Made by a program: the position numbers and the translations under genes. The notes beneath the pieces are model-generated. The model was not told the origin of the DNA, searched no databases, and saw only the letters and a list, made by a program, of their open reading frames with translations. Of a DNA stretch of 64,000 bases, positions 1 to 64,000 are shown piece after piece. Numbering within the stretch: the first letter of the stretch is position 1; each line of letters begins with the position of its first letter. The DNA is from Halorussus vallis (lineage in GTDB: Archaea; Halobacteriota; Halobacteria; Halobacteriales; Haladaptataceae): assembly GCF_024138165.1 (NCBI RefSeq), contig NZ_CP100000.1:2914001-2978000 (forward strand). Direction: 5' to 3'.

Positions 1-89
1 TCGACCAGTTCGAACGTCTCGGAGTCGGGTCGTCCGTCGGGTCGCTCGGCGAGCAGGAACTTCCGGTTGGTCCGGTCCGTTTCGGGCAT
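1..89 (-). CDS. NADP-dependent oxidoreductase, N-terminal fragment (cut by window edge)
   Basis: Only the first 29 codons are inside the window; the gene runs off the left edge on the minus strand. The ATG reads MPETDRTNRKFLLAERPDG, which matches the conserved opening of medium-chain (curcumin-reductase/YncB-like) NADPH-dependent oxidoreductases common in haloarchaea. No catalytic or cofactor motif is visible in this fragment, so the call rests on the N-terminus alone. It lies downstream of the FilR1-type regulator on the same strand, separated from it by a strong hairpin. Confidence 0.6.
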   Translation of the reverse strand, partial: MPETDRTNRKFLLAERPDGRPDSETFELV

Positions 90-158
90 GGACCGACCCA
101 CGTGCTCGGGTCGGAAGGCTACTGGGGTAGCGGAAGTCGGTCGAGCGAAGCGAGGGGT

Positions 159-197
159 CTCGGCGCAGGTCGCCGGAGTCCGGCGACCTGCGCCGAG
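159..197 (-). terminator. Perfect 18-bp hairpin, probable terminator
   Basis: The arms 159-176 and 180-197 are perfect reverse complements around a 3-nt loop. The hairpin sits just past the stop codon of the regulator gene (minus strand) and about 70 nt before the start of the oxidoreductase. Such long GC hairpins recur at other gene ends in this window. Confidence 0.55.
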
Positions 198-205
198 CCT
201 CCGAC

Positions 206-1000
206 TCAGGGAGAGAATTCCTCGGCGTCCAGCGGCGCGGCCGTCCGCCAGTAGTGGTCGAAGGTGTCCTGGGCCCACGACCGGACCGCCCGGTCGTCGG
301 TGTCGACCGACGCCCGGAGGACGCCGTTCTCGTCGCGAAGCAAGAGATGGACCGCGTCGTCGGCCACCGTCACCGCGAGCGGGACGCCCTCCTCGTGGAC
401 CCTGACCGCCGCGCCCTCGGCGTCGAGGAGCGCGGCGAGTCGCTCACGGAGGCCGGAGTCGTCGGCCAGCGCGTCGATGGCGGTCCGCGAGAAGACGCCC
501 CGGAACGTCTGGTCGCCGGCGGCCACCCGCCGCTGGATTACCGTGAGGCTCTGTTCGTTGAACGCGTGGGAGAACACCCGGACTTCGTCGGCGTCTTCGA
601 GCAGGCCGAGGACGCGCTGGACCGGCGCGTTCGGCCTCGTCTGGCTCGGATGGGTGACCGTCGCGTCGGCGAGTCGCCGGAGGTCGAAGTCCATCGCGTG
701 GGTCGGGAGGTACCGCACGACGCCCCGGAGCTTTCCCTCGGTTTCGAGGATTTCGAGCAGGTCGCCGAACCCCTTCGCGACGAGTCGCCCGGTCGCCGTC
801 GCGACGTACTCGCCCTCCTCGCGCCGAATCCACGACCGCTCCTCGAAGTCGTGCAGGATTCGGCCGAGCGTCGCCTGCGACGCGCCGGTGGCCTCCGCGA
901 GGTCGCTCCGGGAGCGGCGGTCGTCGGCGAGGAGTCCGAGCACTTCGACCCGGTTCGACGAGAGCGCGAGAAACTCTATCTCCGCCAGCGCGGGCTCCAT
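206..1000 (-). CDS. Winged-helix regulator with FilR1-type C-terminal domain
   Basis: A 264-residue predicted DNA-binding protein. Residues about 8-72 form a winged helix (LAEATGASQATLGRILHDFE is the recognition region). Residues about 130-260 resemble the FilR1/DUF1724 effector domain of archaeal regulators. I chose the ATG at 1000 (MEPALAEIEFLAL) because the open frame upstream only shadows the divergent exporter gene. The gene is divergent from the EamA transporter, and the intergenic space holds operator-like repeats, so local control of the exporter, itself, or both is plausible. The ligand is unknown. Confidence 0.75.
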   Translation of the reverse strand: MEPALAEIEFLALSSNRVEVLGLLADDRRSRSDLAEATGASQATLGRILHDFEERSWIRREEGEYVATATGRLVAKGFGDLLEILETEGKLRGVVRYLPTHAMDFDLRRLADATVTHPSQTRPNAPVQRVLGLLEDADEVRVFSHAFNEQSLTVIQRRVAAGDQTFRGVFSRTAIDALADDSGLRERLAALLDAEGAAVRVHEEGVPLAVTVADDAVHLLLRDENGVLRASVDTDDRAVRSWAQDTFDHYWRTAAPLDAEEFSP

Positions 1001-1021
1001 ACTTCGTCTGGGACCCGTCGC

Positions 1022-1058
1022 GGTAAACCGTTTTCGCACCGTGAAATCGTTTCGCGCC
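1022..1058. promoter_or_regulatory. Near-direct operator-like repeat between divergent genes
   Basis: Two imperfect copies lie head to tail: GGTAAACCGTTTTCGCACC (1022-1040) and GTGAAATCGTTTCGCGCC (1041-1058). A related inverted sequence, TTACCGCGAAAAT, follows near 1090. They lie between the FilR1-type regulator and the EamA transporter, where an autoregulatory site would be expected. The assignment is inference. Confidence 0.4.
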
Positions 1059-1118
1059 GCGAACGACTCTCGGGGTACCGCATGGTTTCTTACCGCGAAA
1101 ATATTTCCGAACAGAACC

Positions 1119-1125
1119 TTAAGCC
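1119..1125 (+). promoter_or_regulatory. TATA-like box for EamA transcript
   Basis: CCTTAAG lies about 27 nt before the ATG at 1149. This is the spacing expected for a leaderless haloarchaeal transcript that begins at or near that ATG rather than at the transporter's own GTG at 1223. Confidence 0.45.
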
Positions 1126-1148
1126 CGGCGCCCCTAGTACCGAGTAAG

Positions 1149-1220
1149 ATGATTCGTACGCTCGACGTTCTTCTCTCCGTCGCACCGCTCGCCGAACGAC
1201 CCGACGAGGTGAGGCCGTAA
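1149..1220 (+). CDS. Possible 23-aa leader peptide upstream of EamA transporter
   Basis: An ATG at the position expected for a leaderless start opens a 23-codon frame (MIRTLDVLLSVAPLAERPDE...) that ends in TAA just 2 nt before the GTG of the EamA gene. The tight spacing suggests translational coupling. There is no homology evidence, so this is a positional argument only. A similar arrangement occurs at 8123-8161. Confidence 0.35.
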   Translation: MIRTLDVLLSVAPLAERPDEVRP

Positions 1221-1222
1221 TC

Positions 1223-2206
1223 GTGGTCGAACGCCGCACTCTCGTCGCCTTCGTCGCCGCGGCCGTCCTCTTCGGCGGCACGTTCGTCGCCGCGAAGGCC
1301 GGCCTCGCCTACTTCCCGCCCCTGCTGTTCGTCGCGCTGCGCTTCGACGTCGCGGCCGTCGCGCTCGCCGGATTCGCGGTCCTGACCGCGTCGCGAGACG
1401 AACTGCTCCCGCGGACCCGGGACGACGCCGTCGGCATCCTCGCGACCGGCCTGCTCTCGGTCGGCCTCTCGAACGCGCTCCTGTTCGTCGGCCAGCAGCA
1501 CGTCACCAGCGCCGTCGCCTCCATCGTCTTCAGCCTCAACCCCATCCTCACGCCGGTGTTCGCCGCGGTCCTGCTCTCGGACGAACGCCTCTCGTCCCGC
1601 GGCGGGGTCGGGATGGCGCTGGGTCTCGTCGGCGTCGCCCTCGTGGTCGGCCTCGACCCCGCGAACCTGCTGGGCGGCGACGCGGCCCACAAGGCCGTCC
1701 TGTTCGCCGGCGCGGTGGCCGGCGCGCTCGGGAGCGTCCTCATCCGACGGGCCGACGGCACGCTGTCGAGCACGGTCCGAACCGCCTGGGGCCTCCCCTT
1801 CGGCGCGCTCCTCTGCCACCTGTTGAGCATCTCTGCGGGCGAGTCGGTCGCGGCGATCACCTGGACGCCGAAAGCGCTGGCGGCGCTCGCGTACGTCGGC
1901 CTGTTCGCCGGCGCGATGGCGTACATCGCCTACTTCGGCCTCCTCGACGCGACCGGCGCGATTCGGGCGAACCTGGTCTTCTACGTCGTCCCGGTCGTGA
2001 CGACCCTCGGCGGGTGGGCGCTGCTCGGCGAGACGGTTTCGGCGCTCGCGGTCGTCGGCTTCCTCACCATCTTCGCCGGATTCGCGGTCATCGGCAGCGA
2101 GTCGGTCGACTTCCGGACCTGGCTCCCCGACGCGGTCGCCGACCGCGCCGACGCCGAAGAGGGGCTGCTCGTCGGGCAGGAATCGGTGGGGTACGAGTCC
2201 GACTGA
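1223..2206 (+). CDS. EamA/DMT-family transporter
   Basis: A 327-residue integral membrane protein with ten predicted helices in two EamA repeats (about 8-140 and 155-295). It begins at GTG (VERRTLVAFVAAAVLFGGTF), and the repeat includes the typical region around SIVFSLNPILTPVFAAVLL. Members of this drug/metabolite transporter superfamily usually export amino acids, metabolites or drugs; the substrate cannot be told from sequence. A 30-residue acidic tail follows the last helix. The gene is divergent from a FilR1-type regulator that may control it and is preceded by a short possible leader ORF. Confidence 0.9.
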   Translation: MVERRTLVAFVAAAVLFGGTFVAAKAGLAYFPPLLFVALRFDVAAVALAGFAVLTASRDELLPRTRDDAVGILATGLLSVGLSNALLFVGQQHVTSAVASIVFSLNPILTPVFAAVLLSDERLSSRGGVGMALGLVGVALVVGLDPANLLGGDAAHKAVLFAGAVAGALGSVLIRRADGTLSSTVRTAWGLPFGALLCHLLSISAGESVAAITWTPKALAALAYVGLFAGAMAYIAYFGLLDATGAIRANLVFYVVPVVTTLGGWALLGETVSALAVVGFLTIFAGFAVIGSESVDFRTWLPDAVADRADAEEGLLVGQESVGYESD

Positions 2207-2277
2207 TTCGCCTCCACTCCGAGCGCGACCCGCCCCGCGTGGGAACGCTGATGTGAGAGCCGACTCTTTGACGAAGT

Positions 2278-3513
2278 ATGACTGCCGCGCAGACGGTCGA
2301 ACTCGAAGGGCACATCATCGACTCGGGGATGATGCAGCGGTGTTTCGGCGTGGTGATGGAACTCGACGGCGACTTCGACGTGGAGGTCTTCGACGTCGGG
2401 AAGCACAAGGACGAGGAGTCCTACTGCCGGATGACCGTCGAGGCCGACGACGAGGAAAAACTCCGCGAGATTCTCCACGAACTCCACCAGAACGGCGCGT
2501 CGCTGCCCGACCCGCCGGACGCCACGCTGAAGCCCGCGCCGGAAGACCGGGTGGTCCCCCACGGCTTCTACTCCACGACGAACCACCCGACCGAGGTGCG
2601 CTACGACGGCGAGTGGCTCCCCGTCGAGAACATCGAGATGGACTGCGCCGTCGTGGTCGACCCAGACGCCGCGGGCGGCGCGCGCGCGCACACCAAGGTC
2701 CTGAACGCCATCGAGGGCGGCGACCTCGTGGTCACCGACGAGGCCGGCGTCCGGGTCGACCCGCCCGAGCGCCCCCGGGGGTCGAGCGGCCCGTTCGGCT
2801 TCATGCAGGGCGGCGTCTCCTCCGAGCGCCCCTCCGAGTCGCTCATCCGCGAAGTCGCCGACGCCATCGAGGCGACCGAGGAGGAGGGCGGGTCGATTCT
2901 CGCGGTCGCCGGCCCGGCGCTGATTCACTCGGGCGCGGGCGATGCGCTGGCCCGCCTCGTCCGCGAAGGGTACGTCGACATGCTGTCGGCGGGCAACGGC
3001 TTCGCGGTCCACGACCTCGAACACGCCAGCTACGGCACCTCGCTCGGGATGGACGTCGAGACGCTCGAGAACCCCCGGAAGGGCCACAAGCACCACATCT
3101 ACACCATCAGCGAGGTGGTCCGGGCGGGCGGCATCGCGGAGGCCGTCGAGCAGGGACTGGTCGAAGACGGCGTGATGTACGAGTGCGTCACCAACGACGT
3201 CCCCTTCGTGCTCGCGGGGTCCATCCGCGACGACGGTCCGTTGCCCGACACCATCACCGACGCCGTCGAGGCTCAGAACGCCATCCGCGAGCAGGCCCGC
3301 GAGGCCGACATGGTGCTGATGCTCTCGACGCTGCTCCACTCGGTCGCGGTCGGCAACTGCCTGCCCTCGACCACCCGGGTCGTCTGCGTCGACATCAACC
3401 CCGCCACCGTGACCCAACTGCTCGACCGCGGGAGCGCCCAGGCCATCGGGATGGTCACCGACATCGGGACGTTCGTGCCGGCGCTCGCGGAGACGATTCT
3501 CGACGAGGAGTGA
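2278..3513 (+). CDS. TIGR00300-family protein, archaeal ornithine cyclodeaminase-like (LOR/SDH domain)
   Basis: A 411-residue protein of full family length. Residues about 5-110 form the LOR/SDH conserved domain (GHIIDSGMMQRCFGVVMELDG). The rest is the nucleotide-binding catalytic part, with GFMQGGVSSERPSESLIREV and a late dinucleotide-fold-like stretch around TRVVCVDINPATVTQLLDRG. Methanogen members convert ornithine to proline by cyclodeamination; that role here is inferred from the family. The ATG at 2278 starts right at the conserved region. It is followed 85 nt later by an aldolase gene with its own promoter-like sequence. Confidence 0.75.
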   Translation: MTAAQTVELEGHIIDSGMMQRCFGVVMELDGDFDVEVFDVGKHKDEESYCRMTVEADDEEKLREILHELHQNGASLPDPPDATLKPAPEDRVVPHGFYSTTNHPTEVRYDGEWLPVENIEMDCAVVVDPDAAGGARAHTKVLNAIEGGDLVVTDEAGVRVDPPERPRGSSGPFGFMQGGVSSERPSESLIREVADAIEATEEEGGSILAVAGPALIHSGAGDALARLVREGYVDMLSAGNGFAVHDLEHASYGTSLGMDVETLENPRKGHKHHIYTISEVVRAGGIAEAVEQGLVEDGVMYECVTNDVPFVLAGSIRDDGPLPDTITDAVEAQNAIREQAREADMVLMLSTLLHSVAVGNCLPSTTRVVCVDINPATVTQLLDRGSAQAIGMVTDIGTFVPALAETILDEE

Positions 3514-3598
3514 ACGCCCCGGTTCTCGGCGACGGGGGAGCGCCCCGTGCCGTCGCCCGGGAGCAGACTTATTGAACTACCTGCCGTCGCTCCGTCGC

Positions 3599-4390
3599 AT
3601 GACGGAATCATCGCGGACCAACGAACTGCGGCGCACGCTCGAAGACGGGGACGCGGCGCTCGGCGTCCTCGACAACACCTACAGTCCGACGCTCGTGGAG
3701 TTCTACGCCGAACTCGGACTCGACTTCGTCTGGCTCGATTTGGAGCACGCCGGGCCGAGTCCTTGGGACGGCGAGCGACTCGACGACCTGCTCCGGGCGG
3801 CCGACGGGACCGAGACGGAACTGCTGGTCCGGTTGCCCGAAGCCGACCCCGCGCTGGTGCGGAAGGCCCTCGACGCCGGGGTCCGGAACGCGTTCGTCTC
3901 GCGGGTCGAGACGGCCGAGGACGCCCGGCGGGCGGTCCGGGCCTCGCGGTTCCGGTACGACGGCGGTCCTGGCGACCGAGGGTTCGCCAACCCGCGGGCG
4001 AGTCGCTGGGGGCAGGCCGACGACTACGTCGCGACCGAGGACGAGGAGACGCTGGTCGGTGCGACGATAGAGAGCCAAACTGCGGTCGAGAACCTCGACG
4101 AGATTCTCGACGTGCCCGAACTCGGCTTCGTCTTCGTCGGCCCGCTGGATTTGGCGGTATCGCTCGGCCACCCCGGCGAACCGACCCACTCCGACGTCCA
4201 GGACGCCGTCGAGGAGATACGCGAGGCCAGCCTCGACGCCGACGTGCCCGTCGGGGGACTCGGCTTTGGGATGGACGACGTGAACGAGAAGGTCGAGGCC
4301 GGCTACCAGATTCTCAACCTCGGAAGCACGACCGGTGCCGTCGCCCAGACGGTCGAGTCGTGGTTCGACGGGTACCAAGCGGACGAGTAA
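3599..4390 (+). CDS. HpcH/HpaI aldolase family protein
   Basis: A 263-residue class II, metal-dependent aldolase of the 2,4-dihydroxyhept-2-enedioate/citrate lyase-like family. Visible elements are LDFVWLDLEHAGPSP near the N-terminus, an active-site Arg in LLVRLPEADP, the metal ligand region GATIESQTAVENLDEIL and FVGPLDLAVSLG. The substrate is not determinable. I start it at the ATG at 3599, because a TATA-like CTTATT sits about 28 nt before it, consistent with a leaderless transcript. An in-frame ATT at 3572 would add nine residues. Confidence 0.85.
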   Translation: MTESSRTNELRRTLEDGDAALGVLDNTYSPTLVEFYAELGLDFVWLDLEHAGPSPWDGERLDDLLRAADGTETELLVRLPEADPALVRKALDAGVRNAFVSRVETAEDARRAVRASRFRYDGGPGDRGFANPRASRWGQADDYVATEDEETLVGATIESQTAVENLDEILDVPELGFVFVGPLDLAVSLGHPGEPTHSDVQDAVEEIREASLDADVPVGGLGFGMDDVNEKVEAGYQILNLGSTTGAVAQTVESWFDGYQADE

Positions 4391-4430
4391 CCGACCGCGC
4401 CGTCTCGGGCCCTCTTCTGCCCTCGTCCCG

Positions 4431-4808
4431 TTATGCCGACCTATCTTCGCCGTCGGCGTCCTCGTCCTTCTCCCCACTCTCGACGTCGATGCGGAGCGCC
4501 TCGCTCTGGCCGGACTCGCGCTCGCCGCCGCCCATGAGTTTGGTCCGGAGGTCGTCGGCGACCGACTGGACCTGGTCGCGGAGGGTGGAAACCTCCTGTT
4601 CGAACTCCTCGACCGTCCGCTCGACGTAGTGGACGCGCTGGAGCGGAACCCGCCGGACCGTGTCGCGGCCCCGGTCGTCCTCGCCCGTCTTGATTATCCA
4701 GTGGTCCTGGAAGTAGGCGACGTGTTCGTTCGGGACCGTCTCCTCGATGGTCCCCTCGTCGGGGTCGTCGTAGACGATAGTCGCCTCGCCGAGATCTTCT
4801 TCGACCAT
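4431..4808 (-). CDS. Conserved haloarchaeal hypothetical protein with C-terminal coiled coil
   Basis: A 125-residue acidic protein (MVEEDLGEATIVYDDPDEGT...). An N-terminal beta-rich segment (about 1-65, with VPNEHVAYFQDHWIIKTGED) is followed by a helical heptad stretch (VERTVEEFEQEVSTLRDQVQ) and an acidic disordered tail. I do not recognise a family with a known function. It is convergent with the aldolase gene and lies just downstream of another small hypothetical gene on the same strand, so the two may be co-transcribed. Confidence 0.65.
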   Translation of the reverse strand: MVEEDLGEATIVYDDPDEGTIEETVPNEHVAYFQDHWIIKTGEDDRGRDTVRRVPLQRVHYVERTVEEFEQEVSTLRDQVQSVADDLRTKLMGGGERESGQSEALRIDVESGEKDEDADGEDRSA

Positions 4809-4894
4809 GCGGAACCGTACGCGATTGAGACGGGTAGTCACTGTGGCCGTTCGGGCCACCGTCGCGGTCGCTCCGCTCCGGCCCGCGGCCGGGG

Positions 4895-5251
4895 TCAGAA
4901 CCCGAGCGTGCGTCGGATGCGGGCCACGAAACCGTCCTCGGTCGGGAGTTCGCGGGCGAGGGCGTCGAGTTCGTCGTCGCCGAAGCGGTCGTCGCGGCGG
5001 GCCTCCCGGAGCCACTGCTCCCACTCGTTCGGCGTCAGCACACCCCGCGACCCCTCGCCCCACTGCTCGTAGAGGGCGTCCCGGTCGCGGAACGGGACGT
5101 CCATCTCGCCGCCGCCCCAGTAGAGCGGCGAGAGTTCGAACTCGTACGTCTCGTCGTCGACGAACGAGACGCGGTAGGGGTACTCGTTGTAGAGGAACAC
5201 GTCGTCGGGGGTCACGACGTCGCTGTTCGGGAGTTCGAGCGTCTCGGACAT
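4895..5251 (-). CDS. Conserved haloarchaeal hypothetical protein (118 aa)
   Basis: An acidic 118-residue soluble protein (MSETLELPNSDVVTPDDVFL...). It has a beta-rich first half containing YPYRVSFVDDETYEFELSPL and a helical second half ending in VARIRRTLGF. The start is placed at the ATG at 5251, since the upstream extension is arginine-rich shadow sequence. No catalytic motif or transmembrane segment is visible. The function is unknown; the gene may share a transcript with the coiled-coil protein at 4431-4808. Confidence 0.6.
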   Translation of the reverse strand: MSETLELPNSDVVTPDDVFLYNEYPYRVSFVDDETYEFELSPLYWGGGEMDVPFRDRDALYEQWGEGSRGVLTPNEWEQWLREARRDDRFGDDELDALARELPTEDGFVARIRRTLGF

Positions 5252-5326
5252 TCGCCTACGAGTCGGTAGCACTCGCTCCCTTTTGAGGATTCGCCCCGTT
5301 CGAAGGCCCTGCGCGTTCGAAGGAAC

Positions 5327-5365
5327 TCCGCGTTCGCGTCGCCCGCCGGGCGACGCGAACGCGGA
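5327..5365 (-). terminator. Perfect 18-bp hairpin after histidine kinase gene
   Basis: The arms at 5327-5344 and 5348-5365 are perfect complements with a 3-nt loop. The hairpin begins 8 nt past the kinase stop codon on the minus strand, so it most likely ends or stabilises that transcript. Confidence 0.55.
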
Positions 5366-5373
5366 CTCGCCTT

Positions 5374-7983
5374 CTACTCCGCCGTCTCGACGTTCGTCCG
5401 GAACTCGAAGCGCGCGCCGCCCGTCTCGCTCTCGGTGACCGTCCGCTCCCAGCCGTACGCCTCGGCCAGTTGGGCGACGAACGTCAGTCCGAGGCCGATG
5501 CCGTCGGCCGCGGTCGTGTAGCCCGCGTCGAAGACGGTCGCTCGCTCAGCCTCGGGGATGCCCGGTCCGTCGTCCTCGACGTAGAACCCTCCCGGCACGG
5601 CGTCCGGCGACACGTCGCCGGACGCCGTGCCGAGCGCGCCGACGCGGACGGTCGTGCGCCTGCCGTCGGCGTCGGGCGCGTTTCCAGCGGCGCCGTGTTC
5701 GACCGAGTTCGAAAAGAGGTTCTCCAGCAGGTTCCGGAGGTGGTGCGGTTCGACGTTCACCACGAGGTCCGTCTCGATTTCGAGGTCGGCGTCGTCGGTC
5801 CCGACGTTCGCCCACACGTCGGCGGCGAGGTCCGCCAGATCGACCGGTTCGGGTTCGACCACCGAGTCGCCGCCGCGGGTCATCACCAGCAGGACGTCGA
5901 TCATCTCCTCGATGCGGTCGAGTGCGGTTTCGACCTCCCCGGCCGCGTTCTCGTCGCCGGTCCTGGCGGTCTGGAGGTATATCTGGGCGATAGAGAGCGG
6001 ATTGCGGAGTTCGTGGGCGAGCATGCTCGCGAACGATTCGAGGCGCTCGTTCTGGCGCTTCAGTTCCTCCTCGCGGCGCTTGCGCTCGGTCACGTCCCGG
6101 AAGTACACCGACAACCCCGTCTCGGAGGGGTAGACGTGGACCTCGAATCAGGATTCGAGCGGCGCGTAGTACTCCTCGTAGGTGACCGGTTCGAGGGTTT
6201 CGCGGGCCCGCTCGCCGGCCCGGTGGCCCTCCGAACCCTCCGCCTCGGGGAAGACGTCCCAGATGGTCCGACCCAGCAGGTCGGCCTCCGTGCGGTCGAG
6301 CAGTCGCTCGGCGCGCTCGTTGACGTAGGTGAATCGCCACTCGTCGTCGAGCGCGTAGACGGCGTCGTCGACCCGCTGGAACACGCCTTCCAGTTCGTCT
6401 TTGAGTTCGTCGCGCTCGCGCTGTAGCTGGCGGGCCTGCTCTTCGAGTCGGGTCACGTCGGAAACCGTGGCGACGACGGCGGACGCGTCGTCGCCGCCGT
6501 CGCCGAGCGGCGCGGCGTTGACCGAGACCCACCGGGTCCGGCCGTCGGGCGTCTCGATTCGGAGCTTTCGGTCGTACACTGGTCGGCCGGATTCGAGCGC
6601 CTCGACGACCGGGTTGGACTCCCGCGGGAGCGGTTCGCCGTCGGGGTCGAGGAGTTCGCGCTCGCCGACGACGTACCCCTCGCGCTCGTCCTCGGTCAGG
6701 CCGAGCATCTCGACGCTCCGCTCGTTGGCCATCGTCAACCGGCCGTCGGCGTCGAAGACGGCGATGCCGGTCGGACTCGTCTCGAGTATCCTGTCGGTGA
6801 GTTCCTTCTCGCGGGCGAGCGCGGCCTCGGTCTGGCGGCGGACCACCAGGTCGCCGAGTTCGGCGCCGACGCCCTCGACGAGCGCGACGAGTCGGTCGTC
6901 GGTTTCCCGGGCGTCGGTCATGGCGAACAGCAGGACCGCGACCACCTCGTCGTCGGTCGTCACCGGCACGCCGAGCGCCGCCCGGATGCCGTACTCGCTG
7001 GCCTCGTTCACCCGGGTCGAGTGCGACTTCGGGGCGTTCGCGGCGTCGAACATCCACTCCGTCTCGCCCGACGCCCACGTCCGGCCCGGCAGTCCCTGGC
7101 CGCGCTCGAAGCGGTAGTCCCGCGAGAGCGCCGCGAACGTCCGGAGGTCGTCGGTGGCGGCGTAGTCGGCCGACGCCCGTTGGAGTTCGTCGCCGTCGGG
7201 CATCCAGGCCTCGCCGTACTGCCAGTCGGTCGCCTCGCACACGTGTTCGAGGGCGGCCCGCAGGCCGTCCTCGAACGTCTCGGCCGCCGCAATGGCGCGG
7301 GTGGTCGAGTACAGTAGGGTGCGCTCGGCCTCGACGTACTTCGCCTCGGTCATGTCGCGGGTCACCTTCGCGTACCCTTCGAGAGCGCCGTCGGCGTCGC
7401 GGACGGGCGAGAGGGTCACGTCGGCCCAGAATCGCGACCCGTCGGCCCGCACGCGCCACCCCTCGTCCTCGACGGTTCCTTCGACGGCTCCCCGGAGGTT
7501 ACGGTCGGGGACGCCGGCTTCGCGGTCCTCGTCGGTATAGAACGTCGAGACGTGCTCGCCGAGTATCTCCTCGGGTTCGTAGCCCTTGATGGCCTGCGCG
7601 CCCTCGTTCCAGCTGGCGACGCGTCCCTCCGTGTCGAGCATGAAGATGGCGTAGTCGTCGACCGCCTCCACCAGCGACCGGAACTGCTGGTCGCGCTCGG
7701 TGGGCGACTCCGGGTGGTCGTCCGCGGACCGGGCGTCGAGCGACTCGGGGTCGGCCTCGGCGTCCCGGGGCCGCCACCACACTCGCTCGGACTCGCCGAC
7801 CGCCTTGGCGTCGAGTTCGCCGCGCTCGACCAGTACTTCTAGTCGCCGACGAGTCTCGGAGGATGAGCGACCGAGCGCGTCGGCGACTTCGCCGGCCGTC
7901 AGCGGAACGCCCGGCGAGGGCGACTCCTCGAAGACGGCGAGCGTCTCGCGGAGACGCTCGCCCGAAGGCCCCGTCGAATCCAT
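5374..7983 (-). pseudogene. HTH-PAS-GAF-PAS-PAS sensor histidine kinase interrupted by in-frame TGA
   Basis: One 870-codon frame is broken by a single TGA at 6148-6150. Codons 1-611 encode an N-terminal winged helix (about 15-70), PAS (about 100-215), GAF (about 220-370), PAS (about 375-495) and the start of another PAS, ending YEEYYAPLES. After the TGA the same frame continues FEVHVYPSETGLSVYFRDVT and then gives HisKA (SMLAHELRNPL, phospho-acceptor His) and the HATPase N, G1 and G2 boxes (NLFSNSVEHG, EDDGPGIPEAE, GIGLGLTF). Related PAS domains have Trp at this position, so TGG to TGA is the likely change. A TTG at 6114 could restart a kinase-only product. It is either a real nonsense mutation or a sequencing error. 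Confidence 0.85.
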
Positions 7984-8088
7984 TGCGTGAGCAGTGACGC
8001 CGGAGGGAGATTAAGACTCCGACAGCCCCGCCGGACGGTCGGCGGAACCGCCGACCGCCTCGACCCCGGCCGGCGCGCCGCGGCCACC

Positions 8089-8097
8089 AGAACTATA
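8089..8097 (+). promoter_or_regulatory. TATA box upstream of secreted-protein gene
   Basis: ACTATATAG is a strong archaeal TATA box. It lies about 30 nt before the ATG at 8123, not before the GTG of the main gene at 8158, which supports a transcript beginning with the short leader frame. Confidence 0.5.
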
Positions 8098-8122
8098 TAG
8101 GGGCGGCGGAAACGCCCGCCCG

Positions 8123-8161
8123 ATGCGCTGGCACGCGAATCGAGAGCGGGTGGTAACGTGA
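8123..8161 (+). CDS. Possible 12-aa leader peptide overlapping next gene
   Basis: The frame MRWHANRERVVT ends in a TGA that overlaps the GTG start of the downstream gene (GTGA). The ATG stands at the leaderless distance from a strong TATA box. The arrangement looks translationally coupled. No homology supports it. Confidence 0.3.
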   Translation: MRWHANRERVVT

Positions 8162-8757
8162 AACGGGCGGTCGGGGTGACCGCACTGGTGGTCCTGGTGG
8201 CGGTCGCGGGGGCGACCGCGCTGTTCGTCGGCGGGAATCCGCTCGGCGGGCAGGCGTCGGACGCGACCGACGCGGCGGACGCGAACGCGACGACCACGCC
8301 CGGTGGTGCGGGCGAGGACGGCGCCGACGCGGGCGGAAGTGACTCGGGCGGGTCCGACGGGTCCGGCGACCGACAGGCCGACGCCACGGGCGACGCCGAC
8401 GGTTCGGGCGGCGCGAAGGACGCCGGGTCGGCCTTCCGGCTCCGAATCACGTCGGTCGAGAAGTGCGGCAGCACCTGTCGGGACGTGACGGCCACGCTGA
8501 AGAACCGCCGCGAGGCCGACCGCCACGACGTCCGCGTTGAGACGAAGGTGTACGCCGACGACGACCTACTGTGGTCGGGCGAGGAAACCGTCGGCACGCT
8601 CGCGGGCAAGGACACCCACACTACGACCAAGCGCGTGAAGGTGGGCTTCTCCGGCGCGATGAAGATAAAGTCCAACGGCGGCTACGTGACCATCGTCACC
8701 GTCATCCGGTCCGACGTCGGCACGACGAAGTTCTCGAAGCGCCGGAAGGTCGCCTGA
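8158..8757 (+). CDS. Membrane-anchored exported hypothetical protein
   Basis: A 199-residue protein starting at GTG. Residues 4-25 form a hydrophobic signal anchor. Residues about 28-95 are a Gly/Asp/Ser/Ala-rich low-complexity linker. Residues about 96-199 look like a beta-sandwich (FRLRITSVEKCGSTCRDVTA) with a C103-x3-C107 pair that may form a disulfide outside the cell. The fold could be a small ligand-binding or adhesion module, but the function is unknown. It ends 1 nt from the stop of the convergent zinc-ribbon gene. Confidence 0.7.
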   Translation: MKRAVGVTALVVLVAVAGATALFVGGNPLGGQASDATDAADANATTTPGGAGEDGADAGGSDSGGSDGSGDRQADATGDADGSGGAKDAGSAFRLRITSVEKCGSTCRDVTATLKNRREADRHDVRVETKVYADDDLLWSGEETVGTLAGKDTHTTTKRVKVGFSGAMKIKSNGGYVTIVTVIRSDVGTTKFSKRRKVA

Positions 8758-8758
8758 G

Positions 8759-8860
8759 CTACTCCAGGTCGGCCCCGCAGTCGGGGCACTCCTCGTCGGC
8801 GATGGTCACCTGGGCGTCGCACTCCGAACAGAACTCCAGGTAGCACGCGGGGTCGCCCAT
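8759..8860 (-). CDS. 33-aa zinc-ribbon protein
   Basis: A very short but convincing gene. The ATG at 8860 encodes MGDPACYLEFCSEC followed by AQVTIADEECPDCGADLE. Two CxxC pairs (CSEC and CPDC) make a minimal zinc ribbon. Small CxxC proteins like this are common in haloarchaea and are thought to bind nucleic acid or protein partners. It is convergent with the exported protein gene, with one base between the two stop codons. Its specific role is unknown. Confidence 0.65.
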   Translation of the reverse strand: MGDPACYLEFCSECDAQVTIADEECPDCGADLE

Positions 8861-8960
8861 GACGTTCGTGGGATACGTTGGCCCGGATCAAAGTTCTTTG
8901 GCCGACGCCGTCGCCGTGTTTCGAAACTCTTTTCTCCGTCATGCGCCTCGTTGCGAATGC

Positions 8961-9034
8961 GCCGCCTTAGCTCAGACTGGGAGAGCACTCGACTGAAGAT
9001 CGAGCTGTCCCCCGTTCAAATCGGGGAGGCGGCA
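8961..9034 (+). tRNA. tRNA-Phe (GAA)
   Basis: A complete 74-nt cloverleaf: acceptor GCCGCCT pairs with AGGCGGC, the anticodon arm is CTCGA-CTGAAGA-TCGAG with anticodon GAA, the T-arm is CCCCG-TTCAAAT-CGGGG and the discriminator is A. CCA is not encoded. The 3' end is the integration site of the AT-rich element that follows; the T-arm and acceptor half is repeated at 17795-17818. Confidence 0.97.
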
Positions 9035-9035
9035 T
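9012..9035 (+). repeat. attL: 24-bp tRNA-Phe 3'-end direct repeat
   Basis: The last 23 nt of tRNA-Phe plus the next T match 17795-17818 exactly (24 of 24). The abrupt drop in GC content just after this point marks the left edge of the integrated element. Confidence 0.8.
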
Positions 9036-9392
9036 GGCCTTTCTACTCGGACAATATTCGACAGAGAGCGCCGCTTTCCGGCGATTCTCTCGCGCATAGC
9101 CCGATTAGATTTGACTATGATTTCACTCGCGCCCCGACGCCTTCGGGCACTCCATCCTACATTTGACTCGTGAAGCCCTTGTAGTTACTCGTACTCACTC
9201 GCCACTCTCGAAACTCGGAGAAAGCGAATTCATGACCTTGCCTCTCGGTCAGAATCTTATCAGCGGCTCAAGATTGCCGTGAGAGCGATTTCTGCCAGAG
9301 GACTGAGAAAGGTCAGTGAGTCCCTGAATTGGCATCTCGCGCCGCTCACTGAGTTTTAGAATCCCGAGTCCTATGACAGATTCTCAACTTGG
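9036..9392. other. Non-coding left end of the integrated element
   Basis: This 357-bp stretch between attL and the first gene has no convincing reading frame or RNA gene. The base composition changes from host-like to AT-rich within the first 100 bp. Confidence 0.5.
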
Positions 9393-10184
9393 CTATATCT
9401 TTCTACCACGGACATAGTCATCAGTGTCCTCTAAGAGACGCTTGACATCCTCGGATTCAGGGTCTTCTTCGTTCGCATGAGCGCAATCAGCTCGAATATC
9501 TGCTAAGTGCTGAAGATGCTTTTCAGGCGTAGAGTCAATCTCGTCCGCCTCGAATAGCTTCTGAGCCAAAGTCGAAATTCCGTCGTTGTAGTTGTAGTTG
9601 ATTTCTGAACTGGCATTTTTGCACTTCATCAAAAGGTATCTTTCTAATGCAACCCCTGCAACGACTCCACTAGCGCGGACTTCATCATCAAATAGCCTTC
9701 TCGCAGTCTCTAACTCATCTTGAGACACTTCCTCGGAAATCTGTCGTCGAACTCTTACCTCCTCAATTCGAACCTTTGATGGGATGGAACGGAGAATACT
9801 CTGTTGAGAATCAAAATCAGAATTTTGAGCATTCAGCACTTTCTGAATATTTGAACGTGCCTTTTTGTCAAGCTGTAGCCTCTCTTTGAATTCCCTATAG
9901 TGCTCTTCGAAGTCGTCTTGGCGATTCGGAAGGTATTCTGCAATCAGAGGTGTGGCGGAGTTATACCAGACTTCGTAATTCCGAAGCGCCTCTCGCTGAA
10001 GTTCCTCCAATTCATCAGATGGCGTATCCCAAAATACGCCGGGTATCGTTACCATGCTACCAGAACTACCGGACGAATGGGTTTCTATCCGATTAAAAAA
10101 TTCCGTATACAGGTCTTCTATTTCTTCTGCATCTTCCTCAAGTCGGTCGAGTTCCTCCTCAACAGCATCACTAAGAGCGGTCAT
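9393..10184 (-). CDS. HEPN-like domain protein
   Basis: A 263-residue protein, mostly helical. Residues 1-30 are acidic and coiled-coil-like. Residues about 55-165 are helical with no recognised family. Residues about 165-263 resemble HEPN/DUF4145-type domains and carry R231-ADCA-H236, an Rx4H motif of the kind that forms the RNase active site in HEPN toxins and defence effectors. The match comes from motif and helix pattern only. It is the first gene inside the element, with a TATA-like sequence about 28 nt upstream of its ATG. No antitoxin-like partner is adjacent. Confidence 0.5.
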   Translation of the reverse strand: MTALSDAVEEELDRLEEDAEEIEDLYTEFFNRIETHSSGSSGSMVTIPGVFWDTPSDELEELQREALRNYEVWYNSATPLIAEYLPNRQDDFEEHYREFKERLQLDKKARSNIQKVLNAQNSDFDSQQSILRSIPSKVRIEEVRVRRQISEEVSQDELETARRLFDDEVRASGVVAGVALERYLLMKCKNASSEINYNYNDGISTLAQKLFEADEIDSTPEKHLQHLADIRADCAHANEEDPESEDVKRLLEDTDDYVRGRKI

Positions 10185-10418
10185 GCAATATTCTCTGTGA
10201 GATGTTTGTTTAATTCTTGCTGAACATATAGACTTCCCCGGATGCTCGGTATTACCTCATATCGATAAATGGCTACCTTCGCTCCTCCAAGCAATTCCAG
10301 AACTGTCGAGCAGAAGACGATTGGTTGCTACTGAATCGCTCTCTCATCGCACTTAGTGAACCTTGGGGCTCGTCTCCCTCTCGTAGATTATTAGGTAGCT
10401 CACCTAATTCTGATAACA

Positions 10419-10886
10419 ATGCCCGCTAATTCGACAGCAGTACAGGCAGGTACGACGATAGAAACGGGGACGCTTCTATTGGCGGCGGCGACTTTCTTCG
10501 GTGCTATGGTCGGCGCTTTGACTCAGATAGGGTTAGGCTGGTGGAACAGACGACGCTCAAGAAAGAACCTTCGACTCGCACTCCGAAGTGAAATCCAGAG
10601 TCAAATGGCGCTGGATATGGATGACCCTGGTGACCTCACCGCTTATGATGATTTGAGCGAGGTCTTTCCGTCACCTGTCTACGAGTCTAACACACAGGAA
10701 ATAGGACAACTATCCAACGAAGAAGCTCAAAAGATTTCTCAATTCTATACTGCTCTAATGGCTCATAGAGGGATGACTGGTCAGCAATCCTCAGGAGAGG
10801 AAAATGAGGAAGCCACGGAGGAGATGACTGAGTCCGTTGAAGGGCTCCGCACCCGAGCAATCGACGCGATAAACGACAACCTTTGA
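10419..10886 (+). CDS. Small membrane-anchored protein of the integrated element
   Basis: A 155-residue protein with one hydrophobic segment (about 18-42, LLLAAATFFGAMVGALTQIG), then a basic stop-transfer stretch (NRRRSRKN) and a soluble helical part with an acidic, Glu-rich region (about 125-140). The likely topology puts the C-terminus in the cytoplasm. A TATA-like GATTATTAGG about 30 nt before the ATG supports the start. I do not recognise the family, and the role in the element is unknown. Confidence 0.6.
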   Translation: MPANSTAVQAGTTIETGTLLLAAATFFGAMVGALTQIGLGWWNRRRSRKNLRLALRSEIQSQMALDMDDPGDLTAYDDLSEVFPSPVYESNTQEIGQLSNEEAQKISQFYTALMAHRGMTGQQSSGEENEEATEEMTESVEGLRTRAIDAINDNL

Positions 10887-11143
10887 AATTTAGTTCTATG
10901 GCGTTCCTATCGAGATAGAAGGGACCTATGGTTCTGGCATTGTATTCAAAGCGATTTCTTTGGAGCAGGCTTGGACGTCCTCTTTATATACTTTAAACGG
11001 CCGGATTCTATGGTGCTGTTATGAATTATTATAGTTAACACATCCGAAAATAGGGGTTTTATTATCTGGACGTACGTAGTGGAGTTCAGGTAGAAAAGAA
11101 ATGAATCGAGGGCTCAGATACATCCGACAACAAAGAATATGCA

Positions 11144-11407
11144 ATGATGAAAAAGAAATCCGATTACGTGAATTGGGAGACCATCCCACTCGAACAGTAT
11201 CTCAAACAGCCGGACGGCGATGAGACGACTGCGCTAAAATACGACCTCCAGAAGCGCATTGCTTCTAGGGAAGATGTTTCTCGGGCGAAAGCAAAGCAAC
11301 TAATCAAGAAAGCCGTTTTCGACGGTTTTCTGGAGTTTGATGGGGATTTTGTATATCTTTCTGACTCATTCAATTGGGTCTTGGAGCACGGTTCAGAACC
11401 GAGTTGA
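11144..11407 (+). CDS. Small winged-helix-like protein of the integrated element
   Basis: An 87-residue protein (MMKKKSDYVNWETIPLEQYL...). The segment from residue 35 (RIASREDVSRAKAKQLIKKA) followed by VFDGFLEFDGDFVYLSD has the helix-helix-beta-hairpin pattern of a small winged helix, so a DNA-binding role is possible. No family is recognised. It lies 102 nt before the helicase-like gene on the same strand and could be its accessory or regulator. Confidence 0.5.
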   Translation: MMKKKSDYVNWETIPLEQYLKQPDGDETTALKYDLQKRIASREDVSRAKAKQLIKKAVFDGFLEFDGDFVYLSDSFNWVLEHGSEPS

Positions 11408-11509
11408 GTGAGACGCATCAAGCCAGTTTTTTCGAGAGAAACTGGCCTCTAATCACAATGAATTGCACAACTGCTTCGCAGTATAAGTGAACGCTTGAGA
11501 AGGAACGGA

Positions 11510-13303
11510 ATGAACATGAACAAGAACACTAATCGACCAAATAAATCTGTTGAGGAACCGCTCAAGACGGATGGCGACATCCAAATGGAAACGATTCGAG
11601 ACGAGACTGAAGAGCGAATTGAATATGCTCTCAGTTCTAAGAAGTCGGTTTTAATTGACTCACCACCAAACAGTGGCAAGACCACATCAACTTTCAAAGT
11701 CGCTAAACAGACTGATACTCCGATTACGTATCTGACCGCCCGTAACGACCTCTATGACCAAGCAATCAGTATTTGCAAGGAACTTGGTCTTTCACCGAAG
11801 CAAGTACCTAGTCCACATCGGGATTGCCCTTCCTTTAGAGGCGACGAAGGAAGCCAGGTGGAAAAGAAGGCAAAAGAACTCTATCAGTTGGGGGTGAGCG
11901 CAAAAAGAATTCATTCGGAACTGAATCTCCCTTGTTCTCCGGACTGCAAGTATCTGGAGATGCGGTCAGACCTCGATTCTGAATCTGCTCAGGTCATCAT
12001 TGGCAACTATAAACATGCCTATATCGAGTCGATTCTCGAAAATCGAGTCGTCGTTATGGATGAGTTCCCCGGGGATGCTTTTGAGACCGAATTTAGTCAG
12101 GTTTCTAAGACCATATCACAATTCTTGGAGGAGAAAGAAGGTTTGCCTTACGATGAATTCACCGACCTAATAGAGACAAGAGATGGAACTGACGAAACTC
12201 AAAAGGCCTTATCTTGGTTTTTTAATTATGGAGCAGATGAAGACGTTACTTCTGTTCTTAATAAAGAGGAGTACAATCGATATCACACGTTAGCACCTTT
12301 CCTTTGTTTCGCCTTGCTCAGAATGAAGAATCTCGGGAATGGATTTGAAGCGACAGGAACTGAGAAGTTCGAGGATTATGGTATCGAGCGTAAGCGTATT
12401 GCAGTTCATAATCGAAAGGAAGGGTGGATGACAGTTCTCACGCCACCTGATTTTTCTTCTGCTCTCGGCCTTGTTTGTCTTGATGGCACTCCCACAACCG
12501 AACTTTGGGAATTAGTGACGGATGAGGAGTTAGATATCTGGACAATTCTTGACGATGCTGACAAAGATTCATATATCAAGGATGCAATGGGAGTGACCAT
12601 CAAACAAGCAGGCCAAGGAACCAAGCCCTACTCCGGTGGGAATATCGCCGCTAATAGGGACGCTGGCTTATTTATGAAGATTGAGGTCGAAGAAGGGCAG
12701 AGTCCCGCTTTAATCACTCCAAAGAAGGCGCTAAAGAAGTATGAGAAAAATGGGATTGTAGAACAGAACCAACGCACTAAGAACTTTGCAGAAATACACA
12801 GCTCAAATGATTTCGCCAATGAACCATTAGGCGTTATTTCCGGTTCTCCTCATCCTAGAAGGGCTATCCTCCAAAAGTGGGCCGCGTATTTCGGAGAAGG
12901 AATAGAACCGGAGGGGAGAGGGACAAAGAAGAGTTTTGGCGAACTTGGTAATAAGATATACCGTCACTTCTCTCATCATCAAGTCCTGCAAGCGATTCTT
13001 CGATTCGGTCGAGGGGATGCTGAAGCAACAGTCTATCTCAATACTCTCGCTCTTCCGAATTGGTTGACCCCTGATTCTCATGTCGACGTTCAACCCTTTA
13101 ATAGCGAGAACAGGCGTCAGGTGAGTCAGATATTGCAGGAGCGAGGTCAAAACGGGGCGAAGAAAGAATTACTGGAAAAAGAAGTTGGCTGCTCGAAACG
13201 AACTATAACGAAGATTTTGAGAGATTTTGAGGATGATAATATTGTTAAAAAGCATGAAGGGATAGGACGCCACGGCGCAAATATTTACGTGTGGGATATA
13301 TAA
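11510..13303 (+). CDS. P-loop helicase-like protein with C-terminal winged helix
   Basis: A 597-residue protein, probably the replication or maintenance ATPase of the element. Walker A is DSPPNSGKTT (about 50-59) and Walker B is VVVMDEF (about 180-186). Four cysteines (about 89, 106, 142, 146) lie between them, possibly a metal or Fe-S site as in some SF2 helicases. A late SF2-like region includes LQAILRFGRGDAEATVYLN. Residues about 535-597 form a winged helix (GCSKRTITKILRDFEDDNIV). I chose the ATG at 11510 because TATAAG lies 27 nt upstream; a TTG at 11495 would add five residues. The assignment to replication is inference. Confidence 0.65.
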   Translation: MNMNKNTNRPNKSVEEPLKTDGDIQMETIRDETEERIEYALSSKKSVLIDSPPNSGKTTSTFKVAKQTDTPITYLTARNDLYDQAISICKELGLSPKQVPSPHRDCPSFRGDEGSQVEKKAKELYQLGVSAKRIHSELNLPCSPDCKYLEMRSDLDSESAQVIIGNYKHAYIESILENRVVVMDEFPGDAFETEFSQVSKTISQFLEEKEGLPYDEFTDLIETRDGTDETQKALSWFFNYGADEDVTSVLNKEEYNRYHTLAPFLCFALLRMKNLGNGFEATGTEKFEDYGIERKRIAVHNRKEGWMTVLTPPDFSSALGLVCLDGTPTTELWELVTDEELDIWTILDDADKDSYIKDAMGVTIKQAGQGTKPYSGGNIAANRDAGLFMKIEVEEGQSPALITPKKALKKYEKNGIVEQNQRTKNFAEIHSSNDFANEPLGVISGSPHPRRAILQKWAAYFGEGIEPEGRGTKKSFGELGNKIYRHFSHHQVLQAILRFGRGDAEATVYLNTLALPNWLTPDSHVDVQPFNSENRRQVSQILQERGQNGAKKELLEKEVGCSKRTITKILRDFEDDNIVKKHEGIGRHGANIYVWDI

Positions 13304-13657
13304 CCATGGTAATAGAATCAATCACCACGAAAAATCTCTATAAATTCTTATTGGGGAAGCTTCGGGGTATTTGAGTCCATTGTCATGGCAGGCGTTAGCA
13401 CATTCGAAATTGGTGCCAATCAATTGCTTCTCTTGAGGAAGCACGGTGAATTCCTGGCCGCTGAGACTGCCGGAGATTGCTTCCTAACCAATTCTGTTAG
13501 TGAGTTGATGTTCTCCTCGGTGTTCATTGGGAATCAGCATAGGACTGAATCTGGGGCCGAAGAATAGAAATGAGTGAGGAGACGGTGTTTTGATGGTCGC
13601 TAAGTCGTAGTGGGTCTCATCCTCCATTCATTTCTACAATTGATGTCTAATTCTGAT
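13304..13657. other. Intergenic gap between convergent genes
   Basis: This 354-bp AT-rich gap lies between the convergent helicase-like and PQQ-propeller genes. A 60-codon frame at 13385-13567 is present, but it has no coding signature that I trust. Nothing else was recognised. Confidence 0.4.
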
Positions 13658-15205
13658 TTATTCCTTGTATTCTTCCAATGAATACAGAGAATCGCCAGTA
13701 CTTCCAACGTAAATGAAATTCTCTCTGACAATTGGTGCTGCTTCAACAGAACCACCTATTGCATACTCTCTCATTCTGTTTCCGGCTTGAGCGTCAATGA
13801 CGTGAACATTACCGTTATGACTGCCGAGATAGAGTCTGTTTTTAGATACTACGGCACCTGAAACGCTTCCAGTAGACTGGAACTTCCATTTTTCACTTCC
13901 ATCATTTGCATTCAGGGCAAAGAGCGACCAACTACTAGGAACAAGTATGGTATCATCAACAACGGTTATCAAATTATTATAAACTCCATTTTTTAAGCTT
14001 GTACGCCACCTCTGGGTACCATTCTCTGAATTAACTGCATAGAATTTATCAGACGTAGTCCCAAAGTACACGGTACTCTCAGTTACTGCAGGAGAGCATT
14101 GAACTTGGTCATAAACTTTAAATTGCCACTTCTCACTTCCGTCTTTTGTATCAACGGCATAGAATGTATCGCCTAAACTTCCGAAGTAAATAACCCCATT
14201 TTTCACAATAGGTGTTGAAATAATTCCGCCTTTAGCTTTATAACTCCATCTCTTTCTCCCATTTTCTGCATTTAATGCATACATTGTATCACCAATGCTC
14301 CCTACGTAAATTGCGTCTTTATGGACTACCGGAGCTGTCCCTCCATACCCGTTCGTTTTGAAAGACCAACGTTTCTTGCCGTTATTAGCATTTAGCGCGT
14401 AAACATTTAAGCCACCTGTGTTCACATATATAGTATCTTTTCTAATTCCGAGAGACGTTTCAATAGGTTCTTCTGTATCAAATTCCCATTTCTTCTCTCC
14501 ATTATGTCTATTGATAGAATAAACTCTGCCATCTTTGCTTCCGATATAAATATAATCTTCAGAAACAACAGGGGATGCTACAATATCATGATTGGTTTCA
14601 AATGACCACTGCTTCCGAATTTGAAAGCCGTCTTCATTATTTGAATTGCTTGAAAGAGCCCCCAGAGCAGCGACAGCCGTTAACCCTACGGCTCCGTATT
14701 TTAGTGGCTTTCTAAGAAAGTCTCTTCTTGAATCAGATTGTTCATTATCTTCGGGAGTCTCCTCAGCTACTCTTTCTTTTGCTGTTTCGGATGAATCCGA
14801 GTCAAATCCATTATCAAAAATGGCCTCAGATGACGTTGTCTTGTGGACTAAATTCTGAAGTCCGTGCTTCTGAAGAAATGTTCGGAGACGACTTTCATTT
14901 ACGCATTTCACTCCTGTTTCCTTAGCAATTTGAATAGCTTTATCCTCAAAGCCGCCAGTAGAAACGCAATACGCGGCGTTGAATCCTTTTCTCTTCGCCA
15001 TCTTAGAAAGGGTCTTTAATCCCTCAGCAGAGACAATCTTTGTCCTGACCCAGACTAACTCCTTTTTTGAGTTTTGTCTGTCCTTCTTTGCGAGAACAAA
15101 GGTTTCAGAACCTTGCTTGGAGATTTTAGTTTGATAACCTCTCTCTTCCCAGAGCCTCATGACGATACCAGCTAGCCCTTCTTTTTTCACTTTCTCAATG
15201 CCCAT
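13658..15205 (-). CDS. Degenerate Mrr-like nuclease domain fused through a membrane segment to a PQQ beta-propeller
   Basis: A 515-residue three-part protein. Residues about 8-118 look like a restriction-endonuclease/Mrr fold (LWEERGYQTKISKQGSETFV, then VWVRTK, then NAAYCVSTGGFEDKAIQIAK). The usual GIDV aspartate is replaced (ETFV) and the Q/E-x-K site reads R-T-K, so cleavage is doubtful. An acidic linker follows. SRRDFLRK (159-166) with a hydrophobic stretch (about 171-185) forms a Tat-like signal anchor, but internally placed. Residues about 195-512 are seven or more PQQ-type propeller repeats (VYALNANNGKKRWSFKT and similar). The propeller is probably outside and the nuclease-like domain inside. 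A sensor or exclusion role is conjecture. Confidence 0.7.
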   Translation of the reverse strand: MGIEKVKKEGLAGIVMRLWEERGYQTKISKQGSETFVLAKKDRQNSKKELVWVRTKIVSAEGLKTLSKMAKRKGFNAAYCVSTGGFEDKAIQIAKETGVKCVNESRLRTFLQKHGLQNLVHKTTSSEAIFDNGFDSDSSETAKERVAEETPEDNEQSDSRRDFLRKPLKYGAVGLTAVAALGALSSNSNNEDGFQIRKQWSFETNHDIVASPVVSEDYIYIGSKDGRVYSINRHNGEKKWEFDTEEPIETSLGIRKDTIYVNTGGLNVYALNANNGKKRWSFKTNGYGGTAPVVHKDAIYVGSIGDTMYALNAENGRKRWSYKAKGGIISTPIVKNGVIYFGSLGDTFYAVDTKDGSEKWQFKVYDQVQCSPAVTESTVYFGTTSDKFYAVNSENGTQRWRTSLKNGVYNNLITVVDDTILVPSSWSLFALNANDGSEKWKFQSTGSVSGAVVSKNRLYLGSHNGNVHVIDAQAGNRMREYAIGGSVEAAPIVRENFIYVGSTGDSLYSLEEYKE

Positions 15206-15518
15206 CAGTCAATTTGCTATTCAAATTGGGATGACAAATATTTTTCTAGGTAGTATCGGTATCAGATAGAGAAACGAACTAATCCATTTAACCGGCTTAG
15301 TCCAATCGAGGAGAGAAGACCCAGAGTGAGTCTCCGGCGTGGAGGCGGGTCCTGAGCGGCTTGAGGATTGACCCGATGTAATCCCAGTCAACTTAATCAA
15401 TTAGAGGAGAACACCACCTACTTGTTCTCCGGTGAGCTAAGGCTTCATTCTGGTCTAAAATACTCTGTTTGTAGGAAAATGGATAAAGTATTTACATCCA
15501 CAACCGTTTGAAGTGAGT
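15206..15518. other. Intergenic region with a small hairpin
   Basis: This 313-bp divergent intergenic region has no gene. It contains an 8-bp hairpin (GGAGAACA and TGTTCTCC at 15406-15430). A TATA-like GTATTTA at 15488-15494 serves the downstream gene. Confidence 0.4.
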
Positions 15519-16363
15519 ATGCCGAAGGCAAAGTTCAGATTCGGGGAGTTAGAGGCTGATGAGGGGATTCCATCTATGGATGCAATCGCTGAGGTGGTAG
15601 AAGGGAATGGAATTTTCGGCCCGACTGGCGACCAACGCGGTGTCCAACTTCGCACTGATTCTGACGAATACGTAGTCGGTGATGACTATATCTTCATTCG
15701 CTTTGTAAAGGAAGTTACCGAAGAGCGAAAAGAGATAGATGGCAACGAGGTGACTATCGGTGACAGTCACATTGCAAGGATTATGCGATTTCTCTTGACC
15801 CGCGACGGGTCATACGCCTTCGAGACGACGTCTGGCGTGTACGATAAGGATGCAATTGACTATCTGATTGGTGAGGACTCGGATGAGTTCGGAATCGACT
15901 TCCAATGCGACCAGTATAATCGATTTACTCGGGAACAAATGAGAGAGTTCTACGAACAGTCGTTCCGAGTTCGTGGTCTAAAGTTAGAAGACATCGGTGA
16001 ACGCGACTCTGAAGAAACCTCTGTCGAAGAGGATATCGCAGACCATGTGGACCGTGCTGGTGAAAATGCCGTTCGAGCGCGGTGTTCAGCACCGGTTCAC
16101 AGGACAACAATCTCAGTGGCCCTGGTATCATCGACGGGTTCGCTCGCCTCTCCGAGGTAAAGTACATCCGTATGAAGGACTCGGAAGGACAAATCCGAGA
16201 GGCCAACCGAAACGGTCGTTACACCTTCTCGTATCCTGCCGACCTTGACTTAGCGGACCAGGCTCAGCGCGTTCGGGATATCCTCTCGACTGTCACCGAT
16301 GGAATGGTTCACGAAGACGAAGAAGAACCGGAGGAGGCGGCTCCGGCACCGGCAACCGATTAG
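15519..16363 (+). pseudogene. Element hypothetical gene disrupted by a frameshift
   Basis: The first part (ATG at 15519, 28 nt after a TATA-like box) encodes about 180 residues of an acidic soluble protein (KAKFRFGELEADEGIPSMDA...). Around 16060-16085 the coding sense passes to another frame: ...DRAGENAVRA in frame one continues naturally as VFSTGSQDNNLSGPGIIDGF in frame two, ending APATD at 16363. The tail of frame one past this point has no protein character. A separate GTG start at 16082 for the second half is possible, as is a sequencing indel. The family is unknown. The stop overlaps the convergent integrase stop. Confidence 0.6.
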
Positions 16364-17385
16364 ATGTTGTCGAGGTAGCCCCGTCGCTGTTCGACTTTCA
16401 CCTCCTCATCTCGTTTGTCGTAGTGCTTATCCAAAACATCTTGCCCAACATTCATTCGGTCGCTGACAACTTTCTCAGGCACGTCCTCAGTAAGAAAATG
16501 AGTAATCGAACCGCGTCGAATCGCATGCGGTGAAACGTTGACCGGGCATTTGCAATAGCCGGGATACTTCCCGGCCTCACAGTCATCTGGTTCACGTCCC
16601 TTCGGGCATTCATCCCCGTAGTAGCAGGGACGAGTGACCATGTAGACGGCATCCCGTATGCTTGACCGATTCATCCGCCCATTCCGGCTTGTTAGGAGTG
16701 GTTTGCGCCCATAGTCATCCTCCACATCATGGCGATGATTCTCATCCCAGTCTTCGATAGCCCGACAGACCTCGGCATTCAGCGCAACCATTCTTTCTCC
16801 TTCTTTTCCGTTCTTCAGGGGTGTCCCTGTTTTTGGACGGTGGTGAAGTGCCAAGCGTTCAGCCTCCCCGTCATAATCATCGATATCAAGGGAGTAGAGA
16901 GCGCCAAGACGTATCCCCGTGTGCCAAAGAATTTCTAAGATAACGTGAGAGCGAGAAGCGTACTCGAACTTCCTAAGATATTCAAGAAGAGCCTCGGCAT
17001 CGCCTGCATTGAGAATAGTTTCGCTCTGTTCGTCATTCTTACTGAGTGTCGGCATAAGGGCCTCGAACTTCTCGTGAAGCCCCTGTTCGACTGCGTCGAT
17101 AGATTCACACCACCGAATGAAGACTCGAAGCGCATCAAGTTGGCCCTCAAGCGTAATTGGTTTCAAATCACCGTCATCCCGACGCCATGTTTTGAACTTC
17201 TGGAGCTTGCGTCCAGAGAGGTTATTCATGTTCTCAATTCCCTCAAACCCCTGACACCACCGGATGAAATGTTTGAGTCGGTAGTGATATCCGTCAAGCG
17301 TTGACTGTGAGACCTCGTTCTTTCGCGCGTTAAGATACATCTCCTTCGCTTCTGCCGGCGAAATTGGTTGAAGTCCGGAGGTCAT
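16360..17385 (-). CDS. Tyrosine recombinase/integrase
   Basis: A 341-residue phage-integrase family protein. The N-terminal SAM-like core-binding domain spans about 10-115. The catalytic domain shows the Arg of HTGIRLGALYSL, the H-x-x-R of HAIRRGSITHFL and the Tyr nucleophile of LDKHYDKRD near the C-terminus. A Cys-rich insert (CYYGDECPKGREPDDCEAGK, then YCKC) before the HxxR box may bind zinc, as in several haloarchaeal integrases. It sits at the right end of the element, close to the tRNA-Phe repeats, so it is very likely the enzyme that inserted the element into tRNA-Phe. Confidence 0.93.
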   Translation of the reverse strand: MTSGLQPISPAEAKEMYLNARKNEVSQSTLDGYHYRLKHFIRWCQGFEGIENMNNLSGRKLQKFKTWRRDDGDLKPITLEGQLDALRVFIRWCESIDAVEQGLHEKFEALMPTLSKNDEQSETILNAGDAEALLEYLRKFEYASRSHVILEILWHTGIRLGALYSLDIDDYDGEAERLALHHRPKTGTPLKNGKEGERMVALNAEVCRAIEDWDENHRHDVEDDYGRKPLLTSRNGRMNRSSIRDAVYMVTRPCYYGDECPKGREPDDCEAGKYPGYCKCPVNVSPHAIRRGSITHFLTEDVPEKVVSDRMNVGQDVLDKHYDKRDEEVKVEQRRGYLDNI

Positions 17386-17619
17386 GTCGAGTATATGACT
17401 TTCTTAGCCTTCAAATTACTGGTAGTAATTAGAGCCATGAGGTATAGAACCGTCCTGCTGTAGAAGGCACGGAGAGCCCGTAGAAGAGGGTGGTTCTCGA
17501 TATGGATGAATGCCGTTCTGATTCAATAAGAGTTCAGGAGGAGCCATTCTCCGCCGTCTCCGAGCAGGTGAATACTATCGAACCCCTTGATGAAGTTCTA
17601 AATCGGGATTGCCCAAAAA

Positions 17620-17678
17620 GACCGGGAGAGCACTTTCTTGCAAATGAGCTGTCCCCGGTTCAAATCCGGGAGGCGGCA
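17620..17678 (+). pseudogene. Divergent partial tRNA-Phe copy (pseudo-tRNA / att remnant)
   Basis: The sequence from the D-arm (GGGAGAGCAC) to the discriminator base aligns with tRNA-Phe, but the anticodon arm is degraded (no GAA loop) and the 5' acceptor strand is missing. The T-stem differs from the intact gene by a paired change (CCCGG/CCGGG against CCCCG/CGGGG), so base pairing is kept. It lies 235 nt from the integrase start and could be the attachment sequence brought from another host. Confidence 0.65.
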
Positions 17679-17794
17679 TACCTTTTCCGCGACGCTATTT
17701 CGCCGAGCGGAAGGTCTGTCACCCGACCCGATTTGAGCCTGGAAGTCGCAGTCCCGGAACGGCTCTTCACGCCGCACGCCCGGAACGTCTTTCT

Positions 17795-17818
17795 CCGTTC
17801 AAATCGGGGAGGCGGCAT
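17795..17818 (+). repeat. attR: 24-bp tRNA-Phe 3'-end direct repeat
   Basis: Exact copy of 9012-9035. The sequence after it is host-like in composition. This is probably the displaced native 3' end of tRNA-Phe. Confidence 0.75.
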
Positions 17819-17922
17819 ACTTTCTGCCGACGCCACGTGAGAGCGTAGCGAACCCGTCTCACCGGTTCGACGAGGACCGTTCTGCCGGACGAGAGGAACA
17901 GAACGGTTTCGTCACCCAACCG
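17819..17922. other. Host sequence after attR, no gene
   Basis: A short GC-rich stretch ends the att region. Its first 35 nt (ACTTTCTGCCGACG and on) resemble the sequence after the decayed repeat at 18683, which suggests duplication of the tRNA downstream flank. Confidence 0.4.
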
Positions 17923-18573
17923 TCATCGAAACCGCAGACCGACGCTCGTCGAACGCTCGACGTTTCGATATCCGAAGTGCTCCAACACCCGACGCTCGTA
18001 CCTGGCGTTGAGCACCGAGAACAGGAGTCCCGTCACTCGCTCTCGCTCGTCGTAGCTCGTCGTCTCGACCCGCGTTCCCGCCTCGCTCGGCCGTATCGAT
18101 AGTTCTACCGTCCCGTCGAGGGCGTCGTCCCCGAAGCGTATCAGAATCGCGCTCTCGCCGTCGCGACTCACGTGGAGCCGATACTCGTGAGCGAACAGCC
18201 TCAGGAACGTGCCTTCGAGAACGACGTCGGCGCTCCCGTCGTCCGCCTCGCATTTGCGAATCTCGTCGGCCCAGCCGAACGCGAACGCGGTCATCGGGTT
18301 GACCGCGTTTTCGAACTCCGCGCGGACGGTTTCCGGGGACTTGCTCGTTTCGAGCACGCCCTCGGTGCGCAGGTCGAACAGGGGAACGAACCCGACGATG
18401 GCGACGAGAAGCAACCCCAGGCCTGCGGCCACGCTGGTCGCGGGGTCCTCCGACCGGAAACCGTACGCGCCCGCTCCGATGCAGAGTCCGAACCCTGCGA
18501 GGTAGACGACTTCGGCGAGTCGATAGTACCGCCTCACGACCGCTTCGACCGGACCGTCGAGTCGGGGATTCAT
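17923..18573 (-). CDS. Haloarchaeal membrane protein with two N-terminal helices
   Basis: A 216-residue protein. Two hydrophobic helices (about 22-40 and 46-66) are followed by a soluble domain with beta-rich character (VVLEGTFLRLFAHEYRLHVS, then VELSIRPSEAGTRVETTSYD). This resembles a pleckstrin- or polyketide-cyclase-like fold on a membrane anchor, but no family is recognised. It lies just outside the integrated element, in a patch of small genes between att remnants, so it may belong to an older, amelioriated insertion. Confidence 0.6.
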   Translation of the reverse strand: MNPRLDGPVEAVVRRYYRLAEVVYLAGFGLCIGAGAYGFRSEDPATSVAAGLGLLLVAIVGFVPLFDLRTEGVLETSKSPETVRAEFENAVNPMTAFAFGWADEIRKCEADDGSADVVLEGTFLRLFAHEYRLHVSRDGESAILIRFGDDALDGTVELSIRPSEAGTRVETTSYDERERVTGLLFSVLNARYERRVLEHFGYRNVERSTSVGLRFR

Positions 18574-18682
18574 CTCTCGTAACTGGCAGGGAAGCCGACC
18601 ACCACCATAATATCACCTGTTTGGAACTATTGGACCGTCGGTACCGATGCGGAGGACCGCGGCGAGTGCGAACCCGCGGTTT

Positions 18683-18712
18683 CGGTCGAAATCGGGGGCG
18701 GCGGTACTTTCC
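18683..18712 (+). repeat. Decayed third tRNA-Phe 3'-end copy
   Basis: CGGTCGAAATCGGGGGCGGC then GGTACTTT aligns with attR plus its downstream ACTTT at about 80 percent identity, and similarity continues weakly for another 40 nt. It is consistent with an old att site, although GC-rich chance similarity cannot be ruled out. Confidence 0.4.
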
Positions 18713-18742
18713 TGCGAACGACCGAGGGAGCGAAGCGACTCC

Positions 18743-19108
18743 TCACAGCTCACGACCCGAAACCGGACGCAGGTTCTCCGACGGCACCCAACCTGTCTCG
18801 CCGGTCGACTTCTCGCACCACTCCCAGCCGGCGATCGCGGTGCGAGACGTGAGCGTCTCTCCGCGTTCGACGGTGAGTTCTCTCGCCACGTAGTCTTCGA
18901 GACTGACCCACCGTCCGTCCCGGCGCTCGACGTACGCGTCCGGTATCCAGCCCTCTCGCCCGGAGCCGTCGATACACCACGACCACCCGTCCCATTTCGT
19001 CGCACGCTCTTCGATGGTGAGTTCGTCGCCCTCGCTCACACGTATCGGCTCCGGGTACGCCGACGCGTACGCTTCGACGACCCGACGGTTCGACGTAGTG
19101 GAATCCAT
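18743..19108 (-). CDS. Tandem SH3-domain protein
   Basis: A 121-residue protein made of two variant SH3 repeats (about 9-62 and 72-117). Each contains a G-W-x-W-C core followed by G-W-[IV]-P: GWSWCIDGSGREGWIPDAYV and GWEWCEKSTGETGWVPSENL. Prokaryotic proteins of this kind bind short peptides or act as adaptors. No signal peptide or membrane segment is present, so it is probably cytoplasmic. The start at ATG 19108 removes an Arg-rich upstream extension. Its partners are unknown. Confidence 0.75.
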   Translation of the reverse strand: MDSTTSNRRVVEAYASAYPEPIRVSEGDELTIEERATKWDGWSWCIDGSGREGWIPDAYVERRDGRWVSLEDYVARELTVERGETLTSRTAIAGWEWCEKSTGETGWVPSENLRPVSGREL

Positions 19109-19338
19109 CGATATCGCCAGTACTCGTCGACGGCGGCAGATAATCCTACCGTACGCGCTCGACGATGATGTTTGCGGGAGCGGCGCCGGATATCGGACTG
19201 AATTGCTGGGACGCGTACGGGTTCCTCCCGCCCGAACCGCGGCCAACGGTGTACTTGTCGGTCCATCCGCTGGCCGTAGAGACACGTTCTCGGCGTCTGG
19301 CCGGCGGTTCAGCGGAAACCTGATCGGACTGCTTCCAA

Positions 19339-19740
19339 CTACTGGGCCGCTTCCTTGCAGGCGTCGTGGACGATGTCGCCGTTCTCGTCCGGTCCTCGGC
19401 GCTCGCCCGACCGAATCGGCTCGCCGCAGATGGCACAGCGCAGTCCGCCCTTCTCGCTCGTGTCGACGCCGAGCGTCTCCTTCACTTCCTGGGTCGCGGT
19501 TTCGGTGTCGATGTCGAGCGCTTTCCCTACGCCGCCGGACTCGTTTCTAGCACCGGCCCCGAGCGCGATTGCGCCCGCGCCGGCGAGCACCCCGCGCAAT
19601 CGCTTGCCCTTGCGGAGCGAACTGACCGCGAGGACCGCCAGAACGACGGCGAGGAGGCCCCGGGCGACTCGCCCGCGGAGGCCACTGGCCGCGTCGATTT
19701 CCGGACTCTCGCTCGATTCGAGGGTTTTCCTCAGCTCCAT
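19339..19740 (-). CDS. Membrane protein with C-terminal zinc site
   Basis: A 133-residue protein. Two hydrophobic segments (about 26-42 and 48-64, AVVLAVLAVSSLRKGKRLRG is the joining region) resemble the DUF2892-type inner-membrane hairpin. The C-terminal part holds a likely zinc site: C102-x2-C105 (CAICGEPI) and H125-x2-C128 (HDAC). The C-terminus is presumably cytoplasmic. I placed the start at the ATG at 19740. Its function is unknown. Confidence 0.65.
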   Translation of the reverse strand: MELRKTLESSESPEIDAASGLRGRVARGLLAVVLAVLAVSSLRKGKRLRGVLAGAGAIALGAGARNESGGVGKALDIDTETATQEVKETLGVDTSEKGGLRCAICGEPIRSGERRGPDENGDIVHDACKEAAQ

Positions 19741-19855
19741 ACGTCGAAATCGGGCCGTGTGCCCTTGTATTTCATCCCCGACGAGACGGAACGTGGCGAC
19801 GGTGTGCGGAAACCCGTCGCTCCGCTCATCTGGGAGTACATGCTCGAACGTGCAC

Positions 19856-20434
19856 CTATCGGAGGTGTTCAAGGATCTGCAGGATACGGAACCCCAGTTC
19901 GCCGTAGTCTTTCTCGGTTTCGGCTGCGACTGCCCTGAGCGCGTCTACCCGCTTGGTGTACCGCTCGTTGATGACCAACTCCAATTCGCTGTCAGTTTCC
20001 TCCTCGAAGTCGCGGGCCAACTTCGACAGTCCGCCCAGGAGATACTCCTCGTCGGACCGCCCGGGGACAATGGGACTCCAGAGTTGGAAGACGTAGGAGT
20101 CGGCGGAGTCGAACAACTCCCGCACGTGCTCACTGTCGGAGGTGAACTTTCGCCACAGTCGGTCCAATGTGTGCTGGTAGTCCTCGTTGCCGTATTGGTC
20201 CCATCTGTCGTCGCTCGGCGTTCCGGAGTAGTGCAGGCCGTTTAGGTGCGTCACCACCTCGCAGGTGTAGACGATTCGCTCGCCGCTTTTCTGGGTCTTC
20301 ACGCCGATCACGTCTATCTCCATCTGCTCACCTTCCTCGGGCGAGTGCTGGTTGTAGGTCACCAGGTCGCAACCCGCGACCAATCGTAAATACGACCCGA
20401 CGAGTAGTTCCCCGGATTCAGGCTGTATGGTCAT
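19856..20434 (-). CDS. PD-(D/E)XK nuclease-like hypothetical protein
   Basis: A 192-residue soluble protein. The N-terminal half has the sheet-helix pattern of the PD-(D/E)XK fold: LVGSYLRLVAGCDLVTYNQH, then EIDVIGVKTQ with D41, then VYTCEVVTHLNGLHY with E59. The lysine usually following the Glu is Val here (EVV), so a shifted active-site residue or loss of activity is possible. Residues about 100-192 are helical. Related uncharacterised proteins occur in many bacteria. The start at ATG 20434 fits the conserved region. There is no obvious partner gene. Confidence 0.5.
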   Translation of the reverse strand: MTIQPESGELLVGSYLRLVAGCDLVTYNQHSPEEGEQMEIDVIGVKTQKSGERIVYTCEVVTHLNGLHYSGTPSDDRWDQYGNEDYQHTLDRLWRKFTSDSEHVRELFDSADSYVFQLWSPIVPGRSDEEYLLGGLSKLARDFEEETDSELELVINERYTKRVDALRAVAAETEKDYGELGFRILQILEHLR

Positions 20435-20592
20435 ACGCGTACGTTCCGGTAGCCGGTAAAGAACGTTGGCACTCCCTGTTGTCCGTGCCAACGGCGTCAA
20501 TTTCGTCTCGCCACTCGCCCAATACCCCGCCGCCGAACCTGACGCCGACCCCGAGAGAAGACTTTTCCTTGCGTTTTCGCTAGCAGGTGTTG

Positions 20593-21339
20593 ATGGAGTC
20601 CCCGTTCGAGGTGTTGGGCATCGACGCCGAGGCCGACGAGGAACGAATCGAGGAGGCGTACAGGGAACGGGTCAAACGCGCCCACCCCGACCGGGGCGGG
20701 TCGGTCGAGGAGTTCATCGCGGTCCGGGAGGCCTACGAGAAAATCAAAGCGGGCTACGAGGAGACGCCGGAACTGACCGGCGACGACGCCGAGGCCGGCG
20801 AGGGTCCTGGCCGGCCGTCGTCGACCGAAGCGCAGACGGACCGGAAGCGCTCGGACCGCGAGCGCGCCGCCCGCCCGGGGTCGGAACCGGACCGCGAGGT
20901 TTCCCGCGAGCGGGTCACCTCCGAGGTCACCTACCTCAACTACGACGTGCTCGCCGACTTTGGCTGGGACGCCGCCGACGACGGACTCTTCCGGAAGGCG
21001 GCCGACGCCGACCTCGGCGAAATCGACTACGGGCGATTCGAGGTCGAACCCGGCGAGTCGCTGCTCGAAGCCGCCGAGGACCGCGGCTACGCCTGGCCGT
21101 TCGCCTGCCGCGGCGGCGCGTGCGCGAACTGTGCCATCATCCTCCGGGACGGCGAACTGTCGATGCCGGCCAGCCACGTGCTCCCCGCGGACCTGATGGA
21201 CCGGGGCTTTCGGCTGTCGTGCAACGGGATGCCCATCACGGCCGAACTGAAGGTCATCTACAACGTCAAGCACATGCCCGAACTCGACGACCTGCTGTTG
21301 CCGCCCCGACCGTTCGAGCAGGCGTATCCGAACGACTAG
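20593..21339 (+). CDS. fer: Ferredoxin with N-terminal J domain
   Basis: A 248-residue protein of a haloarchaeal type. Residues 3-53 form a short J domain with the HPD motif at 31-33. A charged linker follows (about 60-110). The C-terminal part is a plant-type [2Fe-2S] ferredoxin with ligands C172, C177, C180 and C210 (ACRGGACANCA and RLSCNG). The ferredoxin carries electrons; the J domain could recruit an Hsp70 for assembly or targeting, which is inference. GTG and TTG codons directly upstream are alternative starts; I chose the ATG at 20593. Confidence 0.85.
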   Translation: MESPFEVLGIDAEADEERIEEAYRERVKRAHPDRGGSVEEFIAVREAYEKIKAGYEETPELTGDDAEAGEGPGRPSSTEAQTDRKRSDRERAARPGSEPDREVSRERVTSEVTYLNYDVLADFGWDAADDGLFRKAADADLGEIDYGRFEVEPGESLLEAAEDRGYAWPFACRGGACANCAIILRDGELSMPASHVLPADLMDRGFRLSCNGMPITAELKVIYNVKHMPELDDLLLPPRPFEQAYPND

Positions 21340-21381
21340 GCGTCTCGGCGACCGACGGCGGAGTCGGCGGTCCTACGGGTC

Positions 21382-21831
21382 CTACGTGTGGACGACGACC
21401 GTGTCGCCGGCGATGTCCCCGACGCGCTGGTTGCCGTCCGTCACGGACGCGGCGACGATGCCGACGAGGTAGAAGAGGGGGAGCGCGTCCACGAAGCGGA
21501 GGACGTTCCTGACGGCCGCCGCGCCCCACGTGATGTGCGAACCGTCGGCTTTCACGACGACGATTCCCCGGTAGTGCTTCCCGATCGTCTGACCGTAGTA
21601 CCCCTCGAAGGCGGCCTGGTACGCGACGAGGCCGAGCGGGGCGCCGAACTGGAGCGCGAGGAGGGTCCCCCCGAGGGCTCCGACCGTCCCGCCGACCAGC
21701 AGGAGTCCTGCGACGTATCCGAGAATCCCGACGACGACGCTTACGAGCAACGCGTCGATGAGGAGCGCTTCGAACCGACGGTCTAACACTCCCGCGTACG
21801 CGTCCATGTCCGGTGACGGAAACTTCTCCAT
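21382..21831 (-). CDS. RDD-family membrane protein
   Basis: A 149-residue protein with three to four predicted helices. The RDD signature is visible as R-x2-A-x3-D (DRRFEALLIDALLVSVVVGI), and the second half has GQTIGKHYRGIVVVKADG, typical of the family. RDD proteins are small membrane proteins, some linked to transport. A GTG eight codons upstream (MTWHLGVQ) is an alternative start. The gene is convergent with the J-domain ferredoxin gene, and its last residues are VVVHT. Confidence 0.8.
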   Translation of the reverse strand: MEKFPSPDMDAYAGVLDRRFEALLIDALLVSVVVGILGYVAGLLLVGGTVGALGGTLLALQFGAPLGLVAYQAAFEGYYGQTIGKHYRGIVVVKADGSHITWGAAAVRNVLRFVDALPLFYLVGIVAASVTDGNQRVGDIAGDTVVVHT

Positions 21832-21953
21832 TTGTACGCCGAGGTGCCAGGTCACTTCGTTTATACTTTTACATCAAACACGTTGTTATCAAAATTGATA
21901 CCCCGCCGGTCGACGGCGGTAACGTCTAACTGTCGGACCAGAGTACCGAACGC

Positions 21954-22349
21954 ATGAGCGATTCCGAAGCGAAGGCGTTCGACGAGTTGACCGAGGAGGA
22001 GCGAGTCGCGGTCGAGGAGGTCGAACGGGGGTTAGAGCAGTTCTATCGCGCTCACGGGGCGCTCGTGGAGTTCCACCACGCGGTCGGCAGGGCGATGGAG
22101 CACTTCGACGCCGCCGAGGAGAATCTCCGCGGGGAACACGGCGACATCGCCGACCGACTCGAGGACGACGTTCTCCCGGCGGGCGTGACCGCCGACGGGA
22201 AGCTAACCTACCAGGTCGTCGCCGAGTTCGAGGAGGGACTGCTCGGGGAGGTCGAGTCGGTCGCCGACGAGGCGTTCGAGGAACTCGCCGACGGCAGGCG
22301 CTACCCGATAGAGCGCGCCGGACGCGGCGGGCGGTCGAACGACTCGTAG
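21954..22349 (+). CDS. Conserved haloarchaeal helical protein
   Basis: A 131-residue, strongly acidic, mainly helical protein (MSDSEAKAFDELTEEERVAV...). A long central helix pair includes LEQFYRAHGALVEFHHAVGR. It has no transmembrane segment, Cys pair or catalytic motif. I do not recognise a family of known function. It ends before a hairpin shared with a convergent zinc-ribbon gene. Confidence 0.6.
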   Translation: MSDSEAKAFDELTEEERVAVEEVERGLEQFYRAHGALVEFHHAVGRAMEHFDAAEENLRGEHGDIADRLEDDVLPAGVTADGKLTYQVVAEFEEGLLGEVESVADEAFEELADGRRYPIERAGRGGRSNDS

Positions 22350-22364
22350 CCCTGTACGGTTCGC

Positions 22365-22392
22365 GGGTCGGCGACTTGAGAGTCGCCGACCC
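22365..22392. terminator. 12-bp hairpin between convergent genes
   Basis: GGGTCGGCGACT (22365-22376) and AGTCGCCGACCC (22381-22392) form a perfect stem with a TGAG loop between two convergent genes, so it may terminate both transcripts. Confidence 0.5.
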
Positions 22393-22427
22393 ACGACCCG
22401 GTTCGTCGCCCTCGCCGGTTCACCGCC

Positions 22428-22598
22428 CTACTCGTTTCCGACGAACACCGTCTTCAACCGGTTTCCGCAGTTTGGACAGCAGAGCGTCTGCCACTTGGCC
22501 GGGTCGAGGTTCCCCATCGTCTGCGTCCGGCGCGCGTCCTCGAACGCCGCGACGGTACCGCACGTCCCGCACTCGTAGGTGTCTCGCTCGTTCGCCAT
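22428..22598 (-). CDS. 56-aa zinc-ribbon protein
   Basis: A small soluble protein starting MANERDTYECGTCGTV. Zinc ligands are C10-x2-C13 and a second pair at 41/44 (CCPNCGN; C40 is also available). This is the treble of a rubredoxin-like or zinc-ribbon knuckle common in short haloarchaeal proteins. It may bind nucleic acid or act as a protein adaptor; nothing more specific can be said. The upstream extension of the frame is shadow sequence of the divergent MATE gene region. Confidence 0.75.
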   Translation of the reverse strand: MANERDTYECGTCGTVAAFEDARRTQTMGNLDPAKWQTLCCPNCGNRLKTVFVGNE

Positions 22599-22763
22599 CG
22601 TTCGTCGGTAGGGCCGCCGCGGTATTCGAACCTCGGTGCCAGCGATGACCGATTGCCCTCCGCGCCGACCCCGTCCCGCGGTTTCGGGCGCGATTCGACC
22701 CTGGACGTCTCCGTTCGCCGATACGTAAAGGACTTTAGTTTCGATTCGAAATACCCACTCGTA

Positions 22764-24209
22764 GTGCCTCGCTTCCCGAACCCCGTCCGCCTGCTCATCC
22801 TCCTCATCGGCCTCGCGCTCGCCCGCGTCGGCCTCGTCGAACCGAAACACGTCCGCCGGACCACTGACCTCGCGTGGCCGCGCATCGTCACCGGCCTCGC
22901 GCGGATGTCGAAGAACGCCGTCGACGTGGCGTTCGTCGGCATCGCCGTCGGCCCGGTGGCCATCGCGGGCGTCGGGTTCGCGACGCCGTACTGGGGCGTC
23001 GCGTTTTCGCTCGGCGGGGGCATCGCCGGCGGCACCATCGCGCTCGTCTCCCAGCGGTTCGGCGCGGAGGCGTTCGACGAACTCGGCGTGGCGGTGCGGT
23101 CGAGCGTCGCGCTCGTCGTCGCGGTGACCCTCCCCGTCGCGGCCGTCTTCTGGCTGTTTCCGGCCGACCTCGTCGGCGTGATGACCGACGACGGCGAGGT
23201 GATTCGGCTGGGCGCAACCTACCTCCGAATCCTGGCGCTCGGCGTCCCCTTCGCGGGGCTGAACCTCATCGGGAGTCGCATCTACATCGGCGCCGACGAC
23301 GCGTGGACGCCGATGCTCGTCCGGTCCGGCGGCGCGATATCGAACATCGTGCTGAGCGGCGCGTTCATCTTCGGCCTCGGCATGGGCGTCGCGGGCGCGG
23401 CGTTCGGGACGGTGCTGGCCAACGTCTTCGTGACCGTCGCGTTCGCCGCCGGACTCGTCGCGGGTCGACTCCCCGTGGTCGGCGCGCTCCCCGTGCAGAT
23501 CAGTCCGCTGTCCTCGTACGTCGACGTCGAGACGATGCGCGACCTGGTGCGAATCGGCCTGCCGGTCGTCGGCCGCAACCTGGTGTGGACCGTCGCGAAG
23601 TTCCCGATGCTGGCCATCGTCGGCCTGTTCGGGCCGAGCGTGGTCGCCGCCTACGTCATCTCCCGGCGCATCTGGGGGCTGATGAACACCCCAGGCTGGG
23701 GCTTCGGACTGGCATCCAGCAGCCTCGTCGGCCAGGCGCTCGGCGACGGCGACGAACTCACCGCCGAGTCCTACGCCCGCGACATCGTCGCCTTCTCGGT
23801 GGCGACGTACGTCGTCGCCGCCGTCATCGTGGCCGCGCTGGCCGAACCCATCGTCCTCTCGTTCGTCAAGGACGCCGCAGATCCCTCGGTGCCCGTGGCG
23901 GTGGCGCTCGTCTACGCAGCGTGCGTCGCCACCGTCGCTCAGGGCGTCAAGGCGGCGGCCGCCGGCCCGCTCGACGCCAGCGGCGACACGCGCTGGCCGT
24001 TCTACAGCCAGGCCATCGGGATGTTCCTCTGTGCGATTCCGGTCGCCTACCTCGGCGCGACCACCGCGTTCGGCATCGCGGGACTCTACCTGTCGTTCCT
24101 CGCGGAGACGACGGTCCCCGCCGCCATCAACTACCGCCGGTTCTCGACCGGCAAGTGGAAGGCCATCAGCCGGGAGTTCCGCCCAGAATCGCCGGTCGCC
24201 GACGACTGA
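22764..24209 (+). CDS. MATE-family efflux transporter
   Basis: A 481-residue protein with twelve predicted helices in two six-helix halves. MATE elements include GFATPYWGVAFSLGGGIAGG in the first half and LASSSLVGQALGDGDELTAE in the second. Family members exchange cations for drugs or organic cations. I chose the GTG at 22764 because a TATA-like ACTTTAGT lies about 30 nt upstream; the longer open frame to 22653 would add 37 residues without membrane character. The substrate is unknown. Confidence 0.9.
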   Translation: MPRFPNPVRLLILLIGLALARVGLVEPKHVRRTTDLAWPRIVTGLARMSKNAVDVAFVGIAVGPVAIAGVGFATPYWGVAFSLGGGIAGGTIALVSQRFGAEAFDELGVAVRSSVALVVAVTLPVAAVFWLFPADLVGVMTDDGEVIRLGATYLRILALGVPFAGLNLIGSRIYIGADDAWTPMLVRSGGAISNIVLSGAFIFGLGMGVAGAAFGTVLANVFVTVAFAAGLVAGRLPVVGALPVQISPLSSYVDVETMRDLVRIGLPVVGRNLVWTVAKFPMLAIVGLFGPSVVAAYVISRRIWGLMNTPGWGFGLASSSLVGQALGDGDELTAESYARDIVAFSVATYVVAAVIVAALAEPIVLSFVKDAADPSVPVAVALVYAACVATVAQGVKAAAAGPLDASGDTRWPFYSQAIGMFLCAIPVAYLGATTAFGIAGLYLSFLAETTVPAAINYRRFSTGKWKAISREFRPESPVADD

Positions 24210-24450
24210 GCGACTCAGAACGACGACCGGGCGGCCTTGACGACCCGGCTGGGAATCCCCGGTTTCGCCCGACGGCGCCCCGACGCTCCGCCCGGACGAG
24301 AACTGTCGAATCCACCGGAACGACGCCCAAAGGTGTCGAATCCGGCGACGATTCGACGCTCGCGCGACTGTACGTTTTCATTCACCCACCGAACGAGGAG
24401 TTTCGGAGAAAAATATCCAAAAATTACCTCTGTGACACCACGTATATCAC

Positions 24451-24463
24451 AAGTCTTATCCGT
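24451..24463 (+). promoter_or_regulatory. Conserved promoter element of first cspA
   Basis: AAGTCTTATCCGT lies exactly 37 nt before the cspA ATG. The identical 13-mer occurs at the same distance before the second cspA (28702-28714), although the sequence between it and the start region differs. Confidence 0.6.
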
Positions 24464-24487
24464 GTACTGGCACTGTGTTTAGATGCA

Positions 24488-24682
24488 ATGGCGAAAGGAA
24501 ACGTTGATTTCTTCAACGACACTGGCGGCTACGGTTTCATCGAGACTGAGGACGCGGACGACGACGTATTCTTCCACATGGAGGACGTTGGCGGGCCGGA
24601 CCTCGAAGAGGGAACGGAGATCGAATTCGACATCGAGCAGGCCCCCAAGGGCCCGCGCGCAACCAACGTCACCCGTCTGTAA
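24488..24682 (+). CDS. cspA: Cold-shock domain protein CspA
   Basis: A 64-residue OB-fold protein (MAKGNVDFFNDTGGYGFIET...). It has RNP-1-like GGYGFIET and RNP-2-like VFFHMEDV. It binds single-stranded nucleic acid and acts as an RNA chaperone. It differs from the second copy at 28739-28933 at only a few positions. The start lies in AGATGCAATGGCG, where a first out-of-frame ATG stands 5 nt before the true one. A UUCG-loop hairpin follows the gene. Confidence 0.95.
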   Translation: MAKGNVDFFNDTGGYGFIETEDADDDVFFHMEDVGGPDLEEGTEIEFDIEQAPKGPRATNVTRL

Positions 24683-24691
24683 GCTAGCGCT

Positions 24692-24707
24692 TCACCCTTC
24701 GGGGTGA
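24692..24707 (+). terminator. UUCG-tetraloop hairpin after cspA
   Basis: TCACCC-TTCG-GGGTGA forms a 6-bp stem closed by the very stable C(UUCG)G tetraloop, 10 nt after the stop codon. Confidence 0.5.
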
Positions 24708-24875
24708 CGGACGAGACGTCTATTACTACAACATTTTAACGCGACGCTACTCACCGAGAGCGACGGCCAGCGCGCCGTGACGCGAGATTAACAGGCCGAG
24801 GAGACGCTCCGCTAGCCTCGCCCGCGGAGACGATTCGGGAAGCGTTAACTACCGGCGCTCGGAACCGGCGCGTAC

Positions 24876-25544
24876 ATGAAAGCAGGCGTCATCGGCGTCG
24901 TCGACGGTGACTTCGACGTCGTCGGTTCGTTTTCGGACGCGGTCGTCGAGGGCGACCGCGAACTCGCGCGCAGACTCGACGTGGGCCGGGTGTTCTCGCT
25001 GTCGGACGGCACCGTCGCGTTCGAGGGCCGGGCCGCGGCCGAGCGACTCGTCGACGGCGAGGCGGCCCGGATAGACTCCGGGGCGGTCGCGTTCGAGGAG
25101 ACGACCCGGACCGAGACCCGCGCGACCGAACTCGCGGGCGTGCCCGGCGAGTTCGTCGTCGCCGAGAGCGGTGCGGGCGCGTTCGCCTTCGAGATGGTCG
25201 GCCTCGACACCGCGACGTCGGTCGAGCGCGCGACTCTCGACCTGAACGCGTTCCTCGACGCCCAGGCCGGCGCGACCGCCTGGAAGGCCGGTTTCTACGG
25301 CGAGGACGGCAACGCCGAGAACGGCGTGCTCCACGGTGAGGACCTGCTGGCCGACGAGGAGTTCGGCGGCGTCCTCGGTCGCGCGCGGTTGAACCAACTC
25401 GGCATCGAGGGGACCTACCGCGACCGCCCGTTGAAACTGACCGCCGCCCGGAGCGGCTACGTCGAGGTGTACCGGCCTAGCGACTTCGACGTCGGGGACT
25501 TCCTGGAGTACGTCCGCGACGAGGTCGTCCCGCACCTGGAGTGA
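24876..25544 (+). CDS. Conserved haloarchaeal hypothetical protein (222 aa)
   Basis: An acidic soluble protein (MKAGVIGVVDGDFDVVGSFS...) with a mixed alpha/beta pattern. The C-terminal half contains RATLDLNAFLDAQAGATAWK and a final segment resembling a regulatory or nucleotide-binding fold (VEVYRPSDFDVGDFLEYVRD). No catalytic motif, Cys pair or membrane helix is present. I do not recognise a characterised family. The gene stands alone and is followed by a 15-bp hairpin. Confidence 0.65.
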   Translation: MKAGVIGVVDGDFDVVGSFSDAVVEGDRELARRLDVGRVFSLSDGTVAFEGRAAAERLVDGEAARIDSGAVAFEETTRTETRATELAGVPGEFVVAESGAGAFAFEMVGLDTATSVERATLDLNAFLDAQAGATAWKAGFYGEDGNAENGVLHGEDLLADEEFGGVLGRARLNQLGIEGTYRDRPLKLTAARSGYVEVYRPSDFDVGDFLEYVRDEVVPHLE

Positions 25545-25552
25545 GCGTTTCT

Positions 25553-25586
25553 GGCCGGCGCGTCGGCAGTCGCCGACGCGCCGGCC
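25553..25586 (+). terminator. 15-bp perfect hairpin
   Basis: GGCCGGCGCGTCGGC (25553-25567) and its exact complement (25572-25586) flank a 4-nt loop just after the stop of the gene ending at 25544. Confidence 0.5.
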
Positions 25587-25657
25587 CGAAGCGAACGAGT
25601 ACGTCACCGGTCGAACCCGGAGTCGGTACTATGTGACCGCAGATACAACGCGAGGAC

Positions 25658-26446
25658 ATGACCGAGACGGCCGAGACGACGGGGTACCGCGTCGCAGAGA
25701 TGACGTGGCAGGAGCTAGAGGACGCGCTGGCCGAAACCAGGACGCTGTTGGTCCCGGTCGGGAGCACCGAACAGCACGGCCACCATCTTCCCCTGGGTGT
25801 GGACGTCTACATGCCCGAGGCCATCGGTGAGCGGGTCGCCGCAAAGAGTCCGGCCCTGCTCGCACCCCCAATCTGGTACGGCGTGAGCCCCCACCACACG
25901 TTCAAGCCGGGAACGTTCACCGTCTCGACGGAGACGTTCCAGCGATACGTCTTCGACATCTGTGAGTCCGCGACCGAGTGGGGAATCGAACACGTCCTCC
26001 TGCTCAACGGCCACTACCTCGCACAGGACCCCGAACTCGAAATCGTCGTCCGGCGACTGCGAAACGAACTCGACGTAGAGGCGTTCCACGTCCCACTGGT
26101 CGAACTGTTCGCCGACGTCGCCGCGGAGATCCGCACCGGGGACGTGTCGTTTCACGCGTCGGAGTTCGAGACGAGTATCATGCTCGAACTGTTCCCGGAC
26201 ATGGTCGACATGGACCGGGCGAAGGACGTCCCACCGCCCGAGGAGTCGTTGCCGCTGACCGATTACGACGCGCTCGGCGAGAACAAGGTCGGATGGGCGC
26301 TCAGCGCGGGCGACATGGAAGCGCTGACGCCGACCGGCAACATCGGTGATCCGACCGTCGCGACGCGACGGAAGGGTGCGAAACTGGTCGAGTCGGCGGT
26401 GTCCGACATCCGCCTGCTCGTCGACGCGCTCGAATCGCCGGAGTGA
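25658..26446 (+). CDS. Creatininase-family amidohydrolase
   Basis: A 262-residue metal-dependent hydrolase. Family motifs are GSTEQHGHHLPLGVD, with likely metal ligands E38, H40 and D49, then LLLNGHY near 119 and HASEFETS (166-173) supplying further ligands. Relatives act on creatinine or on formamide intermediates such as 2-amino-5-formylamino-6-ribosylaminopyrimidinone in riboflavin and F420 synthesis (ArfB) or on mycofactocin precursors (MftE); which applies here is not clear. There are no biosynthetic neighbours. A carbonic anhydrase gene follows 76 nt downstream. Confidence 0.85.
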   Translation: MTETAETTGYRVAEMTWQELEDALAETRTLLVPVGSTEQHGHHLPLGVDVYMPEAIGERVAAKSPALLAPPIWYGVSPHHTFKPGTFTVSTETFQRYVFDICESATEWGIEHVLLLNGHYLAQDPELEIVVRRLRNELDVEAFHVPLVELFADVAAEIRTGDVSFHASEFETSIMLELFPDMVDMDRAKDVPPPEESLPLTDYDALGENKVGWALSAGDMEALTPTGNIGDPTVATRRKGAKLVESAVSDIRLLVDALESPE

Positions 26447-26522
26447 CCGCGGTCGGTCGGGACGACTCCGTCGCCGACCGATTCCGTCGGCGTTTATTGT
26501 CCGTCGGCGCGACGTTCCGCGT

Positions 26523-27218
26523 ATGTCCGACTCGACGCTATTCGAACTGCTCTCGGGCAACCAGGCCCACGTCGAATCGCTCGCCGACGACCACTTCGCC
26601 GACGTCCAGGACGGCCAGCGCCCGCCGGTCGTCTCCATCTGTTGTTCGGACTCGCGGGTTTCCCAAGAGGGGATGTGGAACGTCACCGAACCCGGCTGGC
26701 TGTTCACGCCGAGCAACGTCGGCAACCAGGCGTGGGACGACTACGACGGCGAGCGGGTCGTCAACGGCAACCTGCTCTACCCCATCGCCCACGCCGGAAC
26801 CGAGACGATCGCGGTCGTCGGCCACACCGGATGCGGCGCCGTCACCGCCGCCTACGGGGCCGTCACGAAGGGCGAAACTCTCGAACACGCCGGCATCGAG
26901 AAGTGGGTCGAGTCGCTCGTTCCCGTCGTCGAGGCGGGACTGGCGAGCGACGAGGTGGACGCCGACACGTCCGACGAGGCGGTCGTGAACCAACTGGTGG
27001 AGTTCAACGTCCACCGGCAGGTCGAGTTCCTCCGCGATTCGGACGAGGTGCCGGACTCGACGGCGACGTACGGCTTCGTCTACGACTTCCAGCAGGTCTA
27101 CGGCGACGCGTCCGGCCGCGCGTACCTGGTGAACGTCGACGGCGAAACCGACCCCGAGGCCATCGCCGCCGACGTCCCCGAGTCCCACCGGTCGGCGGTT
27201 CGGAGCCTGTTGTACTGA
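26523..27218 (+). CDS. Beta-class carbonic anhydrase
   Basis: A 231-residue cytoplasmic zinc enzyme that interconverts CO2 and bicarbonate. Zinc ligands are C41 (in CCSDSR), H101 and C104 (GHTGCGA), with the catalytic Asp/Arg dyad D43/R45. The ATG at 26523 opens directly before the conserved fold. It lies 76 nt after the creatininase-like gene on the same strand, perhaps with its own promoter. Confidence 0.92.
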   Translation: MSDSTLFELLSGNQAHVESLADDHFADVQDGQRPPVVSICCSDSRVSQEGMWNVTEPGWLFTPSNVGNQAWDDYDGERVVNGNLLYPIAHAGTETIAVVGHTGCGAVTAAYGAVTKGETLEHAGIEKWVESLVPVVEAGLASDEVDADTSDEAVVNQLVEFNVHRQVEFLRDSDEVPDSTATYGFVYDFQQVYGDASGRAYLVNVDGETDPEAIAADVPESHRSAVRSLLY

Positions 27219-27424
27219 ATTCGCCCGAATCGTTCGACGATTCGGCTGGCGGCACGCGAAACGCGGAGCGACGGCGGTCGAAAGTGGTCGGGACGGCCGA
27301 GAGTGGCCAGCCCGGCCGAAGACTATCGAGACGGCCAAAAACGGTCGGAATGGTCGAAAATAGGCGACGACCGTCCGACGCGCGGAGAAACGACCCTCTT
27401 CGCGAGCGTCCAGCGTCGGTCGTC
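27219..27424. repeat. Intergenic stretch with degenerate GGCCGAAA-like repeats
   Basis: Between convergent genes, about 27270-27365 contains irregular repetitions of [CG]GGTCG(A)AA and CGGCC(A/G)A words, for example GTGGTCGGGACGGCCGAGAG. They have no fixed period. No gene is visible. Confidence 0.3.
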
Positions 27425-27706
27425 CTAGTCGGTGACCGTGACCGCGCCGTCCGGTCCGACCGTGACGTCCATCCCCTCGTAGGTGAACTCGACCACGAGG
27501 TCGCCGCGCGAGGCGGCGAAGAGGTCGTTGAGCGCGTCGGGGTCGACGGAGTAGTAGAGCGGTTCGAGTTCCCCGACGTCCTTCTCGGTCGCCGCCGCCA
27601 CCGCCGTCACGACGCGCTGGCTGGCCTCCGCGTCCGTTCGTTCGTCCCGAGACAATACCACAGGTTCGGCGTCGCTAGTCGGCTCTGAATCTATCGTGCC
27701 TGTCAT
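27425..27706 (-). CDS. HalOD1 output-domain protein
   Basis: A 93-residue protein consisting of a single HalOD1 domain, recognisable from the helix RVVTAVAAATEKDVGELEPL, then LYYSVDPDALNDLF and the beta segment VVEFTYEGMDVTVGPDG. HalOD1 domains occur alone or at the C-terminus of haloarchaeal response regulators and are thought to be signalling outputs. It is adjacent to, and on the same strand as, the Bat-type regulator (117-nt gap), and the two may work together. Confidence 0.8.
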   Translation of the reverse strand: MTGTIDSEPTSDAEPVVLSRDERTDAEASQRVVTAVAAATEKDVGELEPLYYSVDPDALNDLFAASRGDLVVEFTYEGMDVTVGPDGAVTVTD

Positions 27707-27822
27707 AGTTGGACGAGGACTCTCTCGGGGGTCGACCGCGAGGAGCCGTCTTTCCGACGTCCGTGATACGGAGGCGGCGTCCCTGAGCGCATCGCCTATC
27801 ACGATAGGTCGGTGAGACGGCG

Positions 27823-28500
27823 CTACGATTCGAAGAATCGGGTCAGGATCTTCTCGAGTCCGAGATAGAGGTGCTGGCTGAACGTCGGCTGAGAGACGCC
27901 GAGCGAGGCCGCACACTCCTCGGCCGTGCTGGTCCGCGGCCACGAGAGGTAGCCCTCCGCGAACGCGGTCTTGACGGCGCGACGTTGTTTTTCGGTCAGC
28001 GTTTCGGGGAGCGCCATCCCGCGGTCGGGCGACGACAGGAGGGCCGTCCCGCTCCGCTTGGCCGTCAGCCTCGCGTCGTGGGCGTCGACGAACGCCTCCA
28101 CGACGGTTCGGACGTCGGTGGTCGGCGGGACGCCGACCACCACGGTACCGACGCCGTCGGTGGCGTCGGCGCGTTTCAGGACCGCCTCGGCGTCGGCCAG
28201 CGTCGTGGCCACGCAGTCGGACGAAACCACGACCTTGTAGAGGAACTCGTCGCCGTCGCGACGGACCGTCCGGCCTCGCTCGACGGTCGACGAGTCGGCC
28301 GCCACCGCCGCTATCTCGGCAGGGTCGGCGTCCCGAATCCGAAGGAACTCGAGGAGTCGGCCGTCGGCCCGCCGAATCACCTCCTCGCCGACGACATCGC
28401 ACGTCGCGCGCTCGGACGCCTCGACGAAGAAGCTACTCTGGTCCGTCGTCTCGAACGTGAGTTCGACCGAGTTGGCGTCCACGCCACGCTCGTTCTCCAT
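27823..28500 (-). CDS. Bat-type HTH-10 transcriptional regulator
   Basis: A 225-residue regulator of the bacterio-opsin activator family. The N-terminal 1-155 is a beta-rich sensor-like region. The C-terminal HTH-10 domain is about 165-225 (LTEKQRRAVKTAFAEGYLSW, then ECAASLGVSQPTFSQHL). Such proteins regulate small sets of genes in response to oxygen, light or metabolites. The ATG at 28500 fits the family. The nearest likely partner is the HalOD1 protein downstream. Confidence 0.88.
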   Translation of the reverse strand: MENERGVDANSVELTFETTDQSSFFVEASERATCDVVGEEVIRRADGRLLEFLRIRDADPAEIAAVAADSSTVERGRTVRRDGDEFLYKVVVSSDCVATTLADAEAVLKRADATDGVGTVVVGVPPTTDVRTVVEAFVDAHDARLTAKRSGTALLSSPDRGMALPETLTEKQRRAVKTAFAEGYLSWPRTSTAEECAASLGVSQPTFSQHLYLGLEKILTRFFES

Positions 28501-28701
28501 TCGCCTCCACGTAGGCGGTCGAATGGGATAGGGACTCTGCGTTACGTGTAAGGCGTAGCCCGGTTCGGGCCTCTCCGTCTCGAATTCGTCTCGGTAGAGT
28601 CCGCTCCGCCCGGACCGGGTCGGCCCACCTGACTCGGGTTCGGGGCCGGCACCTCCCGTTTTCCCGCCACGTCTTCGGTTCCGTGCTAATCGGTCACTCG
28701 G

Positions 28702-28714
28702 AAGTCTTATCCGT
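28702..28714 (+). promoter_or_regulatory. Conserved promoter element of second cspA
   Basis: An identical 13-mer (AAGTCTTATCCGT) lies 37 nt before the ATG, as upstream of the first cspA. The start region TTAGATGCAATGGCG is also shared. Confidence 0.6.
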
Positions 28715-28738
28715 CAGCCGCCACTCTCGTTAGATGCA

Positions 28739-28933
28739 ATGGCGAAAGGTAAGGTCGACTTCTTCAACGACACTGGCGGCTACGGTTTCATCGAGACTGA
28801 GGACGCGGACGAGGACGTTTTCTTCCACATGGAGGACGTTGGCGGCCCTGACCTCGAAGAGGGACAGGAGATCGAATTCGACATCGAGCAGGCCCCCAAG
28901 GGCCCGCGCGCGACCAACGTCGAGCGCCTCTAA
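28739..28933 (+). CDS. cspA: Cold-shock domain protein CspA (second copy)
   Basis: A 64-residue OB-fold RNA-chaperone protein, nearly identical to the copy at 24488-24682 (K for N at position 5, ADEDV for ADDDV, EGQEI for EGTEI, VERL for VTRL). RNP motifs GGYGFIET and VFFHMEDV are present. Promoter and start context are conserved with the first copy, so recent duplication and a shared control mechanism are likely. Confidence 0.95.
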   Translation: MAKGKVDFFNDTGGYGFIETEDADEDVFFHMEDVGGPDLEEGQEIEFDIEQAPKGPRATNVERL

Positions 28934-29090
28934 GTCGGTTCGGACTTTCAGTACGAACGACCCCGATTTTCCTTTATTCGCGCCAGCGAGCCGCGGCTGT
29001 GGCCGAAGTCGACCTAACCCGTGACCGTCCGGTCCGGCGGGCCAGTCACGTAACTGAGACTTTATGTGGGATGCCGACCGACGGATTGGC

Positions 29091-29759
29091 ATGCGCTACG
29101 ACATCCGCAAGCGCCCGAGCAACGCCGTCCTGGACGTGACGCTGGACGAGGACGAGCGAATCGACGCCAAACCCGGCGCGATGGTTTCCCGGAGCGCGAC
29201 CGTCACCGCCGACACCGAAATCGCGGGCGGCGAGGGAGTCACCGGGATGCTCTCGCGGGCCATCTCCGACGAGCGCGAGATGACCTCCAACGCGTTCGTC
29301 GCCGAAGCGGACGGCGGCCACGTCCTGCTCGCGCCCGACGCGCCGGGCGACGTGACGCCCATCGACCTCACGGAGACGGGCCGCATCAAGGTCCAGTCCG
29401 GGTCGCCGCTCGCGTGGACCGAGGGCGTCGAGAAGTCGACCGCGATGAACGAGTCGCGGAACTTCTTCTCGTCGGGCGAACTCACCGTCCTCGCCATGGA
29501 GGGCGACGGCACCGCCTTCCTCTCGGCCTACGGCGCGGTGGTCGAGCGCGAGATTTCGGCCGACGACCCGGTCATCGTCGACGAGGACCACCTCGTCGCC
29601 TGGACCGACGGCCTGGACCTCTCCCGCGAGCGAGACGGCTCCATCAAGTCGGCGCTACTCGGCGGCGAGGGCTACGTGACCCGGTTCTCGGGGTCGGGCA
29701 CCGTCTGGCTCCAGACCCGCGACCCGCTGGTGTTCGTCCGGTCGACCGGCGGGAACTGA
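29091..29759 (+). CDS. TIGR00266/AIM24-family protein
   Basis: A 222-residue beta-rich protein. N-terminal MRYDIRKRPSNAVLDVTLDE and the C-terminal GSGTVWLQTRDPLVF are typical of the TIGR00266 (AIM24-like) family, which adopts a double-psi/beta-helix fold of unknown biochemical role. I chose the ATG at 29091 because TTTATG-type TATA sequence lies about 32 nt upstream; an upstream GTG-frame extension of nine codons is possible. Confidence 0.82.
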   Translation: MRYDIRKRPSNAVLDVTLDEDERIDAKPGAMVSRSATVTADTEIAGGEGVTGMLSRAISDEREMTSNAFVAEADGGHVLLAPDAPGDVTPIDLTETGRIKVQSGSPLAWTEGVEKSTAMNESRNFFSSGELTVLAMEGDGTAFLSAYGAVVEREISADDPVIVDEDHLVAWTDGLDLSRERDGSIKSALLGGEGYVTRFSGSGTVWLQTRDPLVFVRSTGGN

Positions 29760-29774
29760 GTTGGGTCGGTATCC

Positions 29775-29810
29775 GGCGATTCGGCGGCGCGACCGCGCCG
29801 CCGAATCGCC
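29775..29810. terminator. 17-bp perfect hairpin between convergent genes
   Basis: Arms 29775-29791 and 29794-29810 are perfect complements with a 2-nt loop. The hairpin lies 15 nt after the TIGR00266 gene and 32 nt after the stop of the convergent ATP10-like gene. Confidence 0.55.
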
Positions 29811-29841
29811 ATCGACCGCCGGAACGGTGGCATCTACCCAC

Positions 29842-30318
29842 CTACACCACGGCGGTTTCCGCGACGATTCGTTCGACGTCGCGGGCCTTCTCCTCGGTGA
29901 GCGGGCCGGGCGCCTGCCAGACCACCTCGCCCGCCGCGTCGACCAGCAGGGCGTAGACGGTTTCGTCGGTCGGCAGGTCGAGTTCGTCCCGGAACGACTG
30001 GGTGTCCAGATAGAGCGTCACGGTCCGCTGGCGGGTTTCGCGGTCGGGGATGCCCGCCCGCATCCGGCGGGCGACGACGCCCCGAACCGGCGAGTACCAC
30101 TGCGCGATGGTCGGCAGTTCGTAGTACTCGAAACAGCCGAATCGACCGTCGAGTTCGGCGGCGAACGGGAGCCACGTCTCGACCATCGGCCGCTGGCGGC
30201 GCTCGAACGCCAGCAGGGCGAGGTTCAACTCGCCCTCGAAGTCGGCGGGTAGCCGCAACTCCTCGGCCTCCAGATTCTGTCCCGTCACCGTCGGAAACCG
30301 CGTCTCCGAGTCCCCCAT
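29842..30318 (-). CDS. Thioredoxin-fold protein, ATP10-like
   Basis: A 158-residue soluble protein. Segments LNLALLAFERRQRPMVETWL, CFEYYELPTIAQWY, GIPDRETRQRTVTLYLDTQS and VVWQAPGPLTEEKARDVERI match the thioredoxin-like pattern of the mitochondrial ATP10 and related prokaryotic proteins. There is no CxxC redox pair, so it probably does not act as a disulfide reductase. The start at ATG 30318 removes a basic upstream shadow. Its function in archaea is not established. Confidence 0.6.
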   Translation of the reverse strand: MGDSETRFPTVTGQNLEAEELRLPADFEGELNLALLAFERRQRPMVETWLPFAAELDGRFGCFEYYELPTIAQWYSPVRGVVARRMRAGIPDRETRQRTVTLYLDTQSFRDELDLPTDETVYALLVDAAGEVVWQAPGPLTEEKARDVERIVAETAVV

Positions 30319-30436
30319 TCTTCGAATCCTCCCCTGCTCCGTGGCGGCCGGTCCGGTTAACCGTTGCCCCCGCTTTCGATTTCGCCGCTCGTCCCTTCGA
30401 TGCCCGCACTCGGGCTTCGCCCTCGTGCGCGCATCG

Positions 30437-31276
30437 CTACTCACTAAACCGGTTCATCTCGTCCTCGGACAGTTCGAGTTCCGAAGCCCCGACGTTCTCT
30501 TCGAGGTGGTCGACGCTGGAGGTGCCGGGAATCGGTAGCGTCACCGGCGAGTGCTGGAGGAGCCACGCTAGCGCGACCTGCCGGGCGCTCGCGTCGTGGT
30601 TCTCCGCCACGTCTTCGAGCACCTCGCCCGTTTCGCCGAGGTCGCCGCCCCCGATGGGGAAGTAGGGGATGAACCCGATACCGGCGTCCTCGCAGGCCTC
30701 CAGGACGTCCTCGTGCTCGCGGTTGCCGACGTTGTACTCGTTCTGGACCGTCGCGACTTCCACCTCGTCGCGAGCCTCGTCGAGTTCGTCGACGTCGACG
30801 TTGCTCACGCCCACGTGGTCGACCAGTCCCTCGTCCTTGAGTTCGCCGAACGTCGCCATCACGTCCGCTAGCGGTGCGTCGACGTCGGGCGTGTGAAGCT
30901 GGTAGAGGTCGATGCTGTCGACGCCCAGACGGTCGAGGCTACAGAGCACCTGGTTGCGGACGTAGTCGGGGCCTCCGTGGGGAATCCAGTCGCCGCTCCG
31001 GTTGCGGAGCAGGCCCGCCTTCGTCGCAACCACGGCGTCGTCGGCGTTGAGCGTCTCGCCGATGATGCGCTCGCTGACCCCCGGCCCGTAGGAGTCGGCG
31101 GTGTCGACGAAGTCCACGTCGAGTTCGACCGCCCGCCGGAGCACGTCGCGGGCCGCCTCCTCGTCGTCCGGCCGGCCGACGATGTCCTCGCCGGTGAGTC
31201 GCATCGCCCCGTACCCGAGGCGGTGGACCGTCTCCTCGCCGCCGATGTCGAAGGTGTCGCTCTGGTTCTCGACCAT
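30437..31276 (-). CDS. Aldo/keto reductase
   Basis: A 279-residue TIM-barrel NADPH oxidoreductase. The catalytic tetrad is visible as D58 and Y63 (DTADSYG), K86 (ATKAG) and H128 (LYQLHTP). NADP-binding elements near the C-terminus include LPIPGTSSVDHLEENVGASE. It is of full family length and cytoplasmic. The natural carbonyl substrate cannot be inferred. The gene stands alone, upstream of the ATP10-like gene on the same strand with a 118-nt gap. Confidence 0.9.
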   Translation of the reverse strand: MVENQSDTFDIGGEETVHRLGYGAMRLTGEDIVGRPDDEEAARDVLRRAVELDVDFVDTADSYGPGVSERIIGETLNADDAVVATKAGLLRNRSGDWIPHGGPDYVRNQVLCSLDRLGVDSIDLYQLHTPDVDAPLADVMATFGELKDEGLVDHVGVSNVDVDELDEARDEVEVATVQNEYNVGNREHEDVLEACEDAGIGFIPYFPIGGGDLGETGEVLEDVAENHDASARQVALAWLLQHSPVTLPIPGTSSVDHLEENVGASELELSEDEMNRFSE

Positions 31277-31417
31277 ACGTGGCGTCCGGTCGCGCGCTCA
31301 ATAGTCGTTCTGGCAAGCGGTTCTGCGGGCGAGCGATTCGACGGTACCGTACGCGGCAGTTCTGACGGCGAGCCGTCATCCGCAGGGGTTTAACTACGGG
31401 GTGGAGAACCCCGAACT

Positions 31418-32296
31418 ATGCCGCCCTCCGACGCTCCCTCCACGAAGAAACGGGCACTCCTCGCGGCCCTCCAGTGGGGGTTAGTCCAGGCGTTCCTCCT
31501 CGATACGCTCGGTCGACTCTTCCGAAACTACTACCGCGCGACGACCGACGCGTTCTTGCCACCTCGGTGGGTGACGTCGGTCCAGTTCGCCGTCCCGCTG
31601 GGTCTCCTCGTCGGCGGAATCGGAGGATACCGCTGGGTGTCCAGCGGCCGCGCGGCGACGTCGGATTCGGCCCACCGCAACCGTGCGGTGTTCGTCGGGT
31701 CGCTCCTCGTCGGATGGGCGCTCGCCATCGTCCCGACGATGGCGTTCCAGTGGTTACTCGGAGAGCGACTGTTCACGGTGCCGTTTTTCGTCCTCCCGAC
31801 CCTCGTCGCAGTCCTCGTCGCCGGTGGCTCGTACCTGCTCGCCTATCGAGTCGATGCGGCGCGGTATCGTCGCCATCGAAGTCGACTGCTCGGCGCAGTG
31901 AAGGGCGCTCTCGTCGGACTGGCGCTCGGGGTCATCGGTTTCGTCGCTTACGGGAGATACCTCGCGGCGACGCGGGACAGTTACAGCCTCGACGGCGGGC
32001 CGGGAATCGTCGCGGTCGTGTGTCTCGGTGCGTGCGCTGGCTACGTGCTCACCGACTCCCGGGGCGGCGGGGACCGCTCCGCGGAGTTCGTCGCCGCCTT
32101 TCTCGTGTCCGTTCTCGGGTTCAGTCTGGCGACGACGCTCGCGACGGTCGCACTCGGTGCGGTCGGCGTTTCTCCGTTCGGTTTCGTCCCGGCGTTCGCC
32201 TTGCCCCTCGTATCGGTCGTACTGGCGCTCGTAACCGCCGGGCATCTGGCGTACGGACTCCGGACGACGCTCTACAGACGGTTCGTCGGTCGATGA
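31418..32296 (+). CDS. Polytopic membrane protein of unknown function
   Basis: A 292-residue protein with about eight predicted hydrophobic helices (for example VQFAVPLGLLVGGIGGYRW and LLGAVKGALVGLALGVIGFV). It has no transporter or enzyme signature I recognise. Arg-rich loops (RYRRHRSRLL) suggest cytoplasmic loops by the positive-inside rule. The gene is single, divergent from the aldo/keto reductase and 137 nt before the rhomboid gene. Confidence 0.65.
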   Translation: MPPSDAPSTKKRALLAALQWGLVQAFLLDTLGRLFRNYYRATTDAFLPPRWVTSVQFAVPLGLLVGGIGGYRWVSSGRAATSDSAHRNRAVFVGSLLVGWALAIVPTMAFQWLLGERLFTVPFFVLPTLVAVLVAGGSYLLAYRVDAARYRRHRSRLLGAVKGALVGLALGVIGFVAYGRYLAATRDSYSLDGGPGIVAVVCLGACAGYVLTDSRGGGDRSAEFVAAFLVSVLGFSLATTLATVALGAVGVSPFGFVPAFALPLVSVVLALVTAGHLAYGLRTTLYRRFVGR

Positions 32297-32433
32297 TCGC
32301 TCCCGTCGCGCGACCGACGCGGGGTGCGTTCGGGCGACTCCCGTAACCGTTCCTCGTTCGGGGGTTCGACGAGACGGAACCGCCCCGCTCCCGGGGGCGA
32401 GTCTTTTGAGGACCGCCCGCCTACCTCGAAGCG

Positions 32434-33258
32434 ATGAGCGATCTTCTGGGGTACTCGCGGTCGTCGGTCGCCGCCGACCTCGCGGTCGTGGCGGCGGTGA
32501 GCGTCCTCCTCGTCGCGGTCCACTTCGCGGTCCCCGGGGCGGTCCAGGACCGCCTCGCGTTCGACCACTCCGCGTTCGCCCCCGCCTCGCTGCTCACGGC
32601 CGCCTACGTCCACGCGGGCCGCGCCCACCTGCTGAACAACGTCGCGGGGTTCGTCTCGCTGTCGGTCGTCACCTACCTCGTCTGCCTCCACGCCGACCGC
32701 CGGTCGTGGTTCCGCCGGACCGTCCCCGCCTTCCTCGTCGTCCTCCCCGTCGCGGTGAACCTCACGAGCTACGCCCTGCTGGAGGCGCGCTATCCCGGCG
32801 CATCGCCCGTCTCGAGGGGCTTCTCGGGCGTCGTCGCGGGCTTCGGCGGCTTCCTGCTGGCCGCGCTCGCGGTCCAACTCCGGACCGTCTACTCCCGCGC
32901 GACCGCCTTCTTCGTCGGCCAGTTCGCCGTCCTGCTGTTGCTCGGCGAACTGCTCTGGATATACGCCGACCGCGTCGCGGTGCTCGAAGGCCTTGCGGTG
33001 GTTGGCGGCCTCCTGCTGTCGGTCACGGGCATCGCGTTCCAGGCCCGCGGTCGGTCGCTCCCCGGCGCGCACTTCCGGCGGGTCGGCCTCGACCTGACGT
33101 TCGTCTCGCTCGTGCTCGCGCTACTGGTCTGGCTGGTGTACGGCCTGTTCCCGGCCAATCCCCTCGCTGACGGGACGTTCACGAACATCTTCGCCCACGG
33201 CGCGGGGTTCGTCGAGGGGGCCGTGCTGTCGACGCTGATTCTGGTGACCTTCGACTGA
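32434..33258 (+). CDS. Rhomboid-family intramembrane serine protease
   Basis: A 274-residue membrane protein with about seven helices. Rhomboid features are visible: YVHAGRAHLLNNVAGF (H60, N68/N69 of the oxyanion site), the GxSG serine motif GFSGVVAGFGG (S131) and the catalytic His in FAHGAGF (H255). It would cleave single-pass membrane proteins in or near the membrane; the target is unknown. The variant is divergent from bacterial GlpG but keeps the Ser-His pair. Confidence 0.82.
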   Translation: MSDLLGYSRSSVAADLAVVAAVSVLLVAVHFAVPGAVQDRLAFDHSAFAPASLLTAAYVHAGRAHLLNNVAGFVSLSVVTYLVCLHADRRSWFRRTVPAFLVVLPVAVNLTSYALLEARYPGASPVSRGFSGVVAGFGGFLLAALAVQLRTVYSRATAFFVGQFAVLLLLGELLWIYADRVAVLEGLAVVGGLLLSVTGIAFQARGRSLPGAHFRRVGLDLTFVSLVLALLVWLVYGLFPANPLADGTFTNIFAHGAGFVEGAVLSTLILVTFD

Positions 33259-33412
33259 TAACTCTGCCCGAGCGACTCCCGTCCAACCTCTTCCTCGAGC
33301 ACCGCCGCCGTCGTTCCGCGACCGTTTTAGTCCCCGCGAACGGCCGTCCGACCGACCGCTACCTCGCGTTTATGCACCGTTTAGTTATCTCCCGTCGGTC
33401 CGAATCGAGGGT

Positions 33413-33856
33413 GTGTTCGAACGCGGTTCGTTACTCGGCGGTCTGACAGCTTCCGTCGCGGCGGTGGTCGTCGCGGCGGCGGTGGCTCGCCTCGCGGGAC
33501 TCTCGGAACCGTCCGCGACGCTCGAATCGGTCGTCCTGTTCGTCTCGTCGTTTCCCGGCGCGTTCCTCGCCGGATTCGTGCGGTCGTCCGGCGAACGCGC
33601 GGGTGCGACCGCGGGGTTCGTGGTAAGCTACCTCTTCTTCGTCGTGCCGACGGTGTTCCGCCTGCTGACCGACGGCGGCCTCTTCGCCGTCGTCCGGGCC
33701 GGCGATTCGACGCTCGTCGCGGCGGTGTTCGTCCCGGGGATGGGGCTGACGGTCGCGCTCGCGCTGGTGGTGGCGGTCCCGCTGGCGGTCGGCGGGTCGG
33801 TCGCGGGAGCGGCCGGCGGGTACGTCCGTCGCCGCCGGCGGTTCGGTCGGCCCTGA
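33413..33856 (+). CDS. Small haloarchaeal membrane protein
   Basis: A 147-residue protein with about four predicted helices, rich in Gly and Ala (GSVAGAAGGYVRRRRRF at the end). It starts at GTG, with a TTTAGTTA TATA-like box about 30 nt upstream. It resembles DUF5518-like small membrane proteins in size and pattern. No function is known. Confidence 0.6.
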   Translation: MFERGSLLGGLTASVAAVVVAAAVARLAGLSEPSATLESVVLFVSSFPGAFLAGFVRSSGERAGATAGFVVSYLFFVVPTVFRLLTDGGLFAVVRAGDSTLVAAVFVPGMGLTVALALVVAVPLAVGGSVAGAAGGYVRRRRRFGRP

Positions 33857-33962
33857 CCTCCGCTCCGGACTCTCCGCTCCGACCCCTGCTCGGACGGGAC
33901 GCGTTATCGCGGCGCGTCAGCCCTATATTCGACGCGTCCCTACGGTTCGACGACCAGAACGC

Positions 33963-34562
33963 ATGATGGCGACCACCCACGCCCTGTTCGGCATGCTGTT
34001 GGGGGCGGTCGCGCTGTTCGTCGCCCCCGAGTTCGCGCCCGTCGCGATAGCCGCGGGTGCGGCCGGCGGCCTGTTTCCCGACCTCGACCTGCCGCTGCCG
34101 GGCGTCCACCGTAAGACGCTCCACTTCCCGGTCTACAACGCGTTCGCGGCGCTACCAGCGGTCGCGCTCGCCGCACTCGCGCCGACGACGCTCACTGTCG
34201 CCGCCGCGGCCTTCCTCGCGGCGGCCGCGGCCCACGCCGCCAGCGACGCGCTGGGCGGCGGCCTCGAACTTCGGCCGTGGGAAGCCACCTCCGAGCGCGC
34301 GGTGTACGACCACTTCCGAGGTCGATGGATTCACCCCCGGCGGTTGATTCGCTACGACGGCGCGCCCGAGGACCTCCTGCTCGCGGCCGCGCTCGCGGTT
34401 CCGGCCGCGGCCTACGACCGCCTCTCGCAGTTCGTCGCGCTCGCGTTGCTCGGCGTCTCGGTCGGCTACGTCGCGCTCCGCAAACCCCTCGTCGACGCGG
34501 GCGAGTCGCTGGTCGAGCGACTGCCCGACGGCGTGCGAGCGCGCCTCCCGATTTCCATCTGA
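33963..34562 (+). CDS. DUF457/YdjM-like membrane-bound metal-dependent hydrolase
   Basis: A 199-residue protein with four to five hydrophobic helices. It has the N-terminal [18 protein letters not shown] and [20 protein letters not shown] motif (His and Asp residues as putative metal ligands) and the later [20 protein letters not shown] typical of the family. The family is predicted, but not firmly shown, to be metal-dependent hydrolases. Two adjacent ATGs are possible starts. Confidence 0.78.
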
Positions 34563-34702
34563 GGCCGTCGATTCGACCTGGCCGACCGTCCGTCGCGCTT
34601 CTCGGCCCCGTCGCACTCGACCGCACGGGCCTCGAACGTATCACGGGCGTGTCGGGTCAAATTGGGGAACGTTTAACCCGTCCGACCGTATCCTCCGTGC
34701 CA

Positions 34703-37180
34703 ATGAGTGACATCTCGAATCGGCTCCGGTCGGCGGCCGCGGCGCTCGTGCCGACCGCGGTTCGAACGCGCTTCGCGGCGAAGTTCTTCGCCGCCGTCCT
34801 GCTCATCATGATAGTCACGAGCGGGGTCGGCGCGTACAACTACGTCTCCGCGAAGGACACCGTCGAACGGCAGGCCCGCGACCAACTCGTCTCGACCGCC
34901 GAGTTGCAGGCCGACGGCCTCCAGGAGTGGCTCTCGAACGTGCGTCTGCAGACCCGGACGCTGTCGGACGCCGAGGCGTTCCACTCGACGAACGCGACCG
35001 CGGTCGACCAGTACCTCCGGGCGAAAGAAGAGAGCTACCCCGACGAGGTGGTGGCGATGCACTTCGTGAACGTCGACTCGCTGACGGTCGTCGCCAGTTC
35101 CGCCAACGGGACCGCGGGCACCGACCTCCGGACGGCGAACGTCTCGTGGGCCGACGACTCGCTGGGCTACTGGCTCGGCGACACCAGCAACGTCCTCGTC
35201 TCCACGCCCTACGAGAGCGTCGCGGGCGACGAGACGGTCGTCGCGTTCGTCAGCGCCGTCCCCGGCAACGACGACCACGCCGTCGTCGTGACCGCGACGC
35301 TGGCCGGTCGGGCCGACAGCCTCCACCAGACCGTCGCGGGCGGGTACACGAAGGTCCTGAACGAGGACGGTCGGACCATCCTCGACAGCGCGTCCGGCGA
35401 CGAAGGCGGGTCGGGCGACGGGAGCGCGACCGGCGACTCCGGCGGGGGCGCGGCGGGCATCAACGAGTCGGCGGTCGTCGCCGACGGCGCCGAGAGCGAC
35501 CGCACCGGATTCGTCTCGGGCGAGCGAACGGTCGCGGCGTACGCGCCGGTCGACGGGTCGAACTGGGTGGTCGTCACCTACGCGCCGAAGGCGAGCGCCT
35601 ACGCGATGCGCGACGCGGTCGCGACGAGTCTGCTCTCGACGGTGCTGACCGCCGTCCTCGTCCTCGGCGTCGTGGCGACCGCGTTCGGCCGCCGGACCGC
35701 CCGCGCGCTCCGGACTCTGGCGGCGAAGGCCGGAGCCATGGAGGACGGCGACCTCGACGTGGAACTGGAGACGACCCGCGAGGACGAACTCGGCCGGCTC
35801 TACGGCGCCTTCGACGGGATGCGAGCCTCCATCCGCGAGCAGATACGGGCGGCCGAGTCGGCCCAGGACTCCGCCGAATCCGCCCGCGAGGAGGCCGAAC
35901 GCGAGCGCCGCGAGGCCGAGCGCGCCCGCGAGCGCGCGGACCGGATGAACGACCGACTCGAAGCGACCGCCGCCGAGTACGGCGACGCGATGGCCGAGTG
36001 CGCCGAGGGCGACCTCACCCGGCGACTCGACGAGGAAACCGAGAGCGACGCGATGGCCGAGGTCGCCGGGTCGTTCAACGAGATGCTCGACGAGTGGGAG
36101 GCGACCATCCTCCACGTCCGGTCGTTCGGCGAGGACGCGGCCGCCGCCAGCGAGCGCCTGACCGACCGCACCGCCGAGGTCGAGGGCGCCGGCACCGAGG
36201 TCAGCGAGTCGGTCCGCGAGATTTCGGACGGCGCAGACGCCCAGGACCGCCGCCTCCGGGAGGCGGCCGCCGAGATGAACGACCTCTCGGCGACCGTCGA
36301 GGAGATATCCTCGGCGACCGACGAGGTGGCCGGCCAGGCCGACGCCGCCGCCGAAACCGGCGACGCGGGCCGCGAGTCGGCGACCCGGGCGCTGGCGGAA
36401 CTCGACGCCATCGAATCGAACGTCGACGCCACCGTCGAGACGGTCGAGCGCCTCGACGACGAGATGGCCGACATCGAGGAAGTCGTCGACCTCATCTCCG
36501 ACATCGCCGAGCAGACCAACATGCTGGCGCTCAACGCCAACATCGAGGCCGCCCGGGCCGACGCGGGCGGCGAGGGCTTCGCGGTGGTCGCCGAGGAAGT
36601 CAAGAGCCTCGCCGACCGGACCCGCGAGGCGACCGACGACATCGAGGCGTCTATCGACCGGGTGCGCGACCGGACCGAAACCACCGTCTCGGAGATTCGA
36701 GAGACTCGCGAGGGAGTCTCGGAGGGCGCCGAGACGGTCGAGGCCGCCCTGGAGGCGCTCGACGACGTCGCGGCCGCGGTCGAGCGCACCAACGACGGCC
36801 TCCAGGAGATAAGCGACGCCACCGAGTCCCAGGCCGAGTCGGCCGGCGAGGTGGTGGCGATGGTCGAGGAGGTCGCGTCCATCGGCGAGCAGACCGCCGC
36901 GGAGGCCGACGAGGCTGCGAGCGCGGCCGAACAGCAGACCACCGCGCTGGCGGCCGTCTCCGACGACGTCGCCGACGTGGCCGACCGGGCCGAGCGCCTC
37001 CGGGCGCTACTGGGCGAGTTCGACGTGGCCGTCGACGACACCGTCGAGCGAGAGGCGTCGCGGCCCGTGCGGGGCGACGGCGGGGTTCAGGATGCGGCTC
37101 CGCGAGACGGTGGCGACGGGAGCGGGGACGCCGACGGCTTCGAATACGTCGAATCCCCGGCCGACCGCGACGACCGGTAA
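34703..37180 (+). CDS. Methyl-accepting chemotaxis transducer (Htr)
   Basis: An 825-residue sensory transducer. TM1 is about 27-46, an extracellular Cache-like sensor spans about 50-300, TM2 about 305-330 and HAMP about 332-384, followed by a long coiled coil. The signalling tip is [20 protein letters not shown] near 603-622. It would signal through CheA/CheW to the archaellum motor. The start at ATG 34703 removes a shadow extension over the upstream gene. The ligand is not predictable; a Gly/Ser-rich stretch in the sensor domain may be a flexible insert. Confidence 0.93.
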
Positions 37181-37301
37181 CCTCGGACGGAATCGGTGGT
37201 CCCGGGCGACTCGGCGATCCCGACCGTGTGTGTGAGGGCCATCGTTGCCCTCGCTTCGAAGGGTTTATCCGCGAAGTGACCCTCAGACACCAGTAATAAC
37301 C

Positions 37302-37832
37302 ATGTCCGACAAACCCGCCTCGATGTACCGGGAAATCAGTAAGCCGGCGTACACGCGACGCGAGTACATCACCGGCATCCCCGGTTCGAAGATCGCACAG
37401 CACAAGATGGGCAGCGTCGAAACCGACGAGGACGACTACCCCGTCCAGATCAGTCTCGTCACCGAGGAGGAGTGCCAGCTCCGCCACGGCGCGCTCGAAG
37501 CCTCGCGCCTGTCGGCCAACCGCTACCTGCTCAAGGAACTCGGCCAGGAGAACTACAAGATGATTCTCCGCAAGTTCCCCCACCACGTCATCCGGGAGAA
37601 CAAGCAGGCGACCGGCGCGGGTGCGGACCGTGTCTCCGACGGAATGCGACAGGCCTTCGGTAAGGTCGTCGGCACCGCCGCGCGCATCCCGCGCAACGAC
37701 CGCATCTTCACCGCGTGGTGCCAGCCCGAGGACGCGCCCGTCGTCAAGGACGCGTTCCGCCGCGCCTACAACAAGATCTCGCCGCCGTGCCGCGTGAAGG
37801 TCGAGCGCGGCGAAGAGCTCCTGATCTCCTGA
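37302..37832 (+). CDS. rpl10e: Large-subunit ribosomal protein uL16 (L10e/L16)
   Basis: A 176-residue ribosomal protein ([20 protein letters not shown]). Characteristic segments are [33 protein letters not shown] and [12 protein letters not shown]. It binds 23S rRNA near the tRNA-binding sites. The ATG at 37302 has the usual start context CCATG. A run of T residues follows directly after the stop, then an unusual array of hairpins. Confidence 0.96.
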
Positions 37833-37837
37833 AACCC

Positions 37838-37862
37838 ACCTTTTGTTCCCACCTTTTTTCTT
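37838..37862 (+). terminator. T-rich terminator after rpl10e
   Basis: CCCACCTTTTGTTCCCACC followed by TTTTTTC directly after the stop codon is typical of haloarchaeal U-tract termination. Confidence 0.6.
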
Positions 37863-37868
37863 CGTCGG

Positions 37869-38023
37869 GTAGCTGACGTGCCGCTTCACGGCACGCCAGC
37901 TACCGCTCCTCGAAAAAATCTGGACCAAAAAAGGACACGCGCCGAGGCCGAGTCGCCGCGGCGACTCGGCCTCGGCGCATCTTCGACTTCTGGTGCGCGC
38001 ACCGTCGGAGCGAAGCTCCGACG
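37869..38023 (+). repeat. Array of three long hairpins
   Basis: Three inverted repeats follow each other in a gene-free stretch: 37869-37903 (15-bp stem with one mismatch, CTTCA loop), 37939-37978 (40-nt perfect palindrome) and 38003-38023 (9-bp stem, GAA loop). They lie between the rpl10e terminator and the VOC gene. They could be a multi-part transcription end, a structured RNA or a palindromic repeat element. Confidence 0.55.
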
Positions 38024-38179
38024 AGCCTGCGTTCGCTTCGCTCACGCAGAAGCCGAAGGCTCGCTGCAACGCGGGAAGTTCGGTATCGCGCCCGCGACGG
38101 TTTGCTGGCTGGCGCTAGCGGTCGCGTTCGGTTCTCGTATCCACCAAAAGTAATTTGTCGAGCTATGATAAGTCGGGGT
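38024..38179. other. Intergenic region before VOC gene
   Basis: The rest of this 347-bp spacer has no recognisable gene. A TATA-like AAAAGTAATTTG at about 38146-38157 lies about 30 nt before the VOC start. Confidence 0.45.
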
Positions 38180-38521
38180 ATGGAACTGCGCGAGGTGGCG
38201 ATATTCTCGGACGAGGTGGCGACGACGGCGGCGTTCTACGAGCGCCTCGTCGGCGAACCGGTGGTTCGGCGGGAGTCGATGGCGCTGTTCGACGTCGAGG
38301 GCGTCAGGGTGCTCGTCCACGAGACGTACGAACCTCAGGAGGGCGACCTGCCGTGCGAGGACCACTACGCGTTCGCGGTCGACGACGTCGACGAGGCGTT
38401 CGCTCGCGTCTCGGGGAGCGGGAGCGACCTCACCGTCTACCGTGAACCCGCCGACTACGACTGGGGACGGTCGGCCTACTTCCGGGACCCCGACGGCCGA
38501 ATCGTCGAACTCACCGAGTAG
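38180..38521 (+). CDS. VOC-superfamily (glyoxalase/dioxygenase-like) protein
   Basis: A 113-residue protein with the beta-alpha-beta-beta-beta modules of the vicinal oxygen chelate fold. It has an N-terminal VAIFSDEVATTAAFYERLVG and a C-terminal YFRDPDGRIVELTE, the usual signature with the last metal-ligand Glu. Possible roles are metal-dependent isomerase, dioxygenase or resistance protein. The start at 38180 is preferred over an ATG five codons upstream from the TATA spacing. Confidence 0.8.
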   Translation: MELREVAIFSDEVATTAAFYERLVGEPVVRRESMALFDVEGVRVLVHETYEPQEGDLPCEDHYAFAVDDVDEAFARVSGSGSDLTVYREPADYDWGRSAYFRDPDGRIVELTE

Positions 38522-38583
38522 CCGCGACCGCATTGCCGCCCGCGAAACCCACCTTTTTACCCACGCACTGCCACCGGTAGCGT

Positions 38584-39450
38584 ATGCTGGACCTCGCGGT
38601 CGCCTACCGAGAGGAGACCTTCGAGCGCGTGCGCGACCCCCTCGCCGAGCGCGGGATTCGCGTCCGACACGTCCCCTGCGAGGCGACGACGTTTCCGCTG
38701 TCGGACCCGCCCTGGAGCCCCGACGACTTCGACGCGGGCTTCGTCTACCCCTCGCGGGCGATGGAGGGCGGCGTGCTGGAGACGATGCTCGACGTGCCGT
38801 GGGTCAACGACCGCGAGGCGGTGCTCACCTCGCGGAACAAGGCCGGGGTGATTTCGGCGCTGTCGCGGGCCGACGTGCCGGTGCCCGAGACGGTCTTCGT
38901 CTCGAACCCCGCCGACGAGGCCGACCTGCTCGCGGCGTTCGAGCGCCTCGACCCGCCGGTCGTCGTCAAGCCCAACTCGACCACGCGCGGGGCCGGCGTC
39001 GCGAAGGTCGGCGACGCCGACTCCTTCCTGGGCGTGACCGACTACCTCGATTTGGTCCACGACTACCGGGCGACCGGCGACAAATCGTTCCTCGTCCAGG
39101 AGTTCGTCCCCGACGCGGTCGACTACCGCGCGATGGTGGTCGACGACGAGTGCGTCGGGGGCGTCGAGCGCCGACTCCCGGAATCGTCGGACGCGGGCCG
39201 CTGGAAGCACAACGTCCACCGCGGCGCCGAGGCGACCGGCGTCGACCTCCCCGCGGACCTCCGGGACCTCGCCGAGCGCACCGCCGAGGTACTCGACATC
39301 CGGTACCTCGGCGTCGACCTGCTGGTTTCGGGCGACCGGGCGGTCGTCAACGAGACCAACGCCCGCCCGACCGTCGACGCGGCGACCAAGTACGACGACG
39401 GCTTCTACGACCGACTCGCGGGGCTGATTCGGAAGACGGCGGAGTCGTGA
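38584..39450 (+). CDS. RimK-type ATP-grasp ligase
   Basis: A 288-residue protein with an ATP-grasp fold: NKAGVISALSRADVPVPETV, the P-loop-like VVVKPNSTTRGAGVAKVGDA, and the C-terminal VNETNARPTVDAATKY with Mg ligands. RimK-like enzymes join amino acids, often glutamate, to proteins, cofactors (F420, tetrahydromethanopterin) or small metabolites; the substrate here is not clear. The gene follows the VOC gene by 62 nt with a T-rich segment between, so it probably has its own promoter. Confidence 0.8.
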   Translation: MLDLAVAYREETFERVRDPLAERGIRVRHVPCEATTFPLSDPPWSPDDFDAGFVYPSRAMEGGVLETMLDVPWVNDREAVLTSRNKAGVISALSRADVPVPETVFVSNPADEADLLAAFERLDPPVVVKPNSTTRGAGVAKVGDADSFLGVTDYLDLVHDYRATGDKSFLVQEFVPDAVDYRAMVVDDECVGGVERRLPESSDAGRWKHNVHRGAEATGVDLPADLRDLAERTAEVLDIRYLGVDLLVSGDRAVVNETNARPTVDAATKYDDGFYDRLAGLIRKTAES

Positions 39451-39532
39451 CGACCGCGAAGAACGCGTCTCGACCGCGAGAAACGACCGGACCGAAGGAA
39501 GAAACGGCGCAGAGCGAACCCCTGCGAGCGCG

Positions 39533-39931
39533 CTACTGGACGTCGATGTCGGCCGAATCCTCCGACTTCTCGAACGTGACCTCGAGGACGCCGTTGTTGT
39601 AGGTCGCCGACGCGGAGTGTTCGTCGACGCGGGCGGGCAGTCGGACCTTCTCGTCGTACTCGCGGTGGTCGCTGGCCGCGCTGATGGTCAGCACCTCGCC
39701 GTCGCACTGGAGGTCGATGTCGTCCTTCTCGACGCCGGGGAGGTCGGCGATGACGCGGACCGACTCGTCGTCCTCGTGGATGTCGACGTGGGTTTCGGCG
39801 CCGAACCCGGCGTCGCCGCCGGTCCCGCGCTCGACGTGCATGTCGACGTTCTCGCCCATCATCTCGTTCATCATGCGCTCTATCTCGCGGAAGAGGTCGT
39901 CGAAGGGGTCGTCGCGGTCGTCTCGTCGCAT
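39533..39931 (-). CDS. Small heat-shock protein Hsp20
   Basis: A 132-residue ATP-independent chaperone. A Met-rich N-terminal part (REIERMMNEMMGENVD) leads into an alpha-crystallin domain (about 45-125) with IADLPGVEKDDIDLQCDGEV and the C-terminal VRLPARVDEHSASATYNNGV, then LEVTFEK. It holds unfolding proteins and forms oligomers. The ATG at 39931 follows haloarchaeal relatives. It is separated from the GAPDH gene by a hairpin. Confidence 0.92.
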   Translation of the reverse strand: MRRDDRDDPFDDLFREIERMMNEMMGENVDMHVERGTGGDAGFGAETHVDIHEDDESVRVIADLPGVEKDDIDLQCDGEVLTISAASDHREYDEKVRLPARVDEHSASATYNNGVLEVTFEKSEDSADIDVQ

Positions 39932-40221
39932 GACACGAGGTAGGGAGTAGACGGAGAAAAGGTTTTGGACGGCGGCGAGCGGGTCGTCGAAACCTGAATA
40001 CTGAGGTACCGGAATTGTGGGGGAGGCGCGAGAAGAACCGCGACGGAGGACCCATCGATGCCGATTACTCGATAATCGACCCGCGCTCGCATCGCCCTGA
40101 AACCGCCTCCGTTCTCGCGCCGGCCGAGGGCGTCGGTTGCTGACCGACGCCCTCGGCCGTTCTGCGTTCGCCGTCCTGCGTTCGCCGTTTTACGTCCGAC
40201 GGAATTCCGTCGCTCGGCCGT
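39932..40221. other. Gene-free region between hsp20 and GAPDH genes
   Basis: It contains the upstream control region of the hsp20 gene (on the minus strand) and the terminator hairpin of the GAPDH gene at 40121-40159. No other feature is recognised. Confidence 0.4.
40121..40159 (-). terminator. 17-bp perfect hairpin after GAPDH gene
   Basis: Arms CGGCCGAGGGCGTCGGT (40121-40137) and its complement (40143-40159) with a 5-nt loop. It lies 62 nt past the GAPDH stop on the minus strand. Confidence 0.5.
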
Positions 40222-41235
40222 TCAGATGCCCATGCCGAGCGCGGCGTTCGTCTTCTCGACGCTCGCTGCGGCGTCGGCGCTGTTGGTGACCGCCCGAATC
40301 GCGTCGACGTTCTCGGGCACCACGTCGCTCTCCTGGTGGATGGCCTGGAAGAGGTAGAGGTCGTCGCCCTCGGTGGTGACCGACTCGCCCCAGACGCAGT
40401 TCTCCCAGATGTCCCCGCGCGGGCGACCTGCGTCCTGGGCGTACTCCTTCAACTTGCCCGCGCCGTCGATGTCGTAGTGGTCGGGGATGACGAAGATGCG
40501 CGACTCGCCTTCGAGCAGTTCGCGGACCTCGTCGGCGTCGGCTTCCTCGCCGAGGGTGACGTTGACGCTGTGCATGTGCATCAGCGTCGCCGGCACCTTC
40601 AGGCCGAGCGTGTCGATGTCGAGGTCCGGGAAGATTGTGTTGACGTCCGGCCCGTGGTGGGAGGGGAGCGTCACCGGGTTCGGCACGATGTCGTTGATGG
40701 GACCGCGGCCGGTCTGGGCGGGGTCGCCGCCCCGCCGGACCAGCGTCGCCCGGACCTTCTCGACGCCGTACTCCTCGCGGAGCGGCGCAACGAGTCGCGA
40801 GAGTCCGGTCGTGTTGCAGGAGACGACCCGGACGTGGTCGGCCCCGTTGGCGTCGGAGTAGTTCGAGCGGGCGTTGAAACTGGTGTCGACGAAGTCGGCC
40901 GACTCGCCGCCCTGATAGAGCGCCGGCGTGTCGTACTCCTCGTACATCTCGGCGTTCTGCTCGCCGATGCCGGAGGGGCAGGCGTCGACGACGACGTCGC
41001 TCTCCTCGACCAGTTCCTCGACCATGCCGGCGAGTTCGATGCCCGCGTCGTCGAACAGTTCGACGCGCTCTTCGACGGCGGCGTAGAGGGGATAGTCCTT
41101 CTCGACGGCCCGCTCGGCCTCGAAGTTCGGGCGCGTCTTGGCGACGCCGACGACCTCCATGTCGTCCTGTGCGCGGACGGCGTCCGCGACGCGCTTGCCG
41201 ATGGTTCCGTATCCGTTGATACCGACGCGTACCAT
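40222..41235 (-). CDS. gap: Type II glyceraldehyde-3-phosphate dehydrogenase
   Basis: A 337-residue archaeal (type II) phosphorylating GAPDH. The Rossmann motif is [17 protein letters not shown], the catalytic Cys is C140 in [12 protein letters not shown], and the phosphate-binding region is [20 protein letters not shown]. It catalyses NAD(P)-dependent interconversion of glyceraldehyde 3-phosphate and 1,3-bisphosphoglycerate, probably in the gluconeogenic direction in haloarchaea. The start at ATG 41235 removes a shadow extension. Confidence 0.95.
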
Positions 41236-41384
41236 GTACCCGAAAATCGGACGCTCTCGCGCATAATGGTTTCGGGGCTGGGGCGCCGAAAAGTAACTCT
41301 CCACCGAGTAAGTCGGTGCGCGAACGGGACGGCGATTCGCCCGGGAAGGGAACACCTAACCGCCCGCCGGACGACGCCTCGGAC

Positions 41385-42329
41385 ATGAGCCTGCGAGACG
41401 CGGCTGAAACCGCCATCGAGCAGTGTCTGGCCCTCGAGGAGACCGAGTCGTGCTGCATCGTCACCGACGACAGGCGTCTGCCCATCGGCGAGGCGCTCTA
41501 CGAGGTGGCGAGCCAGGTGACCGACGACGCCACCCTCCTCCGGTACCCGCCGGGCGTCCAGCACGGCGAGGAACCGCCCGAACCCGTGGCGGCCGCGATG
41601 GCCGCCGCCGACGTATTCCTCGCACCCACGACCAAGAGTTTGAGCCACACCCGCGCCCGGGGGAAGGCCAACGACGCCGGCGCGCGCGGCGCGACGCTCC
41701 CCGGCATCACCGAGGAGGTGTTCACCACGGGGCTCGACGCCGACTACGACGCCATCGCCCGCCACTGCGACGACGTGCTCGAACAGGTCGCTGACGCCGA
41801 GGAGGTTCGGGTCACCTCGCCCCAGGGCACCGACATCACCTTCCGGCCGGGTTCACGGGAGTGGCTCGCCGACACCGGCATCGTCCACGACGCCGGCGAC
41901 TTCTCGAACCTCCCCGCGGGCGAGGTGTTCGTCAGCCCGGAAACCGCGACCGGCACCTACGTCGTCGACGGGACGATGATGCCCTACGGTCTGCTCGACG
42001 AGGGACAGGAACTCGAGTTCGAGGTCGAGGACGGCTACGTCACCCGGATCTCGGACGACGACGTCCGCGAGCAGGTCGAAACCGCGAGCGAGGAGGTCGG
42101 CGACGCCGCGTACAACCTCGCTGAACTCGGCATCGGCACCAACGTCGCGGTCACGGAACTCGTCGGGTCGGTCCTGCTCGACGAGAAGGCCGGCGGCACG
42201 GTCCACGTCGCCATCGGCGACGACGCGGGCATCGGCGGCGACACCGACGCGCCCATCCACCTCGACGGCATCCTCCGGGAGCCGACCGTCTACGCCGACG
42301 GAGAGGAAGTCGACCTGCCGCGACCCTGA
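41385..42329 (+). CDS. Aminopeptidase-like protein (COG2309/M29-related)
   Basis: A 314-residue cytoplasmic protein. The C-terminal part has NLAELGIGTNVAVTELVGSV and HVAIGDDAGIGGDTDAPIHL, resembling the metal-binding active-site region of AmpS/M29-type leucyl aminopeptidases. It is shorter than canonical M29 enzymes (about 400), and not all metal ligands can be placed, so activity is uncertain. The ATG at 41385 is chosen over the longer frame beginning at 41316. A CHY zinc-finger gene begins 3 nt after the stop, suggesting an operon. Confidence 0.78.
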   Translation: MSLRDAAETAIEQCLALEETESCCIVTDDRRLPIGEALYEVASQVTDDATLLRYPPGVQHGEEPPEPVAAAMAAADVFLAPTTKSLSHTRARGKANDAGARGATLPGITEEVFTTGLDADYDAIARHCDDVLEQVADAEEVRVTSPQGTDITFRPGSREWLADTGIVHDAGDFSNLPAGEVFVSPETATGTYVVDGTMMPYGLLDEGQELEFEVEDGYVTRISDDDVREQVETASEEVGDAAYNLAELGIGTNVAVTELVGSVLLDEKAGGTVHVAIGDDAGIGGDTDAPIHLDGILREPTVYADGEEVDLPRP

Positions 42330-42332
42330 ACG

Positions 42333-42713
42333 ATGGACTCGGACCGCGGGGCGGCCGAGCACGAAGTCGGCGGCCACACCGTCCGCGGCGTCTCCGTCGA
42401 CCCCGAAACCCGGTGCGCCCACTACGATTCGGAGCGCGACGTGGTCGCGCTCCGGTTCGCCTGCTGTGACGCCTACTGGCCGTGTTTCCGGTGTCACGAG
42501 GCGCTCGCGGACCACGACGCCGAGCGACTGCCGGTCGACGGTTCGACCGACGCGGCGCTGTGCGGCGTCTGCGGGTCGACGCTGACCGCCAGGGAGTTCG
42601 TCGACGGCGACCACGCGTGTCCCGACTGCGGGGTTGCGTTCAACCCCGGCTGTGCTAACCACTACGAGTTGTACTTCGAGTTCGAGTCGAACCGCGACGC
42701 CGCCGAACGCTGA
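42333..42713 (+). CDS. CHY zinc-finger protein
   Basis: A 126-residue protein built of several zinc sites: C-x-H-Y (CAHYDSERDVVALRFACCDA), FRCHEALADH, CGVCGSTLTA and CPDCGVAFNPGCANHY. CHY fingers are found in Pirh2-like ubiquitin ligases and small prokaryotic proteins, where their role is unclear. It starts 3 nt after the aminopeptidase-like gene, so they are probably co-translated. Confidence 0.85.
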   Translation: MDSDRGAAEHEVGGHTVRGVSVDPETRCAHYDSERDVVALRFACCDAYWPCFRCHEALADHDAERLPVDGSTDAALCGVCGSTLTAREFVDGDHACPDCGVAFNPGCANHYELYFEFESNRDAAER

Positions 42714-42768
42714 AACGTTTGTTTCACTCTCCTGAAGACTTTTACCCCCGCGGCGAATCGTCGCCGAC

Positions 42769-44310
42769 ATGCGACGACGACGCCTCCTCGCTTCACTCTC
42801 CTCGCTCGCCGGGGCGACGGCCCTGGCCGGGTGTTCCGGCAGACTGGCCGAGGAGTCCGGCGGAACGACCCGGACCGCGACGACGTCTCGGAAGACGACG
42901 AAGGCGGCCGCGACGACCGACCCCGACTCGGCCGAGACGACGGACGACCCTGAGACGACCGCGGCCGACGGCGACTCGGAGTGGCCGCCCCGGGCGAGCG
43001 TGGTCGAACTCGAAACCGGCGACCGGACGCTCGCGCTGAACCCCACCTCCTACCGCTCGGACGACGGCGCGTCGGTTTCGGTCGCGTTCGCGGCGACGGC
43101 GACCCCCGACCGCCCGGCGCAAGTCCGGGCGACGCTGACCAACGAGAACGACTACGACAACACCTTCAGGCTGAACGAGACGCCGCCGTTCGCCGAGGTC
43201 AACGACGCCCGACTCCGCGACCGTCGGGGCCTCACCTACCGCTCGAACTGGTACCTCGTCCCGACCGAGAACCACGAACTGGTCAACGAGGAACCGAACT
43301 ACCGGCGCGGGCCGGCGGGCTACTGGCGACTCGCCGACCGCACCGTCGCCCCGCAACTACCGCCGACCGTCCGCCTCGCACCCGGCGAAACCGTCGAGGG
43401 CGAGTACGTCCTGCTCGGTCAGGCCGAGGGCGAAGGTCGTCCGACCGGGTCCTACGAGTTCCGCGGCTACGACGATTCGTCGGTGACGATTACGGCCTGG
43501 ACGACGAGCGCGCCCGGTCCCGAAACCGAATCGCGGTTCGAAGGCGCGTCGCCGCCCGCGCTCTCGGAGGGGATGGAGGCCGGGACGCGGTGGTACCACG
43601 ATGCGGGCCCCGAGACGCCGGTCTACCTCGAACCGAGCGCCGAGCGCGGGCGCCTCCCCGAGCGCATCGACTTCACGCTCCGCAACCGCGCCGACGAACC
43701 CGTAACCGGGAATCCCTACCACTGGGTCCTGTACAAACTCCACGACGGCGAGTGGTTCCACGTCGCGCCGTGGGGGTGGCCGGCCCCGATGTCCTCGGTG
43801 CCGCCGGGCGACACCGAGGACTGGACGCTCTACGCCTTCGGGAGCGAGGCGGTCGACGTCGACGACGGAAACACGGTCGGCTTCCTCGGCGGCGGCCGGT
43901 ACGCCTTCGAGGTCGGCATGTCCCGCGGGAAGCACTCCCACGCCGCCCTGTTCGAACTGACGGGGCCGTCGGTCGCCGTCGAACCGACGCCGGGCGTCGA
44001 GTCCTCGCGCGACGGCGATACCGTGACGGTGAACGCGCCGGACCCCGAGCACGAGTGGCGACCCGCGACCCTGACGGTGACCAGGGCGGCGAACGCCGAC
44101 GACCGACTCGTCGCCGAGCAGGTGATGCAACGCCGGTTCAGCGCGCTCCGCGACGCGCTCGCGTTATTCGAGTCCGGCGTCGAGACGGTGGTCGTGAAGA
44201 CGACCCGGAACGCCGCGTCACGGGTCGTCGGTTACGACAGGAAGCGCCGCCGGTTCCGGTTCGACGGGCAGGCCTACGAGGCGACGATGACCGTCGCGTC
44301 GGAGGAGTGA
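42769..44310 (+). CDS. Tat-type lipoprotein of unknown function
   Basis: A 513-residue exported protein. MRRRRLLASLSSLAGATALA then GC gives a Tat-like signal peptide with a lipobox (C22 lipidation). A Thr/Asp-rich linker (about 30-75) follows, typical of haloarchaeal surface lipoproteins. The mature part has two or three Ig-like or beta-sandwich modules (NPYHWVLYKLHDGEWFHVAP is well conserved in style). No enzyme motif is seen. A strong hairpin follows the gene. Confidence 0.72.
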   Translation: MRRRRLLASLSSLAGATALAGCSGRLAEESGGTTRTATTSRKTTKAAATTDPDSAETTDDPETTAADGDSEWPPRASVVELETGDRTLALNPTSYRSDDGASVSVAFAATATPDRPAQVRATLTNENDYDNTFRLNETPPFAEVNDARLRDRRGLTYRSNWYLVPTENHELVNEEPNYRRGPAGYWRLADRTVAPQLPPTVRLAPGETVEGEYVLLGQAEGEGRPTGSYEFRGYDDSSVTITAWTTSAPGPETESRFEGASPPALSEGMEAGTRWYHDAGPETPVYLEPSAERGRLPERIDFTLRNRADEPVTGNPYHWVLYKLHDGEWFHVAPWGWPAPMSSVPPGDTEDWTLYAFGSEAVDVDDGNTVGFLGGGRYAFEVGMSRGKHSHAALFELTGPSVAVEPTPGVESSRDGDTVTVNAPDPEHEWRPATLTVTRAANADDRLVAEQVMQRRFSALRDALALFESGVETVVVKTTRNAASRVVGYDRKRRRFRFDGQAYEATMTVASEE

Positions 44311-44380
44311 CCGGTACTCTTGGCGGACGACCGCCCCCGGGGAAGTGATCGGCACTCCCGGCGAGTGACCGTCGACTCTG

Positions 44381-44411
44381 GGGAACGACTCGGCGGCGCC
44401 GAGTCGTTCCC
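44381..44411 (+). terminator. 14-bp perfect hairpin
   Basis: GGGAACGACTCGGC (44381-44394) and its complement (44398-44411) with a 3-nt loop, 70 nt past the lipoprotein stop. Confidence 0.45.
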
Positions 44412-44491
44412 GCGGAAATGCGCCCGCATCGGCGTTCGCGGCCCGCGGAACTCCACGCGTTTTTACGCTCCGAACACGTAGCCACCGATAT

Positions 44492-45145
44492 ATGAGCGAG
44501 ACAGCAGAACGCGTCCCGGTCGCCTGTCCGTCGTGTTCGCCCGACGAGGCGACGGTCCACGAGGTGCTGACGACCGGCGGCGGACGCGCCACCGTCCGCT
44601 GTACCGAGTGCAGTCACGTCCACAAGGTCACGCCCGACGAAGACGAGGAGGTCGAGCGCGACGTCATCGTCTCCCAGGAGGGAGAGTCGTTTTCGGCCAC
44701 CGTCGACGCCCCGCCGCAGGAGACCGTCGCGGTCGGCGAGGAGTTCGTCCTCGAAACGCCCGAGGCCATCATGGTCGTGCGAATCACCGACCTCCAACTC
44801 GGCGAGGAGCGCCGGACCGACGAGGCGAAAGTCGAGGACGTCGAGGCGTTCTGGACCCGCGCGGTCGACAACGTCCGCGTCAACGTCACCATCAACCCTA
44901 ACGACGGGAGCCACGACGACTCGACCAGCGTCAAGATCGACGTGCCCGGCGACCGCGAGTTCGAGGTCGGGAAGGTCGAGGAGTTCGGCAACGAGGAGTT
45001 CCGCGTCAAGTCCATCGCGGTGCGCGAGGACGCCCACGGCTACGACTTCAACCCGCTTCGCGAGGAGGGCGACACCGCGCTCGCCAAGGACATCAAACGG
45101 CTGTACGGCGACGACCAGACGTCCTCGGCCTGGTCGGCGTGGTGA
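44492..45145 (+). CDS. HVO_0476-family zinc-finger protein
   Basis: A 217-residue haloarchaeal protein. An N-terminal zinc ribbon has C12-x2-C15 and C37-x2-C40 (ACPSC, RCTEC). The rest is a beta-rich domain (VDNVRVNVTINPNDGSHDDS) and a charged C-terminus. The family is widespread in haloarchaea without a known function. Six nucleotides separate its stop from the GTG of the PCMT gene, so the two probably form one transcript. Confidence 0.85.
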   Translation: MSETAERVPVACPSCSPDEATVHEVLTTGGGRATVRCTECSHVHKVTPDEDEEVERDVIVSQEGESFSATVDAPPQETVAVGEEFVLETPEAIMVVRITDLQLGEERRTDEAKVEDVEAFWTRAVDNVRVNVTINPNDGSHDDSTSVKIDVPGDREFEVGKVEEFGNEEFRVKSIAVREDAHGYDFNPLREEGDTALAKDIKRLYGDDQTSSAWSAW

Positions 45146-45151
45146 TTTAGC

Positions 45152-45856
45152 GTGACGCGGGGGTGGGACCACGCGACCGACGGGGGCGAACGAGACGACC
45201 GCGGCCGGGGCAACCGCGACGACCGTGGCGAGTACGCAGCGGCCCGCGACCGACTCGTCGAGGTCCTCGCGAGCCGCGAGGACCTCGACGAGCGGACACT
45301 CGACGCGATGCGGGCGGTACCGCGCCACGAGTTCGTCCCGCCGAACCGCCGCGACCGGGCCTACGAGGACACGCCGCTGCCCATCGGCGACGGCCAGACC
45401 ATCAGCGCGCCCCACATGGTAGCGGTGATGGTCGACGACCTGGCCCTCGAACCCGGCGAGTCGGTACTCGAAATCGGCACCGGCTGCGGCTACCACGCCG
45501 CCGTCACGGCCGAGGTCGTCGGCCCGGAGAACGTCGCCAGCGTCGAGTACCACGAGTCGCTGGCGCGGGAGGCCCGCGAGCGACTAGACCGCCTGGGCTA
45601 CGGCGGCATCTCGGTCCGCGTCGGCGACGGCCACGAGGGCTGGCCCGAGCGCGCGCCGTACGACGCGGCCTACCTGACCTGCGCCGCCGCGGAGTTGCCG
45701 GACGCGGTGGTCGAGCAGGTCCGACCCGAGGGCCGACTGCTCGCACCCGTTGGCACCGCCAACCAGCGACTCGTCTTTGCCCGCCGACGCGCCGACGGCG
45801 GACTCGACCGCGACACGCGCGGGCGGGTCCGGTTCGTGCCGATGCAGGAGGATTAA
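45152..45856 (+). CDS. pcm: Protein-L-isoaspartate O-methyltransferase
   Basis: A 234-residue SAM-dependent repair enzyme for isoaspartyl residues. The hallmark GQTISAPHMVA (81-91) and motif I VLEIGTGCGYHAAVT (about 105-119) are both intact. The N-terminal 30 residues are charged and glycine-rich, unlike the core. The start is GTG. It is third-from-last in a run of SAM enzymes and may be co-expressed with the HVO_0476 zinc-finger gene. Confidence 0.92.
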   Translation: MTRGWDHATDGGERDDRGRGNRDDRGEYAAARDRLVEVLASREDLDERTLDAMRAVPRHEFVPPNRRDRAYEDTPLPIGDGQTISAPHMVAVMVDDLALEPGESVLEIGTGCGYHAAVTAEVVGPENVASVEYHESLAREARERLDRLGYGGISVRVGDGHEGWPERAPYDAAYLTCAAAELPDAVVEQVRPEGRLLAPVGTANQRLVFARRRADGGLDRDTRGRVRFVPMQED

Positions 45857-45881
45857 GCCGGCGCCGACGCTACCGACCGAC

Positions 45882-46793
45882 ATGGACTACCGGGAAGCCC
45901 TGCTACTCCGGGCCGCCCGCGAGACGGGCGTCCTCGACGCGGTGACGACGCGCGCCGGAACGCCGACCGAAGTCGCCGACGAGACGGGCGTCACCGAGCG
46001 CGCCGCCCGTATCACGCTCGACGCGATGGTCGAACTCGGCTACCTGGAGCGAGTCGGCGACGGCTACGAGATTACGAACCGCGGCCTCGGGTTCGTCGCC
46101 AAGGCCGACGTCCACTCCGTCGGCCGGACGCCCCACGCGCTCGACTGCGTCGACCGCTGGCTCGAACTCCCCGAGACGATGCGGACCGGCGACCCGCCCG
46201 ACCCGCCCGAGGACTGGACGGTCAACTTCGTCGGCGCGATGGCGGCCACCGACGAGACGACGGTCCGGGCCGGCGTCACCGCGGCCGTCCACGCCAACCC
46301 GGACGCCGAGCGCGTCCTCGACGTCGGGGGCGGCCCCGGCCTCCACGCGAAGGAGTTCGCTCGCCGCGGGTTCGACGTGACCCTTCTCGACCGACCCGAG
46401 GTGCTCGACGTCGCGCGGCCGTCGCTCGAACGCGAACCGGTCGACCTCGTGGCGGGCGACGCGACCGAGGAGTTACCCGGCGGCTTCGACGTCGTCTTCT
46501 GCTCGCGGGTCGCCCACGGACTCGGCCCCGAGGAGAACCGCCGACTGTTCGAAAACGCCTTCGACGCGCTCGAACCCGGCGGCGCGGTCGTCGTCCTCGA
46601 CCGGGTGCGTAGTCGGTCCCCGGACGCCGCGCTGTTCGCGGCCCACATGCTCGCGAACACCGAGCGCGGCGACACCTACACCGAAGCCGAGTTCCGGGAG
46701 TGGCTCACCGCAGCCGGCTTCGAAGACGTCGAGGTCGGCGACGTTCCCGGCACCGACCGGCAGGCCGTCACCGGATTCCGGCCGCGCGATTGA
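45882..46793 (+). CDS. Class I SAM-dependent methyltransferase with N-terminal winged helix
   Basis: A 303-residue protein resembling family-2 O-methyltransferases. A winged-helix dimerisation domain (about 3-75, PTEVADETGVTERAARITLD) is followed by a Rossmann core with motif I VLDVGGGPGLHAKEFARRGF and a post-I acidic region (LLDRPEVL). The substrate is unknown. It starts 25 nt after pcm and is followed 26 nt later by a second PCMT-like gene, so a common transcript is probable. Confidence 0.82.
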   Translation: MDYREALLLRAARETGVLDAVTTRAGTPTEVADETGVTERAARITLDAMVELGYLERVGDGYEITNRGLGFVAKADVHSVGRTPHALDCVDRWLELPETMRTGDPPDPPEDWTVNFVGAMAATDETTVRAGVTAAVHANPDAERVLDVGGGPGLHAKEFARRGFDVTLLDRPEVLDVARPSLEREPVDLVAGDATEELPGGFDVVFCSRVAHGLGPEENRRLFENAFDALEPGGAVVVLDRVRSRSPDAALFAAHMLANTERGDTYTEAEFREWLTAAGFEDVEVGDVPGTDRQAVTGFRPRD

Positions 46794-46819
46794 AGTCGCT
46801 CTGGCTCTACGGTCGGGGT

Positions 46820-47596
46820 ATGGACCCCGTGGTATTGCGCGACGACATGGTCGACAGCCTGGAGCACGACTCGAAGCGGGTCGTGCGCAGCGACGCCGTC
46901 AGCGCGGCGATGCGAGCGGTTCCCCGACAGGAGTTCGTCGGCGACGGCGACGAGCGGCAGGCGTACGCCGACCGGTCGTACGAACACCGGGGGACGCGCG
47001 TCCTCTCGCCGAGCAACGTCGCCCGCCTGCTCGAAGCCCTGGAAGTCGAGTCCGAGAACTCGGTGCTGGTCGTCGGCGCGGGCGTCGGCTACACCGCCGC
47101 CGTGCTCGCCGAAATCGTCGGGGAGCGGAACGTCCACGCGGTCGACATCACCCGCCACGTGGTGTACGACGCCCGCGAGAACCTCGCCTCGGCGGGCTAC
47201 GACGGCGTGTTCGTCGACTGCCGCGACGGCGCAGACGGTCTGCCGGAGTACGCGCCGTTCGACCGCATCCTCGTCGAGGCCGCAGCGATCGAACCGCCGC
47301 GGGCGCTACTCGAACAGCTCGCGTCCGACGGTCGACTCGTCATCCCGCTGGGCGTCAGCAATCAAACGCTGACGGTCGTCGACGGCGACGACGCGGCCGC
47401 CACGCTGGCGGGCGAGCGCAATCACGCCCAGCCGCTGGGCACCGTCGCGTTCGAACCGCTCCTCGTGGAGGGCGAGCAGGCCGGCGCCATCGAGCGAAAC
47501 CGGACGGTGCGCGAGGACCGCGAGCGCGCCCAGCGCGCCGCCGAACGCCGCACCGGCTGGGAGCAGGAGTGGATCGACTGGGACGGCTACCGCTGA
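46820..47596 (+). CDS. Divergent PCMT-like methyltransferase
   Basis: A 258-residue paralogue of the isoaspartyl methyltransferase fold. AMRAVPRQEFVGDGDERQAY and motif I LVVGAGVGYTAAVLAEIVG are related to PCMT, but the hallmark TISAP segment reads RVLSPSN. This loss of the substrate-binding signature suggests a different protein substrate. The C-terminal extension is charged (EQEWIDWDGYR). It closes a four-gene run with the zinc finger, PCMT and another methyltransferase. Confidence 0.75.
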   Translation: MDPVVLRDDMVDSLEHDSKRVVRSDAVSAAMRAVPRQEFVGDGDERQAYADRSYEHRGTRVLSPSNVARLLEALEVESENSVLVVGAGVGYTAAVLAEIVGERNVHAVDITRHVVYDARENLASAGYDGVFVDCRDGADGLPEYAPFDRILVEAAAIEPPRALLEQLASDGRLVIPLGVSNQTLTVVDGDDAAATLAGERNHAQPLGTVAFEPLLVEGEQAGAIERNRTVREDRERAQRAAERRTGWEQEWIDWDGYR

Positions 47597-47612
47597 CCGA
47601 TTTCGCCAGTCG

Positions 47613-48074
47613 TCACTCTTCTACGACCAATATCGCGGTGTTCTCCCGCTCGTCGGCGTACTGACTTCCCGCGGGCGGCTTGATGCCGATTTCGAGCGTT
47701 CCCTCCCGCTGGTTCGCGCCGAGCGTCGGGTCCAGGGTCACCTCCGCGACGCCGTCGTCTCCCGTCTCGGCCGTCCGCACGCCGTCGATGCTGGCCGTCT
47801 CTCCGCGCACAACCACCGTCGCGTCGGAGACGGGGTTGCCGTCGGGGTCGACGACCTCGATTTCGAGGGTCTTCTCGTCGGGGGAGATGACGTCCGGGGC
47901 CGGGCGCGCGTCGAGTTCGGTGACGGTCAGACCGTTGAGTCCCGACAGCATGTTCATCATCACCGAGAGGCTGGCGACTCCCACGACGAGGGCGATGACC
48001 AGGCGAATCGGAAGGCCTTCGATGCCGCGACTGTCCGACCGAAACCGCCGCCGGAGCGAACGTGACGAACGCAT
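47613..48074 (-). CDS. Membrane-anchored protein with carboxypeptidase-regulatory-like beta domain
   Basis: A 153-residue protein. Basic N-terminus (RSSRSLRRRFRSDSRG) and one hydrophobic segment (about 24-48, RLVIALVVGVASLSVMMNML) are reminiscent of archaeal pilin-like signal anchors. The extracellular part is a beta-sandwich (VVDPDGNPVSDATVVVRGET), like carboxypeptidase-regulatory or Ig-like domains. It is divergent from the HerA-like ATPase gene. Surface or pilus function is inferred only. Confidence 0.65.
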   Translation of the reverse strand: MRSSRSLRRRFRSDSRGIEGLPIRLVIALVVGVASLSVMMNMLSGLNGLTVTELDARPAPDVISPDEKTLEIEVVDPDGNPVSDATVVVRGETASIDGVRTAETGDDGVAEVTLDPTLGANQREGTLEIGIKPPAGSQYADERENTAILVVEE

Positions 48075-48150
48075 ACCCCGCTCTGGTCCCGTCCTCCGAT
48101 GTAAACCCTCGCGCGAAGGTTCAAGTGCGAAGCCGGGACCAACCTCGGCC

Positions 48151-49290
48151 GTGACTGAAGTCCTCGGACGGAAGCGCGCGGACGACGGCGACGCGACCGC
48201 GGAACGAGACGAGGCTACGGGCCACCTCGGGGCGTACCGCGCCCGCGACGGGAGCCCCGGCGCGACCGTGCGCGTCGACATGAACCGGCCGCACGCCGGT
48301 CTAGTCGTCGGCAAACGCGGCTACGGTAAGTCCTACACGCTCGGCGTTCTCGCGGAGGAACTCGCCCGAACTGGCGGGGTCGCGCCGGTCGTCGCCGACC
48401 CGATGGGCGTCTTCGGGTCGCTGGCCGACCTCGGTGAGGGAGACGTTTCCATCGTCACGCGCCCGCGTGTGAGTGCAGATGCACTCGCACCCCGAGCGTG
48501 GTGTGACCTGCTTGGCCTCGCCCCCGACTCGGCCGCGGGGACGCTCGTGTGGCGCGCCGCGGCCGAGCGTGACTCCCTCGCCGGCATGACCGAGTACGTC
48601 GCCGACGCCGAGGCGGTCCGTCCGGCACGCCGGGCGGCGTCCAACCACCTCGCGCTCGCGGCGTCATGGGGCGTCTTCGACGCCGGCGGCCTCGCGGCGG
48701 GCGACCTCCTCGACTCGGCCGCGACCGTCCTCGACCTGTCCGCGCTCCCGTCCGAAGCCGCCAACGCCGTCGTCCGAGCCGTCGCGAGCGGGCTGTACGA
48801 CCGGTGTGCGGGACGCGGTTCGCGTTCCGAGCGCGAGGACCTCGACCGACTGCCGTGGCTGCTCGTCGACGAGGCCCACGCCTTCTTCGACGGGGTGGCC
48901 GGTCCCGCTCTCCGGACGCTCCTGACCCGCGGCCGCCAACCGGGCGCGAGTTTCGTCGCCGCCACCCAACGTCCCGGCGCGCTTCCCCCGGTCGCCGTCT
49001 CGCAGGCCGACCTGCTCGTCGCCCATCGGCTCACCTCGCGGGCCGACCTGGACGCGCTCGCGGCGGCGCGACCCACCTACGTCTCCTCGCCGCTGGCCGA
49101 ACGGCTCCCCGAGCGACCCGGCGACGCGGTGGTGGTCGACGACGCGACCGAGAGCGTCCATGCCGTCCGAATCAGGGAACGGGAGACGCCCCACGGCGGC
49201 GAGAGCCCGCGCGCCTCCCGCGTCGCACGCGACGCGGGAGGCGCGCGAGGCGCACGTGACCCGCGAGGTGCGGAATGCGAACCGGAGTAG
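48151..49290 (+). CDS. HerA-like (DUF87) P-loop ATPase
   Basis: A 379-residue ATPase of the HerA/FtsK group. Walker A is GKRGYGKS (54-61), Walker B LPWLLVDEAHAFF (about 235-247), and a sensor-like RGRQPGASFVAATQRPGALP follows. HerA-type ATPases act in DNA translocation or resection with a NurA nuclease, or in surface assembly; no NurA gene is nearby. The GTG at 48151 follows a TTCAAGT TATA-like element. The last 30 residues (Arg/Ala/Gly-rich) are encoded by a large hairpin and have no domain character. Confidence 0.78.
   Translation: MTEVLGRKRADDGDATAERDEATGHLGAYRARDGSPGATVRVDMNRPHAGLVVGKRGYGKSYTLGVLAEELARTGGVAPVVADPMGVFGSLADLGEGDVSIVTRPRVSADALAPRAWCDLLGLAPDSAAGTLVWRAAAERDSLAGMTEYVADAEAVRPARRAASNHLALAASWGVFDAGGLAAGDLLDSAATVLDLSALPSEAANAVVRAVASGLYDRCAGRGSRSEREDLDRLPWLLVDEAHAFFDGVAGPALRTLLTRGRQPGASFVAATQRPGALPPVAVSQADLLVAHRLTSRADLDALAAARPTYVSSPLAERLPERPGDAVVVDDATESVHAVRIRERETPHGGESPRASRVARDAGGARGARDPRGAECEPE
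49209..49246 (+). repeat. 18-bp perfect hairpin inside the 3' end of the HerA-like gene
   Basis: Arms 49209-49226 and 49229-49246 are exact complements with a 2-nt loop. It looks like the terminator hairpins at other gene ends but lies within the reading frame, before the stop at 49290. Confidence 0.5.
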
Positions 49291-49336
49291 CTTCGAAAGC
49301 GGTATCTCGCCCGCGGCGGTGGTCGACGACGAAACG

Positions 49337-49834
49337 ATGTCGGAGACGAACGCGCGGTCGGCGGGCGACGAGTCGGCGACGGCCGGGACCGAGCGAAGCG
49401 GGTCGCCGGCGACCGATTCGGCCGCCGGCGACCCGTCCCACCTCTCGCGGCTGAAGCCCGCGCTGCTCGTCGCGGCCGGCGGGTTCGCCGGCGCCGTCTG
49501 CCGTCATGCCGTCGCGCTCGCGCTCCCCGGCGGATTCCCGTGGGGGACCCTCGCGGCGAACGTCGCAGGGAGCTTCGCGCTCGGGGTGGTCATCTACGAA
49601 ACCCGCCTCGTCGGCCACCTCGGCCGGGAAGCCCGCCTCGTCGTCGCCACGGGTTTCCTCTCGTCGTTCACGACCTACAGCACCTTCGCGGTCCAGACCG
49701 CGTCGCTGTCGCCCACGCTGGCGGCGGCGAACGTCGGCGCGAACTACGCGCTCGGCTTCGCGGCGGTGCTCGCGGGCCGGTCGGTCGTCCGCTCGCTCGC
49801 GGGTCGCTCCGCTGAGACGGAGGGGCCGGAGTGA
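49337..49834 (+). CDS. crcB: Fluoride ion channel CrcB (subunit 1)
   Basis: A 165-residue membrane protein with four helices after a 35-residue hydrophilic N-terminus. Signature elements are GGFAGAVCRHAVAL, GTLAANVAGSFALGVV and GFLSSFTTYSTFAVQT. CrcB/Fluc exports fluoride as a dual-topology dimer. The next gene encodes a second CrcB and overlaps this one by 4 nt, so a heterodimer is likely. Confidence 0.92.
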   Translation: MSETNARSAGDESATAGTERSGSPATDSAAGDPSHLSRLKPALLVAAGGFAGAVCRHAVALALPGGFPWGTLAANVAGSFALGVVIYETRLVGHLGREARLVVATGFLSSFTTYSTFAVQTASLSPTLAAANVGANYALGFAAVLAGRSVVRSLAGRSAETEGPE

Positions 49835-50181
49835 ACGCGTTCGTTCTGGTTGGCGTCGGCGGCGTTCTCGGTGCGCTGTCGCGGTACGCGGTCGGTCTGT
49901 GGCTCCCCGGCGAACGCTGGGACACGCTGGTCGTGAACGTCCTCGGGAGCGTCGCACTGGGCGTGCTGACGGTCGGATTCGCCGACGGCGCGGCCCTGCT
50001 GGCGCTGTTCGGCACCGGCTTTTGCGGGGCGTTCACCACGTTCTCTAGCTTCGCGGTCGAGACGGTGCTGTTGTTCGAAGACGGCGAGCGGCGACTCGCC
50101 GCCGGAAACGCGGTTGTGAACCTGGTCGGCGCGCTGGTCGGCGTCACCGTCGGCGGTTGGGCGGCGGCGCTGTTGGGGTGA
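49831..50181 (+). CDS. crcB: Fluoride ion channel CrcB (subunit 2)
   Basis: A 116-residue four-helix protein without an N-terminal extension. Signatures are GGVLGALSRYAVGLWLPGER, TLVVNVLGSVALGVL and GTGFCGAFTTFSSFAVETVL. The GTG start overlaps the stop of the first CrcB gene by 4 nt, so translation is coupled. The pair would assemble antiparallel. Confidence 0.92.
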   Translation: MNAFVLVGVGGVLGALSRYAVGLWLPGERWDTLVVNVLGSVALGVLTVGFADGAALLALFGTGFCGAFTTFSSFAVETVLLFEDGERRLAAGNAVVNLVGALVGVTVGGWAAALLG

Positions 50182-50192
50182 CCGCCGTCGGG

Positions 50193-50372
50193 TCACCGCA
50201 CGAGGTCCCACACCCACAGCGCGACGCCGACACCGACGAGAGCGATGCCGAGGGCCGACGTGACGGGTTCGGGGACGAGGAACAGGACGACGCCGACGAG
50301 CACGAGCGCCGGAACCAGTTCCTCGTCCAGAAACGCCTCGTTCTCGTCGGCGTTCGAATCGGTTTCGGTCAC
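50193..50372 (-). CDS. Small two-helix membrane protein (59 aa)
   Basis: A GTG at 50372 opens a frame beginning MTETDSNADENEAFLDEELV, followed by two hydrophobic helices (about 20-34 and 39-54) and ending WVWDLVR. Acidic N-terminus and hydrophobic core make it look like a real haloarchaeal membrane micro-protein. It is convergent with crcB, the stops being 11 nt apart. Confidence 0.6.
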   Translation of the reverse strand: MTETDSNADENEAFLDEELVPALVLVGVVLFLVPEPVTSALGIALVGVGVALWVWDLVR

Positions 50373-50533
50373 GATTCGACGGACGGTTCCCTCGGAGTTA
50401 CTCCTTGGGGCGCGGGTACGAGAAACCGGACGAACGTCGGACGTGACTCGAACTCGAGAACGCTGTCCCTCGATGAGTCTTCGACAGATATTCGATGAAG
50501 CTGCTCGCTCGCCGGTTAGTTCGTTGCAGAAAG

Positions 50534-50606
50534 CGCCCGAGGCGGGATTTGAACCCGCGTCACAACCGTGACAGGGTTGTATGATGGGCCACTACACCAC
50601 CCGGGC
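50534..50606 (-). tRNA. tRNA-Asp (GTC), copy 1
   Basis: A complete 73-nt cloverleaf on the minus strand: acceptor GCCCGGG with CTCGGGC, anticodon loop CTGTCAC (GTC), T-arm CGGG-TTCAAAT-CCCG and discriminator G. It is identical to the copy at 51314-51386, and identity extends 10 nt upstream of the tRNA 5' end. CCA is not encoded. Confidence 0.97.
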
Positions 50607-50687
50607 TTTCGAACGCATCTCTACGTATTCCCCGCCCTTATTAAGCAGTGTCGGTTTCGTCCACCATTGGTAGCTGATGGCGTGGGT

Positions 50688-51104
50688 CTAATACGGGATC
50701 TCCCCGGTGAACTCGTACTCCGTCGCCCAGTTGATGGAAGGGTGGGGTATTTCGGCGTCGAAGCGGAGTTCCATCTTCTGTTCGGTCGCGTCGTCGATGC
50801 CGATCCAGTACATCTTCCCGTTTCCCGGATATCGGACGAAGAAGGCGTCGACTTCCCCGAGGTACGTACTCTCGTGATACTCCCCTTCTCTGGTCGTCTG
50901 TGAGTGTGTGTTGAACCGCATCGTATTCGCCTTGTTCTTCCACGCGGTCTTACACTGAATTCGGAGTAAGTGACCGTCGTCGTCAACGACAAGGTCGTAC
51001 CTGTCGTTGTCCCCGAATGGAACTGAGACACTGTATCCTGCCGAAAGGAGTTCGTAAATCGCCTTCGCCTCCGTTTCGTCTCCAGTGTGCTTCGAGTTCG
51101 TCAT
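50688..51104 (-). CDS. PD-(D/E)XK endonuclease-like protein (group I intron endonuclease type)
   Basis: A 138-residue small nuclease. GDETEAKAIYELLSAGYSVS (E10/E12) is followed by DRYDLVVDDD (D37) and LLRIQCKTAW (Q50-C51-K52), the full D...QxK set. The layout matches the PD-(D/E)XK endonucleases associated with group I introns. The C-terminal half includes FFVRYPGNGKMYWIGIDDAT. It is flanked by two identical tRNA-Asp genes 780 bp apart, which suggests that this segment moved into a tRNA-Asp locus. There is no integrase within the segment. Confidence 0.72.
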   Translation of the reverse strand: MTNSKHTGDETEAKAIYELLSAGYSVSVPFGDNDRYDLVVDDDGHLLRIQCKTAWKNKANTMRFNTHSQTTREGEYHESTYLGEVDAFFVRYPGNGKMYWIGIDDATEQKMELRFDAEIPHPSINWATEYEFTGEIPY

Positions 51105-51313
51105 CTCCCCCTTTTCGGCTCTTTCTCCGTGATAAATAGTCGCCCTCGTCGTAGACGACTCACGTCTGTACGGTGGTGGTGTCGTTCTACTATTCGGAAA
51201 CTACGTCAACAGAAGGCGTCTAGGACGAGGCCCAATTTGGTCCAAGGATAACCTTGGATTCCGACACTCGCTCGAAGCTTCGCTCCTCGTTCGGAAGTTG
51301 AAATCGAAAGGAA

Positions 51314-51386
51314 CGCCCGAGGCGGGATTTGAACCCGCGTCACAACCGTGACAGGGTTGTATGATGGGCCACTACACCACCCGGGC
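51314..51386 (-). tRNA. tRNA-Asp (GTC), copy 2
   Basis: Identical in sequence to the copy at 50534-50606, with the same anticodon GTC, arms and discriminator. An 83-bp exact direct repeat (50534-50616 and 51314-51396) is formed by the two genes with their 5' flank. It is preceded on the minus strand by a CTTAAG TATA-like box near 51420. Confidence 0.97.
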
Positions 51387-51687
51387 TTTCGAACGCGTCT
51401 CAGCGTTGTCCCCGGTCGAACTTAAGGCTTCTCAAACGAAACCGAGGTGCGGAACCGCCTCGGGATGGGGCCGCGGCCCGTTCGTGACCGCCGCAAACGA
51501 TATATACCCAGATAGAGACTGTGCCACCAGTGGGCATCCTCCCCGCGGTCGGGTACTCCGGCGCGAGTGGGGTCCGGTAGACGACGGTCTGCGGCGCACT
51601 TAGCAAGTCTTAAATGAACTCCGCGAGTAATACCCTGTAGTATCTCGTGACAGCCATTTCTCCATCTGCGCAGAGACCACCCCACAC
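51387..51687. promoter_or_regulatory. Divergent promoter region: tRNA-Asp and RNA polymerase operon
   Basis: This 301-bp region has no convincing gene. A strong TATATACC at about 51510-51517 and a TCTTAAATG near 51607-51615 are TATA-like and point towards rpoH. The exact start site of the operon transcript is uncertain. Confidence 0.45.
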
Positions 51688-51915
51688 ATGGTAGACGTAA
51701 GCCAACACAACATGGTTCCGGACCACAGCATCGTCGACGACGAGGAGTTAGACGGTGTTTTGGAGGAGTACGACATCAAACCGACCGACCTACCCAAGAT
51801 AAAGCGCACCGACCCGGCGTTGCCCGACGACGCCGAGATCGGCGACGTCATCAAGATCGTGCGAGACTCGCGAACGACCGACACCGCGACCGTATACCGA
51901 CTCGTCGTAGAATAA
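51688..51915 (+). CDS. rpoH: RNA polymerase subunit H (RpoH/Rpb5)
   Basis: A 75-residue subunit of the archaeal RNA polymerase, equivalent to the C-terminal part of eukaryotic Rpb5. It has the conserved [20 protein letters not shown] and [20 protein letters not shown], then VIKIVRDS. It is the first gene of the polymerase operon; rpoB'' begins 1 nt after its stop. Confidence 0.96.
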
Positions 51916-51916
51916 A

Positions 51917-53482
51917 ATGAACCGGGAAGACCGACGCGCGATTTCACGAGAGTACTTCTCGAAGGAACGGCTCGCAGAACACCACTACCGCTCGTTCAAC
52001 AGCTTCCTCCTGCGCGGGATGCAGGAGGTCGTGAGCGAGAAGGGGACCATCGACACCGACATCGGCGACAAGGAAGACGAGGAACCCGTCCACGTCGAAC
52101 TCGGCGACATTCGCGTCGTGACCCCACGCGTGCGGGAGGCCGACGGGAGCGAGGAACTGCTCTACCCCCAGGAGGCCCGCCTGCGCAACATCACCTACGC
52201 CGCGCCGGTGTTCATGGAGATGAGCATCGTCAAGGGCGAGGGCGAGGACGAGCGCGTGGTGGACTCCACGGAGACCAAGGTAGGCCGGATGCCCATCATG
52301 GTCGGCTCCGAGAAGTGTAACATCGCGGGCTTCTCGGACGAGGAGCTCATCGACATCGGCGAGGACCCCGCCGACCCCGGCGGCTACTTCATCGTCAACG
52401 GCTCCGAGCGGGTGCTGATGACGAGCGAGGACCTCGCGCCAAACAAGATCCTCGCGGAGTACGACACCAAGTACGGCGACGAGATTCAGGTCGCCAAGAC
52501 GTTCAGCCAGCGCCGGGGGTACCGGGCGCTCGTGCTGGTCGAGCGGACCCGCGACGGTCTGCTCGAAGTGTCGTTCCCCTCCGTCTCGGGCAGCGTCAAC
52601 TTCGTCACGCTCGTCCGGGCGCTCGGCCTAGAGTCCGACGAGGAGATCGTCCACCGCGTCTCCGACGACCCCGAGATCGTGAAGTTCATGCTCGAGAACC
52701 TGGAGGCCGCCGACGTCCAGACCGAGGAGGAGGCCATCGAATCGCTCGGCAAGCGGGTCGCCTCCGGCCAGGGCAAGAACTACCAGCTCAAGCGCGCCAA
52801 CTACGTCATCGACCGCTACCTCCTACCCCACCTCCACGAGGAGGGCGTCGAGGAGGAGGACGTGCGCATCAACAAGGCGTACTACCTCTGCCGGATGGCC
52901 GAGGCCTGCTTCGAACTCGCGCTCCAGCGGCGCGAACCCGACGACAAGGACCACTACGCCAACAAGCGCCTGAAGGTCAGCGGCGACCTGATGAAGGACC
53001 TGTTCCGGACCGCGCTGAACAAACTGGCCCGGGACGTGAAGTACCAGCTCGAACGCGCCAACATGCGCAACCGACAGCTCTCGGTCAACACCGTGGTGCG
53101 CTCGGACGTGCTGACTGAACGGCTCGAACACCCCATCGCGACGGGTAACTGGGTCGGCGGCCGCTCGGGAGTCTCCCAGCTGGTCGACCGGACCGACTTC
53201 ATGGGCGTGCTGTCGCACCTGCGCCGCCTGCGGAGTCCCCTCTCGCGGAGCCAGCCTCACTTCGAGGCCCGGGACCTCCACGCGACCCAGTGGGGTCGCA
53301 TCTGTCCCTCCGAAACCCCGGAGGGGCCGAACTGTGGGCTGGTGAAGAACTTCGCGCAGGCGATGGAGCTCTCACAGAACATCGAGGACGAACAGGGGCT
53401 GAAGAAGGAACTGGCGTCGATGGGTGTCGAGGGCATCCCCGGCATCGAAGGCGTCAACACCACAGCGAGTGCGGACGACTAG
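51917..53482 (+). CDS. rpoB2: RNA polymerase subunit B'' (N-terminal part of RpoB)
   Basis: A 521-residue subunit covering the protrusion, lobe and fork regions of the beta subunit. Landmarks are [39 protein letters not shown], the fork/rifampicin-region equivalent ([20 protein letters not shown]) and [20 protein letters not shown]. The B subunit is split into two genes, as in haloarchaea and methanogens. The next gene starts 2 nt after the stop. Confidence 0.97.
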
Positions 53483-53484
53483 CC

Positions 53485-55311
53485 ATGAGTCAGGGACGAG
53501 AAGCCAAAGTGTACGTCAACGGTAGCCTGGTCGGGACGCATCCCGACCCCGAACAGCTCGCAGAACAAGTCCGACACGCCCGCCGACGCGGCGACGTCAG
53601 CGAGATGGTCAACGTCTCGGTCAAGGAGCGCACCGCCGAGGTCATCATCAACGCCGACGCCGGCCGTGCCCGCCGACCGCTGCTGGTGGTCGAGGAGGGC
53701 GAGGCGCTCATCACCGAGGAGGAGGTCGAGGCGCTCAAGAACGGCGACCTGGACTTCGAGGACCTCGTCGAGCGCGGCAAGGTCGAGTTCATCGACGCCG
53801 AGGAGGAAGAGGACATCTACGTCGCGGTCGACCGCGACGACCTGAACGAAGACCACACCCACCTCGAAGTCGACCCGCAGCTCATCTTCGGCATCGGCGC
53901 GGGGATGATTCCGTACCCCGAACACAACGCCTCGCCCCGGATTACGATGGGGTCGGGGATGATCAAGCAGTCGCTGGGCCTGCCCGCCGCGAACTACCGC
54001 ATCCGGCCCGACACCCGCCAGCACCTGCTGCACTACCCCCAGCTCTCGATGGTCAAGACACAGACCACCGAGCAGATCGGCTACGACGAGCGGCCGGCCG
54101 CGCAGAACTTCGTCGTCGCCGTAATGAGCTACGAGGGGTTCAACATCGAGGACGCGCTCGTGCTCAACGGCGGCTCCGTGGACCGCGCGCTCGCCCGCTC
54201 GCACTTCTTCCGGACCTACGAGGGCGAGGAGCGCCGGTATCCGGGCGGCCAAGAGGACCGCTTCGAGATTCCGTCCGACGACGTGCGCGGCGCGCGCGGC
54301 GAGGACGCGTACAACCACCTAGACGAGGACGGCCTGGTCAACCCCGAAACCGACGTCGACGAGAACTCCGTCCTGCTGGGCAAGACCAGCCCGCCCCGGT
54401 TCCTCGAAGAACCCGACGACATGGGCGGCCTCTCCCCGCAGAAGCGCCGGGAAACCTCCGTCACGATGCGTTCGGGCGAGTCCGGCGTCGTCGACACCGT
54501 CACCCTGATGGAGGGCGAGGACGGCTCGAAGCTCTCGAAGGTGTCGGTGCGCGACGAGCGCATCCCGGAACTCGGCGACAAGTTCGCGTCCCGGCACGGA
54601 CAGAAGGGCGTCGTCGGCCACATCGCGCCCCAGGAGGACATGCCGTTCACCCAGGACGGCGTCGTGCCGGACCTCATCGTCAATCCCCACGCGCTGCCGT
54701 CGCGGATGACGGTCGGCCACGTGCTGGAGATGATCGGCGGGAAGGTCGGCGCCTTCGAGGGTCGGCGCGTCGACGGTACCGCCTTCACCGGCGAGAACGA
54801 GGACGAACTCCGTAACGCGCTGGAGGAGCGCGGCTACGAGTCCTCGGGCAAGGAGACCATGTACTCTGGCGTCACCGGCGAGAAGATCGAGGCCGAGATC
54901 TTCATCGGGACGATTTTCTACCAGAAGCTCTACCACATGGTTTCGAACAAGCTGCACGCCCGCTCGCGCGGGCCGGTGCAGGTGCTGACCCGCCAGCCCA
55001 CCGAGGGCCGCGCCCGCGAGGGTGGTCTGCGGGTCGGCGAGATGGAACGCGACGTGCTCATCGGACACGGCGCGGCGCTCACGCTCAAGGAGCGCCTGCT
55101 CGACGAGTCCGACCGCGAGTGGATCTACGTCTGCGGACAGTGCGGCATGAGCGCGGTCGAGAACGTCGAGCAGAACCGCGTCTACTGCCCGAACTGCGAG
55201 GAAGAAACCGACATCCACGAGATAGAGATGTCCTACGCCTTCAAGCTCCTGCTCGACGAGATGAAGGCGCTCGGCATCGCCCCGCGACTCGAACTGGAGG
55301 ACGCAGTCTAA
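53485..55311 (+). CDS. rpoB1: RNA polymerase subunit B' (C-terminal part of RpoB)
   Basis: A 608-residue subunit carrying the hybrid-binding and anchor domains. Landmarks are [55 protein letters not shown] and the C-terminal zinc site CGQCGMSAV...YCPNCEEE. The start ATG at 53485 removes a shadow extension overlapping rpoB''. It is followed after 2 nt by rpoA'. Confidence 0.97.
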
Positions 55312-55313
55312 CA

Positions 55314-58244
55314 ATGTCGACCGGACAAACACCCAAGGAGATCGGCGAAATCAGCTTCGGGCTGATGGACCCCGAGGAGTACCGCGAGATGTCGGCGACC
55401 AAGATCATCACCGCCGACACCTACGACGACGACGGCTTCCCCATCGACATGGGGCTGATGGACCCCCGACTGGGCGTCATCGACCCCGGTCTGGAGTGCA
55501 AGACCTGCGGCAAGCACTCGGGGTCCTGTAACGGCCACTTCGGCCACATCGAACTGGCCGCGCCCGTCATCCACGTCGGGTTCACGAAGCTCATCCGCCG
55601 ACTGCTCCGGGGGACCTGCCGGAACTGCTCGCGGCTCCTGCTGACCGAGGAGGAGATGGAGAATTACGAGTCCCAACTCACCCGGACCCGCGAACTCGGC
55701 CAGGACCTGAACGACGTCACGAAGGCCGCCATCCGCGAGGCCCGAAAGAAGGACCGGTGTCCGTACTGCGGCGAGATCCAGTACGACATCAACCACGAGA
55801 AGCCCACGACCTACTACGAGGTCCAGCAGGTCCTCACCAGCGAGTACTCCGAGAAGATCGCGGTGGCGATGCAGGGCAAGAACGAGGACGGCGAGGAGGA
55901 CGAGGAGCGCGAACCGATGGCGCCACAGGAACTCGCCGACCAGACCGACATCGACCTCTCGCGGGTCAACGACATCATGTCCGGGGAGTTCCGTCCCCGC
56001 GAGGCCGACCGGAAGGCCATCGAGAAGGCCCTCTCCATCGACCTCACCGAGGAGGACATGAACAAGCTGATGCCCAGCGACATCCGCGACTGGTTCGAGG
56101 ACATCCCGGACGCGGACATCGCGACGCTCGGCATCAACCCCGACCGCTCGCGACCCGAGTGGATGATTCTGACCGTCCTACCGGTGCCGCCGGTGACGGC
56201 CCGACCCTCCATCACGCTGGACAACGGCCAGCGGAGCGAGGACGACCTCACCCACAAACTGGTCGACATCATCCGCATCAACCAGCGGTTCATGGAGAAC
56301 CGCGAGGCCGGCGCGCCCCAACTCATCATCGAGGACCTCTGGGAACTGCTCCAGTACCACGTCACCACGTTCATGGACAACGAGATCTCGGGCACGCCGC
56401 CGGCCCGCCACCGCTCGGGGCGCCCGCTCAAGACCCTGAGCCAGCGCCTGAAGGGCAAGGAAGGCCGGTTCCGCGGGAGCCTCTCGGGCAAGCGCGTGAA
56501 CTTCTCGGCCCGGACCGTCATCTCGCCCGACCCGACGCTCAGCCTCAACGAGGTCGGCGTTCCCGAACGGGTCGCCCGCGAGATGACCCAGACGATGAAC
56601 GTCACCGAGCGCAACAAGGAGAACGCCCGCCGGTACGTCGCCAACGGCCCCGAGGGCCACCCGGGCGCCAACTACGTCAAGCGCCCCGACGGCCGCCGGC
56701 TGAAGGTGACCGAGAAGAACTGCGAGGAACTCTCGACGAAGGTCGAGGCCGGGTGGGAGGTCAATCGCCACCTCGTCGACGGCGACATCGTCATCTTCAA
56801 CCGCCAGCCGTCGCTCCACCGGATGTCCATCATGGCCCACGAGGTCGTGGTGATGCCGTACAAGACGTTCCGACTCAACACCGTCGTCTGTCCGCCGTAC
56901 AACGCCGACTTCGACGGCGACGAGATGAACATGCACGCGCTCCAGAACGAGGAGGCCCGCGCGGAAGCTCGCGTGCTGATGCGCGTCCAGGAGCAGATTC
57001 TCAGCCCGCGCTTCGGCGAGAACATCATCGGCGCCATCCAGGACCACATCTCCGGGACGTACCTGCTCACCAACGAGAATCCGCACTTCAACGAGACGCA
57101 GGCGCTCGACCTGCTGCGGGCGACCCGCATCGACGAACTGCCCGACCCCTCGGGCACCGACGACGAGGGCGAGCCGTACTGGACCGGTCGGGACATCTTC
57201 TCGGAGCTGCTGCCGAGCGACCTCAACATGGAGTTCACCGGCACGGTCGGCGAACCGGTCGTCATCGAGGACGGCCAGCTGATCGAAGGGACGGTCGCCG
57301 AGGACGAGGTCGGCGAGTTCGGCGGCGACATCGTCGACACCATCTGTAAGGTGTACGGCAACACCCGCGCCCGCATCTTCATCAACGAGGTCGCGGCGCT
57401 GGCGATGCGCTCGATCATGCACTTCGGGTTCTCCATCGGTATCGACGACGAGTCCATCCCGGTCGAGGCCCAGGAGCGCATCGACGAGGCCATCGACAAC
57501 GCCTACGACCGCGTCGAGGAACTCATCGAAACCTACGAGAACGGCGACCTCGAGTCGCTGCCCGGCCGCACGGTCGACGAGACGCTGGAGATGAAGATCA
57601 TGCAGACGCTCGGGAAGGCCCGCGACTCCGCGGGTGACATCGCCGAGGACCACTTCGCCGACGACAACCCGGCCGTGGTCATGGCCGAGTCGGGCGCCCG
57701 CGGTTCGATGCTCAACCTCACCCAGATGGCCGGCTGCGTCGGCCAGCAGGCGGTTCGGGGCGAGCGCATCAACCGCGGCTACGAGGACCGCACGCTGAGC
57801 CACTACAAGCCCGACGACCTCTCGGCGGAGGCCCACGGCTTCGTGGAACACTCCTACACCGGCGGGCTCAACCCCCGGGAGTTCTTCTTCCACGCGATGG
57901 GCGGCCGCGAGGGGCTGGTCGACACGGCGGTCCGGACCTCCAAGTCCGGCTACCTCCAGCGCCGGCTCATCAACGCGCTGTCGGAACTGGAAACCCAGTA
58001 CGACGGCACGGTTCGGGACACCTCCGACACCATCGTCCAGTTTGAGTTCGGCGAGGACGGCACCAGTCCGGTGATGGTTTCCTCGAACGAGGACAACAAC
58101 ATCGACGTCGACCAGATCGCCGACCGCGTCCTCGACCAAGAGTTCGGCGACGACGACCGCAAGGAGGAGTTCCTCGGCGAGGCGCTCCCGCCGACGAACC
58201 TCTCGGAGCACGTCGACGCTCGACAGGCCCAGAGCGACGACTGA
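55314..58244 (+). CDS. rpoA1: RNA polymerase subunit A' (catalytic part of RpoA)
   Basis: A 976-residue largest subunit. The zinc motifs CKTCGKHSGSCNGHFGHIEL and CRNCSRLL...CPYCGE are present near the N-terminus. The Mg-binding catalytic loop NADFDGDEMNMHA is intact. LSGKRVNFSARTVISPDPTL and FNRQPSLHRMSIMAHEVVV complete the active-site region. The start at ATG 55314 lies 2 nt after the rpoB' stop. Confidence 0.97.
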   Translation: MSTGQTPKEIGEISFGLMDPEEYREMSATKIITADTYDDDGFPIDMGLMDPRLGVIDPGLECKTCGKHSGSCNGHFGHIELAAPVIHVGFTKLIRRLLRGTCRNCSRLLLTEEEMENYESQLTRTRELGQDLNDVTKAAIREARKKDRCPYCGEIQYDINHEKPTTYYEVQQVLTSEYSEKIAVAMQGKNEDGEEDEEREPMAPQELADQTDIDLSRVNDIMSGEFRPREADRKAIEKALSIDLTEEDMNKLMPSDIRDWFEDIPDADIATLGINPDRSRPEWMILTVLPVPPVTARPSITLDNGQRSEDDLTHKLVDIIRINQRFMENREAGAPQLIIEDLWELLQYHVTTFMDNEISGTPPARHRSGRPLKTLSQRLKGKEGRFRGSLSGKRVNFSARTVISPDPTLSLNEVGVPERVAREMTQTMNVTERNKENARRYVANGPEGHPGANYVKRPDGRRLKVTEKNCEELSTKVEAGWEVNRHLVDGDIVIFNRQPSLHRMSIMAHEVVVMPYKTFRLNTVVCPPYNADFDGDEMNMHALQNEEARAEARVLMRVQEQILSPRFGENIIGAIQDHISGTYLLTNENPHFNETQALDLLRATRIDELPDPSGTDDEGEPYWTGRDIFSELLPSDLNMEFTGTVGEPVVIEDGQLIEGTVAEDEVGEFGGDIVDTICKVYGNTRARIFINEVAALAMRSIMHFGFSIGIDDESIPVEAQERIDEAIDNAYDRVEELIETYENGDLESLPGRTVDETLEMKIMQTLGKARDSAGDIAEDHFADDNPAVVMAESGARGSMLNLTQMAGCVGQQAVRGERINRGYEDRTLSHYKPDDLSAEAHGFVEHSYTGGLNPREFFFHAMGGREGLVDTAVRTSKSGYLQRRLINALSELETQYDGTVRDTSDTIVQFEFGEDGTSPVMVSSNEDNNIDVDQIADRVLDQEFGDDDRKEEFLGEALPPTNLSEHVDARQAQSDD

Positions 58245-58274
58245 CGCCACACCAACACCCATCTCACCCAAACC

Positions 58275-59468
58275 ATGACAGACTACGACGTATCCGAGGA
58301 CATCGAGGCCGTCGTGGAGGACACCGACCTCCCGCGACGGCTGAAAGACGAGGTGTACAGCACCGTCGAGGCCCGCGACGGCGTCACCGTCGAGCAGGCC
58401 GACCAGATCGCCCGCGCGGTCGAAACCCGGTACCTCGACACCCGCGTCGACCCGCTCGACCCCGTCGGGACCGTCTCGGCCCAGTCCATCGGGGAGCCCG
58501 GGACCCAGATGACGATGAACACGTTCCACTACGCGGGCGTGGCCGAGATCGACGTGACCCAGGGGCTGCCGCGACTCATCGAACTCGTGGACGCCCGGAA
58601 GACGCCGGACACGCCGATGATGACCGTCCACCTCGAGGACGAGTACGCCACCGACCGCGAGAAGGCCCACGAGGTCGTCTGGCAGATCGAGGCGACGAAG
58701 ATCCTCGCGCTTGGCGACATCTCGACGAACGTCGCCGACATGATCGTCTCGATCAACCTGAACGAGGACACCCTCGAAGAGCGGATGATCACGCCCGAGG
58801 AGGTCGCCGAGATCATCGAGGACGAACTCGGCGTCCAGACGAACCAGCAGGGCACCGTCATCGAGTTCGGCCCCGAACAGCCCAGCTACCGCGAACTCCT
58901 GCAGCTGGTCGAACAGCTCCGCGAGATCGTCTTCAAGGGCATCGAGGACGTCACCCGGGTCGTCATCCGCAAGGAGCAACTCGACGACGGCGAGGAGTTC
59001 GTCCTCTACACCGAGGGGTCGGCGTTCGGCGACGCCATGGAGATAGAGGGCGTCGACGCCTCCCGGACGACGTGTAACAACATCCACGAGATTCGCAAGA
59101 ACCTCGGCATTGAGGCGGCCCGCGAGGCCATCATCGAGGAGACGATGGACACCCTCGAAGAGCAGGGCCTCGACGACGTGAACGTCCGGCACCTGATGCT
59201 GGTCGCCGACATCATGACCAACCGCGGCACCATCGAGTCCATCGGCCGCCACGGTATCTCGGGCAGCAAGGAGTCGGTGCTGGCGCGGGCGGCGTTCGAG
59301 GTGACGGTCAACCACCTGCTCGACGCCGCCATCCACGGCGAGGTCGACGACCTCAACGGCGTGACCGAGAACGTCATCGTCGGCAAGCCGATCAAGCTCG
59401 GAACGGGCGACGTCGACCTCCGGATGGGGTCGATGACCGGCGACGCCGAACCGGAGGCGTCGGACTAA
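58275..59468 (+). CDS. rpoA2: RNA polymerase subunit A'' (C-terminal part of RpoA)
   Basis: A 397-residue subunit completing the largest RNAP chain. It has the conserved [20 protein letters not shown], the trigger-loop end region [20 protein letters not shown] and the C-terminal [20 protein letters not shown]. It begins 30 nt after rpoA' and is followed 7 nt later by nusA. Confidence 0.97.
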
Positions 59469-59475
59469 TCCGCAC

Positions 59476-59922
59476 ATGCGCGTCACGCTCTCGGACACGG
59501 CCCGCCAGTATATCGCGCTCTTCGAGGACGAAACGGGCGCGACCGCCCGCGACTGCGTCGTCGTTGAGGACGGCGGCGAGGACGACGACGGCGAGGAACG
59601 GGTCGTCTTCCTGGTGAAGGCCGACGAGATGGGCAAGGCCATCGGCTCGGGCGGCGAGACGGTCCGGCAGGTCGAGGACCAACTGGGCAAGCCGGTCACG
59701 CTGGTCGAGAACGACGACACCGCCGAGGGGTTCGTCGCCAACGCGCTCGCGCCCGCGGCGGTGTACAACGTCACCATCAGCGAGAACGACGACACGGTCG
59801 CCTACGCCGAGGTCGACTCGGCCGACACCGGCGTCGCCATCGGCGAGGGCGGGCGCAACATCGCGGTGGCGCGCCAGTTGGCCAAGCGTCACTTCGACAT
59901 CGACGACATCCAGTTGACGTAG
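59476..59922 (+). CDS. nusA: NusA-like transcription factor
   Basis: A 148-residue archaeal NusA, consisting of two KH RNA-binding domains. GxxG loops appear in GKAIGSGGETVRQVEDQLGK and GVAIGEGGRNIAVARQLAKR. It binds RNA and assists transcription termination or antitermination. The position after rpoA'' is conserved in haloarchaea, but rps12, which usually follows, is displaced about 4 kb downstream here. A T-run (TTTTTATTC) follows the stop. Confidence 0.95.
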   Translation: MRVTLSDTARQYIALFEDETGATARDCVVVEDGGEDDDGEERVVFLVKADEMGKAIGSGGETVRQVEDQLGKPVTLVENDDTAEGFVANALAPAAVYNVTISENDDTVAYAEVDSADTGVAIGEGGRNIAVARQLAKRHFDIDDIQLT

Positions 59923-60172
59923 GAATCGTTTTTATTCGGGCGTTTTCGAGTCGGATTACGTTCCGCTTCGGTCGCGTGGGCCGCGAAGGTCGAGTTGCGA
60001 TTCGGTCGTCGATGCGGAAACGGGGGGCGGCGTGACGAGTGCTAGCCCGAGCGGCCACGACCGACATCACCGGCCGACGCACCTAACGAGGTGCCAGACG
60101 GTCCACACCGTCCGTCGAAATCAATCTCGTTCGTTGCGAGGAGTTATATTTGGGAGGGAGTAAGGCTAGAAT

Positions 60173-60565
60173 ATGTCTGATACCTCCACCCTGTCCCGTC
60201 GTTCAATTCTCTGTACTCTCCTCGGATCGATTGCTGGCTGTAGCGGTCCTGTTCTCAATGACGATTCGCTAGGATTCGTAAGAATAATAAATAACACTTC
60301 TACGGCTCAGTCGTTCGATTTCGTCGTATATTCTATCAGTTCTGGGGATTCTGTCCTCTCTGAACATTTGATACTGGGTCCAAGTCAGACGAGAAACTTC
60401 GATAAATCCTTCCCTTCACCCGGTCGATACGCCATCGAAATAATCTTTGCGTCCGGGGAACGGAGTCAGAAACGGTATCCGATTTCTCGAACCGAGAAGA
60501 AAGATGTCGTGATAACTATTACTGGAGAAGACGAAGCAGGCTTCTCGTTAACGAAGGGGTTGTAA
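60173..60565 (+). CDS. Small lipoprotein, AT-richer than neighbours
   Basis: A 130-residue exported protein. SRRSILCTLLGSIAGC forms a Tat-like signal peptide with a lipobox. The mature part is beta-rich (FVRIINNTSTAQSFDFVVYS, then YAIEIIFASGERSQKRYPIS), like small Ig-fold lipoproteins of haloarchaea. TTATAT lies 24-29 nt before the ATG, so it is probably leaderless and independently transcribed. The codon use is less GC-biased than in the adjacent operon, suggesting recent transfer. Its function is unknown. Confidence 0.7.
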   Translation: MSDTSTLSRRSILCTLLGSIAGCSGPVLNDDSLGFVRIINNTSTAQSFDFVVYSISSGDSVLSEHLILGPSQTRNFDKSFPSPGRYAIEIIFASGERSQKRYPISRTEKKDVVITITGEDEAGFSLTKGL

Positions 60566-60691
60566 AAATCGACGCTCTACACGAGGCCTAACTCGCACTC
60601 AGTTCGACGCGTTCGCTTCGTAATTTTACGCGGACTGCCACTGGCCGCGAGCCGAAGCTAAATATCGACCACTACCGACTCTCCGTTGGGA

Positions 60692-61636
60692 ATGGGGATG
60701 TCAAACGAACGCACAGACGGCGTCGACGCCGTCCCGACGGTGGACGAACGAGACAGACGTAACTTCCTGAAGATACTCGGCGTGGCCGGCAGCGTGGGGG
60801 TCGCGAGCGAGTTCTCGCTCGCCGACGTCCGCGAGGCGGTCGGCGCGGAGGGCAGCGAGGAACTCGCGACGATGGGTCAGGCCATCCGCGGGGACCTGAC
60901 CGGCGAACTCGACCCCGACCGGCTGGGGACCGCGCTCGGCGGCATCGAGTCGGCCGTGGCGGAACTGCCGGCGCTCCGGGAGGCCGGCTTTCCCGACGAG
61001 CCGACGTCCGACTACGCCGCGCTGACCGAACCGGCGTGGGACGCCTACGAACACCTCGAATCAGTCGGCCTGTTCGAGGCGGCCGAGCAGCACCTGCCGG
61101 AGTTCACGGCCGACCACGTCCGGGCGACGACGACCGAACTGATCCGCTCCGAACCGCTGGTCGGGTCGCTGGCGACGGCGGGACTCGACGAGCGCGAGCG
61201 GACGGCCCTCGTCGTCGACGTGGTCAACCGCAACGAGCGGCTTGCCAACTGGGTTTCGACCGAGGCCCTGCCGGCGAACCCGGACGACTACGACCCCGGG
61301 GACGTCGCCCCGCTCCACCAGCGGGCGGTCGGCGGGTCGCTGCTCTGGATCGACGGACTCGACCAGCACCTCTGGCAGCGCGAGGTGCTGCTGACCGACG
61401 AGATGCTCGAACGCGGCCTCCGCGACGTCAAGCGGATGCTCGCGGGGACGTACCTCCTCGTCGAGGGCGTTCGGAACGTGGCCGATTCGGGGTCGGGGAT
61501 GCTCTCTGACGGCCAGTTGACCGCCGCGCTCGCGGCCGGGAGCGCGGTGTCGATACTGGGCCAAGAGGACATCGAGGCCGACCTGTTCAGGATAACCGAC
61601 GAGGAGCGTGCTCCGAGGGGAGGTGTCGCCAGATGA
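60692..61636 (+). CDS. Tat-exported helical protein, probable partner of PQQ dehydrogenase
   Basis: A 314-residue, mostly helical protein. ERDRRNFLKILGVAGSVGVA is a good Tat signal (RRNFLK), so the protein is folded before export. The mature sequence has no metal, heme or Cys-pair motif; conserved-looking helices include TALVVDVVNRNERLANWVST and HQRAVGGSLLWIDGLDQHLW. I do not recognise the family. A TATA-like CTAAATAT lies about 30 nt upstream; an ATG at 60698 is an alternative start. It overlaps the PQQ dehydrogenase gene by 4 nt (ATGA), so the proteins are probably made together and may be exported together. Confidence 0.7.
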   Translation: MGMSNERTDGVDAVPTVDERDRRNFLKILGVAGSVGVASEFSLADVREAVGAEGSEELATMGQAIRGDLTGELDPDRLGTALGGIESAVAELPALREAGFPDEPTSDYAALTEPAWDAYEHLESVGLFEAAEQHLPEFTADHVRATTTELIRSEPLVGSLATAGLDERERTALVVDVVNRNERLANWVSTEALPANPDDYDPGDVAPLHQRAVGGSLLWIDGLDQHLWQREVLLTDEMLERGLRDVKRMLAGTYLLVEGVRNVADSGSGMLSDGQLTAALAAGSAVSILGQEDIEADLFRITDEERAPRGGVAR

Positions 61637-63357
61637 GCACCGACGAACCGCAGGACCACGCCCGCGTCACGCGGACCGAGGACGGGACGACGGTCGAGTA
61701 CCTGGCGGACGGCCCGACGACCATCCGCCAGGACGGCCAGCGGATTCCGCGGCTGAACGTCACCCAGCAGATGCTGCTGGACTCGGGCGAGAACCCCCAG
61801 AGCTGGCTGATGTACGGCGGCGGCTATCACCAGCAGCGGTTCACGACCGCCGACGTCATCACGCCCGAGAACGTCTCGAACCTCTCGCTGGAGTACACCA
61901 TCGGCGTCGAAACCGACGTCGAGCGCGGGAAACTGGAGGGAACGCCGGTCGTCGTTCCTTCCGACCCGCCCATCATGTACCAGACGAACGGGCCGGACGT
62001 GGTCCGGGCGGTCAACGCCCGGACCGGCGACATCATCTGGACTTACCGGTACGCCCCGTCCGAGCAGGGTGGCGAGCGCAAGCCGGCCATCTACTGCTGC
62101 GGGTCGAACAACCGCGGGGTCGCCGTGCTGGGCGACACGCTCTACATGACGACCCTCGACGCCAACGTGGTCGCCATCAACCGATACACCGGCGAGCAGA
62201 AGTGGCTCTATAGCTCCGCGCCCACCGCCCGGGGCTACTCCGCGACGTGGGCTCCGGTCGTCTACAAGGGGAGCATCCTCAACGGGAGCGCCGGCGGCGA
62301 GTACGGCGTCCAGGGGTTCATCGAGTCCATCGACGCCCAGACCGGCGAGCGCGAGTGGGTGACCTCGATGCTCCCGAAGGAGCAGTGGGTCGGCGACTCG
62401 TGGCGCAACGGCGCGGCGACCAACTGGATGACGGTGACCGTCGACCCCGACACCGACACGCTGTACGCCAACGTCGGCAACCCCGGCCCGGACGTCAACG
62501 GCATCGTCCGCCCGGGGCTGAACCCCTACTCCGACTCGGTGGTCGCGCTCGACACCAACTCCGGCGACGTGAGGTGGTACTTCCAGGAGGTGCCCCACGA
62601 CTGGTGGGACTGGGACGCCTCGACGCCGCCGGTGCTGTTCGAAACCGAGGTGGACGGCCAGAACCGCAAGGTCGTCAGCCACCCCGGCAAGACCGGGTGG
62701 AACTACCTGCTCGACGCTGGTAACGGCAAACTCTACGAGCGCAGCCAGGAGTTCTGCCAGCACCTCAACATGTGGTACCTGCCCCAGCAGACCTACGAGG
62801 ACTCGCCGTGGGTGATGCCGTCGGCCGACGGCGGGTCGGAGTGGAACCCGATGTCCTACAGTCGGGTGACGGGCAACGTCCACATCAAGGCGATGAACTA
62901 CCCGAGCAAGTTCCAGTGGGACCCCAACCCGCAGTGGGAGTACCCCTCGACGTACCTCGGCGGCGGGTTCACCGTCTACCCGGAGATGGAGGACCCCGGA
63001 CCGCCGCCCGAGGAGTGGGACCGGAACCGCGCCGTCTTCTCGGCCGTCGACCCGGTCAGCGGCGAGGTCCAGTGGCAAAAGCGGTGGCGGCAGTTCTCGA
63101 TGGGCGGGTCGATGAGCACGGCCACCGGACTGACCTTCGTCGGAAAGGGCAACGGGCAGTTCATGGCGTTCGACTCCGAGAACGGCGACCGGCTCTGGAA
63201 CCACAAGTTCGACGCCTCGGTGAACGCCTCGCCGATGAGTTGGTACGACCCCGGCACCCAGAAGCAGTACGTCGCGGTGCAGGCCGGCGGCGGCGGCCTC
63301 CGGACGTACCGGAACGGGAACACCATCGGGGTGTTCTCGCTCCAAGGCGGGAACTGA
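61633..63357 (+). CDS. PQQ-dependent alcohol dehydrogenase-like quinoprotein with XoxF-type metal site
   Basis: A 574-residue eight-bladed propeller of the methanol/ethanol dehydrogenase class. A vicinal disulfide pair C155-C156 (YCCGSNNRG) would sit over PQQ. Metal and cofactor residues are E223 (SAGGEYGVQG), N283 (NVGNPGP) and D326 in HDWWDWDAST. D328, two residues after D326, matches the extra aspartate of lanthanide-dependent XoxF and ExaF enzymes rather than the Ala or Ser of calcium enzymes. There is no signal peptide and no CxxCH heme site. The coupled upstream protein carries a Tat signal. PQQ synthesis genes and the electron acceptor are not in the window. Confidence 0.82.
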   Translation: MSTDEPQDHARVTRTEDGTTVEYLADGPTTIRQDGQRIPRLNVTQQMLLDSGENPQSWLMYGGGYHQQRFTTADVITPENVSNLSLEYTIGVETDVERGKLEGTPVVVPSDPPIMYQTNGPDVVRAVNARTGDIIWTYRYAPSEQGGERKPAIYCCGSNNRGVAVLGDTLYMTTLDANVVAINRYTGEQKWLYSSAPTARGYSATWAPVVYKGSILNGSAGGEYGVQGFIESIDAQTGEREWVTSMLPKEQWVGDSWRNGAATNWMTVTVDPDTDTLYANVGNPGPDVNGIVRPGLNPYSDSVVALDTNSGDVRWYFQEVPHDWWDWDASTPPVLFETEVDGQNRKVVSHPGKTGWNYLLDAGNGKLYERSQEFCQHLNMWYLPQQTYEDSPWVMPSADGGSEWNPMSYSRVTGNVHIKAMNYPSKFQWDPNPQWEYPSTYLGGGFTVYPEMEDPGPPPEEWDRNRAVFSAVDPVSGEVQWQKRWRQFSMGGSMSTATGLTFVGKGNGQFMAFDSENGDRLWNHKFDASVNASPMSWYDPGTQKQYVAVQAGGGGLRTYRNGNTIGVFSLQGGN

Positions 63358-63868
63358 CCGAGAGCGCCGACCGGACTACCGAATCCTCTTTTCGAATCTT
63401 CACCTTCGACGCGGCGCGCGCTGGCGCGACGCCGCGGTTTGGGGTCGCGACCATGCGCGCGAGGGATGACTGAACGAGCGCCGACGGCGCGAGTGAGGGA
63501 GTCGGCTGGGGAGGCGTGTGGCTGTCGCGGGGCGGTGCGGTACTCACTTGCATCGTGCAAGTAGCGGTCGCAGTTGCTGTCGGTCGTCTCGGTCGAGGTC
63601 GTCATCTGCGCTCCGGTTCACACGAGCAGCAGCCACCGTCGAGAGGTCGCGCGAGTCCCTGAGATAGTATCCCACAATAACACAGTTCTTACACCCAACC
63701 ACCGACTCTCCTCGAAGAACCGAACCTAAGCGTCCCGCAGAACGCTTCGATTCGATTCGCTGAGACGGCCTCAAATCGGTTAATCGACCCCGCTAGAGCG
63801 ACCTACAGCCGTAACTCCGTCCGCAAAGAGGGAGGCTTAAGTGTCTCCAACGGAAATCCACGAGCATA
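63358..63868. other. Intergenic region before rps12
   Basis: This 511-bp spacer has no gene I trust. It contains a 7-bp palindrome ACTTGCA-TCG-TGCAAGT (63546-63562) and, near its end, GGCTTAAGTG (63833-63842), a TATA-like box 27-30 nt before rps12. A 32-codon frame at 63466-63564 and a minus-strand frame ending beyond it are unconvincing. Confidence 0.45.
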
Positions 63869-64000
63869 ATGGCGAACGGCAAGTACGCAGCTCGGAAGCT
63901 GAAGAAGGACCGCCAGAACCACCGGTGGTCCGACTCCGATTACGCCCGACGCGAGCGCGGTCTCGGGGAGAAGTCCGACCCCCTCGAAGGCGCGCCGCAG
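63869..64000 (+). CDS. rps12: Small-subunit ribosomal protein uS12, N-terminal part (cut by window edge)
   Basis: The first 44 codons read [20 protein letters not shown] and continue [23 protein letters not shown], the conserved archaeal S12 opening. The protein lies at the decoding centre of the 30S subunit. In haloarchaea rps12 usually follows nusA directly; here about 3.9 kb intervene. It has its own TATA-like box upstream. Confidence 0.95.

Follow-up and report, generated by a model that had tools for sequence, protein, structure and literature searches.

The locus raises the question of what a protein with a nuclease-like domain at one end and a beta-propeller at the other could do for the mobile element that carries it. 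In the window, i.e., the whole stretch of 64,000 nucleotides that was analyzed, a 515-aa open reading frame at 13658-15205 (minus strand) starts with ATG and encodes a fusion of a dead Mrr-like domain, an acidic linker, a Tat-like segment, and a PQQ propeller. The catalytically degenerate Mrr_cat or restriction endonuclease (REase) fold domain spans residues 4-117 (14855-15196, minus strand, as for all parts of the fusion). It is followed by a predicted disordered acidic linker at residues 118-158 (14732-14854), by a twin-arginine motif (SRRDFLRK) with a weakly hydrophobic, uncharged stretch at residues 159-189 (14639-14731) that may be a signal or signal anchor, and by an eight-bladed PQQ/BamB-like beta-propeller at residues 196-515 (13661-14620). 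All parts that the initial annotation had named for this frame were located as described. A division into two separate genes by an internal start codon was ruled out, as no ATG lies near the Tat motif and the preceding Val is encoded by GTA. A lipoprotein was ruled out as well, with no Cys following the h-region and cysteines at positions 80, 101, and 370 only.

The nuclease fold that had been proposed for the N-terminus was recovered by the profile search and by the structure prediction suggested at that time. Pfam Mrr_cat (PF04471) matched residues 4-110 with 27.2 bits for the whole protein and 30.6 bits when the first 142 residues were searched alone, both above the curated cut-off of 21 bits. 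The AlphaFold model of the domain, built on an eight-row alignment, had REase topology with the alpha-beta-beta-beta-alpha-beta core (pLDDT 86, pTM 0.80). The nearest structures to this model were AF1548, EndoMS, and AspBHI together with MspJI, with Z scores of 13.9, 11.6, and 11.2, respectively, and lower matches were found to FokI, Rpb5, and the N-domain of YqgP (PDB 6r0j, Z 7.9).

Intact haloarchaeal Mrr proteins with the motifs GIDVVA and LIQAKRY (e.g., L046, L053, and L056) were used as references for the active site. In the profile alignment, the helix Glu of these proteins corresponded to A12, the Asp to F36, and the Q-x-K to W52-x-R54 of the fusion. MAFFT gave a different register, in which L38 takes the place of the Asp and R54 that of the Gln, with K56 as a candidate for the former Lys. 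Both registers lack the catalytic acid and Gln; the loss of the acid, which had been read from the sequence initially, is firm, and the catalytic Lys is probably lost too. The signature of active Mrr-type nucleases, D ... (Q/E)xK, was not found in the domain, which is probably a non-catalytic nuclease fold. F36, V37, L50, and W52 were invariant among the fusion protein and six chromosomal relatives, so the F36/W52 replacement is a shared and old one and not a recent accident. This points to a non-catalytic role that has been kept, and away from random decay.

The N-terminal domain has a net charge of +13, with 21.6% K/R and 9.9% D/E, while the compared domains of relatives ranged from -20 to +2 and the remaining open reading frames of the element were net acidic. 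Such a charge is unusual for a haloarchaeon and is the sole sequence feature that favors nucleic-acid binding by this domain. AT-rich codon bias is an incomplete account of it, since the neighbors on the element share the bias.

Acidic residues (D/E) made up 12 of the 41 positions of the linker. SRRDFLRK at residues 159-166, followed by the uncharged stretch at 170-190, presents the S/T-R-R-x-F-L-K motif before a hydrophobic stretch as in Tat substrates, and both together occurred in none of 20,000 shuffles. TIGR01409 reached 12.2 bits on the segment against a cut-off of 16.7, a score that may be lowered by the internal position. Hydropathy was low with a KD of 1.26 over 19 residues, compared to 2.4-3.2 in the chromosomal relatives, and no confident helix was modeled by AlphaFold at this segment. 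Export of the propeller is likely, presumably by the Tat route. Of the acidic linker and Tat-like signal anchor at residues 159-185 in the initial annotation, the linker and the RR motif stood, while a lasting membrane anchor is something that we infer; the weak hydrophobicity suits Tat, and the propeller could be cleaved off. An RR motif precedes the propeller in many PQQ proteins of this genome and of related genomes, and the Mrr domain therefore appears to have been added before an ordinary Tat-exported propeller.

PQQ-type propeller models matched residues 210-511 far above their cut-offs, with 165.7 bits for PF13360 against 27.6. The profile match and the closed propeller place this part in the PQQ-like superfamily (PF13360/PF01011). 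According to Foldseek, the propeller model fits the design Cake8 (TM 0.92 of target), with BamB next. Because Cake8 is eight-bladed, eight blades were assigned, which narrows the earlier estimate of seven or more. The BamB equivalog TIGR03300 scored 161.8 bits, below its threshold of 285.2. To our knowledge, the BAM complex is absent from haloarchaea. The AfsK model NF053615 matched the propeller region only, with an E-value of 3e-44 and 151.7 bits against 1300.

The fusion gene is located on an element of 8.6 kb with about 44-50% GC, in surroundings of roughly 65-70% GC. Its integration target is a tRNA-Phe(GAA) at 8961-9034 (plus strand), and the attachment repeat at the 3' end of this tRNA (9002-9043, plus strand) is 88% identical over 42 nt to a distal repeat at 17646-17687 (plus strand). 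Past the distal repeat, at 17785-17826, the 3' end of tRNA-Phe is present once more as a partial copy with a 25-nt near-perfect core, possibly from an earlier or a nested integration event. The element encodes a tyrosine integrase (16360-17385, minus strand) and, as a core gene, a 602-aa P-loop helicase-like protein with C-terminal winged-helix similarity (11495-13303, plus strand). Integrase, tRNA target, flanking direct repeats, and foreign composition were thus all found, as expected from the initial proposal of a tRNA-integrated element. At the tRNA-Phe end, a 263-aa open reading frame (9393-10184, minus strand) showed sub-threshold similarity to DUF4145. Elsewhere in the window, a local GC dip contains two tRNA-Asp(GTC) genes with a spacing of about 780 bp (50533-51386) and is a possible other integration site.

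Downstream of the same tRNA-Phe in a genome of the same genus (G014) lies a copy of the start of the fusion gene that is truncated, interrupted by stops, and has 70% DNA identity. Another genome (G023) has an element at tRNA-Phe with an integrase 86% identical to the one described here and a relative of the helicase, and a pentapeptide-repeat membrane protein with a hydrophobic C-terminus in place of the fusion gene. The decayed copy and the element that lacks the gene indicate that the fusion gene is variable cargo of an element family. No intact element-borne copies besides the fusion were found in the sampled genomes. The G023 element (L151:4928-14981) also has a gene resembling small terminases, and a similar integrase with a terminase-like gene was observed in G016 (L152). 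Both loci resemble remnants of satellites or proviruses.

No known system with this layout had come to mind in the initial annotation, which the survey of homologous fusions contradicted. Single-sequence tblastn of genome contigs, plasmids, phages, and viral contigs gave no full-length relative, only matches to the propeller alone or to a bare Mrr domain, or none, and among 34 loci with long open frames adjoining Mrr matches none contained a propeller. A three-member profile was needed to recover a second full fusion, L175 (G038, family f12), with a dead Mrr-like domain, DRRRLL followed by a strong transmembrane segment (TM, KD 2.47), and a PQQ propeller that is 29% identical to the one on the element. 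It belongs to another family than the host, and its contig is chromosomal, with biotin genes next to the fusion. Four loci of genus g51 (L051, L055, L113, and L114) encode a dead Mrr domain, an acidic linker, and TRREALKK or SRREALKK before a different outer domain, and align with the fusion protein across the linker and the RR motif. L040 combines a zinc ribbon, a dead Mrr domain, a PH-like domain, a TM, and an outer part.

Chromosomal proteins with a dead Mrr domain and a membrane segment were near-universal in the family of the host. All 28 sampled genomes of this family matched the dead-domain profile at E 1e-8 or better, a few of the matches being partial or interrupted. The matches were chromosomal and typically on a membrane protein; the members that were read have a dead Mrr domain, an acidic linker, and a strong TM, with a DUF4352 outer domain in the one that was tested. 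In families f1 and f5, a secreted DUF7827/DUF7282-type gene was located upstream on the same strand in 27 of 37 distinct dead Mrr-TM loci, nearly always adjacent (e.g., L124:4976-7507, L126, and L129). Dead Mrr-TM gene and secreted surface-protein gene are a conserved pair in at least two haloarchaeal families. In the phylum-wide sample, all of the matches listed came from the same order, which does not imply absence from others. Intact Mrr proteins formed a separate, well-supported group in the tree, and the fusion grouped with L040 and L052 on long branches that leave its exact kin unsure. Several viral contigs from IMG/VR (L130-L136) encode intact-motif Mrr proteins preceded by hydrophobic segments, which are apparently membrane-anchored with an intact active site.

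Known systems resemble the fusion in single parts. The chromosomal dead Mrr-TM-DUF4352 proteins (PF04471 and PF11611; e.g., L038 of the same genome) likewise have an N-terminal degenerate Mrr domain with F and W for Asp and Gln, an acidic linker, one membrane segment, and an outer domain. However, their segment is a strong ordinary TM and not a Tat motif, DUF4352 is on the outside, the nuclease-like domain is acidic, and the gene is fixed and often placed behind a surface-protein gene. L175 shares the dead Mrr-like domain, the RR with a hydrophobic segment, and the PQQ propeller, but differs by its strong TM, very short linker, and chromosomal site by biotin genes, and may be an independent fusion event. 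Inactive REase folds are known to serve as non-catalytic modules in a few settings, namely Rpb5, YqgP, and the iREase domains of conflict systems. The NACHT-associated NA-iREase1 (PF22722), itself an inactive REase domain in such a role, had no match in the fusion protein at E 1 or better and a weak one, below cut-off, on a chromosomal relative (E 0.0018).

YqgP of Bacillus subtilis uses a cytosolic REase-fold domain to sense Mn2+ and to regulate the cleavage of a membrane protein (PMC7231995). It has in common with the fusion an N-terminal cytosolic REase fold without nuclease role, the placement on a membrane protein, and an extracellular repeat domain. Unlike the fusion, YqgP has a rhomboid protease core, several TMs, an acidic metal-binding surface, and TPR repeats outside, and the likeness is not claimed as sequence kinship. 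The Pfam search of the fusion gave no rhomboid match, and its single hydrophobic segment is weak. AfsK, a membrane-associated Ser/Thr kinase with a PQQ-repeat propeller (PMC1262709), also has a cytosolic signaling domain before a C-terminal PQQ-like propeller; an active kinase stands where the fusion has a dead nuclease, and no kinase family was found in the fusion by the Pfam search. No paper on the dead Mrr-propeller layout was found in the open-access literature.

A two-sided membrane receptor or tether, with the dead nuclease fold inside and the exported propeller outside as cargo of the tRNA-Phe element, is the explanation that we favor, with about even chances of being correct. The ribosome would make a cytosolic Mrr-type REase-fold domain with a replaced active site, followed by the flexible acidic linker and an internal twin-arginine signal that would send the C-terminal propeller across the membrane. 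The Tat-like segment would remain in the membrane as an anchor, and the propeller would bind an envelope ligand or partner. The dead fold would serve as a non-catalytic module in the cytosol, where it would bind a ligand, protein, or nucleic acid, and would either report the outside state or tether a partner to the membrane. We infer the communication between the two ends, and what each of them would bind. This explanation is preferred because the anatomy points to a two-sided protein and because YqgP is the nearest precedent for the inside and AfsK for the outside. The predicted layout recurs in L175, the g51 loci, L040, and the chromosomal dead Mrr-TM-DUF4352 proteins, which supports it, as does the linkage of the chromosomal relatives to envelope genes. 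The weak segment, the TIGR01409 score, and the missing helix speak against a lasting anchor, and the propeller might be cleaved off; the single intact element-borne copy in the sampled genomes also counts against this explanation.

Four other explanations were weighed against a receptor or tether. The propeller could meet a virus or surface cue while the inner domain holds or recognizes DNA at the membrane, i.e., a surface-to-DNA or superinfection-exclusion device, which we regard as rather unlikely. The charge of +13, set against nearly all tested relatives and the other element proteins, which are net acidic, argues for it, as do the DNA enzymes among the nearest solved folds and the status of the gene as variable cargo that the G023 element at tRNA-Phe lacks. 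However, PADLOC returned no defense model beyond weak REase-domain similarity, relatives with the same altered pocket are acidic and tied to an envelope gene, and the second full fusion is chromosomal. Superinfection exclusion is possible on the basis of element context and positive charge. A comparably low probability was given to a YqgP-like role, in which the dead fold senses a metal or small ligand or acts as an adaptor for a membrane partner, e.g., a transporter or protease, with client proteins bound outside by the propeller. The role of the YqgP domain as a Mn2+ sensor beside an extracellular repeat domain (PMC7231995), the match of 6r0j to the model, and the aromatic F36 and W52 in the old active site are in line with it, but a Z score of 7.9 is one that common arrangements also reach, the element has no recognized gene for a rhomboid or transporter, and metals bind an acidic surface in YqgP while the domain of the fusion is basic.

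The remaining two explanations deny the domains a joint function. An ordinary propeller with a passenger would be exported by Tat and cut by signal peptidase near ALS/S, leaving the dead domain inside. A weak h-region is typical of cleavable Tat signals, and Tat-like signals are common on exported PQQ proteins in these genomes. The dead domain recurs before membrane segments whose outer domains are of several kinds, and L175 has a strong TM; both argue against the passenger, which we consider improbable, slightly more so than the two preceding explanations. A decaying gene, with the N-domain as a restriction-enzyme relic without present role, is very improbable: the truncated relative at the same tRNA-Phe and the lost catalytic residues would fit, but all 515 codons are open, the N-domain folds with good confidence, and a conserved chromosomal family has the same replacements in its pocket.

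The fusion layout is not unique, but belongs to a wider haloarchaeal theme of predicted dead nuclease domains on the inner face of the membrane, which are probably sensors or tethers and not DNA cutters. Tentatively, and with less confidence than the receptor or tether itself, the haloarchaeal dead Mrr domains may be the cytosolic half of a single-pass receptor family, with varied outer halves (DUF4352, OB-like, or PQQ propeller) and, for some of the receptors, insertion via an internal Tat signal; one member would have been captured by a mobile element and repurposed with a basic, DNA-binding inner domain. An internal Tat signal behind a folded cytosolic domain offers a chance to test Tat insertion in N-in orientation. 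For many of these genes, a restriction-endonuclease label given from the domain match alone would be misleading. The haloarchaea appear to have combined inner-face dead REase domains with several exported domains, the PQQ propeller at least twice, and this theme is wider and more interesting than the single fusion.
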